From the NCBI GenBank assembly GCA_028583405.1, contig CM053260.1:28062735-28126734 (forward strand): a stretch of 64,000 bases of DNA. The letters run 5' to 3'. Of the stretch, positions 1 through 64,000 are shown in pieces. Source of the DNA: Pogonophryne albipinna. Its lineage: Eukaryota; Chordata; Actinopteri; Perciformes; Artedidraconidae. The first letter of the stretch is position 1, and each line of letters begins with the position of its first letter. The notes beneath the pieces were generated by a model. It searched no databases. It was not told the DNA's origin and saw nothing but the letters and a program-made list of their open reading frames with translations. A program made the translations under genes and the position numbers.

Positions 1-1044
1 CGTCCCTTAAAATCAGATTTCTGCCCTTTTCATGAACATTATTCAATCTAAATGAAAACATCTATTCCTCAAGATCCTGCAAGAGAGTAATCACTGTCTT
101 CATTCTATTTTGGAAGTGGAAAATTGTTATATCTACATAAATACATTAAAAAAAGAATGTGCCGAAAATGTAATTTGGCCTCTTGGCTTTCGTTATGCTG
201 TACATGGAAGAGATAACCTTTGTAAAGAACGAAAAGTAAAACATTAAATTGGTGGAAGAAAAGGCAACTGCTCACACATCCATGAAAAGCCCCACAACAC
301 ACACTCCTACACACACACACACACTTAAGAGCGACCACAGACGCTGCGTTTCTGTATGTATATTTGATATATCAGCCACGGACAGCCATTTTGTTTTGGT
401 CCATTGTTCATGTTTGCTGTCATCTTCATCTTCCGTACAGACAACCGGCCAGAAGGGTTTCTAAAAGGCTGACCGTACACTAATCTACCGCTGCTCTCTG
501 ACATAGTGAGGTTTCGAATTGTATACATGTGAGTTTTCACTCCGGTCCACATCGAGAGAGTGTCCTTCAAAACCCGTGTGCACACACCGTACAATGTGTG
601 TGTACATATATGTGTGTGTAGGGGGAGAAATGGGGCAAAGGGAAAGGTAGTTTTAATGTTCTGACTTCTCTAAATGTGTTTTTCTTAAACATAAACTGTG
701 AATATATTAATCCATTGTGTGCCTGAGAGACACAGTCATTATAATAGAGCCGGATTGCCATTTATTTTTAAATCCAGAACCAGAAAAAAGAGAAGCGGCT
801 CCGATAAGCGGGGGTGTGGAGGAGGAAGGTAAAACGTCCTCTCAGTTTACCCATATTTACTATTTTTAATTAGCGTGGACGGAATATACTTAATAAGCTG
901 ATGTAAAGATTTACTTTCTCTACATAACGACATCATGGTAACCAAAAGAGACGAGGCTAGTATTAGAGGTGAAATGTTAAGCTTAAGAAAACCATGTCGC
1001 CAAAAGCTTTCAGTAGCTAATAAAAAAACAGGTCTGTGTTCAAG

Positions 1045-1450
1045 CAGGGGGTCCGCGGGGTCTTAAAAAGTATTACAAGTTGATAAATCAATTTAGCGAA
1101 AATGAAGGCTATTAAAAAGTATTAAAGGGAATTTCCCAAGGTATTAAATGTTGTAGCTTGTTTTCAATAAGTATCTAAATGGTCCAAAGAGGTTGTATTC
1201 TACAGTCTGCCTGAATGTAATCATTGCGTAGGTGTGTAGTGTGATTCTGTGTAGTTTATTTATGGCATCGCGTTGGGTTTGACGTCGTCTGAACAGGACA
1301 TCGCACGCTCACTGCTTGATAGCGCGGAGGTCCGTTTACGCCGGTTGTTAAACATCGTAATGGGGAAATGCAAGTCTGCGTCCAAATGGTTGGAAGATAA
1401 GGAGGAAGGACAATCAATACTGTATACATCAAGGATCACTTAATCCTTAA
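1045..1450 (+). mobile_element. Decayed hAT-like transposon remnant
   Basis: The stretch opens with cagggggtccgcggggtctt and then tttaa/tattaaa-rich sequence typical of a common fish hAT family. An ATG at 1360 opens a 27-codon frame beginning MGKCKSASKWLEDKEE, resembling the conserved N-terminus (MGKCKF.D.WL.D..F) I recall for fish hAT transposases. The frame then stops. Ends and target duplication are not identified, so the family call is an inference. Confidence 0.4.
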
Positions 1451-2182
1451 GTTGTTTTATTATTATTTGTATCGTTATCGAGAGACAGGGTTGTTTTGGA
1501 CATGGTTTATAGTTTAGAAAACCCTATTCTTTATTTAACATCGGTTGTAACATTTTGTTGGGACCACGCATTCTCATATTCGGGCCTCAAAATAATGTGT
1601 AGAATCAAATAAATGAATTCAACTTTATGCAATAAATAATCAGATTAAATAGAATACGGAGAACACTATAAATAAAACTCTGGCGGGTTTACGATGAAAT
1701 GTTGAGAAATGCTCTCGCAGGCGTTTTGAGAAACGTTATTCTAGCTTTTATTTAAAATTGGCCTTTTTCCATTTTATTGAATAACAATATAACAAGGCTT
1801 ACAATTTACACAGAGCACATAAAGCAAATAAAATAATATATGGAAAGAAATACATTTTATGGCTTAAATGAGCTCAGATAATCTCAAGGTTATATGTGCT
1901 AACTGTATTTCGCTGATTTCTCCATGGGAAGCATCCTGTATTACCTTGACAACGCGGCTACATTTTTCCTACATTACTTGTCAGTCTAATAATGAAAAAA
2001 CTCTCAGATTTTCAGTAATCTTGGAGTAAGGAAATAACTCGAATCACAGGCGATATTTTGTACTTGTGCAAAGAGCCTTTCCGGTGGTATCATAGTATCA
2101 TGCTAGTTTCAAAATGTGTTATATCTTTATTTTCTGAATACTCTGAGTGTCCATAGGTTGTCGTTTTTTTCTGCGATACTAA

Positions 2183-2240
2183 TAGCTCACCTGGTAGAGC
2201 AGGCGGCCAAAGCATTAGGTTTCAGTCCGTGCTACGGCAG
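2183..2240 (+). repeat. Degenerate tRNA-like SINE head
   Basis: tagctcacctgg fits an internal pol III box A, and ggtttcagtccg about 35 bp later is a weakened box B. No cloverleaf can be closed well, so this is a SINE fragment rather than a tRNA gene. Confidence 0.4.
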
Positions 2241-2754
2241 ACCTACTTCGACCTACGGAGCATTTACGCATATCATACCCTGATATGTGTGTGTGTCACT
2301 CTTTCAAATCTGTCTTTGGAAAACATAATCTAAATCACAACTTCAAAATGTTGTTACCTCTTCCTTTCTGAACAGCATTTACAATGGTTTGTCTTATTTG
2401 AAACAAATATATATGCATTTTTATTGTTGTTCTGAGTTTGTATCTTTACGGTTTATTACACTTTTTGAAAGTTGCTTTGTATAAAAGTGTCAGCGTAGTG
2501 AACTGTAATGACGAAAACAGCAAACGCGCCACATACTATCTGTTTCCTAGCGGTTATTTTTTCCGTTGTGAAGTCTAAAGGAAGTTATAAACCGGAAAAA
2601 ACTGCCTTGAAGTCGTTGAAAAACAGATGTAGCTCTCTGGAGTAGAAATAATGTTTTTAGGTTAAGAAATAATGAAAACACGGTTATTGATGGATGAAAA
2701 TGAACACATTTAAATCTGGTTATCAGTATTGAATTCCGCCTTTATTCATTCTTT

Positions 2755-2808
2755 ATTAGGGTCCCCATTAGCACTAGCATGAGCATTGGCTATTCTTCCT
2801 GGGGTCCT
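2755..2808. repeat. Short dispersed repeat (attaggGTCCCCA...TTCCTGGGGTCC)
   Basis: About 55 bp with inverted ends (GGGTCCCCA / TGGGGTCC) shared with 52116-52163 in this window. Probably the 3' end of a LINE or SINE family. Confidence 0.5.
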
Positions 2809-2823
2809 CACACACACAAAACA

Positions 2824-2852
2824 GAGGCGTGTGGCGCAGTGGATAGAGCCTT
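2824..2852 (+). repeat. Truncated SINE head fused to a LINE tail
   Basis: aggcgtgtggcgcagtggat is the box A region of the tRNA-derived SINE found complete (on the minus strand) at 10921-11090. It breaks off after about 28 bp and the LINE-tail repeat follows immediately. Confidence 0.5.
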
Positions 2853-3535
2853 CAAATCAAATCAAGTTTTATTTATATAGCACATTTATAAACGATTTTT
2901 GGTCGAGCCAAAGTGCTGTACATAAAATAAAAATGGCCTACAGTAGAGACACTTTACAGCTAATACAACAGCACAGATTGTTCAGAATATCAGTATGAGA
3001 AAAACGACACCCTCTATCCTTAGACCCTCTGTCCTTAGACCCTCTGTCCTTAGACCCTCACATCGTACAAGGAAAAACTTCCAGAGAAAACCCACAGTTT
3101 AAAGGGAACATGGGAGAAACCTCAGGGAGAGCAACAGAGGAGGGATCCCTCTCCCAGGACGGACAGACGTGCAATAGATGCCGTGTGTAAATCGAAGAGA
3201 TAATACATTTTACAGCATATAGACCGAATGTTAGGAAATGCATGTGTCTGTAATAAGAAGATGAATCCACGAGGATGTCAGCTACAATCCTGTGGAAGCC
3301 ATCAGGGAAGCAGCAAGACGAGACCCAAGGCAGGACCGCAGAGACAGGTTCAGCCACGACCCGAAGTCCACGACTTAATCCAGAACTCAGGATAGAGGAT
3401 CCAAGACACAGGACTACAGCAAGAGGATCAGCCTCGACTCCGGATCCCGGCGTAGATATAGATACAAAACAAGAAAAAAGATTTGGCTGGGTTAATCGGA
3501 ACAAGAGAATACACAGACACAGACAGAGAGGGAAA
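2853..3535 (-). mobile_element. LINE 3' end, copy 1 (5'-truncated)
   Basis: Reads as a minus-strand LINE tail: (aaatc)-type terminal repeats, then agttttatttatatagcaca, a ccctctgtccttag 15-bp repeat present three times (about 3009-3055), cacatcgtacaaggaaaaac and ggagggatccctctcccagg. The same order recurs at 30172-31100 (with coding remnant) and 61691-62055. Only the untranslated tail is present here, so open frames across it are not genes. Confidence 0.65.
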
Positions 3536-4560
3536 AGGTCATTGGATCAAAGTTATTCTTGATAACCATTTTCAGTGCTATACTGTATGAAGTGAAAACT
3601 AAAATGGTCATCCAATTTTAGCCATCATAAGGTCAAACAAAAAAATACTAATAATTGTACATAATAATGCATTTTTCAGATAAATCGGTGTAGGCCATCC
3701 ACACAGAAACAAAGCCTCGCTGTTTCAAGACGCTCCCACTGTGTCCTGAATCACTGGCCTGGTGTTTCTGTTCCCCCTCCAGTCCGGCCCTCTGTCCCTG
3801 ATTCAACTCCTGCTCACTGTTTCACCGCCGCTCTCCCAGCGAGGATGGCGTTCCTTCAGGTTGTTGTCAGCACGCAGGAACATGAAAAGCCCCATGCAGA
3901 GAGCAGGACTCGCTGCTAATGAGCAAACTGTAGGTGGAAGATTATTCCCACATACCTCTGCTGCAGGAGGACCGAGGGGGACAGAAAACACAGAGGCAGG
4001 GAATTAAGAATAGCAGCAATTACCCTATGATTTGAACACATAATTTGTAAGAAACAAAATGAAGGTAAAAAGTTGAAAGGAGAACTGCAGTTTTTCGTTT
4101 TCTGCAATAAAAGGCACATTTTTGTCTGCGAACAAACAAAGGCAATAAGGCTTTTGCTTTTGATCACCGCTACAGCACTGCTTGTATTGATCTCTCCTCA
4201 ATTAGTAGAGTTCTTGCTGGATGTTTGGTAATATCACATGAGAGAAAATACAGTAGAACTTGTCGTAATTAATAGCTTAGAGGGGAGTCTTTCCTGCAAT
4301 GGATTCCACAGTAAGAAAAGCATTGAAACAATGTGCAGCGAGGCAGTCATTAATGAAAAACGATCACCATCTTGATGCTTAATACATTGCCAAAGACTGA
4401 TTGAACCGTTCCACTGAGTACCAATGCAGAGACAGCAACATAACTTAAAATGACGGCAGCACGGATCGAGGTTTCCTGTTAATGTCCAATTCTGTTCACA
4501 TTTTATTTTTCGATTAGCTAGTCATTAAACACTGTCAGAGCCCATATCGTGTTCCTGTAC

Positions 4561-4826
4561 TTCCTGTCTGTCTTCTTCTGCTGTTCCTGTTAGTGTTTAC
4601 TTCCTGTCTGTCATCTTCTGCTGTTCCCTTTAGTGTTTACTTCCTGTCTGTCTTCTTCTGCTGTTCCCGTTAGTGTTTACTTCCTGTCTGTCTTCTTCTG
4701 CTGTTCCCTTTAGTGTTTACTTCCTGTCTGTCTTCTTCTGCTGTTCCCGTTAATGTTTACTTCCTGCCTGTCTTCTTCTGCTATTCCCGTTAGTGTTTAC
4801 TTCCTGTCTGTCTTCTTCTGCTGTTC
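4561..4826 (+). repeat. 40-bp minisatellite, about 6.6 units
   Basis: Unit ttcctgtctgtcttcttctg + ctgttccc(g/t)ttagtgtttac, starting at 4561, 4601, 4641, 4681, 4721, 4761 and 4801. Units vary at ccg/ccc-tt. The array is cut by a transposon at 4827 and resumes at 5336-5379. Single-unit versions at 19085-19115 (reverse) and about 47310-47340 show it grew out of a dispersed repeat. Confidence 0.9.
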
Positions 4827-5335
4827 GGTTATGGCTAGAAAGGATCCGTCTTGTGTAAATATGACGTCACGTTCTCGTTGTAACTCTCGTTGTAATCGGA
4901 GCGGCTCGGAAACACATCTGCAGCAGCAACATGCAACATACACATTAATGCAGCAGCAATATTAATAGAGAAACATCAGATATAATAGTAAAACACTGAA
5001 AGGGAACATTTTATTGCACCAGGAGCTATCTTGGGACTTTTACTGCGACAACGTTGACTTGCCTGTGAATAAAAAAAAAAACCATAGTGTCGGTGATCTA
5101 CGGTGTTGTCATTGTTCTTTGAAAAACAAGACCGCTAACACCCTATTTCAACAATCACACTCCCTGTCATTGACATAATTAATAGTTAGTTTAGCTTCTC
5201 ACCATCATTTGCTGTGACCCACTGATGTTAACGATCGTAACGGAAAGGCTGCCTGCCAAACGTAAATATTCAGCCACGTGACTTGCAAACTCTCGCGAGA
5301 GTTTTACACAAGACGGATCCTTTCTAGCCATAACC
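4827..5335. mobile_element. 509-bp MITE with 33-bp terminal inverted repeats and 9-bp target duplication
   Basis: The left end GGTTATGGCTAGAAAGGATC continues to about 4859 and is repeated in inverse at 5303-5335. It is flanked by CTGCTGTTC on both sides (4818-4826 and 5336-5344). Because the host is a regular 40-bp tandem repeat, the empty site can be read directly, so the 9-bp duplication is certain. A 9-bp duplication suits Mutator-like or Merlin-like elements; there is no transposase frame. Inside are a perfect CRE (TGACGTCA, 4862-4869), CACGTGAC (about 5275-5282) and TCTCGCGAGA (5291-5300). Confidence 0.85.
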
Positions 5336-5379
5336 CTGCTGTTCCCTTTAGTGTTTACTTCCTGTCTGTCTTCTTCTGT
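5336..5379 (+). repeat. Continuation of the 40-bp minisatellite beyond the MITE
   Basis: Begins with the target-duplicated CTGCTGTTC, then one more ttagtgtttacttcctgtct unit before leaving the array at gacgtccaacg. Confidence 0.85.
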
Positions 5380-6136
5380 TGACGTCCAACGCTCCTTAAG
5401 CCTCTTTCCTTCTCTTTTGTTCTCTTTTTCATTTCTCTACTGGGGAAAGTTTAGCCATCATGAATACAAACTGTCCTTCTCTCCACAAATATCAAAATTA
5501 ATATTCAGAAAGCATTCCACAGTGTTTTCTGATGAAAAAAACCCGTTCGTTTTCCATAGCTATTGTTAATTGACCGGACTACATTCTGCGGATGTATAGG
5601 ACCGTTCTCCTTAGCGGCGGTCTGTTAGCGAAAATTAGCAAACCTCTTGAATGTCCAAATTGACCAATCAGAATCGAGTATTCAACTAATAAGCTCTTGT
5701 AACAAGTGCTACATTTGCTCAAGGACACTTCAGCAGGCTCTCTGACAAGGGAAGACATTTTTCTTCTCGGTTCCTTCTCAATGAGCCTCTTATTGACTCG
5801 TAGAGCAGCTCGTCTCCACACAGCGCGGCCATACTACATCCCAAAGTCTCGGGCATCAAAAATATATCAGCAGCCTCATTAGTCAGTCTGTCAGTGTGTT
5901 TCTTCACACTGGTTTCTTTTGTTTGTTTTGCTCCATTACTTAGAGCTGTCAGTTCCCAGGCTGTGATGGATTGATTGAACAGCGTTAGGAGATGTGGTGG
6001 TCTCTAGGAAAAAAGTCTGTAAGGGGTTGAGTACAGTGGTCTGGATTAATAACTCATGGTTTCACCTTGAAAATGTAATGAGTGTGAGGGAAATTAATTG
6101 TGCTCTGCCACTGCAATTGTTTTTGTGTTATTTTAA

Positions 6137-6640
6137 AGGCCCCTATTCTGCTCATCTTCGGGTTCATATCAGAATTTAGTGTCTCTACTGACATGTTTAC
6201 ATGCTTTAATGTTTAAAAAAAGCTCTTTATCTTCTCATGCTGTCTGTGCTGCAGCACCTCTTTTCACGCTCTGTCTGAAACCAGAGCTCAGTCTGCTCTG
6301 ATTGGTTAGCTGGCCGGCTCTGTTGTGATTGGTCAACTGCTTAGAGATGTCCCGCCCCTTAGCCTATCACGTACAAAGTGTTGGAGCGCTAGCCAATAGA
6401 AGTGCGAGTGTTAAATAGTGATGTCACTATGTTTCTGAAGTAAACAATGGAGGTGGTGGGGGGGGGGGGGGATTGTGAGGGAACACAGGTATTTCATCAT
6501 TTGCAGACCATTTACATGCACACAAACCTATACAACACAAAACCCCAAAAAGCATATTATGGTCTCTTTTAAAGCAACTAAAGCAAATAACAGCCTCAGC
6601 ATTCATTGCAGTTATTATATTTTGTATTAACTCGTGACCC
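6137..6640 (+). repeat. Dispersed repeat B, copy 1
   Basis: About 500 bp containing ctgctcatcttcgggttcat, accagagctcagtctgctct, ctggccggctctgttgtgat, gatgtcccgccccttagcct and agacc(atttacatgcac). The same blocks occur inverted at 7905-8300 and 48575-49400 and directly at 9901-10200. A poly-G run sits at about 6458-6470. Confidence 0.7.
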
Positions 6641-7904
6641 ATTATCAGTTTACAGTGTCGTCTCGAGAGGGGGGGCTGTATGCTCAGTGTGAAGGAGTGT
6701 ATTAAAGAACCTCAGAGGGCTTGAACCGTCCCTCCCTGTCTGCTGGCTCGGCCTCACTCCGGTTGTCCGGCTGCTCCCTTTTTCTCCCCAAGGCGCCGCT
6801 CTTTATTGAGACATCAGCCTTGTTAGCCGCTGTCGACAGGAATATAGAAGCTGCCGGATCAATACGGCCCAGTCTGCCAGTCCTCTTGAGCCAGCGAAGC
6901 AGACGAGGCCTCAGAAAGCAGGGGCCTCTCTTGGGCCCTTTTCCACCCATTAGCAGGACCTGATGCTGGGCTGGATACAGTTCAGCGGCCCCTGGGTTTC
7001 GCCTCTGCTATGCTCTGTGATCGCAGCTGTATTGTGGGGTAATTAATGTGTCTCTGCTCTGTTAGCATGGGAGAAGGGGGGGGGGTCCTTCACTCAGATG
7101 AGGATAAAGAAGAGTGAGATACAGGGAGCGCCTGACAGCTCTGTAATGGGCTGGTGTTGTGGTTGTGTTAGCGCATCCCTCCTGGAGAGAGACTTCTCTT
7201 CAGGGTGGCTGATGAATGACGGAGATGTGGCTCTGAAGCAGCAGCCTTCGCTCCTCTGCTACAGACAGACAGAGGAACTCAGCGTGTGATAGAAACAAAA
7301 GAGAGTCACGGAGGGATACATGTGCAGACAGACAGAGAGGGAAGGAAGGGCAGACACAAGGAGAGTGTGAAATGGTCACGGGGGGGGGGGGGAGAAAGAG
7401 GCTGCTGTCTCGAATGCGACTCTTTAAGTTCCATCGGCGGGCGTCTTTATCAACACCGGCGGAGAGCGACTAGCTGATAATTTGCCGCTCTCAATTCCCT
7501 TCAATCCATTAGAGGATTTAAATGTTCATTACGTTTAATAGAAGCCCAGCGAAGGTCTAATACGCTCTGATAAACTCTGGCAAACCTGCCAACCTGTTCC
7601 TATCGCTGCGGCGGAAAAGAACCACCCGACTAATAAGGTCAAACTCAGAGTTTGTGTTCACTTTGTGAAGAGCGTTTCCTCTGAGTCACTGCGGCTCGAA
7701 GGGTAAAGTGTGTGTGATTTCATCAACAAGTCACACAGGTTGTCTTTACAGAACTTTCCATATAAGCAATCTTCTGATCTGACTTCCTCCTTTTGATATT
7801 ACTCATCAGTGTCTTCCTGAATGGTAAAAAAGGATTTATACAGTTCTTGTTTTTTAACGGCCATCTCTACTGTTGGTCAAGTTAAGACATTTAAAAGTAC
7901 TTAG

Positions 7905-8300
7905 TTGAAGAGGCTCTATAATGCTTTTTGGGGTTTCCCTTTCCCGTAATGTATTCTATAGGTTTATGTGCATGTAAATGGTCTGCAAAGGCTAAAATCC
8001 CTGTGTTCCCTCAAGTGACATCACTATGTAACACTCGCACTTCTATTGACTATAGCGCTCAAACACATTGTACATGATAGGCTAAGGGGCGGGATATCTC
8101 TAAGCCGTTGACCAACCACAACAGAGCCGGCCAGCTAACCAATCAGAGCAGACTGGGCTCTGGTTTTAGACAGAGGGTGGAAAGAGGTGCTGCAGCACAG
8201 GCAGTGTGAGAAGAATAAAGAGCTTTCTGAACATCAAAGCATGGAGACATGTCCCAGGAGAGACACTACATACTAATACGAATAGTGTCATTATTGTGTA
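7905..8300 (-). repeat. Dispersed repeat B, copy 2 (inverted)
   Basis: From ggctctataatgctttttgg through gataggctaaggggcgggat and accacaacagagccggccag to agagacactacatactaata. Its end is the single-copy precursor of the 57-bp minisatellite at 49.4 kb. Confidence 0.7.
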
Positions 8301-9900
8301 TTTTAGTTTGACAGGTAAACCTAATCATAAGCTTATTTTGGCATTAAGAAAAGCAATGTTGTTTGTTTTTTGGGGAGGACAGTGTTGAATGTGTATGGTT
8401 CTCAGGAGGATAGATTCCTCAGATTCTGGCAGGTAAGCGGCACGCTCACGTGTGATGTAGTGAAGCCCAAACCGAGCGTGATGCAGGCTGATGGATCTCT
8501 CCGGGGTCCTGTTTCCATAAGGAAATAATGCATTTTACACCCCGTAATCTGTCCATATATCACCGGCCTGATGTAATTAATATGTGGCGGGGGAGGGGGC
8601 GGGTAGATAACTCATTTCTCATCTGATGAAAAGACACACACACACAATACAAACTTACACACAAACTTAAATATTCACACACACACTCCATCTAAAGGAA
8701 TTATCTCCGTGGGGATCATATTAATGCCTGCTATATGTGAAGCACTGATAGACGAGGAAAACAAGGGGAGACAAAGAGGAGAAAGGGAATAAATGAAGGG
8801 TATTTTGGTAAAAAGGTTGTCTGTTTCAATGTCTTGCATCAGTGCCTGGTCTGTGGGTTAACCTCCTGATGAAGTTACAACAGCATTTAGTGTGAAGAAA
8901 TACATGCTGTTAGAGAATAATTTTGCCTTTACTTAAGATATTTGACCTTTCGGCCTGTTGACATTTACGACGAAGCCGAAGTCTGTTATCTGTCTTAAGG
9001 AATGGGAAGTGTTACCTATTGCTGCCATTATCAGTTGTATGACCGGTCAACTCTCGGTCACAAGAGCCATAGAGTCAGATAAAGAGATTCAGTGCCTCCA
9101 GGTGTTCACAGATACCTTCCCCCAATATGTGGGTTGACTCTCGGTAAACTAGTTAAAGGTCGATTCGAGAGATAGGCTGATCAGAATTGACATGACAACG
9201 CACCCGTGCAGTCAGAACCTTTGGCTGCTGTGACTTGTGATATGAATTCTCCGGCCGATGCTTGTATTAAACTACCAGTGTTTGACATCAGAACTCCTGC
9301 TCGTCCTGTGTCTCCTTCATGAGTCGGTGACTCCCACTGCATTGCTACACAGAAGTTTCCCTTACACATACCAACTCAGTGTCTCCCCTTGATGGAGGAC
9401 AGGAATGTTTGGGGTTAATGAAGCGAACCTTTGCCGTCCTGACCTACAGTGTACTATCACCGTTTTACAGACAAAACATCATCATTACCCTGAGACACAT
9501 CCAGAGCACAGGGCACGAGTATTTCTAGATTTTTTAATAATGTCTTCCAGTTAAATAACTCACAAAGGTTAGAAAACTGTTGAAGAACGGGAGACTATAA
9601 TCTTGCATTGACAGCACAATCTCTGCCTGGCCATTGTTCCCCTCGCAAGTAATTTATTTTATGCAATCCAACTTGTTTTATTTTTTTAATCTATTGGTCT
9701 TGTATCATCACTTCCTCTAGCACTGTTCTTCATTGCAGTGATACACAGATCCCGAAAGAAATACAGAGATTAGATTTAGAGATTGCTGATTCTGGAAAGT
9801 TGTCATCTATCCCTCAAAAGGCAATAGTTAGGCCTGAAAAGAGAAACAAACAACTAAAATACAACAAATAAAGCTCTTAAAAACAAACCTTCCAGTGTTT

Positions 9901-10200
9901 AAAGGGGCCCTAACTTGCTCAGGTAGTATGTTGTGTCTCTACTGGGACGTGTCTCCATGCTTCAATGTTCAAAAAGCTCTTTAGTTCTCTCTGTCTGAAA
10001 CCAGAGCCCAGTCTGCTCTGATTGGTTAGCTGGCCGGCTCTGTTGTGATTGGTCAACAGTTTAGAGATGTCCCGCCCCTTAGCCTATATCACGTACAATG
10101 TGTTTTACAGTGTGCCTTTTTGCAGACCATTTACATGCACTAATAACTAACACACTACAAGAAAAGGCAAAACCCCAAAAGCATAATAGGACCTCTTTAA
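9901..10200 (+). repeat. Dispersed repeat B, copy 3 (internally deleted)
   Basis: Starts aaggggccctaacttgctca and holds ctggccggctctgttgtgat and gatgtcccgccccttagcct. It then jumps to tgcagaccatttacatgcac and ends agcataataggacctcttta. Confidence 0.7.
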
Positions 10201-10920
10201 TGTAGCGATTTTGCAGTGGCCAAGCCTCAGATGGAGCTCAAAGCATCGAGTTCAAACACTCCTTTATCCTCCTCTGTTGTCGTCTACAAAATGCACAGTG
10301 CTGAATTCATCTCCTCACGCACAATCCATATAAACAACAAAGCGTGTGCATCCCTGCGGGCCGGGGGACTCTGCTTTGTTTTGAAGATAGACAAATAAAA
10401 GCTCGAGTTAGCGCCATGCTGTAACTTTCCACACTCTGATGTGTCCTTCCCCTCCAACACAAACACATTTAGAGTATCCTCTCATCACATGCTGCTATAA
10501 TGACCTTATCTTACCGGTGATGCCTTTTATTTGTGCAGAGGCTATTGAGAGTCACTGCGTGGTGTCGCGGTGTCACTGCATGGACAGCTGGTGGATCAGG
10601 CACACACTCACACTGATAAACAGTCCTATATGCATCCATGTGAACCAAAGAGTACATTAAGACCTTTATTGACAAGACAATACTCATTAATCAAGTGCAA
10701 AAACAAACTAAGTGTTAGTTATATTAGTCAGCACTGTAGTTACTTGTCAATCATCAGTGTTTGTTTGTATGTTGGTGTTCATCATCATTATTCACAGTGG
10801 CTAACCAAAAAGTTAAGGACACCAAAAGTATTTGCAGAAACATAAGTAATACAAACGCATACAAATGAAAAAGAAAACAGCAAACGTTTTTTTAAATACA
10901 CGAGACAAGAAGAGAAGACA

Positions 10921-11090
10921 TTACATTACATGTCACTTGTTAGATGCTTTTATCCCACAGGAGCAATTTGGGGTGAAGTGTTTCAGGGACACAACCACAT
11001 GCTGACTGCAGTGGGGTTTGAACCTGTGACCCCCTGATCAGAACACCAACACACAACCCACTGCGCCACACGCCTCCCGCCATATTTTTT
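10921..11090 (-). mobile_element. tRNA-derived SINE
   Basis: Read on the minus strand it starts ggaggcgtgtggcgcagtgg (box A) with tcacaggttcaaaccccact (box B) about 45 bp on. It ends in a tail whose complement is acattacattacatgtcact. Standard tRNA-derived SINE layout; not a functional tRNA. Confidence 0.7.
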
Positions 11091-11153
11091 ATTTAACCAG
11101 ATAAAAATGTATTGTGCCATTTGGTGAAATGTATATACCATGCTCTGTTCTGT

Positions 11154-11271
<118 letters not shown>

Positions 11272-12163
11272 TCATTAACTTATTTGGCTTCTTTTGCCTT
11301 TATTGAAATGTAGAAATAGAGAAAGTAAAGGGGGAAAGAGCAGGAATGACTGCTGGATGCTCGGGTAAAGACCTAGGCTTATGTGTTAGCTGTAATCATT
11401 TTAGCTAATTATTATAATTATATATCGATATCTTTATTTCAATTCCTCCCAATTCATTAATTAAAAGCAACACATCCAGCCATTTCAAGGAATTAACTGA
11501 AAAACCACGACCACTTCAATTGACAGATAGTTTTCATTGCATGGCATCGTATGGTGTGTGTGTCCCACTTCCTGATGTTATCTGGATATGGATGTTACAC
11601 ACTCTTTTCTCAGTAAGCACGCACATACTGAGATGACCACGGCATGTTCGACGCACTGACTGACAGTAATTATCACCATTCATCATTAGGCGTATTCCAG
11701 GGATGATAACGGCTCTTTATGTAAAATGTCAGCTGAGTGAAATGATGAAACTGATTAAAGGGCATCAGTGAGGAAGAGAGACGTTACACTGCAGTGAGCT
11801 GACAGCATAGCAAGAAGAGAAAGGGAAGCTGCAAAATAAATGAAGTATTAAAGTCGTTTTATTTATTAAGGAAGAAGGCAGAGGGGAAATCTGGGCTCGT
11901 ATAGAAACTTCACAAAGATCTTTGGACTGCGAGTCGAGTCTGTATTGATAAAATATCACTGTGGTCTCGACTTAACTATTCTCTCTCTGCTCTCTCAGCT
12001 GAGCACAGTAACCTCCGCATGAACTCTCTGCACCGTGAATCCATACGTTGAGGCATATTTCCTTTCTTGCAGCAGCAGGCCGTGATAAAAGTCAAGAACT
12101 GTGCTCCGATCCGCAGGTTATCGTCAAAACACTCTGAAAAAACGGAAACGTTGACTTTTATTA

Positions 12164-12966
12164 AAGGTCCCATGTCATGGCCATTTCTACTGATCATAAT
12201 TCCATTGTTGAGGTCTACTAGAATATATTTAAATTGTGCAATTTTCCAAACTCACATTGGTTTCTCAAACAGCATCTCTGTAAAGTATGTGGAAACGGCT
12301 TGTTGGAGCTCCTGCCCCCCCCCCCCCCCCCCCCCCGAAGTAAAAACAATAAGTCTGGCTTGATATTGAGTAAGAAAAAGGTTTATAACGCTGTGAGAAT
12401 GGGTCTGCAGAGAGCATTTCTCCGCCATCCCAACTCGTCTATTACCAACCAGGGAGCTCTATGCAAGTCAATGGGACTCCCTGGCCATTTCTCAATGTCG
12501 AGTATACCTGCTGCAGAGCCACTATTTCAAGTATCCTACGTCATCGAGTGGAGCCGAATGCTGGGCATTTAACATGCATTTAAACAGGCCTTCAGCGCCA
12601 CTCGATGACGTAGTATATTTGAAATAGTGGCTCTGCAGCACGTTTACTCGACATTGAGAAACGCCCCCTGTTAGTTGAAAATGTACGCTAAAGGTCCTGG
12701 TGTGTGAGGAGCTCCGCGGATTGGTCCATTTTGGTTCTGGGAACCACATGACGTCACTTGGTTCCAGGGAAGAAACAAATGGAAAAAGAGAAATGTCCAA
12801 CGAGGCGTTCTGGGGCAGCAGAGGCAGGTCTTCTCTGTGTTAGAGTTGTACTCGCTACAGGGTGTACTTTGAGGGTTTGTGACTCTGCAGACCGTTTACA
12901 TGCAGAAAAACCTTCATAACACACAAGGGGACGGGTAACAACCGGAAAAGCATGACATGGGACCTT
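12164..12966. mobile_element. MITE with AAGGTCCCATG...CATGGGACCTT termini and an internal palindrome
   Basis: The ends are inverse of each other over about 16 bp (AAGGTCCCATGTCATG / CATGACATGGGACCTT) and both flanks can be read as TA, suggesting a Tc1/mariner-like element. Inside, about 12490-12553 and 12597-12661 form a second inverted repeat (tctcaatgtcgagta...gtcatcgagtgg versus ccactcgatgac...tactcgacattgag). A poly-C run is at about 12317-12336. No transposase. Confidence 0.7.
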
Positions 12967-13529
12967 TATGTGTTTTATGTCAACACATTTTGCATAACTG
13001 TTTTAGGTTAGTTGAAAGCAATAATGTTAAGTTGAACCTAATATGTTTTATTTAAACTTGATATTATTGCTTTCAACTAACCTACGTAGTTATGTTAAAT
13101 CTGTTGACTTTACACATTCAATTCAAGTCAAAAGGTTTGACTTTGCAAAGTGTAAAATGTAAAAAGAGACATTACCTAAAATGTTCTCAACTTTTACGTA
13201 TTTTGTTTTTTATGAATTATACATTTACAAGGCAGGGGGATAACTTAACCTTCTTCCTTAATAGATCCGACTTTAGTTTGTATGGTGTCAGGTCAGGTGG
13301 TCAGGATTATGTGGAAATGAATGTAAAATAATGTCTAAATCTTGACAGTTGTGTTAATCATGAGGCAACATCCAATATTGTTCAGTTCCAGATACCAGGG
13401 ACTAAAGATGTATTCTGTGATCTGTAAGTGCTCACTTTGGGAGCTATATATATTGATTTATGTTATTTAATAGTACTTATTTACCACTGTTTTTGTTTAT
13501 ATTAGATGAATCTAAGGTTAATTGCTAGA

Positions 13530-13775
13530 GGGGGTAGGACCAGAAAAGTTTTTTTAAGCTTCTTCTTGCCCCTGTTGAACATGACAGAGACTATTTGAGA
13601 ACTATTATTGTTTTTTTTTGTTTTTTATAAAAAAAATTGTACTTTGTTATAATTATTAATTTGAGTGAGAAAAAAAAGGAAAAGAAGAAAAAAAAAATAT
13701 ATATATATATATTATTGTTGTATGTTTTTGTTTCTGACATGTTCAATAAATTGACAAAAAAAAAGAAAAGAAATC
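13530..13775 (+). repeat. Dispersed repeat C (retroelement 3' end-like)
   Basis: gtaggaccagaaaagttttt, aagcttcttcttgcccctgt, tgaacatgac, then AT-rich sequence and tgttcaataaattgac followed by an A-rich tail. An inverse copy is in intron 3B (54060-54265). The A-rich end after an aataaa suggests a retroposed 3' end. Confidence 0.55.
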
Positions 13776-15244
13776 ACTATTTATTGTCATTTTAGTAATT
13801 TAGAGCGTTTATTTGGAAGGTGGTTTGTGCACCAGGTGATTATGTATATATTGGAGACAGGTTGTGTGGGATTGTGGCTCCAGAGATGGAAATTGTTTCT
13901 TTCTTCAGGGCAGCACAGGTGTCGTTATATTTATATTATTGTGCTATGATTTTACTGGTCCGACCCACTTGAGATCAAACTGTGGGCCTGAACTAAAATG
14001 AGTTTGACGCTCCTCTCGTATAACGCTTCCAGCTGCTGTCATCAACACTTCTGTTTCTTGTTTTCAACTCTCCTCTTTCTCTCACTCCCCCTCCTCTCTT
14101 CCCTCACCTCTCCTCTTTACCTATAAATAGCGCTGCATGCTTCTCCTCCGCAGCGTCTATACCCCTCCGGATGTTTTCCCCTGGGAGAGTCAGGCAGGCC
14201 TGGGCAGCATTGTAGCCGCTATTCACTCCTCTCCCCTGGGAGGAAGATGGGCCTCAGCTTCCTCCACCCTCCATCATGCAGCAAACACTATGCCTAGCAG
14301 GGAAATACAAAAGCAGGGTCCCATGCTCCAGCATGGTAGCACCTGCTAAAAAAAGATATGAGGGATTGTGCCGGGGTTGCGCCGACAAGAGTAAACCGAA
14401 TCATTTCAGCAGACACTTCACTGCCCACTCTCTCTGGCATACTCTTGTTCTTTTGGAAAAGCGCTGAACTCGGGCGTGTTAACATGGCATGCTGCTGTTT
14501 TTCAGTTGGGTTTCTTGTGTTGGAAAAGCGCTGTCTCGAGTGCATTTTGTGCTGATATTCTGGAAAAAGTTGCGCGGTGCACCATTTCCCATAACAATTT
14601 TGAATGCTCTGGCAGTGATGATGATGATGTGTGCTGTTGTGTCTCCGGTGTAAACATACTTACAGAAACAGCAGATCCATGCATGTTGAATCGGAAGTAG
14701 CATTTTTGGGATACTTGTGTTAATTTGTTTAGCCTAGTACAGCTTTTGGTGTTGCAGTAAGCTGGTTGTTCGTCAAACCTTTGTACTGTTGTTGAGAAGC
14801 TGTGATCAAAACATTAGTTATTTATAGACAAGGACAATACGATCTTTAAATGATTCCCTTGTTAGTTTGATATCGATTCTTCAGTAAACTAAAACATTAC
14901 AATTCAGTGCCGTGTCTGTTGTCTCCCAAAGCATCGATCTGGCAAAATCAACAAATCAAAAATGGATCAACGAAGTAATTATTTCATCAAAAGAGTATCA
15001 AGCATGGGACAGTCCTGCTATTCTGGGATACTGCAAGAAATACGTAACAAATTAAGTCTTCAATCTGCCTTCCTTGAGTCCTGTGGGGCCTCTGCTACGT
15101 CTGATGGAGGCGCCAATTTGTAGCCTTTCGAGTCTGTATGTTTATATTCTCACCAATATGGAATGGTAACATCTTCTTTTGTCGTGAATTCCTTTTCAAA
15201 AGCTGCTAATTTAATCTGCCCAGCCTCTCATCTGCCACTGCTTT

Positions 15245-15645
<401 letters not shown>

Positions 15646-15722
<77 letters not shown>
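15646..15722. repeat. (CA)n microsatellite with one TACA
   Basis: Right-flanking CA run of repeat D copy 1. Confidence 0.97.
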
Positions 15723-15903
15723 TGTTCTTTATAGCTTAGCTTATAGTGAATTGGATAGTGAAAGTAACAAGTCAAAACAGAAGCTGGCTTCAGATGCTAA
15801 ATGTGAGACATTGTGCAATATCATTTTTTGGGCCAGTTTAGCCTTTAGCGCAGACATATATTATAGAGTGGGAGATAGAAGTGATGCACATGTAAATGGA
15901 ATA

Positions 15904-15990
15904 AGGCAAGGCAAGTTTATTTATATACCACCTTTCAACACAAGGCAATTCAAAGTGCTTTACAAAAACATTAAGAGCATTAAGAATTAG
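15904..15990 (-). repeat. LINE tail remnant (caagtttatttatataccac)
   Basis: ataaggcaaggcaagtttat followed by caattcaaagtgctttacaa. This is a widespread fish LINE 3' tail, here with only the tail kept. Confidence 0.5.
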
Positions 15991-16294
15991 TGCAGAATGG
16001 CATTTAATAACAGGCATGCTAGTGTGAATAAGGCTGGATTCGAACCTGCGTCTACCACAGGAATGACTGACGTGGGATTTGTAAGATAATTAATATGCCT
16101 GGAAAGGAGAATAAAACAATTTCTGATACACAAATTTGAAGAATGGTATTGCCGGGGTTTTAAAACAAATATATTAGCAGTATTTTGGCCTCTATATGTG
16201 TCAATAAAGTGATCTTGAATGAATCGTTCTGACCGTTGCAACTTTTTTGTTTGAAAAAAAAAACCCATGCCCACTGTAATTCTGCTTTTTCCAG

Positions 16295-16375
16295 AATAGC
16301 CTCCTCCTTAGCAACAGTCTGTTCTCCTTAGCAACAGTCTGTTAGCGAAACATAGTAGACCTCTGGAAACTCAGC
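16295..16375 (-). repeat. Dispersed repeat A, short fragment
   Basis: Carries ctccttagcaacagtctgtt twice, followed by agcgaaacatagtagacctc, the inverse of the (ttgctaaggagaacagaccg) block at 18777. Confidence 0.5.
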
Positions 16376-16959
16376 TGTCTAATAAATCATATCATAGCTG
16401 TGGTTCCAAAAGTTGATGAAAATGTAAAAACACCAAACTTGCTATACTGTGTTTGTGTGCATTTCTAGCTGGTTTCGAAGTTGTTGCCATATGATAAATC
16501 CCATTCCCTGCACTCACCATATCTTAGGAGAGTTCAGCTTTTTTAAAATAGGACGTCTGCATAACAGTGTCATGATGAGCCTCTCCAATTTCCTCTCCCT
16601 CCGTCCCTCTGTTCTGCTTTCTCTGCACCAAGAACAAAATGCTTACACCACACTGGAGACGCAGAGAGGAGAGGAGAGCCTCTGGGGAGAGAAACTTCAG
16701 GGAGAGTTTGGAGAAAGATGAGAGGGGGAGGGAGGAAGGTTAGTGTAGGTGTGGAGGTAACAAGATGAGGTTTTAATGATCACTGTGGGGAAAATAGGCC
16801 AGTGTTGCAACAAGAGGATACAGCGACACAAAGAAAGAAAGAGTGTCAACGGTGGAAAGACGTCGCTGACCAAAGCACAGTTTTAGGGTTAGGGTTATCT
16901 CAGCATGTTAAAATACATGTATGGAAGGGCATAGAAGTGTGTGTAACTGCAATACAAGG

Positions 16960-17330
16960 TAAATCAACTTCAAAGCCCTCAACAATCAGGCCCCCCCCCT
17001 ACCTCACAGACCTGCTGCACCACCACACCCCTTCCCGCTGCCTCCGCTCATCAGAAGCCAACCTCCTATCCATCCCCACCCGCACCAATCACCGGACCTG
17101 GGGGGACAGAGTCTTCTCCGTCGCTGCCCCCTCCCTCTGGAACTCACTCCCACAACCCATCAGAGACTGCACTGACCTCACCACCTTCAAAACACTCACA
17201 AAAAACTTTAACTATATATTTATTTGTTCTTTTCTTTTCTCTTCACTATATCTGTAAAGCGTCTTTGAGCACCTGTAAAAGCGCTTACAAATTAAATCTA
17301 TTATTATTATTATTATTATTATTAAATGAG
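16960..17330 (+). mobile_element. L2-like LINE 3' fragment with ORF2 C-terminus
   Basis: The + strand encodes PPPYLTDLLHHHTPSRCLRS, then GDRVFSVAAPSLWNSLPQPI and RDCTDLTTFKTLTKNF, the C-terminal pattern of L2-clade ORF2. It is followed by gcgtctttgagcacctgtaa and an (ATT)n tail at about 17300-17325. 5'-truncated. Two shorter copies lie at 44020-44232 and 59898-60140. Confidence 0.75.
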
Positions 17331-17334
17331 ACCG

Positions 17335-17440
17335 AGGCATTAATTTAACCTATTTATTACGCAGCTTAGTTGAATACTGGCTTCCGATTGGTCAATTTGG
17401 ACCTTCCAGAGATCTGCTATTTTTCGTTAACAGACTGCGA
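17335..17440 (+). repeat. Dispersed repeat A, short fragment
   Basis: Contains cagcttagttgaatactggc, cgattggtcaatttggacct and cgttaacagactgcgacg, matching the 5' part of the copies at 18720 and 25650. Confidence 0.5.
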
Positions 17441-18719
17441 CGATTTTAAGACTTTTTCATCATTTAAATATAATATATCAGATGATTTTGCTTCATTACT
17501 GTAACTATATACAGGTTTGTTTTTGGTGTTAGTGCTGCGGGTTACAAAACATTACATTTCTTTTTGAAATCAATATTTATAATTCTTCTGACCTATGGAT
17601 AGCATCGCATTGAAATCATGGTTTCTCCGTTCTCGTTTTAGCGGTTGCCATCACTTAGGGTAATATAAGCTGAGCTGTAAGCAAGTTTTCTCCCACCATA
17701 TGTCGTAGCCACATGAATGATTTTGTTCTAGCTCCGAGAGCCCCAGGAGTCTCTAGATTAGTTACAAAAAGCTGTAATGAAAGGTGGTAGAATATGCATC
17801 TTATACATGAGGTCTTCATCAGTCAGAATATGAGAACCAACTGTAGGTAGCCCAAACTCTGTGTTATCACTAAGTATTCTAATAATGAAGTTAAGATATA
17901 ACCACTGGAAACATAAGAGCGGATCATTCTGCATTGTTCTGGATGCATAGCATGGTGCGCAATACACAGTAATGGTGACAATAACTTGGCATTTTCTCCT
18001 CGGATAGACGTTTTATTTTCGTAATGCACTCTGTTATGGTAATCTATATTTGGCTAACAGTTCTTTATTCATTACATGCATATTCCCTAGCTTCTTACCT
18101 TTCGATTGATACCACAACAATGCATGTAAGCTTTTTGGTTGGCAAGCTACTCCTGCGTCAATGAATTCGTAGAGGACCCTCTACTTGTTCTAAAATATAT
18201 GTAGAATGTGTTTGCTGCAGTGTGAGGTGCTTAGTGGCGTTTACATGAGGTAATATGAGGTCAGTAAGTGCTGGGGTGCCATAAAACAATCAGTGGCCTG
18301 CTGTGGTTTTGATGACCTGATGGCAAAATGAATTCATTTAATGACATTAATGAAGGAATCGTGGTTGAATGTGGATCGTTGACATCTGGATCTGCCTAAT
18401 AAGGTTAGCCTAATGGACGCATCGTTCATCATTATCATTATTATCATTATCCTTATTTCCCAATCCGACCATTGCCACCCAGCTTCCCCTAATACTCTCA
18501 CTGCAGAACTGTGTAATTGGATAGCTGCCGTCTTACAATGTGATATGACCATATATGAAAAATGGAGCAGGTTAAAATCTTAATATAAGCGCTGTATTTC
18601 CTTTGTCTTCCTATTTAACCTGTTTAGTGTAAAGTGACTCCTTCTGTTGATATAATGATCTTGTTTTTGTTTATCAACTGTTTTCTTTGACATATTCTTG
18701 CTGATGTAAAGAGAAGTAA

Positions 18720-19170
18720 ACTCGAGGTATTACACGGCTTAGTTGAATACTCTATCCTGATTGGTCAATTTGGACATTGCTAAGGAGAACAGACCGTTGC
18801 TAAGGAGAACAGACCGTTGCTAAGGAGGATCAAGGGACTGTGTGCAGTCATATCGATCCGCAAAAAGTAGTCCGATCAATTTCAAGTCAGCTGTAAATAA
18901 CAAATATTAGCTTTCTCCGTCGGAAAACACCATGCAATACTTTTTTTAAATACACATTTTTATATTTGGGGAGAGCAGGAAAGGTGGATTCATGATGGCT
19001 AAACTGTCCCCAGGAAAGAAAAGAAATAAAGAACAAGAGAAGGAAAGAGGATAAACGAAAAAGCGCTGGACGTCAGAGAAATCAATAGAAGAAGACAGAC
19101 AGGAAGTAAACACTAACAGCAACACAGTATTATGGGCTCTGTCAGTGTTAGAGATCATTGTAATAACACT
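18720..19170 (+). repeat. Dispersed repeat A, most complete uninterrupted copy
   Basis: Starts ctcgaggtattacacggctt, has 20-bp tandem units ttgctaaggagaacagaccg, then ggattcatgatggctaaact, cgctggacgtcagag, acaggaagtaaacactaac and gggctctgtcagtg. It shows what the 4.5-5.7 kb copy looked like before the minisatellite and MITE. Confidence 0.65.
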
Positions 19171-19326
19171 ATCACTTAAAACCAACATTGTTAGTCAAGT
19201 TGTTGGTTTATTTGGTATTTATTAACCCTTACTTTCCTGTGATGAACAATGCAGAAAGTCAGACCTGATGGAGTTTTGTCCTACTGAGATTAATGACGAG
19301 TGGAGATGGGTCGTTACCGAATATAT

Positions 19327-19327
<1 letters not shown>

Positions 19328-19392
<65 letters not shown>

Positions 19393-19405
19393 ACACACAC
19401 ACACC
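19328..19405. repeat. (CA)n microsatellite with CGCA interruptions
   Basis: Left flank of repeat D copy 2. Confidence 0.97.
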
Positions 19406-19676
19406 TACCATGTATACATCACTTCAGGGGACATTACATTGACTTACATGCATTTCCTGGAGACTTATCCTAACCTTAACCTTAACCAACACATGCCTAA
19501 CCCTAACCCTTACCCTTAACCTTACCCTTTCCCTAACCCTAAACCTAACCAAGTCTTCACCCTAAAATTAATGATTCCCCTTATGGGGACCTCCATTTTG
19601 TCCCCATAAGGGAGGCGAGTCCCCACATGTGACTGTGTAAACAGATTTAGGTCCCCACAAGTATAGTAATGCTAGG

Positions 19677-19677
<1 letters not shown>
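19406..19677 (+). repeat. Repeat D copy 2 with telomere-like tract
   Basis: Same order as 15365-15645 with a slightly longer cleaner taaccct tract (about 19470-19550). Confidence 0.85.
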
Positions 19678-19754
<77 letters not shown>

Positions 19755-19801
19755 ACACACACACACACACACACAGACACACACACACACACACACACAC
19801 A

Positions 19802-19853
<52 letters not shown>
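19678..19853. repeat. (CA)n microsatellite, about 176 bp, with rare CC/GA interruptions
   Basis: Right flank of repeat D copy 2; interruptions near 19752, 19776 and 19801. Confidence 0.97.
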
Positions 19854-19856
<3 letters not shown>

Positions 19857-21071
19857 AAACGACATTTAATGCACTGACTAGGTGACTTTACACAATCTCA
19901 AATCAGTTTGAACTATATCTAGCTGTAATTGAGTCTGATTATTTATTTAATTAAAACTGCCTTAAATAATTTAAAAGCAGCAAAACCATTTCAAAAGCAC
20001 TTACAAAATGAATTCATATGATAAATACATATTTTCTACATCATATTTGTGTAAAACGGTGTTCTTTTATAGCAAACCATTCCATATCATACATGAGTTA
20101 CAGATGCTTCAAAAGTTATAATAATTGATAGATACATTCGTGAGCAGATAAAATGGGTCTCATATACGGCTTATATTATAATGTGTTATAGCAGACCATT
20201 AATCAACGGTTTATTATGCATGCTAAATCATTTAAAAGTGTAATTCAGACATTTTTATTTACCAGTTTGCAGGATTTACAACAACAAAATACCCGATAAC
20301 AGAATATAGATGTGACTAGGGGAGAAATGAGGCTGGCCTAATGTGTGGTGACATATGTCGGGTCTGGAGAAAGCAGCAGATATTCTGTGCATTGGGTGAG
20401 ATCACAGCTTCCCATGTGTTGTGATTTATTTACAGCACATTTGTCATCCACAGAGTTGTTCCCTGTGAAATGAAAGGGATTACTGACAGAGTAAACTCTC
20501 CAGAGTGAGTTTAGAAACGCTTTTCACTGTTTACCGAACGTCAAACATAACTCAGAATATGGGGAAACTCAACATATGAGAGCTCAATATGAACAGGTTT
20601 AGGGAGGAACGGGATTATTTAATCAGGGTCCAACAACAAGATAACTGTATTCCCTCACAGCTACATAACAAATATGTAATCAGACTACTGTTACAGGATT
20701 ATTATGTTCGTAAAAACAGATAGTGTTTGTTGTAAAAGGATCAGATGTTCTCTCTCTGTGAGCTGTACTGTTCTGTAGGATAATACTTTAAGTAATGTTC
20801 TAAGGTCACATTGTTCTGTCTCACATAAAAACTATAAATTTTCTCTTCACTTGTATTTATTTGTATTGCATTTTATATTGAGGTAATCCAAAAGTAACTG
20901 AAATAAATCAGGGTGCATTACTTTTATATTCCGATGCTTAGATTAGGGTACTGATTGCATTTTTTACAGGTAACTCTTAATTGTAAACCTCCCTTACCTG
21001 CCTCTGAACGGAGATTTGAAATGCGTCCAACACATAATCTCTGACTAATGAAACATATGTAAGGATAAAAG

Positions 21072-21288
<217 letters not shown>

Positions 21289-21457
21289 AAATGAGAGAGG
21301 GGAGGATGGGGTGTTTTGGTGGAGCTGCTCTCATCTCTGTGAAGGCTTTTATCGTCTCCTCTGGTCGAGAGAAGAGAAGGAGAAGCTTGTTAGAGAAGGG
21401 AAGTGTTGATGAGATAATTACACAGCTGGCAATGTCCCTGTTTGGACCAAGAGCCAT

Positions 21458-21633
<176 letters not shown>

Positions 21634-21645
21634 ATATGTTGTTTG

Positions 21646-22333
21646 CAGTGGTGGGAGAAGTACTCAGATCTTGTACTTGAGTAAAAGTAGAAGTACTCAG
21701 ATCTTGTACTTGAGTAAAAGTAGAAGTACTCAGATCTTGTTCTTGAGTAAAAGTAGAAGTACTCAGATCTTGTACTTGAGTAAAAGTAGAAGTACTCAGA
21801 TCTTGTTCTTGAGTAAAAGTAGAAGTACTCAGATCTTGTACTTGAGTAAAAGTAGAAGTACTCAGATCTTGTACTTGAGTAAAAGTAGAAGTACCAGAGT
21901 GTAGGAATACTCTGTTACAGTAAAAGTCCTGCATTCAAAATGTTCCTCAAGTAAAAGTAGAAAAGTATTCTCATCAAAATATAGTGAAAGACAGTAAAAG
22001 TAGTCGTTGTGCAGATTGGTCCATTTCAGAATAATATATATGATATGTTTTATAATGATTGATCATGAAAGTGTTCTCAAAGCTGGTGAAGGTGCAGCTA
22101 GTTTGAATGACTTTGTAGACTGCAGGGTAGCTGGTGGATTTACTCCAGGTGGAACTAAAGTCTGATTTAACACTTGATTAGATTTCACATCATTCATCCA
22201 GATCTGTGAAGTAACTGAAGGTATTAAATACATGTAGTGGAGTAGAAGTACACAGTAGCATAAAATACTCAAGTCCCTCAAACTACTTACGTACAGTGCT
22301 TGAGTAAATGTACTTAGTTACTTTACACCACTG
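21646..22333. mobile_element. hAT-like MITE with internal 33-bp minisatellite
   Basis: Begins CAGTGGTGGGAGAAGTACTC and ends with the inverse, ttagttactttacaccactg. It is flanked by gttgtttg (21638-21645) and gttgttta (22334-22341), an 8-bp target duplication with one change. The interior is rich in aagtaaaagta/tacttgagta motifs, a known style of fish hAT repeat. Confidence 0.8.
21659..21892. repeat. 33-bp minisatellite, about 7 units
   Basis: Unit agtactcagatcttgtactt + gagtaaaagtaga; the variable base is gtActt/gtTctt. The period is a multiple of 3, so several frames stay open across it. Confidence 0.92.
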
Positions 22334-22816
22334 GTTGTTTATTAGGCTGTACATTTGCTGAACGTTGGTCTCACTAGTTTCCAAAAATTGGTCCCATTTT
22401 TGTTTGTTTTCATCAGTGGTTTTACTGTGTGTGTTATTGTGTGTGTTCAGACACATAATGGCTGCACTTGTTCTTTCAAATGTATGGCCGTGTCTCTTGA
22501 GGTGGAAATGAGTTTTTTTGAGCACCTGCTCTCTTCCACCGTTCACTCTTTCTATCCTTGTGTCTGTATGTATTTTTTTTAAAGGCGTAATTTTTTTTGT
22601 CAGCTGTATGGAGTCACCACAGCCGCTGCAGGCAAACTCCACTTCCTCCAAGACAGCCCATAATTCTTCCGTGTTGACTTCAGACACACACCTCCTTCTT
22701 TCAGCCGCACCGTGACCACTATAGGGACAGATAGAGTGTGTTTGTGTGTGAATGCATTTCAAGAGCATTGGCTGATTTGATACATGCCCACGACATGAAT
22801 GGCGGCCCGCAGGCAT

Positions 22817-22817
<1 letters not shown>

Positions 22818-22908
<91 letters not shown>
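22818..22908. repeat. (CA)n microsatellite
   Basis: Pure CA run. Confidence 0.98.
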
Positions 22909-22911
<3 letters not shown>

Positions 22912-23929
22912 CACCTACAGGCCAGAGTGAGGAGGGGGGAAATAAAGGGGAAAGTTGACCACCGCCCTGGGAAATATGTGGCGTGTCTCTGAGCAAAAAC
23001 AAGCTCTCCAGTCGGCGGGCAGCTTTTTCATTTGCCGCTCTCCAAGTTGTGTTCAGGGTAGAGAGGGGGGACCACAGAGAAATTGGTGTGTGTGTGTGTG
23101 TGTGGAGTGTGGGAGTTGGTGGTTTGTGTTATGAAAAGAACAGCAACAAACTCAATTTCAAGCCCAGTGTCCTGGAGGAGAAGCACTTGGTCTCTCAACC
23201 GCCAAACAAAGAGTTTCTTCTCTGCTGCAGGGTTTTATTGTTGGAGGAACTATTTTCTTTAGAGGTCCACTGCTCTTCAAATCTATTATTAAGTATTTAT
23301 AGTAGAGTATCTTGAGCTAAGGTGTCATAAATAGTGCGTGTGAGCTTAACTGTGTGTATTAAACACTATTTTATTTCTACTTTTTTAAACTGTAGTTTGT
23401 GCTCATGTGTTTCATTATTGGTGTGTAGCCTACTGCCTGAATATGCTTCATGAAAGGCAGGTTTTCCTATAAATAAAATCACTTTTGATCCAAAATATCT
23501 TGGTAACTTCTTTTATAAAGTCACATTGTTCTGTTGTCTTCCAAACTATTTGAAGTGCTGGTGCATTATTTAAGCTAAAATCCATTTAGTACCACCTTTT
23601 CCTGTGTGTTTGGTGTAATGGCCAAGGTTCAGGTAAAACAAGTGGCTTTTCAGTCTGCAATGGAGGATATTTGCAATTTCTGTTGCCCTGATTTCAACAG
23701 GGACCTCGATCCACCATTTTTGTAAACAGTTGTGTTTTTGATGAGGGGTCCAGCTCGCAGCGAGGGAGAAGCGAGCTGGTTAGCTGTTGAAGTCAAAGGT
23801 CAGAAACAGAACCATGGGATACAGTGTAACAGAGAGATTTGGGCTCGGCTTCCTGCATAAGGGATGATAAGAACTGCTAGGCGAGGGGCAACAAACCACA
23901 TGCTAATTATGGCCTGTCCTCTGTTTTAT

Positions 23930-24400
23930 TCCTGTCATATTAAAGCAAAGCAGCAAACATGCCTCTAAACTCCGTCGCTTGTATACAAGTCATAATTCAG
24001 ACAGCTCGAGCAAATGAGATAAATGACTTCACCACCTTCAAAGACAGGGGGATTTCTCATTTCGGTGGAAATTAAATTAATACCACTGGGAATGGCTCAT
24101 GAATCTTCACTCAGCGTGTTGCGGGGATAACACCCCGCCTCAGATGTTTTCGGATATATTTGTCGGCCCTTTAATAATAACAGTATAGCAGAGAGAAATT
24201 CCCTCGGTGCATGGAAGAATTATTAAATCCACTTGTGCCAGCATGCCGCTATCATTATGTCACTTTGGTGGGCCGATGAAGAGCACTCAGAGGAGCGTAA
24301 TTGGTGGCATCCATTTGTGACCTTGGCTAGAGAGCGGGAAGCCATCGCATCATCAACACGAGGCGACAGGACGTCAGTGCCTCGAGGGGGGGGAGCGGAG
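23930..24400. other. Low-repeat block, candidate conserved noncoding element
   Basis: Free of any repeat family seen elsewhere in the window, moderately GC-rich, with homeodomain-type AT cores (attaaattaatacc, taattgg). No open frame with coding character. The enhancer reading is only an inference from lack of repeats in a repeat-saturated intron. Confidence 0.2.
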
Positions 24401-25066
24401 AGAGAGGGATGGGACACGGGGGAGGAATGGATGGGAGGACGGTGACAGTGCCATCTGTCTGTGTGTTCTGACCCACTGCCCTCCTCAGTGGCCCGGCGCC
24501 CAAATTAGGAGCGGTGACACAGCAGATAATTGCACCACGTGAGCGTTTGTTTATGCGGGAAGCACTATCTCTGCACGGAGAAATTACAAGGCTCCACTCG
24601 ACAAGATTTGTATCGAAAAATACTCTCGTCTTATTATCCTAAAACCATGAAGTGGAGCAGACAAGAGTACTCCATCCCCATTACTGCTACATCCTTTTTG
24701 CCTCGATGCACAGTGGGTGGAGACACTTGTTGACCCACAGGATGTGACAAATCGAGCAAAACTTTTCTCTAAAACAGCAGCAGTGGTTAGTGTTGGACTA
24801 ACAGAGGTTAGATCTCTTCTCTGTCTCTGAGCAGGTTTGCAAACAACAAGCGCCCTGTGCTCAGTTTACTGGCACGTCCGCTTGCTATAAAAACTCATTA
24901 TTTTTAGAATGGCTGACTCCTGATATCTAGAGCCACCAAAGAGCCTCTACCTGGAATACTTTTAATAAGAAGTGTGTCATTGATCCCATGGTCCTTTGCT
25001 CCCTCCTAATTATTATCCAGTTTTCTTTCTTTGCAAAAGGGCTTTATAACAGCTCCATACACTTAA

Positions 25067-25403
25067 AGGTGGGGTAGGTAAGTTTGAGAAACCGGCTCGA
25101 GATACACTTTGTGTTATATTCCATGGAATGCTCTTAACATCCCGATAGCAATGAATATCTGAAGTGCTTTGACAACAAATCCATAAAAACATTTCATCTG
25201 TAGAAGCCGTGGCGCTGTAAAAAGCACGACCAATCATCTGAGCCGGTCCGGCTAAAGTAACTGGATGGCCTACCTGCCTGTCAGCCTTCCATCTGTGCAC
25301 AAACGTATCTCGTGCCCTCATTGGTCATGTGCGCGTTCGTGTGTGTTGGAGGAGGGGCTCTAGCGCACTCGAGCTGGTTTCTCCAAAATTACCTACCCCA
25401 CCT
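25067..25403. mobile_element. TTAA MITE family E, copy 1
   Basis: AGGTGGGGTAGGTAAGTTTG ... inverse at the right end (ttacctaccccacct). TTAA on both sides (25063-25066, 25404-25407). A TTAA target is typical of piggyBac and Kolobok elements. Copies at 41585-42042 and 45230-45611. Confidence 0.85.
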
Positions 25404-25644
25404 TTAATATAAACAAAACCAACAGTTATCATTATTTCATTTTGAGGATGTAAATAGATTGTCAATTTCTGGTGTTCCAGTACACATTTGACCTTTAAGA
25501 GAATATCAAAGATTCCTTAACTCAAGCTTGTCTCAAACCTTTTTTTGAGTTTGATATAGAAAACTTGAGAAAGAGCCTGTTATGTTACTTCTCCTTCTTA
25601 GTGGCCAAATGTAAAATATTCATACAGGTGTGTGTTGTTCCATC

Positions 25645-25960
25645 CTTATTACACAGCTTAGAATACTTGATTCTGATTGGTCAATTTGGACCTTCCAGAG
25701 GTCTGTTATTTTTTGTTAGCAGATTGTTGCTAAGGAGAGAAGACTGTTGCTAAGGAGAGTAGACCGTTGCTAAGGACACTCTGATCAAGGGACTACAGTA
25801 TGTGCAGTGATATCATTTCGCAGAAAAAAATACTGTCACTTTAACTTCAGCTGTTGACAACACACATTAGTTTTCCCGACTATTTGATCTTAGTGGAAGC
25901 GATACAATTATTTAAAAATCAATATCGTGAGTCAAGTTGTTCGTTTATTTACTGTGAAGC
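25645..25960 (+). repeat. Dispersed repeat A, 5' part
   Basis: Has acacagcttagaatacttga, tctgattggtcaatttggac and three 20-bp ttgctaaggagag(a)agac units, then ctgatcaagggactacagta. Confidence 0.6.
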
Positions 25961-26411
25961 CATGTAATAAGCGGGATAATGTGCATGACTGTCTCGCTGC
26001 ACATTTATGGTTTTTCCTTACTTACAGGTGCAATAATTATTTACCAGGACGTCAGAAGTCAGTCAAACACAGTCTGCGCTCTACAGGGAAAATAATCCAA
26101 TGGAAAATATGTTCGCTGTCAGTTTGCAACACATTTGAAGTAACAACAGTCGTCCTAAATAATAACAGTGTATCTAGAAACTAATCAGTATAAAGCAAGC
26201 ATCCAGACTGATGGGGGGGGGGTTCAGTTCACTTCCTGCTTCAAGGCAACACGATGCACAGCTTTAACATGCAGGAGAGACAGGGAGAGAGCAAGAGTCA
26301 GACAGAAGGATGAAGGATGAGAGGAGTGTGAAGGGTTTTGTTAAACTCATTCTAATGTTGGGGACATCACTTGGCTGCTTGACAAGCTGCCCTGAGGCCG
26401 AGATCATATTA

Positions 26412-26562
<151 letters not shown>

Positions 26563-27432
26563 TGCCAGTGGGTAAAATTAGTGGTTCATTAAGTTCTCCA
26601 TCCACTTCTTTCTCATCAGTGTATCTCTCTGTCCTGTAATATCCTGCCATTCAGATCCTAAGGTGGGCACAGACAGAATGTGAAGTACATTTAAATTATT
26701 ATGCGTAATGATGCAAATGTGCTCTAGGTCAAATTAAGGCAAAGAGGTGTCTCAAGTGAAACATGTTGCTGCTTGTTTTTGGACTTACTTAGTATACAGG
26801 GAGGATAAGGAAGGGAGCGTGGAAGAAAATGAATTCTTAGAGATAGGTTAACTTCAGAGTCTGAAAAGTGGAGCTGAGGTGGATGTGCGTTTACCTGTAT
26901 TCATTATAATAGCCAGCAGGGGGAGGGGCCTGTTTCAGTTACACAATAAGTCAGTCTGGATAGAAGTCTATGAGAAAATTACCTTACTTTTCATTTTGTT
27001 TGATACCTCAGAAATCCTATGGTGTCAGCTAGTTTATTTATAGTAAAATCAACAGCAAATCAGCCTATGACAAAAAGAGTAGCTACCTTGTGATTGACAA
27101 GTCACTACCGTGCCATTGTTTATAGTTGTTGTTTTTTATTCAATGTTACAGCCTAGATAATGTTGTTTTCTCATGTGCTCGTTTTTGTACCTGACCTTGA
27201 CATCCACTGAGACTAAGAGTATGAAAGGACAGACACAGCATTAACGGAGTTGCCAGTCAGCGTTCATTCTTTGGCGGTAAACGTTTGGTTTCCTGATCTA
27301 TTTTTGGCCTGCTGAGGTCCCAGCTCAAAGGGCTCTGAAGGTGAACCAGGTCAAGGTGACAGCACACGCTGTGACACCTGGCTCAGAGTCACCGTGACGA
27401 CCGTCCCGCCTCTTCAGTCACAGCTATCAGAC

Positions 27433-27434
<2 letters not shown>

Positions 27435-27484
<50 letters not shown>
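27435..27484. repeat. (TG)n microsatellite upstream of exon 2
   Basis: Grades directly into the (GGGT)n run that follows. Confidence 0.95.
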
Positions 27485-27489
<5 letters not shown>

Positions 27490-27537
27490 TGGGTGTGGGG
27501 GTGGGTGGGTGGGTGGGTGGGTGGGTGGGTGTGGGGT
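27485..27537 (+). repeat. (GGGT)n G-run cluster, potential G-quadruplex
   Basis: About eleven GGG runs spaced by one to three bases, ending about 105 bp before the exon 2 acceptor and G-rich on the sense strand, so the pre-mRNA would carry it. Confidence 0.9.
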
Positions 27538-27642
27538 GCCAGTGCAAACAGACGATGTTGGTGAAGGACAGGATGGATGTATGAGGACGGCAAAAACAAT
27601 GATTTAAAGCTCATCACTTCCTGTTGTTGTTTCTTTCTCTAG

Positions 27643-27707
27643 TGAACCTACTCGAAACGACGACCATCAGCGGAGACTGGGGCTGGCTGACGTACCCGTC
27701 ACATGGG
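27643..27707 (+). CDS. epha8: ephA8 exon 2, start of ephrin-binding domain
   Basis: 65-bp exon. The first two bases finish a split valine codon (first base in exon 1), then 21 codons follow, beginning NLLETTTISG and ending DWGWLTYPSHG. This is the first strand region of the ephrin-binding domain just after the signal peptide. The acceptor has a good pyrimidine tract (tttctttctctag) and the donor is GGG|gtaaga. The 65-bp length and the phase 1 start / phase 0 end match the second exon of EPH genes as I recall them. The flanking introns are very long. A (GGGT)n run and a (TG)n tract lie about 105-210 bp upstream. Confidence 0.93.
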
Positions 27708-28799
27708 GTAAGAACAAAATGAAACATACTCTATCAAAATCAGTCACTTTGACCCCATAACATTTTAAGTTACACTCACTGTTGGAAAGAGGGGATTCTT
27801 AGCTTTGCAACGATATCGTTATGGTTGTTGTTCTCCAAATATTCAGATGACATGATGACTGTTACCGAGACACCATTTTGAGAAAAAGGCCTTCAAAGTT
27901 TGCATACAGTGTGTTAGCCAAAGTCATATTAAGAGTGGGCTCAAGGCTTATTCATAGGAAGAACCAAAACAATCGAACATCTGTATTTCTTGTCTTTGTT
28001 ATTATTGGCTTTTTTCGCCACAGGTCTAGAAAGTTGACTTTAAGAGAAGTAAACATTTTACAGGCCAGTGTGAGTCATTGCGTTGGTTAATTTAATATCT
28101 CTCAACAAAGCATACGTATCAACTGATAACAGAAACTACTATATATATACAACCCTGTATTCGGAGATACTCGTGGATTCATGTTAAAAACTCAGGTTTT
28201 GGTAATTTGGGGGTTAGGTTGGTTTTAACCAAAGTCTCATTTTCTTGGTATATTCAGTCAATAAATAAATGTTTGAAGCTTGTAAAGACGGGATGGCAAC
28301 TTTGTAAAACTTGTTTTGTATTTGTATGTCTCTCTGGAGAAGCCACCTGGAGGGGTTGAGGGTTTAAACGTTTGGCCATGAATGCGCGATCAATTATGTT
28401 GTGCCTATTTGAAATGTATTCATCATGTTTGCATGAGGAGTTAGATTTGTCGAACCTACCTCTAATCAACACCTATTCACCTCAGCACATTTCCTGGGTA
28501 GTCCTCATTGAAGAATATTTCTGTGAAAACCCAACTGCACACATTTCCACCACAAAGAGACACTTTTTGTAAAAACACTCCTATTTATATCCCAACTCCA
28601 CGCATGTGAGCTGAGGATTTTCAAGCTGTGCTTACGAAAAGGAATCTGTCTGTAACCACTGACACTACAGGCTAATTACGAGTTCCTCCATTGCAGTCAG
28701 ACAACGACACGCAACACTCCCCTAATTCAGACATCACTTTTCAACATATTGTCACCAAGGTGCAAATCACAGTAGGGGGAGAGCCTACACCCCCTTAGG

Positions 28800-29110
28800 G
28801 GAGGAAGAGGAGAGGGAAGAGGGAGAAAGATGAAAGGGGAAGAGCGAGGTGACAGCGAGGGCACGGCGTTTGACATTAGCATATTGTAATGCCACATGAT
28901 GATGCCCGGGGTGATGAATTAGGACTCCAGCCGTGATCTTTATGGCGGCGAGAAAGCCACCGTGTCCCTGACTCCCCCGACTGTCAGTGGAGTGGTAGAA
29001 ACATTTAACTCACCTCCAGCCCGCACAACAGACGGCGGTGCGATTGAACGGCGGCCAGCAGGAACAGATGGGTTGTCTTTCAAGTCCCCAGGAAAAGAGC
29101 CGGAAGAATT
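28800..29110. other. Low-repeat GC-richer block, candidate conserved noncoding element
   Basis: Contains gcatattgtaatgccacatg, ggggtgatgaattaggactc and tttatggcggcgagaaagcc. No repeat-family match in the window and no coding frame. It lies about 1.1 kb after exon 2. Confidence 0.2.
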
Positions 29111-30171
29111 GGATTAGAGTTCTGAGCAAAATGACTCGTTCTGTGTAAAATCAGCGTGAGAAGTGAATCTCATAACATCTAGATTACACAAACTCAGCCC
29201 CGTGGTGTCCCGTGTCTCATTTCAGTTCAATAATGCCAGTAATATTCACCCCTAAGTTGATGGGAGACATATTTTCACTGAGCTCCTGCGCATTAAATGT
29301 TTGATTGAATGGATTTACAGAGGTAGCGTGGCTTTGTGGCATTATGGTTAGGTTACATTAGCATATTGTGCTGAATGACAAAGGGGTTGGTGAATACAAT
29401 TGTTTTGTTTCATTTTTGAGAAGTCTCTTGAACTGGAGAGTCCTGGCCAAGATACAGCACAGTTACATACAACACAATAAAGAACAGATATCATGGTCAC
29501 AGTGAGAAATGTCATCATACAAAGAAGTGGACCTTTGGTAAAGTTAGTCAAAAACGAACAAGTCCAATGAGTTTCCATACTTTTCCGATGGACATACATC
29601 TATAGTTAAGGTGGAAAACCAACAAGAATAGCCTTATAAATAAGGATATGCCAATGATTTAAGCTGTATGAAGTTTTTTTCTTATCAGTTTTTATACCGA
29701 AGTTTTTGTCTTATTGTATTGAAGAGATTCTGAAGTGAAATAAGTGTACAGGTTGTTAGTTGGAAGCAAAGGATGTGTCCAAAACCCCTCCATGTGTGCA
29801 TTAATTCACCATGCACTACTTCCATTTACAAACTTTGGAAAACCACGACACACCGATCCAACACCCTCTAAATGATCCAATAACAATTAGTAAATAAAAG
29901 TATATTATATAGAAGATTTCAGCTGTTGCCTTGCTATGTTCAATTCTCGGAACAGACGTTAGTAAGGAGTGTTGACCAGTACTTGGAGCGGGCCCCCAGT
30001 ACTCGGATGGGTTTAATGCAGATTTCCCAAATTGTGCTCTGAACATGTGTGTGTGACAGAAAAAGAGGGTTTCATTCACAATCCGGTTATTGTTTCTTGA
30101 CAATTGGAAATGCCATCATTTCGAAAATGTCAAGATGTATCCTCTGCTGTTCTAGAATCAAGAGTTTTGAG

Positions 30172-31100
30172 ATCAATCAATCAATCAATCAATGTTTATT
30201 TATATAGCCCAATATCACAAATGTTACATTTGTCTCAGTGGACTTCACAGTTTGTACAGAATATCAGTATGACAATACGACACCCTCTGTCCTTAGACCC
30301 TCACATCGTACAAGGAAAAACTTCCGGACAAAACCCACAGTTTTAAAGTGAAAAATGGGAGAAACCTCAGGGAGAGCTACAGAGGAGGGATCCCTCTCCC
30401 AGGACGGACAGACGTGCAATAGATGCCGTGTGTAAATTGAAAAGATAATATATTTGCAACATAGGTAGTCCAAATGTTTGGAAATGCATGTGTGTATAAT
30501 AGGAAGATGAATCCACGAGGATATCCATCCAGGACCTATGATCCAGGACCACAGCCACGACTCAAGATCCAGGGCTCGCGATGCAGGACACAGGACCGCA
30601 GGATCCTCCATGACTCCGGATCCCAGCGTATATAGACACCAAAAAGAAAGACATTTGGGGAAGCTGGGTTAATCGGAACATGAGAGTACACAGGTATAGA
30701 CAGAGAGAAGGAAGAAGTAAGATGTCCCCCGACAAACTAAGCCTATATCAGCAAAACTAGGGGCTGAATCTAATCAGCCCTAACAATAAGCTTTATCAAA
30801 AAGGAAGGTCTTAAGCGCACTCTTAAAAACGGATAGGGTGTCTGCCGCCCGAACACAAACTGGAAGCTGATTCCACAAATGTGGAGCTTGATAAGAAAAG
30901 GCTCTGGCTCCCATTGTACTTTTAGAGACTCTAGGAACAACCAACAACCCTGCATTCTTGGAACGCAATGCCCTAGTAGGACAGTAGGGTATAATGAGTT
31001 CTTTAAGGTAAGATGGCGCCTGCCCATTAAGGGCTTTGGATCCATCCTCCATTGAGTAAACAATATCCATCCATCCAATATCCATCCACGATAATACATT
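30172..31100 (-). mobile_element. LINE 3' end with C-terminal reverse-transcriptase ORF remnant, copy 2
   Basis: The longest copy of the family. On the minus strand, about 30780-31085 encodes a recognisable LINE ORF2 C-terminus: APSYLKELIIPYCPTRALRS, then NAGLLVVPRV, GARAFSYQAPHLWNQLPV and FKSALKTFLFDKAY. It is followed by the shared tail and a terminal (ATCA)n repeat at 30172-30193. The family is an L2/CR1-clade-like element by its C-terminal pattern; this is an inference. It is 5'-truncated and has no intact reverse transcriptase. Confidence 0.7.
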
Positions 31101-31739
31101 AGTTAAGCTATCTAAGGGTTAAACCTATACATATTGTCATGCCAATCCCAACCCTCTGGTTAAGGAGTACTCATTAAACAAAGTCACACAGTTAAGAAGG
31201 TGAGGTCAAAGGAAAAAACGTCCTCTCTGCTTCTCCCGGCGCTAAACATAAAAAAAGACATCTCATTATTCATGTTATGTTTCTTCTCTAATGGCACGGT
31301 GTGGTTTATCTTATAATGAATTAACTTAAGTCATAAGTTATATTACATTCTCAAATGGTAACTTTGAAGGTCTTGCAAAATGTTGTTATATATTATTAGA
31401 TGTGACAGAAGCAGTGTAAATATTCCCTACAGGGTGTTTAAATGATTTAATGGGAATAGAGGTTGCAAAGCACTTTCACTTTTGACCCTTCTCTTGCGTT
31501 TCGGGTCAAAAGTGACCGAGTTACTTTGTTTTTGATCATAAATATTGTGTTTTTCATCCAATTGCCACAAGACCTTATGTTATCCTCCACACCTCTGAAC
31601 ATATACAATTGATGATCACCACTTGCATTGATTCTTTTGTGAGTTATTCAACAGTGAAACACCCATGATGTTTTAGGTTGACCGCCATAGGAAATGAATG
31701 GGTATGAGTGTATTATGTTCATCCTGCAGATGGAAAACA

Positions 31740-31867
<128 letters not shown>

Positions 31868-31928
31868 TGTGCTTATGTCCCCCCACACCTTCCAGACAAA
31901 ACAATTTACTCTAAGTTACGGGAACACA

Positions 31929-32120
31929 ATGAGTAGGCGACCGATTAGGCGATTTTCTGTCAGAGAGGCTCTGGACAAATGTTTTGAACCAGATGAAGAG
32001 GAGATTGAACCAGACATAGAGGACAATGTCTCAGAAATGGAAGACATTAGCGATCCAGACTATGAGCCTGACCAACTGTCAACAGACCAGAAAGAGGCCC
32101 CTGAGGGAGAGGAGCCCTGA
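31929..32120 (+). pseudogene. N-terminal remnant of a piggyBac-type transposase
   Basis: 63 codons from ATG to TGA, starting MSRRPIRRFSVREALDKCFE and then strongly acidic (EEIEPDIEDNVSEMEDISDP). A basic start, a short helix and an acidic linker is the N-terminal style of piggyBac-derived proteins. The DDD catalytic domain is absent, so it cannot transpose by itself. The assignment rests mainly on the surrounding terminal repeats. A chance short frame is possible but the amino acid bias is unlike the surrounding noise. Confidence 0.5.
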
Positions 32121-33660
32121 ATATTTTTTTTTTTCTAAATGTTCATTACTAGTTGAAAGTACACAATGAAACACTCATTTGCTTGTATCAAATCAATACA
32201 TCCCATACATCATTGGAACTGGAAGAATCTCAGCTACAACACCAACTAAAGCATTTCCATCTCCAGTAAACACAGTCTACATGGCAAGCATTTTTATAAT
32301 ACACAGTAATGTACAGTAAGCACTATCTTTGAACTTACTGCATAATCATAACATGAAATTCACCCCTGGTGTCATTCTGTCTGTCACCCCATGATTCTAC
32401 TTGCTTTGACTGTTCAAATGAGTTATCAACATTGCATAAGGGGTACCAGAGATATCACTGTGCAAAACACACCGGTCAATTTTGACCGAAAATAGTATGG
32501 GAAGGAGGGTATGACCTAACGCAAGAGAAGGGGTAAGACATTAAAAACTGTTTTTTGTAACCATTTGAAATATGGGCTTGAGAGAAAATGCAACTGGTCA
32601 AATAACCTGCAAGCTGCCTGAGATCAGCAGTTATTTCAGCATTTAAACATTTCAACATTACTGCTCTTACACAGAAAAATAATAAAGCCTACATTGTGAC
32701 CACTGATAGCCATATGTGTATTTTGACAGCCATTATCTGGGTACATTGTGATAGAGAGAGAGAGAGCTTGGCTTGTGCAGAAAGACTTCACTGAAGGAAG
32801 TACTGTCCTCCATATGGGGGAGTTGATTTAGTCGGAGCAGTAAGAGCCATTGTAGAGTCATAGTGGGTCTGTTTTGAGCTTGATTAATGATGCATTCAGA
32901 ATGAGTCTTTAGCAAAGCTATTAGATCGGCAGAAGCTCTTTATTTCTGTGAATTGGCTTCCGCTTTCAGTTTTCTTTCAGCCACACTGAATGGAAACCAG
33001 AAAAATACCAATGTCTCGTGGTTTGAAAAGCCTTTTGGCACCGATTAAGAATGTGTGCTTCGACTTAGAGCAATAATCACAAACTTACAAGTAGCTGATG
33101 CAGAGATGTTAACCGTCTGGCAAAGTCTTTTGATATTACAAAGCAAAAACACAAGAATAGGTTCAGATTTTTTTAAAACAGTACTCACATACTCTCCATT
33201 CTGAATGTGAAGCAAGCAACAAACTCTGTGACAGAAAAGTCAGTGTTGAAGATCCTGAACCTGTTTTTTCTCTCCATTGGCCAGCAGGGGCTCTGTTTGC
33301 ACAAGAATGGTCTAATTTTACAGAAGTCCGTTCATCATAAATGTGAAAACGATCATGGATATGGCCATGGTTAGTAATCATAACTTGTGGTAGACTCCTT
33401 TGATGGGTAGGTTGAATGCGTGCAAGTAGGCAGGCAAAAAAGCAACACTTTCTGTGAATCAGAGAAGGTAATTGTTAAGTGGGTTGATTAGCGATCATTT
33501 TGCCCATCTACTGGAAACAAGTTTAGTGAAACAAAACGGTAAAGTTGTGAGCAATAGAAATCCAAAACAAAGCGCGAAAATATGCTAAAATTAGATATTA
33601 GAACTGATGGAAAATGCAGAGTTGGGTGATTCTTTTTGGGGATTTGCAACTACAAGTTAA

Positions 33661-35581
33661 ACCTGTTAAACCCCACGGGACCCTGTTTTTTTTTTTCACA
33701 ACACTGTGTCTCAGGGGATCGTAATATTTAAGAACCTATTAATGTGTTATACCAGATTAACGGAAATAATCTCAGCTAACTGACGATACAAACCATTTTT
33801 ACCAAAACAAAACACAAGTCTCATAAGAAGCATCGAAATGACCCTTTAGCGAAAAATGCTAACGGACATTGGCACAGAACTCAAGATAAAAGTACACTTA
33901 TTACTTATCGTAGCTGCACATACAAGATATCCGATTAAAGCTGAGGTTCCACAGATTATTTAGGTATATAGTATCATCACTGAGTGATCCGAACTCGCGA
34001 CAGGGGAAGCAAACACAGACATCACAACACGTACCTTTACGGAGCTTCTAGGGAGATCGCCTCACCGTAGCTGTCAATCTGATCAAAAGACGTGTTCAAT
34101 GGCATTAAAACGAGAAAAAAAGCGGCTGAATCGGTTAATCCATGGGTTTTTAACGTCTCTGTATAAAAAAATTATTTCATTTATGATCCATAATTCCATT
34201 TTTATGTACAAATCGGAGAGTAAAAGTTAGCTGCTAATGGTAGCCACCAGAGTGGCTGCTGCTTCCGGTCTTGGCTATGCGGCAGTCTAACACACACACA
34301 TTACCAAATAAGGACTATGTGGGACTTCCCCTCGATTCCATTGGCTCTAACGGTCAGAAAGAGATGTCACATTTCAAAATCCAGCAAGGGGGGCCAGAGA
34401 TATGGAAAATCCACCCAAATGGCCCCAGAAGAGGTTTTTGTTGCTAAATCTGTCTAAAAAGGTCAAATATCACTTGTTTTGCATCAATCTTGATACAGGG
34501 TACTTATTATATGTTGTACTTTGGATTCCTAAAGCTTTTAGTCTACTAACCCATCATCCAAGGTTAGTTTTCACTATAAGTACAAAATATTTTTTAGACG
34601 GACACTATAAGTTACAGTTTTTTACCAGGTTCAATCTGAATTTTCTTTAAAATAAAAAACATCTATATTGATTCTGACTTTTCTACATCCAACTCACAGG
34701 TTTATCATTGCTTTGAGAACAAAGATTATTGATTTAACCCTTTTAGAAGGGAAGATATGGTCATTTGTTCTGGGAATGTCATTTTCGAGCCTGAAACCTG
34801 AAAAACCAACACACTCTCACTCCATAATCGTCCAGGAGCGACGTTTGGTCAGTGTCCGTGGCGTGCAGTTGTGACGCTCCTAGGCTCCTTCAGCTTCATA
34901 CAGGGACGCAAATAGCTTTCAACTGATTGCAATGTATTCCCATCTGCGGCGGGATTTGATGAAGTACGGCCATGTTTTTTTTTTCTGCAGGGAGAAATGT
35001 GAAGATCACGTGACATAGACCCCAGCCATTGGAATGAATGGTGAAAAAAAACGGGGTTTGTCAAACAGAGCACATGGTGTAGTCCAAACGATAGCTGGGG
35101 ATTCTGGGTAGTGTAGTATCTTCTGCCATCCTTTACTCCGAAAAAATATTTGTTTCTCCGAATCGAAGGGGAAAAATACAAAAGCATTGCACACAATTTA
35201 AACCAATCAATGTTGTGTAATTAACAAGGATAATCTGGTGTTTTTTAGTCGATGAGTAGTGCAGATATCACTGTAAAATCAATCGACAGTAAGGGGAATA
35301 CTTACTTCCGGGTGTACAATTCTCCGTTATCCAATGGGAATGGACGCTCACATTGCCTTTCAGGGCAGCCGACACAAACGAATGCCGTGCTTCCATGAGC
35401 GTCAAATCCCGCGGAAGATGGGAATACATTGCAATCAGTTGAAAGCTATTTGCGTCCCTTTATGAAGCTGAAGGAGCCTAGGAGCTTCACAACTGCACGC
35501 CACGGGACCCTGACCAAACGTCGCTCCTGGACGATTATGGAGTGAGAGTGTGTTGGAAAAACAGGCTCGGGGTTTAACAAG
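33661..35581. mobile_element. TTAA-flanked element with GTTAAACCCC / GGGGTTTAAC ends
   Basis: TTAA at 33657-33660 and 35582-35585. The left end is ACCTGTTAAACCCC and the right end GGGGTTTAACAAG. 1.9 kb, with no transposase seen. It contains the long inverted repeat listed next. The piggyBac/Kolobok-type assignment is from the TTAA alone. Confidence 0.6.
34801..35556. repeat. Long inverted repeat, about 155-bp arms
   Basis: The left arm (34801-34958: acacactctcactccataat, ccaggagcgacgtttggtca, caaatagctttcaactgatt) is the inverse of 35404-35556, with scattered differences and a 440-bp loop. Confidence 0.85.
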
Positions 35582-35969
35582 TTAAATGTAAACATTAGGC
35601 GATGAAGTTTAAATAGAACAAGGAAACTATCTCTTCTTAGCCTTTACAGAGAGGAGGACTGATTACAACACCCGCAACCATTCTGAATGTTTTCACCCTT
35701 TGAAGTGTCGTTGTCAGTCGTTATCCATGACATTATAATGCAACAGATGAGGCAAATTGCAGCTACTTTGAAATTGAAGATGGTCACAGTTTTAAAAACA
35801 TTGTTAACATTTTGAAAGGTTTTAGATCCAAGCAACAAAGCCACCATCACGTTTTGGGTTGCATTAAGTCTATGTGTTAATATATCAATATGTGAATACA
35901 CAGGTTGAGTTTTGATTCAACACACGTTCCAAAAATTGGTAACCTGATATACAAGATGCCTCAGACAGT

Positions 35970-35973
<4 letters not shown>

Positions 35974-36004
<31 letters not shown>
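35974..36004. repeat. (TG)n microsatellite, short
   Basis: About 15 TG units. Confidence 0.95.
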
Positions 36005-36007
<3 letters not shown>

Positions 36008-36781
36008 CGAGAGAGAAAAACATTGCTGAGACCTCATGGGTTCTTTGATAAATGGATGTTTTGACAGTTTCTCACACTTTCACACATACAGAACACACAT
36101 GAGGTCATTTGTTTGTATGCCTTCCTGACAGCTTACAGTGTTATGAATGTGCCACGCTAGCAGCATCAGTTTTTCGGATGCCCTCTTCTCAGCAGCACTT
36201 TGATGGTCTTAGATCGAGGAAATGCAGCTGCAGTGGATTTATGTTGCCTTATGATTATGTCACGAAAAAGCTGTTATCTTTACTCTGAGAGTGACTCGTG
36301 TATGTACCGTCACACTTTGCTTGATCCAAAAAGCTAGCTTGGAGTCTGCAGTATTCCAAATCTATTCTTCCATAACAAATACATTAAACTTGGCTCTGCT
36401 GCTATCCCGAAGGTTCACTAATGTTATTTTTAAATTGAAATGTTGCTCAGGAGGGGACGCACATGTCATTTTGAGTGAGCGAGTAAGGCAAAGGTGAGGA
36501 GAGAGAGAAGGGGAAATAGATAGAAAAGTTGCCCACGGGGAATACAAGAGGAAAACGAGTCAGATCCACGCTGGAGGAAGATGGATTAAAATAGTTAACA
36601 TAAAGTTACCTTATTGAAGACATTTAGAGGGATATTGGCTGGGGGACAGACATTTCCTCTCTGCAGCTCAAAATACTGTTTATTTTCTATTGGACTTCTT
36701 CACAAATGAATTCTCTTCACATAAAGATGACTGTCTGTTGTCTCTAAACCTGCACGGATCTACGTACATATTTATTCAACC

Positions 36782-37335
36782 CAGTCTCACGGCATTTCGT
36801 GTTATAGTCACGAAATTAATCTAATCTATTGATTCGTGTTCACCAACACGATTTTCCCCTTTTTTTTCGTGTCACACAGAACGATTTTAAAAGCAATGTA
36901 TTTCTATTGGTCGTATGTTTCGTGCATGCACCACGTCTTTTTGTCCGATTGGGTCTTGGAAGACCGGAAGCTGTGTGGTTCATAAAAACATTTTCTTACT
37001 CAATATCTTACCCTAAGCCTAACCCTTTTATTTTAAAGTGTATAATGTCGGAGTTTTTTTGCCGTCCGCGAGGAAAAGAAATGGCTCAGAGCCTCAGAAT
37101 ACTGAAATCTGTATTTTTCCTTCTGATGTATTATTATTTACATTGCTTCTAAAATCGTTCTGTGTCAGAATACTGAAATCTGTATTTTTTAAATCTGTTT
37201 TTCCTTCTAATTTGTTATTATTTACACTGCTTTTAAAATCGTTCTGTGTGACACGAAAAAAATGGCGAAATCGTGTTGGTGAACACGAATCAATAGATTC
37301 ATTTTGTGACTATAACACGAAATGCCGTGAGACTG
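36782..37335. mobile_element. MITE with about 100-bp terminal inverted repeats (CAGTCTCACGGCATTTCGTG)
   Basis: Starts cagtctcacggcatttcgtg and ends with the inverse cacgaaatgccgtgagactg. Homology of the arms continues through ttgattcgtgttcaccaaca and gaacgattttaaaagcaatg. A direct duplication (cagaatactgaaatctgtat twice, about 37095 and 37166) lies in the middle. The target duplication is not clear. Confidence 0.75.
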
Positions 37336-38337
37336 TATTGATTGATATCAGTCACATAACAAATATGTGTAATATGCATGGGGTCGTCCATAATGAAGAG
37401 TAATCATAGCAGTATGGAACTCTACAGGTGCAGAAGACATTTGTATGTGTTTGTTTTTATTACTCGTTACTTTTGAACTTACTTACTCTGCATGGACAGA
37501 AAGGGGGGTTAGTCAGTTATTTAAATGTTCTGTTGTCCGCAATTTCTACCGCAATCTCCATTTCAACCTCACTTCCACTTGCAATCGTACTTTCACTGCT
37601 GGTACTGGATTGGATTTTAGTTTTTACATTTTATTTCCATGTTTAAAAAAAAAAAGTAAATCAATTTCAAGCAGTGTAGCAGATTAGTTTGTGCATGTTA
37701 AGTGTACCTGTGTTCAGCTCCTAGCAGCTTTTTTAGGACTGATTAGAGTCACAAAAACATGTGTTTTAGCATCTTTCAGCTCATTGTTTGTTGGTTTTAC
37801 AGATCAACAGGCTTTACTGTTGGAAAGCATCACACCATTGACACACAAAGTAAGCAACTAGATGGTGAAAAAAGTTAAACAACTAGTCCCAAAGAGCCAG
37901 ATGTTTGTATTGGGGACTTTCCATAAAAGGCTACCTACTCCCTTCTCATTCCGAAAACACCAATATTACAAAATGAAACCCAAGAGAACCATCATCCTAT
38001 TTGTTCAGCAGCCTGTTACCCGCATAACAAACATGAGCTAATCTAAAAGGCCATTTCTCAGAAGGTACGAACCAGCAGGAACTTTGTTACGCAAAAGGGA
38101 TGGCAAATGCATGACCTGCCAATCTCTGCGTCTGATTGGCTAGTACTACAAAGCAACAAGTACTAGCCAATCAGAGGCAGAGGAGGGCGGGTCATGGCTA
38201 TATAGCAGGGATCACCAACTACATTTGTCCAAGGGCCAACATGTATCCAATAGACACTATCACGGGCCGGGGGGGGGGGTACAGGTACTGCATAAAGCTT
38301 AGCAGACTCTTCACGCTAACGAAGGATCACTTCTAGG

Positions 38338-39279
38338 CAGGGTTGGGAGGGTTACTTTGTAAATGTAATCAGTTACTGATTACTGAATACATGCTCTGAA
38401 AGTAATCAGAATACAGTTACAGTCTTATAAAAGTAACGTGTGCAGGTTACTTTTAGAATACTTTTGGAATACTTTCTTTTTCCATAACAGATGGGTATGT
38501 TTTGGTGAGCAGGAGACACTTGTTTTACTGTTTTAATGGCTTATCAAGAACTCAAACACAACATCTTGGTGTCATTCTGGACAGCTCCCTCTCATCTGCA
38601 CCCCACATAAAAAACATCACCCGGACTGCATTCTCCTACTGTAAACCTTTCCTTAGAATATGTTATTAATTGTAAGGTGTCCTTGGGTGCTTTGAAAGGC
38701 GCCCCTAAATAGAATGAATTATCATTATTATTATTATTATCTGAAACGATGTAATAACTTTTAAAACTTGTTCCAGTCACTTGCCCCATGCATTCAGCAG
38801 CAGCAGGCCATTCACTTTGATTTGATCCCGTTATAAATGTCATCATTTCGACAATAAAGAAATGCTACATAAACGTTATCTTGCACATTTTATCTAACCA
38901 TCTCCGTTTCTAACTTTCAATATATTTTAAAAGAGATCTCTCTCTCATCTGCGTGCGGGGGCGTGGCCTCACAGACACGCTGCATCTCTCTCTCGCTCAC
39001 AGACATGCTGCATCTCTCTCTCGCTCACAGACATGCTGCAGCGCTGTGCAGTGTGCACACAGTTCTGCCGGTAATGAATATTACATTTTGTGAGGAAACT
39101 TTTCCACCAATAATTCCAATAAGTATTCCAAAATGTATTCACTTCAGGTTTACGAAAGTAACTGTAATCAGATTACTCGTTTTTCAAATGTAACGCCAGC
39201 TGAATACAGTTAGACTACTTGATTTTTGTATTCTGATTACGTAACGCCGTTACATATATTCCGTTACAACCCAACCCTG
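38338..39279. mobile_element. Inner hAT-like element inserted in the outer one
   Basis: Starts CAGGGTTGGGAGGGTTACTT and ends CCGTTACAACCCAACCCTG. Perfect 8-bp duplication CTTCTAGG at 38330-38337 and 39280-39287. The interior has the aatcagttactgattac/gtaacgccgttac style of a very common fish hAT repeat plus 28-bp tandem units (about 38970-39045). No transposase. Confidence 0.9.
38970..39045. repeat. 28-bp tandem repeat, about 2.7 units
   Basis: Unit acagacatgctgcatctctc + tctcgctc. Confidence 0.85.
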
Positions 39280-39902
39280 CTTCTAGGCTACTGTCCCGCA
39301 GCTCCTGCCTCTCTATTGGACTCTGTCGCAGCGGGGCTGCTGCTGTGGTGCACAAAGCAGACTCTTCACAACGAAGGATCACTTCTTCTTCTTCAAGGAA
39401 GGTTTCGCAGTACGCAGTCTACTGTCCCGTAGCTGCTGCCTCTCTGTTGGACTCCGGTACTGCACCTTACTCACGAGACGTTGTAAAAAAAAAATGGGTG
39501 GGGGACGAACGCAGTAACCACTCCTCCAACGCCACAGTCACCCCCGTCGTGCGGGCCGGATGAGAATGTCTGGCGGGCCGGATGTGGCCCGCGGGCCGCC
39601 AGTTGGTGGTCACTGCTATATAGCATAATGAAGCAATGTGCTTCAGATTGGTGTGTATTTTCAGAGAAATTGGCCTTAAGTCAACCTGCTGAAAATATTT
39701 AATAGAAACATTGTAAACTACTGAACAACCCAGAACTGAGAGGGAAAGAAAACTTGGTGAAAAGATCATCGAGGTGTGAACTTTTACTCTGAGAAAGACG
39801 GAGGGATGGAAGGAAAAGATGGAGAGAGAGCGAAGGAAGGTGATTTTTTAAAAGCAATGTTACATGGGGATTCAAATGTTTCCAGGAAAATAGCTGAAGA
39901 TT

Positions 39903-39948
<46 letters not shown>
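39903..39948. repeat. (TG)n microsatellite
   Basis: About 23 TG units. Confidence 0.96.
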
Positions 39949-39952
<4 letters not shown>

Positions 39953-40281
39953 CTTTATTAGCACCCTGACCTCTCCCTTCACGCGAGTCTCGTTTAGATG
40001 ACATCATGACAGATCATGTCTTCCACTCAAGGGGCTTCTTTCCATCCAATTTATTCAGGCAATGGTTAGGATGCCCGTGGGCTGTCCCAGGAGCATCTTT
40101 CTCTGTTTTTCACTCACTCACACACACACTCACACACAGGGACACACTCACTGTATCTCACTTTCTCTCGGAGCTTGTCAAATAGAGCAGGAAGACTTCA
40201 TTATCCTCCAGTCCGATCTATGTTGGCCATGACAGGTTCATCCTCCGGCCACCCCTCGATCGATACAGCTGACAGAACAAG

Positions 40282-40477
<196 letters not shown>

Positions 40478-40605
40478 TAACGTGGGCCGCAGAAGCCATG
40501 ATGTGGATGAGCAAGTCATGAGCTGAAGTGTCAAAAGCCCACAGTCTGTTGCCATTACTAACTATTTCTTCAGCTCCCTATTACTTCCTCGTCCTCTGTC
40601 CCTCT

Positions 40606-40610
<5 letters not shown>

Positions 40611-40642
<32 letters not shown>
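40611..40642. repeat. (CA)n microsatellite, short
   Basis: 16 CA units. Confidence 0.95.
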
Positions 40643-40644
<2 letters not shown>

Positions 40645-41126
40645 TTTTTAGCATATGACTAGCTGTGCCTCCTGACAGTGCCTTCCAATGCTTGTCTGCG
40701 TAGATGAGCTTCAGTGTAGCGCTGCAGGGTGGCAATATTGTTTTTTGGGATTTCCCCTGTTTCTCTTAAAAGTACTTTCAGTTTTTATCTGAATAAATCT
40801 TCAAAGAAGCAGATTTCAGTCAAATCAACTGACAATCAGGACCTGAAGAAGATTAAAACTCAACTCCTATGCTGCAACCAAACCCTGAAAAGGGGTCAGC
40901 ATTTTCCCTCCTCCGGTTCCTCTCGTCCGGACATTGTCAAGGTTTTTTTTACGTGTTTTTCTGATGCTTGAAATCTGATGTCAACACAAGCTGAGGAGAT
41001 TTTCAATCCATCAATACCCAACTTGTGATTGTCTGTAGGTTGTATGTGTTATAACTGTGGTTGTTAAATATAGTGACTAAAAGAGAACTTCATCTCGTCA
41101 TGTGACTGTGATGCAGTTTATTTATA

Positions 41127-41312
41127 GGGGCGGTGGTGGTGAAGTCAATAGGGACTTGGCTTGGCAACTGGAAGGTCACCAGTTCAAGTCCCGGCAAGAC
41201 CAAGTGCTACCAAGCTGTCCCTGAGCAAGGCACCGTTCCCCACACTGCTCCTAACACTATGGGTCAAATGCAGACAAACAATTTCCCCACAAGGGATTAA
41301 TAAAAGTCCATC
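41127..41312 (+). mobile_element. tRNA-derived SINE (Ser/Leu-like head), copy 1
   Basis: ggcggtggtggtgaagtcaa has box A character, ggtcaccagttcaagtcccg is box B. A common body (gtccctgagcaaggcaccgt, ctgctcctaacact) follows, ending ggattaataaaagtc. Copy 2 is at 60329-60515. Confidence 0.75.
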
Positions 41313-41584
41313 TTATAGCTTTTTACTTGGTTATTCCCCAAAACAAGTCACTTGAGTAATAAGTTTGCCTTTATTTGCTTACAAAATATTGTAGGGGTTT
41401 ACCAAAAGGGTAGCCTTGAGACCCACAACTACCTTAATCTGGCCATGGTCACGTCTCTATCATGCCCCATTTTTCGCTTGACACTTTTCATGATGAATGA
41501 GAAGGTCCAGATGTTTTCTCTGAGTTGAAGTATTTTGAAAGTATGTTGAAGAACACTGACCATCAGAAACTGTTTTTCTCTTAA

Positions 41585-42042
41585 AGGTGGGGTAGGTAAG
41601 TTTGAGAAACCGGCTCGAGATACACTTTGTGTTATATTCCATGGAATGCTCTTAACATCCCGATAGCAATGAATATCTGAAGTGCTTTGACAAAAAATCC
41701 ATTAAAAAATGTCATCTGTGGAAGCCGTAATACTGTAAAAAGTACAACCAATCGGATTGGATTGCCGCCCTGTCTGTCAGCCTTCCATCTCGTGCACGCA
41801 CAAATGTATCTCGTGCCCTCATTGGGCGTGCCGTCATTGGGCGTGCATTGCAGCAGTACTTCAATGACTCGCCAGCAACAGGCGGCCACTTTCACCAGTC
41901 TGCTGACGTCATGTGCGCGTTCATGTGTGTTGGAGGAGGGGCTCTGTAAGGAAGTCTGAAGGAAGGGGCGGATTCTTTTCGGCTGTGTACTTTCAAATGT
42001 TAGTGCACTCGAGCCGGTTTCTGAAACTTACCTACCCCACCT
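41585..42042. mobile_element. TTAA MITE family E, copy 2 (longest)
   Basis: Same ends, TTAA at 41581-41584 and 42043-42046. It has an extra about 100-bp internal part (gggcgtgccgtcattgggcg and following) that copy 1 lacks. Confidence 0.87.
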
Positions 42043-44019
42043 TTAAGGCTTCACAAGAAAATAAATGGTTAGTTAATTAGAATGTATTAAACGGGAGAGG
42101 ATGCAAATTAAAGTGTAGTTAAAGAGAGATATAACAAGTGGAAACACAACTTTGAAACACTGATTAAACCCTGAGGTAGAGAGACGTGCATTCAGAACTT
42201 ATTTTTCATAACTTTGAAGTTCATTTTACTTTGTTATTTGATAGACAGTAGGCTTTCATTCTGCTAAACAAACAGCTTCTCTGATCTTCTGGCAACTCAG
42301 AGGGCAAACTATCTGTTTAAGTGGAAAAGAGATTGAGATTAAAGAGAGGAAGGAAGCGCGGAGAATCAGAGAAATTGAGGAAAGTGGATCAGACGTGCAT
42401 TAATTACCACAAAGAACCAGAGAAGACTGACCTCTGACCCCAGAACATCCCGATCCCAAACACAATTAGCAAGACATGAGAGGAAACCTTTACGGTGTTG
42501 TTGTTTTATGGAGAGAAGATAGCAATAATATCAGTCATATTATCACCAGGGGCATTCTGGGGGATCGGTGGATTGAGTTGGCGATGAGTCACCAGTTTAA
42601 ATTGATGACGATGGTACACTTTTGAAACTAGTATTTCATAGATTGATGACTCTGAACAACTTATTAAATTATCTTTTTTTAAGTTGAGTTATTAATTGTG
42701 AATTCTCAAACCCAACCAGCTCTTATTTACCCATATTACATATCAAAGTGTTGTCTATTTGCCAGCTCAAAGAGTCTCACTGTGAACCTAGGACATTTTC
42801 ATGATCAAAAATGGCAGGAAGCGGCCATATTTGAACTACCGGTGGTCTTATTTTTATACATTTTGGGTCGGTTTGAGAGTTTTAGGGGACTCAAAACTGC
42901 CTTTTTGATCCTAAAATGTCAAAAAACGATTCAACATCCTCAAAAACCACACCGACATTTAACCTGTTTTCTGCATATGCTAATTAATGTAACTTATTCT
43001 AATTGTGCAAATTGCCCTTATACATTTCTAACATAAAACTTTTGGGTACTCAAAACTGTTTCTGTGTTCACAATGCTGGCTATTTAGTTCTGGAAACTTT
43101 TTGGATTCTTTATGGGGTGCCTCTTTGCTGCTATTAACAACACCAGTTGTAATTAAGCACTTCTCTCACACACCTTCAGCCAGTCCTTGAGCTCCTGCTG
43201 ACCTCCTGTTGACCGTCCGTTTATTCTCCCGTGAGACAGAGACAGAGGCAGAGCAGCTGCTTAGCCTACGGTGCTAACACACCTCTGCAGCTGCTCTGTG
43301 GACAAACCTCTCTTAATAAACACCAGGTGAAGGCATGATGTGCTGTGGCGCTGGAACACCGGTCGGCTCGATGTGGCGTCTGTAGGACCAGCAGAGGATT
43401 TGTGTGTGTGCTGGGAGGTTAGTAGAGGAAGATATAGCTTCTTGAAGGCAGTGTGAAGCCGAGGAAAACTGCCCAGGTGTCTGAATAAGAGATTTGAGGC
43501 AGACAGACTTTGACAGGGTTTGACAGACAGCTCTATTCTGCTTTTGGCTTTAACAGACGCAGCAGGGATGATCTACTTGTACTGAAATCATCTCAAATAG
43601 GCCTTGAGTGTGGAGACATCTTCCTTCCTCCTCGGTACTTCGAGGATTATTCTTGTGGGCTGTTGCACCAAGTACAGTATGTGTAAATTCCTACATAGCT
43701 TTTGTTGTTTATAGAGTGGTGAAGTGATGAAGTCTTTTTGTAGACTGACCCGAAAGTTAGCATCGCAAAGGCTCCCTCGACAAAAGCAATAGGAGTTCCT
43801 GATTGGATTTGGTAAATTGCAGAAAATAAGCTTTGTGGAAAACACAAGTTTTTGATACTTAACACAGTTCTTTCAGCAGGATTAACTCCACATGTTTAAA
43901 CCACTTTGTGACTTATAAGACCTAAACTCAATTGCCGGAAGTAAAAAGCTAACGTTACGCATTAAACAAACTAAGTATTGGTCCACATCAGCACCGCTAA
44001 GCTTAATGCAACAACCATC

Positions 44020-44232
44020 CACAACCCATCAGAGACTGCACCGACCTCACCACCTTCAAAACACTCACCTCTTCAATCTGGCTTTTAATGTGTGATTGTT
44101 TTTGTATTATTTGACATTAACTTTAACTATATATTTATTTGTTGTTCCTTTCTTTTCTTTTCACTATATCTGTAAAGCGTCTTTGAGCACCTGTAAAAGC
44201 GCTAACTAAATAAATATATTATTATTATTAAT
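44020..44232 (+). mobile_element. L2-like LINE 3' tail, copy 2
   Basis: cacaacccatcagagactgc ... ctcttcaatctggcttttaa, gcgtctttgagcacctgtaa, (ATT)n end. Confidence 0.7.
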
Positions 44233-44572
44233 GCGTTACACAACTTGTTTGCAGGTTCTCAATCACAGTCCATTGATCCATTATTAGACACTGGTGTTTT
44301 CTTGTCTGTTTTAAACACTGCCCCGGTAAACACACACTACAGTACACTTTGTATACATTGTATTTAAATGCAAAAAAACATATTAGTTGGGATGTTCAAA
44401 TTGTGTTGAGTTGCACACACACTCACACACACTCACACACATACACTGTCCTGTAAAACCTACGTCTCAGAATAGATGGCGATTACACCATCTCCCCCAC
44501 TGATCCCAGACCAGTGCAATTAACACTCCTATTCCAGAAAGGTTATCGCTGTCAAAGAGTCCACAGTCACAC

Positions 44573-44580
44573 ACACACTG

Positions 44581-44611
<31 letters not shown>

Positions 44612-44618
44612 CACACAG
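44573..44618. repeat. Imperfect (CA)n microsatellite
   Basis: CA units broken by CTGA and CG. Confidence 0.85.
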
Positions 44619-45229
44619 AAGCAAAGTTATTAAGTCTGTTCTGGTTGTGTGGCTGATAATGCGCTAGGCAGAAAGGTGTTGGGCAGAGCCTGATATTTCA
44701 CTGAGTTAATATGCAGACCTGTTACTTCACATAGAGCTCAGCATTAAGCCTGGAAATGCCACCAGTGAACACACACACACACACACAGCCATCACACCCT
44801 GCCGACTCTCTCTATCTTCGTCTTTCTGTCTATGAGTTCTAAAGAAATCTCAATCAGACGTACTAATCTGAAATTAGATCTTTCAAAGTAGACACAAGAC
44901 TTCGGCTTTGTCTTCCTTTTGACGTCGCTTGTCCTAAAGCGTGTGTTGTCTTACCGTTCTGCATGCTTTAATGCAAAAGTAAGCCCGCGAAAGACAGTGG
45001 TAGTAATGAAGTTCCCATTTTATTCCCCATCATTTTGACCAATTATCCCATAATCTGATCATCAGGGCTGCCAGGTGATCAGAAAGAGATTTCATTTTTG
45101 TTTTTCTCAAACATGTTTTTTTAATACATTACCCTTTAAAGCTGAGCAGTTTGACAAAAACATCTTAAACTCAAGGCCCACTTCAAGTTTTTACCGGAGC
45201 TTTCAACTGTATCAAACTGTGTTAATTAA

Positions 45230-45611
45230 AGGTGGGGTAGGTAAGTTTGAGAAACCGGCTCGAGATACACTTTTTGTTATATTCCATGGAATGCTCTTAA
45301 CATCCCGATAGCAATGAATATCTGAAGTGCTTTGACAACAAATCCATTACAAAATATCATCTGTGGAAGCCGTGGCGCTGTAAAAAGCACGACCAATCAT
45401 CTGAGCCGGCCCGGCTAAAGTAACTGGATGGCCTACCTGCCTGTCAGCCTTCCATCTCGTACACAAACTTATCTCGTGCCCTCATTGGTCATGTGCTCGT
45501 TCGTGTGTGTTGGAGGAGGGGCTCTGTAAGGAAGTGGCAGATTTTTTCTGGTTGTCTATTTTCAAATTCTAGCGCACTCGAGCTGGTTTCTCAAATGTAC
45601 CTACCCCACCT
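45230..45611. mobile_element. TTAA MITE family E, copy 3
   Basis: Same ends, TTAA at 45226-45229 and 45612-45615. All three copies lie in the same orientation. Confidence 0.87.
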
Positions 45612-46315
45612 TTAATGGATGGAGTTCGCTCTGTTGTGCAAACTCACATCTGTTATGACTTAATCCACAGCACTGTTGGCTAAAGTTAAGCAAAAATAGT
45701 AGGTTCTCGATTCAAAGATCACCTCTTTTGTGTGTCTATAGTCAATGATGACAGCTTTGAAACCATGAGCACACTATTTCTCCAACCTCTGCAAAATGAC
45801 CATATTTAGTTATTTCAAGGACTATTAAACACAGTTGCAATCCCACTCGAGCTCACTGTATTTTTTATTAAGTTACTTCACATTTTTCATTCTTGTAGGA
45901 TGCATAAACACCACCCTATATTATTATTATATTTCCAAACCTACAGTATATTGCTGCAGGCTGCGATACACCTCGTGTGAGTCATTTTAATATAAAAGCT
46001 AAGAACCAATTAGCCAGTTTCATACACTCATGCACCACCTAGTGCTCTATATTAAAAATGCAAAGACTCTCATAAGAAGATCTTCTTCATGGTGCCATGT
46101 TTAGATGACGATAGATGGTGTGTGAGTGTGAGTTTTCTCTGTGGTCTAAATGCCTTGGGCAAATCTTGATATTAATGTAATGTGTAGGACCTATGTATAT
46201 AGGTACGTTCACACAGGACATTGGATCAATCAGGCTAGGCTAAGCTACCGTTGCTGCTCTGTCTCTACTCAAAATAACGTCATATTAGATACATGACTTC
46301 ATGTGCCATGCCATA

Positions 46316-46494
46316 GACCAGTGACCATCAACTGGCGGCACGACGGGGGTGAGAGTGGCGTTGGCGGAGTTGTTAGTGCGTTCGCCCCCCACTCATGTCA
46401 CCACCAGTTATATATATATATACAAATCTCTGGCCCCCGAAATTGTCTCTTGGATTAATTTTGGCCCAAATGTAGTTGGTGACCGCTGCCATAG
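46316..46494. mobile_element. Decayed copy of the outer hAT family
   Basis: Left end cagtgaccatcaactggcgg and right end gtagttggtgaccgctg are variants of the 38206-39615 ends in the opposite orientation. Short internal (TA)n. Confidence 0.6.
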
Positions 46495-47074
46495 ACAGTC
46501 CGTGGTTTAAACACATGATCTAGTTTCTGAACAGATATGAGGAACTATGAGATCGTTGCCAACAGCTAACAGTTGATGTTTTGTTTTCTGATTCAACGTC
46601 AGTAAATATCTGACGCCAGGCGGAGATCCTCACCGCTGATTGGCTTTCGCAAAACAGAACACCCCATTAAACACAACAACATCAAATAAGCATCTTCTCA
46701 ACCAATCTGTATTTGTTAATCAGTCTTTTTTTCAGCCTTTCATCTGATTGTGCGTCCACTCTCTTTCACATCACACGGTATGAATGGAATTGATTTCATG
46801 CTCAGGGGCCTCGAGCTCTATAGAAGCAATCTTTAGAGGCGACTGCATTAACAAAACACTATCATTCTGCTTAACAACGCCTTCTCTGATCTTCAGGCAA
46901 CTCGGATGGAAACTTCATGTCTGAGTGGAAACACTAAATGGGCTGAATAAAACGAAAGAGATGGAGATTAAAGAGGGGAAGGCAGCGTGGATCAGACCTG
47001 CGTTAATTGGCACAAAGAGTCCGAGAAGGCTGAGCTCTGAGCACCTGACCCAAGAAAGTGAGAAGAGACTATCA

Positions 47075-47345
47075 CAGGCTGATCAAGGGACTATGTGAAG
47101 TCATAATAATACACAGAAAGAAGTCCGGTCAATTTCACGCCAGCTGTGGACAACAAACACTCATTTTTCTCAATCGGAAAACACAGCAGAATACTTTTTG
47201 AATATTTATTTTGTATTATTTGTGGAGAGTAGGAAACATTGGATTCATGATGGCTAAACGGTCCCCAGTGAAGGAAAGAGTTTAAAAGACATTCAGAAAT
47301 CAGAAGAAGACAGACAGGAGGTAAACACTAACACTGGGCTCATGC
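47075..47345 (+). repeat. Dispersed repeat A, 3' part
   Basis: From ctgatcaagggactatgtga through ggattcatgatggctaaacg to agacaggaggtaaacactaa, matching 18830-19110. Confidence 0.6.
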
Positions 47346-47553
47346 AGTTTTTAAAGACTTATAAGGTTAAACACTTGATACTTGTGTGTAACTTCTGTGA
47401 TATATTATTTGTATTGTGTATTATGTTAATGTAGTGAGGTAACAGTTTTGTTTTCTGTCTGCCACGTTTGATTTCTCCTGATGAGAGATCCGATGAGTTG
47501 ACAGGCAGGAAACAGATGTGCAATTTACAGCCAATTAATTCCTAATTTTCTTT

Positions 47554-47691
<138 letters not shown>

Positions 47692-48049
47692 CTCTCTCTC
47701 TCCTGTGTCTGACATATATCCTCACACACTCACACTGCAGTGTCAGCGGGTGGCTCGGTGAAGTGCCCTGCAGAATCTCTCTGACTTTCTTCTTCTACTA
47801 CTTCTTCTTCTTCTACTTCCTTTCTGTTAGTCTGTAGAGGAAGAGCAGAACATACTTACATTATTTCCCAAACTTAACACCAACCATTCTCGTCCAATCC
47901 CAACCTCCTGACAGTGTGCCTTCAGCTGCTGTCATATTTCACACTGGATCAAATTAAAAGCAGGAACAAATTCCCCAAAGTAGGGGAAGAAAAAAAAGGG
48001 CTTTAGTGCAACGATGGCAATACGGGAATAATGAGGGGGATAGAGAGGT

Positions 48050-48375
48050 TACAAACCCCACTAATTAACCGGGGTCTTCATGAGTTCAAGGACAGTTTCA
48101 ATTTAGCTGATAAAGATGAGAAGGAAGAGGAAAGGGGAGGGAAGGGGTGAGGCGGGTGAGACTTCCTACATCTTAATTATCCCGGTGGTTTTTGGCAGCG
48201 GTGCCTTGGGGAGTGTGTTGGGGGGAGAGAGAGGAGTTGGAGGGTTTCCATGCCGATCCCTGTCTTTTGATCCGAGGCAGAGTTCAGCCGGGCGACGCCC
48301 AAAGCTTCCCGGGTCGACCCGTTCCCTCTCAATTACTGCGCCACTCGCAGCCCAGGAGGATCATGGGAAACACCG
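48050..48375. other. Low-repeat GC-rich block, candidate conserved noncoding element
   Basis: acaaaccccactaattaacc, cttaattatcccggtggttt, ggtcgacccgttccctctca. No repeat-family match in the window. A short + strand open frame lacks any domain I recognise. Confidence 0.2.
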
Positions 48376-48574
48376 GGGTTAAACACACATGCACTTCTTC
48401 ATTTATACATGCATACAAATTGGCTGCACTAAGACAAAAGTAATCAATGCAGCATGTTGTTGAAGGTTGAGATTTATTGTGTTCTCGATTCAAGAGAATA
48501 CCAGTCTTGGAACCGATGAACACCCAACGCACCTTATCCTTTGTGCTGTTCCCTCTCCTGTATTGTGTTATTTA

Positions 48575-49400
48575 GATTTCTGTGCATGTAAATGGTCTTC
48601 AGAGGCAACAATCCCTGTATTTCTCTCTTACAGATAACCCCCCCCCCCCCCCCCCTGCCTGAAACGCCTCCATTGGACTCCTTTGTTTACTTCCAGTACA
48701 TACTGACATCAATATGTAACAGTTGCACCTCTATTGGCTAGCGCTCCAACACATTGTACGTGATAGGCTAAGGGGCGGGACCAGAGGTTGCGCTAGACTT
48801 TTTCGCTGCCTGACTGGATCGTAACATTTCCGTCAAAATCCATTATAACCCGTCGGCCTTACACAACTCTGCCGGGGGGGGGGTTGGCAGCAGACGCGCT
48901 AACAACTCTTAGCTCCGTGTTATGCATGCCCACTGCACCTCACGGGAGCGCACGCAGCGTACAGCAAGTAGCCTACTCGCAGACATTTCAATGATCTGTT
49001 TGGCAAAGTTAGGTTTGGAAACGATATCCTTTCCTTTTGGGAGAGAATGCATCATAACACGGCATAACACCGGAGCCCTGCTGCGAGGACACTTTGGCGC
49101 TGTTCTGAGTTTGTACTAATCCGTCAAAATGACGGACGGCTTTCAGATTTTTCCGTCATTGTTAAAAAAAATACGTCATAGACGGAAAATATTCGGTTAA
49201 CGCGACCTCTGGGCGGGACATCTCTAAGCGGTTGACCAATCACAACAGAGCCTGCCAGCTAACCAATCAGAGCAGACTGGGCTCTGGTTTCAGACAGAGG
49301 GTGAAAAGAGGTGCTGCAGCACAGGCAGTACGAAGAAAATAAAGAGCTTTTTGAACATTAAAGCATGGAGACATGTCCCAGTAGAGACACTACATACTGA
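48575..49400 (-). repeat. Dispersed repeat B, copy 4, split by a hAT MITE
   Basis: gtgcatgtaaatggtcttca, gtgataggctaaggggcggg | MITE 48782-49211 | gggacatctctaagcggttg, cagagcagactgggctctgg, gtgctgcagcacaggcag. It runs without a break into the 57-bp minisatellite. Confidence 0.7.
48782..49211. mobile_element. 430-bp hAT-like MITE with perfect 8-bp target duplication
   Basis: CAGAGGTTGCG at the left and CGCGACCTCTG at the right. GGCGGGAC flanks both sides (48774-48781, 49212-49219). Joining the flanks restores aggggcgggacatctct of repeat B, proving the insertion. Poly-G at about 48874-48883. Confidence 0.92.
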
Positions 49401-51063
49401 TATGAACCTGAACATCAGCAGGAGAGGACTCTTTAAAGTAGAGACATTACATACTGATATACACCTGAACATCAGCAGGAGAGGACTCTTTAAAGTAGAG
49501 ACACTACATACTGATATACACCTGAACATCAGCAGGAGAGGACTCTTTAAAGTAGAGACACTACATACTGATATACACCTGAACATCAGCAGGAGAGGAC
49601 TCTTTAAAGTAGAGACACTACACACTGATATACACCTGAACATCAGCAGGAGAGGACTCTTTAAAGTAGAGACACTACATACTGATATACACCTGAACAT
49701 CAGCAGGAGAGGACTCTTTAAAGTAGAGACACTACATACTGATATACACCTGAACATCAGCAGGAGAGGACTCTTTAAAGTAGAGACACTACATACTGAT
49801 ATACACCTGAACATCAGCAGGAGAGGACTCTTTAAAGTAGAGACACTACATACTGATATACACCTGAACATCAGCAGGAGAGGACTCTTTAAAGTAGAGA
49901 CACTACACACTGATATACACTTGAACATCAGCAGGAGAGGACTCTTTAAAGTAGAGACACTACATACTGATATACACCTGAACATCAGCAGGAGAGGACT
50001 CTTTAAAGTAGAGACACTACATACTGATATACACCTGAACATCAGCAGGAGAGGACTCTTTAAAGTAGAGACACTACGTACTGATATACACCTGAACATC
50101 AGCAGGAGAGGACTCTTTAAAGTAGACACACTACATCCTGATATACACCTGAACATCAGCAGGAGAGGACTCTTTAAAGTAGAGACATTACATACTGATA
50201 TACACCTGAACATCAGCAGGAGAGGACTCTTTAAAGTAGAGACACTACATACTGATATACACCTGAACATCAGCAGGAGAGGACTCTTTAAAGTAGAGAC
50301 ACTACATACTGATATACACCTGAACATCAGCAGGAGAGGACTCTTTAAAGTAGAGACACTACACACTGATATACACCTGAACATCAGCAGGAGAGGACTC
50401 TTTAAAGTAGAGACACTACATACTGATATACACCTGAACATCAGCAGGAGAGGACTCTTTAAAGTAGAGACACTACATACTGATATACACCTGAACATCA
50501 GCAGGAGAGGACTCTTTAAAGTAGAGACACTACATACTGATATACACCTGAACATCAGCAGGAGAGGACTCTTTAAAGTAGAGACACTACATACTGATAT
50601 ACACCTGAACATCAGCAGGAGAGGACTCTTTAAAGTAGAGACACTACACACTGATATACACTTGAACATCAGCAGGAGAGGACTCTTTAAAGTAGAGACA
50701 CTACATACTGATATACACCTGAACATCAGCAGGAGAGGACTCTTTAAAGTAGAGACACTACATACTGATATACACCTGAACATCAGCAGGAGAGGACTCT
50801 TTAAAGTAGAGACACTACGTACTGATATACACCTGAACATCAGCAGGAGAGGACTCTTTAAAGTAGACACACTACATCCTGATATACACCTGAACATCAG
50901 CAGGAGAGGACTCTTTAAAGTAGAGACACTACATACTGATATACACCTGAACATCAGCAGGAGAGGACTCTTTAAAGTAGAGACACTACATACTGATATA
51001 CACCTGAACATCAGCAGGAGAGGACTCTTTAAAGTAGAGACACTACATCCTGATATACACCTG
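49381..51063. repeat. 57-bp minisatellite, about 29.5 units
   Basis: Unit gtagagacactacatactga + tatacacctgaacatcagca + ggagaggactctttaaa. 57 is a multiple of 3 and the unit lacks stops in some frames, so about 575-595-codon frames run through it on both strands (19-residue repeats such as VETLHTDIHLNISRRGLFK); no evidence of a gene. Marker variants recur exactly 741 bp apart (13 units), so the array has a higher-order duplication. It grew from the end of a repeat B copy. Confidence 0.95.
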
Positions 51064-52115
51064 AAGACAGATTGACTCATTTGACTGTGTATCTCAGTTA
51101 AATGAGATGCAAATGGTTATGTTTGTACTGTTTCTGTAGAATAAAAACAAAGACATTGTGTGATATTTGAAGTTGGCACACGAGAAGATTATTTCTTTAA
51201 TCTTCTCCGACACTGCAAACTAGGCCTTTGTGCCCACTGGTGCATCCAAAAACAAATCTTTATTTTGAATGTAATCTTCCTGTGCGTGCCGCTACATGAA
51301 ATCTGTGCATGTGCTCGGCCCCTCATCAGCAGAGAGAGGCATTTGGGAGTGCAGCTTATATCTCCTCACAACACACTCAGACTGCAGTAGTAGGTGAGAA
51401 GGAGGTGTAACGCACAACACATTTAGAAATACTGCTCCTTCTTAGTAATTATATGATGTTCTGCAGGCAGCATTCAGTAAACAATGTAAATCTAATCACA
51501 TACATAAGGGGCATCTCATTAAGGGGGAATGGGTCCCCATAGAAACCATTAAGGGACTTCCAACATGCAGGAATGCAGATCACATGGCTGCATGTGTTCA
51601 CCGTCGCTCGCCTGAACAGAATATATCAGCATGTGAAACACCAGGAGGAATAATCCCACTTTAACAATGTTTACTAAAATGTAATCTCTGGGGAAATAAA
51701 ATGGATTCTGGAAAAGTTACATTAGCGGGATTATGTCATCAGGGTACAACACTAAATGACTGTAACCCTTTACAGTTACAAGTGTGCATCTAATCTTCTA
51801 CTGCCTGAATCTGCTCCACTTTCTTTGCTTCAGTTGTTCTGTTTTTAATTCAGCAGGTGAACCTATATGTTCATAACATAGTGTGTGTGAGTTTAACTGT
51901 GTGTGTTAAACTGAAACGGAGCATCTTCTGTCAGCTCAGATTTTATTTCTGCTTTTTTAAACTGTAGTATGCTCATGAGTTTCAGTGTTGGAGTATAGGC
52001 TACTGCCTGAATATGATTCATGAAAGGCAGGTTTTCCTTTAAATAAAATCATTTCTGATCCTAAATATCTTGGTTTCTTCTTTTCTAAGGTCACAATGTT
52101 CTTTTTGTTTGTTTG

Positions 52116-52163
52116 ATTAGGATCCCCAGTAGCTCTTGACAAAAGCTACTCTTCCTGGGGTCC
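52116..52163. repeat. Second copy of the attagg-GATCCCCA / TTCCTGGGGTCC repeat
   Basis: Same layout as 2755-2808 (attaggatccccagtagc ... ctactcttcctggggtcc), with internal differences. Confidence 0.5.
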
Positions 52164-52662
52164 GACACTTAAAACAATACAACAATAATACAACAACATT
52201 CAAGGCATAAGTCCTGACATCCTTAACAACATCAATCGTCTTACATAATACAATTAAGTAAGCAACGTCCTATTGTTTGGTTTTTATTTGCATTGCATTT
52301 GATATTGAGGTAACCCAAAAGTAACGGGAAGTAATCAGGTAACATTACTTGTATATTTTGATACTAAGATTACTGTAGGTTAGTCATTACATTTCTTTAC
52401 AGGTAACTATTCATTGTAATACAATTGTTTTTGTGTCTCCTAACCTCGAGTGCCCTTCACTTCCATGTTGTTTGTTTACTGCAAATGCATCGAATACCAT
52501 ACACCTGCCACACATGTTTCAGATGAAGTCAAGGCTAATAATCTTGAAAGACGGTCATGTGGGAAATATAGACGGCAGCTAGTGAGTGACCTGCAGCACG
52601 TGAATCTGAAAAAGATGTTTGAACATGTGACTGACCAAAAGATTCTTTCCTTCTCTTCACAG

Positions 52663-52716
52663 TGGGATGCCATTAATGAGATGGACGAGTACTTCACTCC
52701 CATCCACACATACCAG
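52663..52716 (+). CDS. epha8: ephA8 exon 3a (first quarter of canonical exon 3)
   Basis: 54-bp exon of 18 codons, WDAINEMDEYFTPIHTYQ, phase 0 at both ends. It continues the ephrin-binding domain directly from exon 2; EphA proteins have W-D/E-E-I...TPI-R/H-TYQVCN here. The acceptor is ttccttctcttcacag and the donor CAG|gtgtgtaac. In other vertebrates, from memory, the coding sequence runs on without an intron into VCN. The intron bases gtgtgtaac would themselves read VCN, then continue to a stop at 52747-52749, so intron retention would truncate the protein after a pseudo-VCN. The short in-frame exon could be skipped without a frameshift. Confidence 0.92.
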
Positions 52717-53785
52717 GTGTGTAACCCTCTCACTGCTTTGTACAGTTAATTATATCAAGAACTCCAGTGGAATATATCACTTTGATCTCAGAAAACGTGG
52801 GTTTTTTTTTCAAGGTGAATCAGGTTCCTGTTTCTGTGACATAAACTGAAAACTTAAGTACCAATTATTCTACTATATTCCTTTGATTATATGATAATTT
52901 TTGGAATAGAAATATATATTGTAAAACCGTTTCTGTAGGTGTTAAAACTCACTTAATTACTGTTTAAGGTTGTATTTCATTATTTACACTCTTCAGATCA
53001 TTACAATGATATCGTATATACAGTAAGGAAGGCAAGTTCAAACACAAACTCCAAGGACATTTTTAGCAGACACAAAAATGTTTGCAATTCTTAATTCAAT
53101 AAACATAACATTAGCAACAATTCTAATTCAAATATCCCAAACATTTATTGAAGCAAAACGACTAACTATTCAGTTGTTCCGTCTTTTCTTAGTGTAGTAA
53201 GTTGACATTTGTATTGCCATCATTCCAGTTACTTGGACAATTTTTGTAATACTTTTTGTTTGGCTTGCAGATTCATTTTCGTCTTCCAGCCTTAATCTAT
53301 AACTTGTATTTCCCAACGTACAGAGGTCATGACCCAGTGTCATCGTTGGTAGCTTCAAACCTGACCGCAGCCAACATTGTTAATGTAGAGCCACCAAAAC
53401 AAAATGGCAGCGCATATTATTAATGTATGTTTCTAAAATGTTAAACCAATGCTAGAGATGCATGTGGATTGTTCTACTCTTACCAGTCGTTCAAATGACA
53501 AATCACATCTTCAGGACAAAACATCATCCACAGATATCTACTGTCAAGACGTTTATTAATATTGATGATGTATGTTCAGAATCAGAATACCTTTATTCGT
53601 CCCACAGAGAGGACATTTTGTTACAGCAGAAAAAGAGCCAAACACAGCTTAATGTTACCTAAGAAGCATGCTTAACAAAAATGTAAAAGATATTGTACAC
53701 ATTGCACATATTGCGCATGGTTGGTATATAAGTACAAGGGGTGTTATAGCTAGAGTTCCTGATTATAGCACTGTCTCTGGTTCAG
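52717..53785 (+). other. Extra intron 3A splitting canonical exon 3 (1069 bp)
   Basis: Phase-0 GT-AG intron between TYQ and VCN. Its first bases gtgtgtaac differ at one position from the first nine bases of exon 3b (GTCTGTAAC); with the preceding CAG, 11 of 12 bases agree. The interior is AT-rich with one recognisable dispersed repeat (aatcagaatacctttattcg at 53580-53599). No coding content seen. Confidence 0.85.
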
Positions 53786-53929
53786 GTCTGTAACGTGATG
53801 AGTCCCAGTCAGAACAACTGGGTGAGGACGGGCTGGCTCCCCAGAGAAGGAGCCCGGAGGATCTACATCGAGGTCAAGTTCACCCTGAGAGACTGCAACA
53901 GCATGCCGGGGGTCCTGGGCACCTGCAAG
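53786..53929 (+). CDS. epha8: ephA8 exon 3b (core of ephrin-binding domain)
   Basis: 144-bp exon of 48 codons, phase 0 at both ends, from [20 protein letters not shown] to [18 protein letters not shown]. It carries three cysteines. The first (VCN) normally pairs with the GAC cysteine now in exon 3d, and the RDC...GTC pair closes the ligand-channel loop; these pairings are family knowledge from Eph structures. The acceptor is ctgtctctggttcag, a weaker pyrimidine tract than the other exons, and the donor is AAG|gtaaca. A run of about 17 G starts about 16 bp into the next intron. Skipping would be frame-preserving but would delete the ligand-binding core and leave an unpaired cysteine. Confidence 0.95.
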
Positions 53930-54059
53930 GTAACACTCAGAGAGAGGGGGGGGGGGGGGGGTTGGTAGGGGGAGACAAAGCTAGAAAGAGGAGGGAAGGA
54001 GATGAGGAGAGAACTGTGAGCGAGGAAAGGAGATCAAGCTGGAAAGTCCCACTTAAGAT

Positions 54060-54265
54060 TTATTTATTTAATCTTTTTATTTGTCAATTTATTTAACGTG
54101 TTAGAAACAAAACAAACAATAATAATAATTAGAGAAGCCAGATAACAACAAAAAAACGCTCTGGGTATAAAAACATATATAAAAATAAATTCTCAAATAG
54201 TTTCTGTCATGTTCAAAAGGGGCAAGAAGAAGCTTAAAAACGTTTCTGGTCCTCCCCCATCTAAC
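54060..54265 (-). repeat. Dispersed repeat C, inverse copy in intron 3B
   Basis: ttatttgtcaatttatttaa ... ttctgtcatgttcaaaaggg, gcaagaagaagcttaaaaac, ctggtcctccccc: the inverse of 13530-13775. Confidence 0.55.
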
Positions 54266-54689
54266 GTACATTCTTCATAAAAATCAAAGTGTAGGTCATC
54301 GGCATCCGTGATATTTGATTCGATGTTTTAAATTAAAAAAAAATTGTACAAAAAAATTCAAAATAAAAGAAATAACTTTTACAACAACAATAAATAGCAA
54401 GCATCGCGTCACACGTCCTGCTCATATCCAATCGGATTTGGTTTATAATTAATAGTTTTAGTTTAGATAAAGCTGCACGGTATTTCAGCTCATCGTTATT
54501 CCACAGATTGTTTAAGATCTGGAAAAATATCTTATCTAAGAGATGACGTGCAGCGTCATTAATGACAAAAGAACACCAACATGGTGATCAGGATCTTGCA
54601 ACGAGTTCACTCACAATATTGATTTTTAATGATTTTTTTTTTTTTATATTTGTATTGCTTCGGCTAAGAAAAATGTAATTTACCGGACT

Positions 54690-54845
54690 TCTTACTGCTT
54701 ATTGATAGGACTGTACTTACAGTGTTGTCCCTTGATCCTCCTTAACAACAGCCATATTCTCCTTAGCAGCGGTGTGTTAGCGAAAATTAACAACCTCTGA
54801 AATATCCAAACTGACCAATCAGAATCGAGTATTCAGAAAAGCCTT
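54690..54845 (-). repeat. Dispersed repeat A, fragment in intron 3B
   Basis: cttgatcctccttaacaaca, ccttagcagcggtgtgttag and ctgaccaatcagaatcgagt match the inverse of the 5' part of repeat A. Confidence 0.55.
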
Positions 54846-54980
54846 GAAACATTACCAAATAAAATGTGTTTTACCAATTGAGGTAGTTTCAGTCCATATT
54901 TAAAGAGTAAACTAGGTTAAAATGTATAGCTAATGTTGTTACATTTACACGTGATCTTTCTACCTTTTTTTGTTCTACAG

Positions 54981-55130
54981 GAAACCTTCAACCTGTACTA
55001 CTACGAGTCCGACAGGGCGGTGGGCTCAGCGGTGCGGGAGAACCAGTTTATTAAGATCGACACCATCGCTGCTGACGAGAGTTTTACAGGCGTGGACCTG
55101 GGGGTCCGCAGACTCAAACTCAACACTGAG
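54981..55130 (+). CDS. epha8: ephA8 exon 3c (second half of ephrin-binding domain)
   Basis: 150-bp exon of 50 codons, phase 0 at both ends. It begins [20 protein letters not shown], passes through [18 protein letters not shown], and ends [20 protein letters not shown] is near-invariant in Eph receptors, and [15 protein letters not shown] is the best EphA8-type signature in the window. The acceptor has a strong pyrimidine tract (ctttttttgttctacag) and the donor is GAG|gtatga. The next intron holds a 2.6 kb minisatellite-bearing hAT element starting 82 bp after the donor. GC content and codon use match the neighbouring exons and contrast with the AT-rich introns. Confidence 0.95.
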
Positions 55131-55212
55131 GTATGAGCAACAACACCAAACAACAGCATGGTCCAAACCACAGGTAGATGTCAGTCCAGGCTCTTTGAAG
55201 CAATGTCTTACT

Positions 55213-57809
55213 CAGAGATGGCAAAAGTACACACATCCTTTACTCAAGTAGAAGTACAGATACTCGTGTTTAAAAATACTCTGGTGAAAGTAGAAATACT
55301 GACTAAACTTCTTTACTCAAGTGAAAGTAAAGGCTTTGAAATGTACTTAAGTAAAAAGTACCCATAACTAGCAGCTGTTTTAAAGAGTACCTGACCTCCC
55401 TTTATATTAATAGAACAATAATGTCATTGTTAGCTAATGAATGTTTCCATGCTGAACAACGGCAACATGACAACGTTTCCATTGGTCCCTCTTCTTTAGA
55501 GAAGACCAGGAAATGATGGATACACGGATCGTGTTCAGATCAATAGGCACGCAATGACTCTAAAGAATAATGATCACGCCACCAAACACACATTCAGACT
55601 AAAGGAACCAGCTGTTTGGAAAATGAGAGAAGTAGAAAGTACAGGTATTTGAGTTCAACATGTAAGAAGTAGAAAGTACAGGTATTTGTGTTCAACATGT
55701 AAGAAGTAGAAAGTACAGGTATTTGTGTTCAACATGTAAGAAGGAGAAAGTACAGGTATTTGAGTTCAACATGTAAGAAGTAGAAAGTACAGGTATTTGG
55801 GTTCAACATGTAAGAAGTAGAAAGTACAGGTATTTGTGTTCAACATGTAAGAAGTAGAAAGTACAGGTATTTGAGTTCAACATGTAAGAAGTAGAAAGTA
55901 CAGGTATTTGGGTTCAACATGTAAGAAGTAGAAAGTACAGGTATTTGGGTTCAAAATGTAAGAAGTAGAAAGTACAGGTATTTGTGTTCAACATGTAAGA
56001 AGTAGAAAGTACAGGTATTTGTGTTCAACATGTAAGAAGTAGAAAGTACAGGTATTTGTGTTCAACATGTAAGAAGTAGAAAGTACAGGTATTTGAGTTC
56101 AACATGTAAGAAGTAGAAAGTACAGGTATTTGTGTTCAACATGTAAGAAGTAGAAAGTACAGGTATTTGTGTTCAACATGTAAGAAGTAGAAAGTTCAGG
56201 TATTTGGGTTCAAAATGTAAGAAGTAGAAAGTACAGGTATTTGTGTTCAAAATGTAAGAAGTAGAAAGTACAGGTATTTGTGTTCAACATGTAAGAAGTA
56301 GAAAGTACAGGTATTTGGGTTCAAAATGTAAGAAGTAGAAAGTACAGGTATTTGGGTTCAACATGTAAGAAGTAGAAAGTACAGGTATTTGTGTTCAACA
56401 TGTAAGAAGTAGAAAGTACAGGTATTTGGGTTCAAAATGTAAGAAGTAGAAAGTACAGGTATTTGTGTTCAAAATGTAAGAAGTAGAAAGTACAGGTATT
56501 TGTGTTCAACATGTAAGAAGTAGAAAGTACAGGTATTTGTGTTCAACATGTAAGAAGTAGAAAGTACAGGTATTTGGGTTCAACATGTAAGAAGTAGAAA
56601 GTACAGGTATTTGTGTTCAACATGTAAGAAGTAGAAAGTACAGGTATTTGTGTTCAACATGTAAGAAGTAGAAAGTACAGGTATTTGTGTTCAACATGTA
56701 AGAAGTAGAAAGTACAGGTATTTGAGTTCAACATGTAAGAAGTAGAAAGTACAGGTATTTGTGTTCAACATGTGAGAAGTAGAAAGTACAGGTATTTGAG
56801 TTCAACATGTGAGAAGTAGAAAGTACAGGTATTTGGGTTCAACATGTGAGAAGTAGAAAGTACAGGTATTTGGGTTCAACATGTAAGAAGTAGAAAGTAC
56901 AGGTATTTGTGTTCAACATGTAAGAAGTAGAAAGTACAGGTATTTGAGTTCAACATGTAAGAAGTAGAAAGTACAGGTATTTGAGTTCAACATGTAAGAA
57001 GTAGAAAATACAGGTATTTGTGTTCAACATGTAAGAAGTAGAAAGTACAGGTATTTGTGTTCAACATGTAAGAAGTAGAAAGTACAGGTATTTGGGTTCA
57101 ACATGTAAGAAGTAGAAAGTACAGGTATTTGTGTTCAACATGTAAGAAGTAGAAAGTACAGGTATTTGAGTTCAACATAAGAAGTAGAAAGTACAGGTAT
57201 TTGGGTTCAACATGTAAGAAGTAGAAAGTACAGGTATTTGAGTTCAACATGTAAGAAGTAGAAAGTACAGGTATTTGGGTTCAACATGTAAGAAGTAGAA
57301 AGTACAGGTATTTGTGTTCAACATGTAAGAAGTAGAAAGTACAGGTATTTGTGTTCAACATGTAAGAAGTAGAAAGTACAGGTATTTGGGTTCAACATGT
57401 AAGAAGTAGAAAGTACAGGTATTTGTGTTCAACATGTAAGAAGTAGAAAGTACAGGTATTTGTGTTCAACATGTAAGAAGTAGAAAGTACAGGTATTTGT
57501 GTTCAACATGTAAGAAGTAGAAAGTACAGGTATTTGGGTTCAACATGTAAGAAGTAGAAAGTACAGGTATTTGGGTTCAACATGTAAGAAGTAGAAAGTA
57601 CAGGTATTTGGGTTCAACATGTAAGAAGTAGAAAGTACAGGTATTTGGGTTCAACATGTAAGAAGTAGAAAGTACAGGTATTTGTGTTCAAAATGTAAGA
57701 AGTAAAAGTAAAAAGTTGTCAGAGGGATAGTGGAGTAAAGTACTGATACCAGAAAAATGTACTTAAGTACAGTAACAAAGTATTTGTACTCCATTACTTC
57801 CCACCTCTG
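55213..57809. mobile_element. hAT-like element expanded by a minisatellite, perfect 8-bp target duplication
   Basis: Left end CAGAGATGGCAAAAGTACAC, right end ccattacttcccacctctg (inverse of CAGAGGTGGGAAGTAATG). GTCTTACT flanks it at 55205-55212 and 57810-57817. The interior is aagtaaaagtac-rich like the 21.6 kb element. Most of its 2597 bp is the 37-bp array. It lies in extra intron 3C of ephA8. Confidence 0.9.
55625..57705. repeat. 37-bp minisatellite, about 56 units
   Basis: Unit gtaagaagtagaaagtacag + gtatttgNgttcaacat, where N is T, A or G and marks unit types. Other variants: aaaatg for acatg, gtgag for gtaag (three neighbouring units about 56770-56850), and a 2-bp deletion near 57177. 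Confidence 0.95.
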
Positions 57810-59897
57810 GTCTTACTTTGGATTTTAAGTGCACTCTGATTCTCAGCACGTACACCTCTGCAGAAGTTCAAGACGAGTTGGAGAGATCCACAGAGAGAAC
57901 CTCTTCCTGTCTGTCACTCGCTGCAGATCTGTTAAAGGAAACCAACAGCAGTTCAGCATCATGGGAAATACTTTGATATCGATAGCAGCTTCAAATTTGA
58001 TGCTGGGTAGTGGAGCTTGTCTTTTATTGATACCTTACATTGTTAGAAAGATGAAGATATAAAGGGAATGGTATAATTCTTTGCAAACTGTCCTTACATC
58101 TGGTGCCCATTGATCCTGAGTTTAGTATAGGAAGCACAACTTCAATAAGGTTGTGGTTTTGGGGGATAGCCATTGTCTCTCTCATCTTTTTAAATGTATC
58201 GCAGGAATCTGTTATTTCAATCCATTTCGATCCAAGTGCAAGCATTTGGCTAACATCTATTGTTAAGTTTAAAGAAACGATTCTCAATGTCTTCTTTTTT
58301 CATTATCAGAGTCTATTCAAGTCTTATCCTCACCATGTTCTTTAGGAAACTACTTTTATAAAGGATTATTATCACTTTACCTAATATGAAAAAAGTACCG
58401 GGCACTAACTCTGGGGCATGCTAACACTTAACACTAAATCAAAGCACTACTACTTAGTTATTAAGCTAAACCTGTTAACAATCGCTTCTCAAAAGCAGCC
58501 ATGTGCAGCTTATCTTGCTCGTAGTTCAACTTTGGGGACTTTGACTTTGACTTGCTAATTTGTGCTGTTGACCAATAGCAATCAATTTAACAACTCCAAA
58601 ATAAAGAAATCTATTAGCGGCATTTCAACATTGACTTTTCGTTACCTCATCCGTCAGGGTATAGATTCAGAGTTTAAGAAAGGTGTACATGGCAAAGATA
58701 TGTCTTTTGAATAAACAAAGCTAAGTGCTAAGAGCTAACAAATTGGCTAATTGATTGTTAGAGAATGTGTAAGCTTAGAGAGCTTTAATTTTCCTCTACA
58801 ATTGAACAAAATGGGGAAGTAGCCTACCGAACAATGGACAGATAGACAAATATTAAAAACACATCTGCCTAAGAACCATTTCATAATGCATTAGTTAGTT
58901 ATAGGCAGTTTCTATAAAGTAAATTAGAAACAACAACACTCGTTCTCACTCTCATTTACAACCATTTAAATTGTGAATAAGTCTGCAAACTGTCCCTATA
59001 GAAGCGTATAGACTTATTATATTCATAAACTTTTGAATAATGTTTTGAATCTGTGCTTGGGTGTTAACAAGATAATCAACTGTGATAGAGATAAAAAACA
59101 AGCATATCAAAATGTAAAAACGTCCATGTTTCCAGGTTGTTGTTGTTGTTGTTGTTGTTGGAGGTTGATTAATGGCTGCTGCCAAAGCACAACACCAAAC
59201 ACCAGTCCAGAGATTAAATTACAGCTGCGTTAACACTCCTGTTTTGTTCACAAACCACTGCAGAGGTTTTAATATGAAAGAGTGAGAAAACTTCTCCAAT
59301 GCGTCGGTGTACCAATCCGACTTGAGTAAATCTAATGAAACCAAACCCACACAGTCCTGATGCAGTCGATTCACTTTCTTTATTCCTCTACAACAATACA
59401 TTTTTATTGTTTTATGGAAATCCATACATTTGAACTTAAACATCTCAGTCTTACACATCGTATTTCCAGGTGTTCCGAAGTATTACTCCATATATAAAGT
59501 ATGTTTGCCTTTTTTTATCATCTTAATTAGGCAACACGTACATTTTCTGAAAGACTTAGTTTTGATTTGATTAAATGAAAACCCACTGTCTTGGTCCCTG
59601 CCCGTTTCTCTCAGCCTGTTATTCATTGTTTCGGGAGACGTAGTGAGGGAAGAGGAGCGGCGCTGTGTAGAGGAGACGGTTATCGCTGAAGATGACATTC
59701 AATTCAAACATTTAGTTATTGCCTAAAGATCGCGATCAAAGTGAAATCTTCTGAAAACCAAGATTTGTTTGCTTTAAATTAACCAAAAGCCCCAAATGAC
59801 GAAATTACAAGTTTTTCATATAAATCTATGTTTATATCGTATGATCTGTGCGACATCTGACAGATTTGTATATAGCATTTCACATATCACAATATCA

Positions 59898-60140
59898 CAC
59901 ATATCACTCCCCCCACCCATCAGAGACTGCACTGACCTCACCACCTTCAACACACTCACAAAAACTCACCTCTTCAATCTGGCTTTTAATGTGCGATTGT
60001 TTTTGTATTATTTGACTTTTTCTTTAACTATATATTTATTTGTTGTTCCTTCCTTTTCTTTTCCCTTCACTATATCTGTAAAGCGTCTTTGAGCACCTGT
60101 AAAAGCGCTAACAAATTAAATCTATTATTATTATTATTAT
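59898..60140 (+). mobile_element. L2-like LINE 3' tail, copy 3 (intron 3C)
   Basis: cacccatcagagactgcact through gcgtctttgagcacctgtaa to an (ATT)n end. The frame reads RDCTDLTTFNTLTKTHLFNL. Nearly the same truncation point as copy 2. Confidence 0.7.
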
Positions 60141-60328
60141 ATAAACACGCTCATGATGACCTGAGTCAGTGTCAAATTGACACCTATTGAGATCAGTAAG
60201 GCGTAAATTAGGTTAAAATGTAAGAGTGAAATTATCTGAAAGCCAAGATTTGTTTGTTTTAAATTCACCAAAACCCCAAAACAGTTTTTCATATAAATGA
60301 ATTTTTATATATCGTAATGATGACGATA

Positions 60329-60515
60329 GGTGGTGGCGAAGTCGATAGGGGCTCGGCTTGGCAACTGGAAGGTCACCAGTTCAAGTCCTGGCAAGACCAA
60401 GTGCTACCGAGGTGTCCCTGAGCAAGGCACCGTTCCCCACACTGCTCCTAACACTACGATGGGTCAAATGCAGAGAAACAATTTCCCCATGGGGATTAAT
60501 AAAGTATATCAAAAT
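60329..60515 (+). mobile_element. tRNA-derived SINE (Ser/Leu-like head), copy 2 in intron 3C
   Basis: ggtggtggcgaagtcgatag, ggtcaccagttcaagtcctg, gtccctgagcaaggcaccgt, ending ggattaataaagtatatc. Same strand as the gene. Confidence 0.75.
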
Positions 60516-60906
60516 CAAAAAAAAAAATCTGTTGCGACATCTAACTGATTTTGATAAGGCGGGTCACATGTAGACACTCTCATGATGACCTGAAGTGTGT
60601 GTGATGAAAGCGTCTAGATATTGCCTGAATATCAAAGTCAGATTTTTCTGAAAGCCGAGATTTGTTTGTTTTAAATTAACCAAAAAAAATGACGAAAACA
60701 CAAGTTTCAGTTCTGATAAGGTGGGTCACAAGTGTGTGTGATGAAAGCGTCAAACTGACACCTATTGAGATCAAGTGATAATGTAACTATTAAAACAAGA
60801 TATCACAGTAAAAAGTTGCATTTGTATGAACATGTTATATATATTTAGATTTATTCACCTGAAGTGTGTGTGATGAAAGTGTAAAACTGTCCTCCCCCCT
60901 CTCCAG

Positions 60907-61222
60907 GTGCGAGGCGTTGGCCCGTTGTCCAAACGAGGTTTCTACTTGGCCTTCCAGGACATCGGCGCCTGCATCGCTCTCACCTCGGTGCGAGTTTACT
61001 ACAAACGCTGCGCCGGAGTGAGCCGAAACCTGGCGGTGTTCACGGACGTAGTGACGGGGGCCGACTCCTCCTCTCTGGTGGAGGTCAGAGGTCAGTGTGT
61101 GGATCACGCCGAGGAGCGGGACACTCCCAAGATGTACTGCAGCGCCGAGGGAGAGTGGCTGGTTCCCATCGGGAGGTGTGTGTGCTCCGCTGGGTTCGAA
61201 GAGCACCGAGACTCCTGCGTGG
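60907..61222 (+). CDS. epha8: ephA8 exon 3d (end of ephrin-binding domain and start of cysteine-rich region)
   Basis: 316-bp exon, 105 codons plus one base, phase 0 start and phase 1 end. The first about 35 residues ([20 protein letters not shown]...VYYKRC) finish the ephrin-binding domain and contain the GAC cysteine expected to pair with VCN of exon 3b. The rest is the Sushi-like and first EGF-like part of the cysteine-rich region: [45 protein letters not shown], ending at DSCV. The acceptor is tcctcccccctctccag and the donor GTGG|gtgagt. The last 12 bases plus donor are copied again near 62147-62164. The following exon is not seen before the window ends. Confidence 0.95.
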
Positions 61223-61480
61223 GTGAGTGGACTCACAGTGTTTCTTGTATTTAGTTAACTCCTCCTGCATTACTTGCACATTCCCTTGCACTATTTGATT
61301 TCTTCTTTGTTTCTTCTTGCACTATTTTAATACTTTTTTTCATTTGTTATGTTGTTTTATGTCATATATATTATGGACTCACAGTGTTTCTTGGTTTGCT
61401 CGATGAACACTTTTACTGTCACTGGTGCACAACTAGGGTTAGGGACCAAAAACAAAAATCAGTACATGAGACTTTAAGGT
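61208..61480 (+). repeat. Left copy of a duplicated exon-end plus intron segment
   Basis: Covers the last bases of exon 3d, the donor and about 260 bp of intron (gtatttagttaactcctcct, ttcttctttgtttcttcttg, gggactttaa-like end). Matches 62145-62502. Confidence 0.75.
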
Positions 61481-61690
61481 TCAAGGTTCTTTATTGTCAA
61501 ACTAACAGAGCTACAGAGTAATTCATCTGGTCACAGGCTTCTCCAACAATGCAACACAATAATACAGATAAGCAGACAATATTAAAACAATATTAAAATA
61601 TACTATATTTAAAGTAATACAACAAGAAAAATAGTTTTTAAAAAGTGAGAAAAAAAAGTGGAATAGTGCAATACGAGTTAATACAAGTTA

Positions 61691-62055
61691 TCAAATCAAG
61701 TTTTATTGATATAGCACACTTATAAACGATTTTTGGTCGAGCCAAAGTGCTGTACATATAATAAAAATAGCCTACAGTAGAGACACTTTACAGCAAATAC
61801 AACAGCACAGATTGTTCAGAATATCAGTATGAGAAAAACGACACCCTCTGTCCTTAGACCCTCTGTCCTTAGACCCTCTGTCCTTAGACCCTCACATCGT
61901 ACAAGGAAACACTTCCAGAGAAAACCCACAGTTTAAAGGGAACATGGGAGAAACCTCAGGGAGAGCAACAGAGGAGGGATCCCTCTCCCAGGACGGACAG
62001 ACGTGCAATAGATGCCGTGTGTAAATCCAAGAGATAATACATTTTACAGCATATT
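61691..62055 (-). mobile_element. LINE 3' end, copy 3 (tail only)
   Basis: Same sequence order as 2853-3535, including the triplicated 15-bp ccctctgtccttaga block (61848-61894). This links it more closely to copy 1 than to the 30.2 kb copy, which has the block once. It sits between the two copies of the duplicated exon-end segment. Confidence 0.65.
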
Positions 62056-62144
62056 GGAATGATATATTAGATAATGGATAAATAATTACTAAGTAGTAGT
62101 AGATGAATGTTAAGTTAGCTTAAATTCAAAAGCTCAAATACAAA

Positions 62145-62502
62145 CGACTCCTGCGTTGGTGAGTGGACTCTCAATTAACATTATTATTCTCACTTGTGCA
62201 CAACATGTTCTTGTATTTAGTTAACTCCTGCATTACTTGCACTTTGGTCTGGCACTATTTTATTTCTTCTTTGTTTCTTCTTGCACTATTATTATTATTG
62301 TTTTTTACATTTCTAATGTTTGTTACATGTCATATATGTTTATTTTGTACCGTTGGAGGAGCCTGGGAATTAAGGTTTTCATTGCCACAATTACGCTGTA
62401 GCTGTGCATATGACAATAAAGCCTATGCACTTGGAACAAGGGTTGGAGTTAGGAAACAAAACCAATCACAGGATTTGTTGATACTGTACATGGGACTTTA
62501 AA
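62145..62502 (+). repeat. Right copy of the duplicated segment, with a decoy donor
   Basis: gactcctgcgttggtgagtg copies the exon 3d end and keeps an intact gtgagt. Then come cttgtatttagttaactcct, ttcttctttgtttcttcttg and gtacatgggactttaa. A LINE tail lies between the copies. Confidence 0.75.
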
Positions 62503-64000
62503 TTCAAAAGTAAATACATGTTCTTATTACATGGGCTGAGTTAGAACACTGTCAACAAAGGGATATCCTACATTTTATAATTCCACTTTATTAGATAAGA
62601 TTATTATTATCAGTACTAGAACTGAGACAATGCAATTCAAAATGTTGCCTTGACCGAACATAGCGGTAATGGTGATTTAGATATTGCAGTAGTTCATATT
62701 GCAATTTTGTTAGAAATGACAATCCATTATGCAGCCATACAGTAGTATAGAGATGTTATGATTAGGATATACAGTGAATTTCATATATAACCAGGAGATA
62801 TCTAATTATCTAATTGAACCCTAACCCAAATATGGCACTTTTCTACGTAAGATCGTTTCTTTAGCTGGCAATTTTAGTCCTCAAACATTTATTTTGATGG
62901 TTAAGCTTCCACTTCAATATGTTCATATGTACCTAAGATAATTTAATAATGACATTTGATTTATATTTTAACCTAAGCCTAAAAGAAAAGGGGAAAACAG
63001 AGACTAGAAAAAAGCTGTTACTCTAAAAGTCCTTTCAATTCCATTCATATCTGATCATAGGGCTGGGCATCTGGAGAAATGTATTTGTGTTGATTACACC
63101 AATAACTACGACTTGAGTGTTTTCTAAGAGTGATAAAAGAGAGAATTTGACTATAGAAACAGCGTGAACACTTACAGGTCACAAAATAAAAGCTAGGAAT
63201 AAATCGATATTTTCTTTAATTTCGACGATAGTACTAATCTGCAGAAGATGCTGGAAGAAAATGTCCCTTCCGGCTTAATTTTTAATTGTTATAGCTTCTC
63301 TGTCACGCTCTTTTCCACTTCAAAAAAGTCATTATGTAAGAATCAGAGTTTCCCATTTATTTAATGAACGTTTCCTCTGGGCTCAGAACATCAGCAGAAA
63401 TGTAACCAGAGTGTAAAAAGAGCCTTTGAAGCAACACATGAATTTGGAAAAAGGGTTCTCACCTTTCTAGTGAATCAAAAAGTCTGTTTTGAAGTTCGGC
63501 CTGTGATCCTGTGAAAAGTTCACGGTTCGGTCAAAAGCTTGTCTGAGGTTGAACGCTGCTTTCAATCCGGTAAATACTGAGAGAAACGCCGAGTGTGTCT
63601 CTTTCCTCCTTCAGCCTCTGATGAGGAATAATAAGTGAGACGTTTAGATGCTAAGATTCTGGATCCTTCCTATTTTTTTAGACCACGTTCTGTTTATTTT
63701 TGTCTTTTTCGATTTTTCATGGGGATTTGATTGCGTGACCTCATGTAGCGAACTGTGCATACTTGAAGTTGCCATGGGTTACAGTAATTAAAGCCTATTA
63801 ATCACAGCGCGATGGATAATTAAACATTAAAAGCAGTTTGTCAGCCAAACGAGCCGAACATGTCACGCAACACCGATTCACTGTGTTATCTCCCGCTTTC
63901 CCTCGCCCTCTCACACACTCTCTCTCACACACACACTACCACACACACACACTCATGATGGCTTAGCAGCATTAAATTGTGTAATAATACCATCTCTTCT

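Follow-up and report, generated by a model that had tools for sequence, protein, structure and literature searches.

The EphA8 locus of Pogonophryne albipinna raises the question of when three introns came to lie within an exon that vertebrate Eph genes, according to the initial annotation, encode as a single piece of about 664 bp: whether they were born recently in this lineage, inherited from an older gain, or retained from a distant ancestor and lost elsewhere. The window, meaning the whole 64,000-bp stretch of DNA that was analysed, corresponds to C19:28062735-28126734 of a 1.07-Gb genome, and the following features were located in it.

27642..27707, + strand: EphA8 exon 2 (VNLLETTTISGDWGWLTYPSHG), found by tblastn with P0008 and P0035, edges as matched and unrefined
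52663..52716, + strand: exon 3a, 54 bp, WDAINEMDEYFTPIHTYQ, by sequence reading
52717..53785, + strand: intron 1, 1069 bp, GT-AG, phase 0, CAG|GTC, same position in 15 other-fish ORFs
53786..53929, + strand: exon 3b, 144 bp, by sequence reading
53930..54980, + strand: intron 2, 1051 bp, GT-AG, phase 0, AAG|GAA, same position in 30 other-fish ORFs
54981..55130, + strand: exon 3c, 150 bp, by sequence reading
55131..60906, + strand: intron 3, 5776 bp, GT-AG, phase 0, GAG|GTG, same position in 28 exon-c and 9 exon-d ORFs
60907..61222, + strand: exon 3d, 316 bp, ending in phase 1 before gtgagt, by sequence reading

Exons 3a to 3d sum to 54+144+150+316 = 664 bp over positions 52663-61222, and their coordinates are exactly those first annotated; the junctions are GT-AG and phase 0. 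Joined, they encode 221 amino acids without a stop, and in-frame stops were met on reading through past every donor, or from upstream of every acceptor, of introns 1-3. Removal of the introns, as predicted from the DNA, would leave the protein unchanged, and the animal presumably splices them in this way.

The assignment of the gene to EphA8 held up. The 221-amino acid product matched the Pfam families Ephrin_lbd (PF01404, 1.8e-61) and Ephrin_CRD (PF25599, 3e-25), and its residues 1-220 matched solved EphA4 chains. Among the matches listed, the closest named protein by identity was an EphA8 model from Dissostichus eleginoides, with 100% identity across 93% of the query length, a match that points to a notothenioid. 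In two trees the query sorted with named EphA8 proteins and apart from EphA4/5/6/7, with support of 100/98 for the EphA8 group in one of them, and it was 82% identical to Trachemys EphA8 versus 71% to EphA4. Since cysteine-rich and two FN3-type exons follow in order downstream (C19:28144950, 28148185 and 28150969, 21-27 kb beyond exon 3d), the locus looks like a working gene. These ordered exons, the clean GT-AG phase-0 junctions, the open 221-amino acid frame and identical breakpoints in other fishes (see below) leave almost no chance that the split is a gene-model artefact, whether an apparent division that is never spliced or a degenerate copy.

Twenty Eph loci with a ligand-binding domain, a lower bound, were found among 30 matches in the P. 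albipinna genome, and in 13 of these 20 the ligand-binding exon was whole. All 13 whole exons open with AG|TGG and close with a GT donor, and they measure 637-718 bp, the lengths for L017 and L023 (666 and 657) being about 4 bp too short; those of EphA4-like L018 and EphA6-like L022 are exactly 664 bp each. The norm of a single exon of about 664 bp is thus borne out within the same genome. A protein search was also carried out, in which the best 120 of 765 hits were examined and EphA8 was the top match for 39 of the 120. Among the matches listed, 19 of these 39 were raw ORFs crossing all three intron points to the exon end, and because each begins in foreign sequence whose last residue is Q (from the CAG acceptor), they show an uninterrupted EphA8 exon. 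Sixteen of them were approximately 80-82% identical to the query, which is the range of named turtle, frog and lizard models, and the other three, P0009-P0011 (86%), grouped among ray-finned fishes but not within the euteleost clade (clade support 100/99), a placement taken from a midpoint-rooted tree of 24 rows. Whole exons in the outgroup ORFs and in the 13 paralogs support the view, held from the start, that the direction of change was gain: the EphA8 exon would have been single in the vertebrate ancestor, and gain is the best reading of its three introns.

Sharing of the intron positions was assessed by searching for ORFs limited to exon d, or to exons b and c, and inspecting the flanking sequence. 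The search with exons b and c gave 67 proteins, all of which were read; 58 were EphA8, with exon b present in 32, exon c in 28 and both exons in two of them, and the remaining 9 were not EphA8. At the junction of intron 1 with exon b, 15 of 32 rows passed from Q-ending foreign sequence straight into VCN, 14 did not extend that far, and three were fused with exon a, namely the named spliced models Haplochromis P0215 and Nothobranchius P0216 and the raw ORF P0228. In 30 of the 32 rows exon b ended at GTCK and was followed by foreign sequence whose first residue is V, as the GTN of the intron 2 donor would be read, and the two fused past this point were again the spliced models P0215 and P0216. 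Exon c was entered from foreign sequence in 25/28 rows, was fused in two (P0215 and P0216) and was not reached at its start in one, and all 28 rows passed into foreign sequence at or just past the exon end (26 by script; P0216 and P0271 by eye). The exon-d search gave 94 new proteins, 21 of them EphA8: nine showed intron 3 directly before VRG, with foreign sequence ending in Q, 11 did not extend that far, and one was fused (P0140, 83%). Support from named species was confined to intron 3, into which the Haplochromis and Nothobranchius models run; the Austrofundulus model P0130 begins a little ahead of exon d. Distinct complete peptides among the 67 proteins numbered nine for exon b (18 rows) and 15 for exon c (27 rows).

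All three positions are thus cut in the ORFs of other fishes, and the introns are not confined to one lineage as had been proposed. Recent births restricted to the lineage of P. albipinna would fit the missing introns in the 13 intact paralogs and in the 19 raw EphA8 ORFs among the matches listed, and notothenioids are reported to have made two transposon-like intron gains in slc26a2 (PMC12357937), but the same positions in many other-fish ORFs, backed for intron 3 by named cichlid and killifish models, leave such births only a very slim chance, and a recent one-lineage gain was rejected on this sharing.

The initial annotation had also allowed that the positions might prove common to teleosts, as old introns lost elsewhere; the first part largely stands, but the outgroups indicate that introns were gained here and not lost elsewhere. 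On the ancient-intron account, EphA8 would have carried the introns before the vertebrates or the bony fishes arose and lost them in tetrapods and in the fishes of P0009-P0011. Their presence in many fishes suits this, as does intron loss, which is known in teleosts; however, three losses would be required in every uninterrupted line, with losses in the 13 intact paralogs as well if the introns were older than the Eph family, and split and intact copies occur within the same fish-specific pairs. We regard this account as highly unlikely, and the uninterrupted outgroup exons disfavour it.

The reading we prefer, with a probability of about 0.92, is that the ancestrally single EphA8 exon gained its three introns at AG|G sites long ago, in the ancestry of the euteleosts, along one branch or several, and that these have since been inherited. 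The ancestral exon would have acquired three spliceosomal introns, each falling between codons and at an AG|G proto-splice site that probably existed beforehand, with introns 2 and 3 arriving before the salmonid-like line split off and intron 1 possibly later; the introns would then have been passed on, spliced cleanly and enlarged by repeats in this genome. The dating depends on P0275, whose exon c matches Oncorhynchus at 49/50 residues and Coregonus at 48/50, versus 44-46 of 50 in eight non-salmonid euteleosts (our own gene, Takifugu, Zoarces, Centroberyx, Arctogadus, Muraenolepis, Haplochromis and Nothobranchius). Since this salmonid-like sequence carries both introns 2 and 3, they seem to have been in place before salmonids and other euteleosts diverged. 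Another protein, P0136, also starts within exon d, and its sequence after exon 3 resembles a rainbow trout model. In P0228 exons a and b are fused, without intron 1, while intron 2 is present, so the introns may have been gained stepwise; intron 1 would have been either gained later or lost in the P0228 line. Which branch was involved, in what order the introns arrived and how they were inserted are inferred; the inserted sequence may have come from a transposon, from the repair of a break or from another intron.

AG|G stands at all three EphA8 intron points (3/3), and in the 13 intact paralogs of the same genome it was found at the points of introns 1, 2 and 3 in 7, 10 and 5 cases, with a background of 187/8648 positions in intact exons. 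The same motif is also favoured at exon ends by splicing, so that it argues only weakly for the site at which insertion began. An origin by tandem exon duplication was rejected, as comparison of the exons with the introns gave just two 10-base matches, although long divergence would leave little to find. Viral contigs were scanned for stray fish DNA, giving five pattern matches, none of them a relative.

Intron 1 is just 102 and 111 bp long in two other fishes versus 1069 bp here, intron 2 holds pieces with similar sequence at five further positions of the window, and the repeat listed next makes up 36% of intron 3.

55628..57710, no strand assigned: minisatellite of a 37-bp unit, approximately 56 copies, 36% of intron 3, by repeat analysis

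For these reasons at least part of the present intron size reflects later growth. Sequence like that of the minisatellite also occurs near the EphA7-like locus L024. Elsewhere in the window, positions 49380-51065 hold approximately 30 copies of a 57-bp unit that are 98% alike, and both strands are open for more than 600 codons.

Intron gain is rare in vertebrates, with teleosts a known exception, and EphA8 is a further case of this already established phenomenon. Teleost gains have been described in slc26a1/slc26a2 (PMC12357937), serpins (PMC2746811), melanocortin receptors (PMC3151243) and muscarinic receptors (PMC6298421). No paper on intron gain in an Eph gene was found in the open-licence literature, and the text of a paper on human EPHA2 and cataract contained neither 'exon 3' nor '664'. 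The slc26a1/slc26a2 gains, reported in Eurypterygii and notothenioids, resemble those of EphA8 in that a single conserved gene took in several introns early in teleost history and in that some insertion sites are common to other family members (PMC12357937). Salmonids are reported there without the slc26a1 gains, whereas a salmonid-like sequence has EphA8 introns 2 and 3, and for this reason the EphA8 gains look older. The notothenioid slc26a2 introns, on the other hand, are young and reported as transposon-like, unlike those of EphA8, which are not young (PMC12357937). The serpin gains of ray-finned fishes are similar in comprising several extra introns, mostly between codons, with GT-AG ends at proto-splice sites, but those introns measure 68-178 bp versus 1.0-5.8 kb in EphA8 (PMC2746811). 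The MC2R/MC5R gains likewise involve three introns in one receptor gene, MAG|R sites and one position common to family members, although these gains are reported to be traceable in no more than four fish genomes, all compacted, whereas the present genome is 1.07 Gb (PMC3151243). EphA8 offers three intron positions that can be traced across fishes, but it does not supply young introns with readable birth scars.

The initial annotation had called such gains rare and the locus a clean example for work on how introns arise, a description that does not suit positions shared across fishes and a genome in which six further Eph loci are split. Seven of the 20 Eph loci found (20 again being a lower bound) are split, by 15 introns of which 14 are phase 0; loci are named by closest match.

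EphA8: three introns in the ligand-binding exon
G000:C10:19370000-19379900: EphA4-like L009, two introns
G000:C10:19463500-19473400: EphA4-like L010, two introns
EphA6-like L011: three introns
EphB-like L013: two introns
EphB-like L012, more diverged: one intron
EphB6-like L014, more diverged: two introns, the first junction less certain than the others

Sites of insertion recur among these loci. GTCK^ETF is cut in both EphA8 and L009, and in L010 the cut lies one codon further on; the K^VDT site is interrupted in L011, L012 and L013, and Q^VDV in L009 and L010. GTCK^ETF and K^VDT were each used in more than one subfamily. AG|G was found at 10/15 sites, and 13/15 have AG-ending upstream sequence. 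L009 and L010 lie on opposite strands approximately 88 kb apart, with one intron position identical and another offset by one codon, an offset that corresponds to intron sliding or parallel gain. The paralog introns before VDVGD and K/Q^VDTIAAD are also common to other fishes, as seen in the 74 further proteins of the exon-d search that are not EphA8-like (P0141-P0214): foreign sequence stood before VDVGD in 20 of the 74, ending in Q in 18 of the 20, and before K/Q^VDTIAAD in two.

On a tree of the Eph loci, seven changes are required to explain the split state, and no fewer than six are forced by well-supported branches. One split and one intact copy are joined in each of three fish-specific pairs, L011/L022, L013/L016 and L009/L018, with support of 97/96 for one pair and 99/96 for the other two. 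The split copy has the longer branch in all three, at 0.20 versus 0.027, 0.22 versus 0.071 and 0.17 versus 0, a pattern of three pairs in one genome that is too few for a test. Three other Eph pairs are intact on both sides, and shuffled split labels were no less clustered than the real ones. In the muscarinic genes CHRM2 and CHRM3 one of two copies also gained introns and the gaining genes evolved faster, as in the Eph pairs, but these receptors form a separate family and the Eph pattern comes from three pairs in one genome (PMC6298421).

We consider it an even bet that teleosts have gained introns in the Eph ligand-binding exon again and again, as at a hot spot, with sites reused and the faster duplicate taking introns while its sister stays whole. 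If true, this would link the gain of introns to a loosening of constraint in one duplicate, for which the sister would serve as an internal control. With split copies and intact sisters present in one genome, and with the reused sites, the question of why one copy gains introns and the other does not becomes testable. An Eph ligand-binding fragment, P0280, was also found filed under Pasteurella multocida, and is most likely host DNA contamination.
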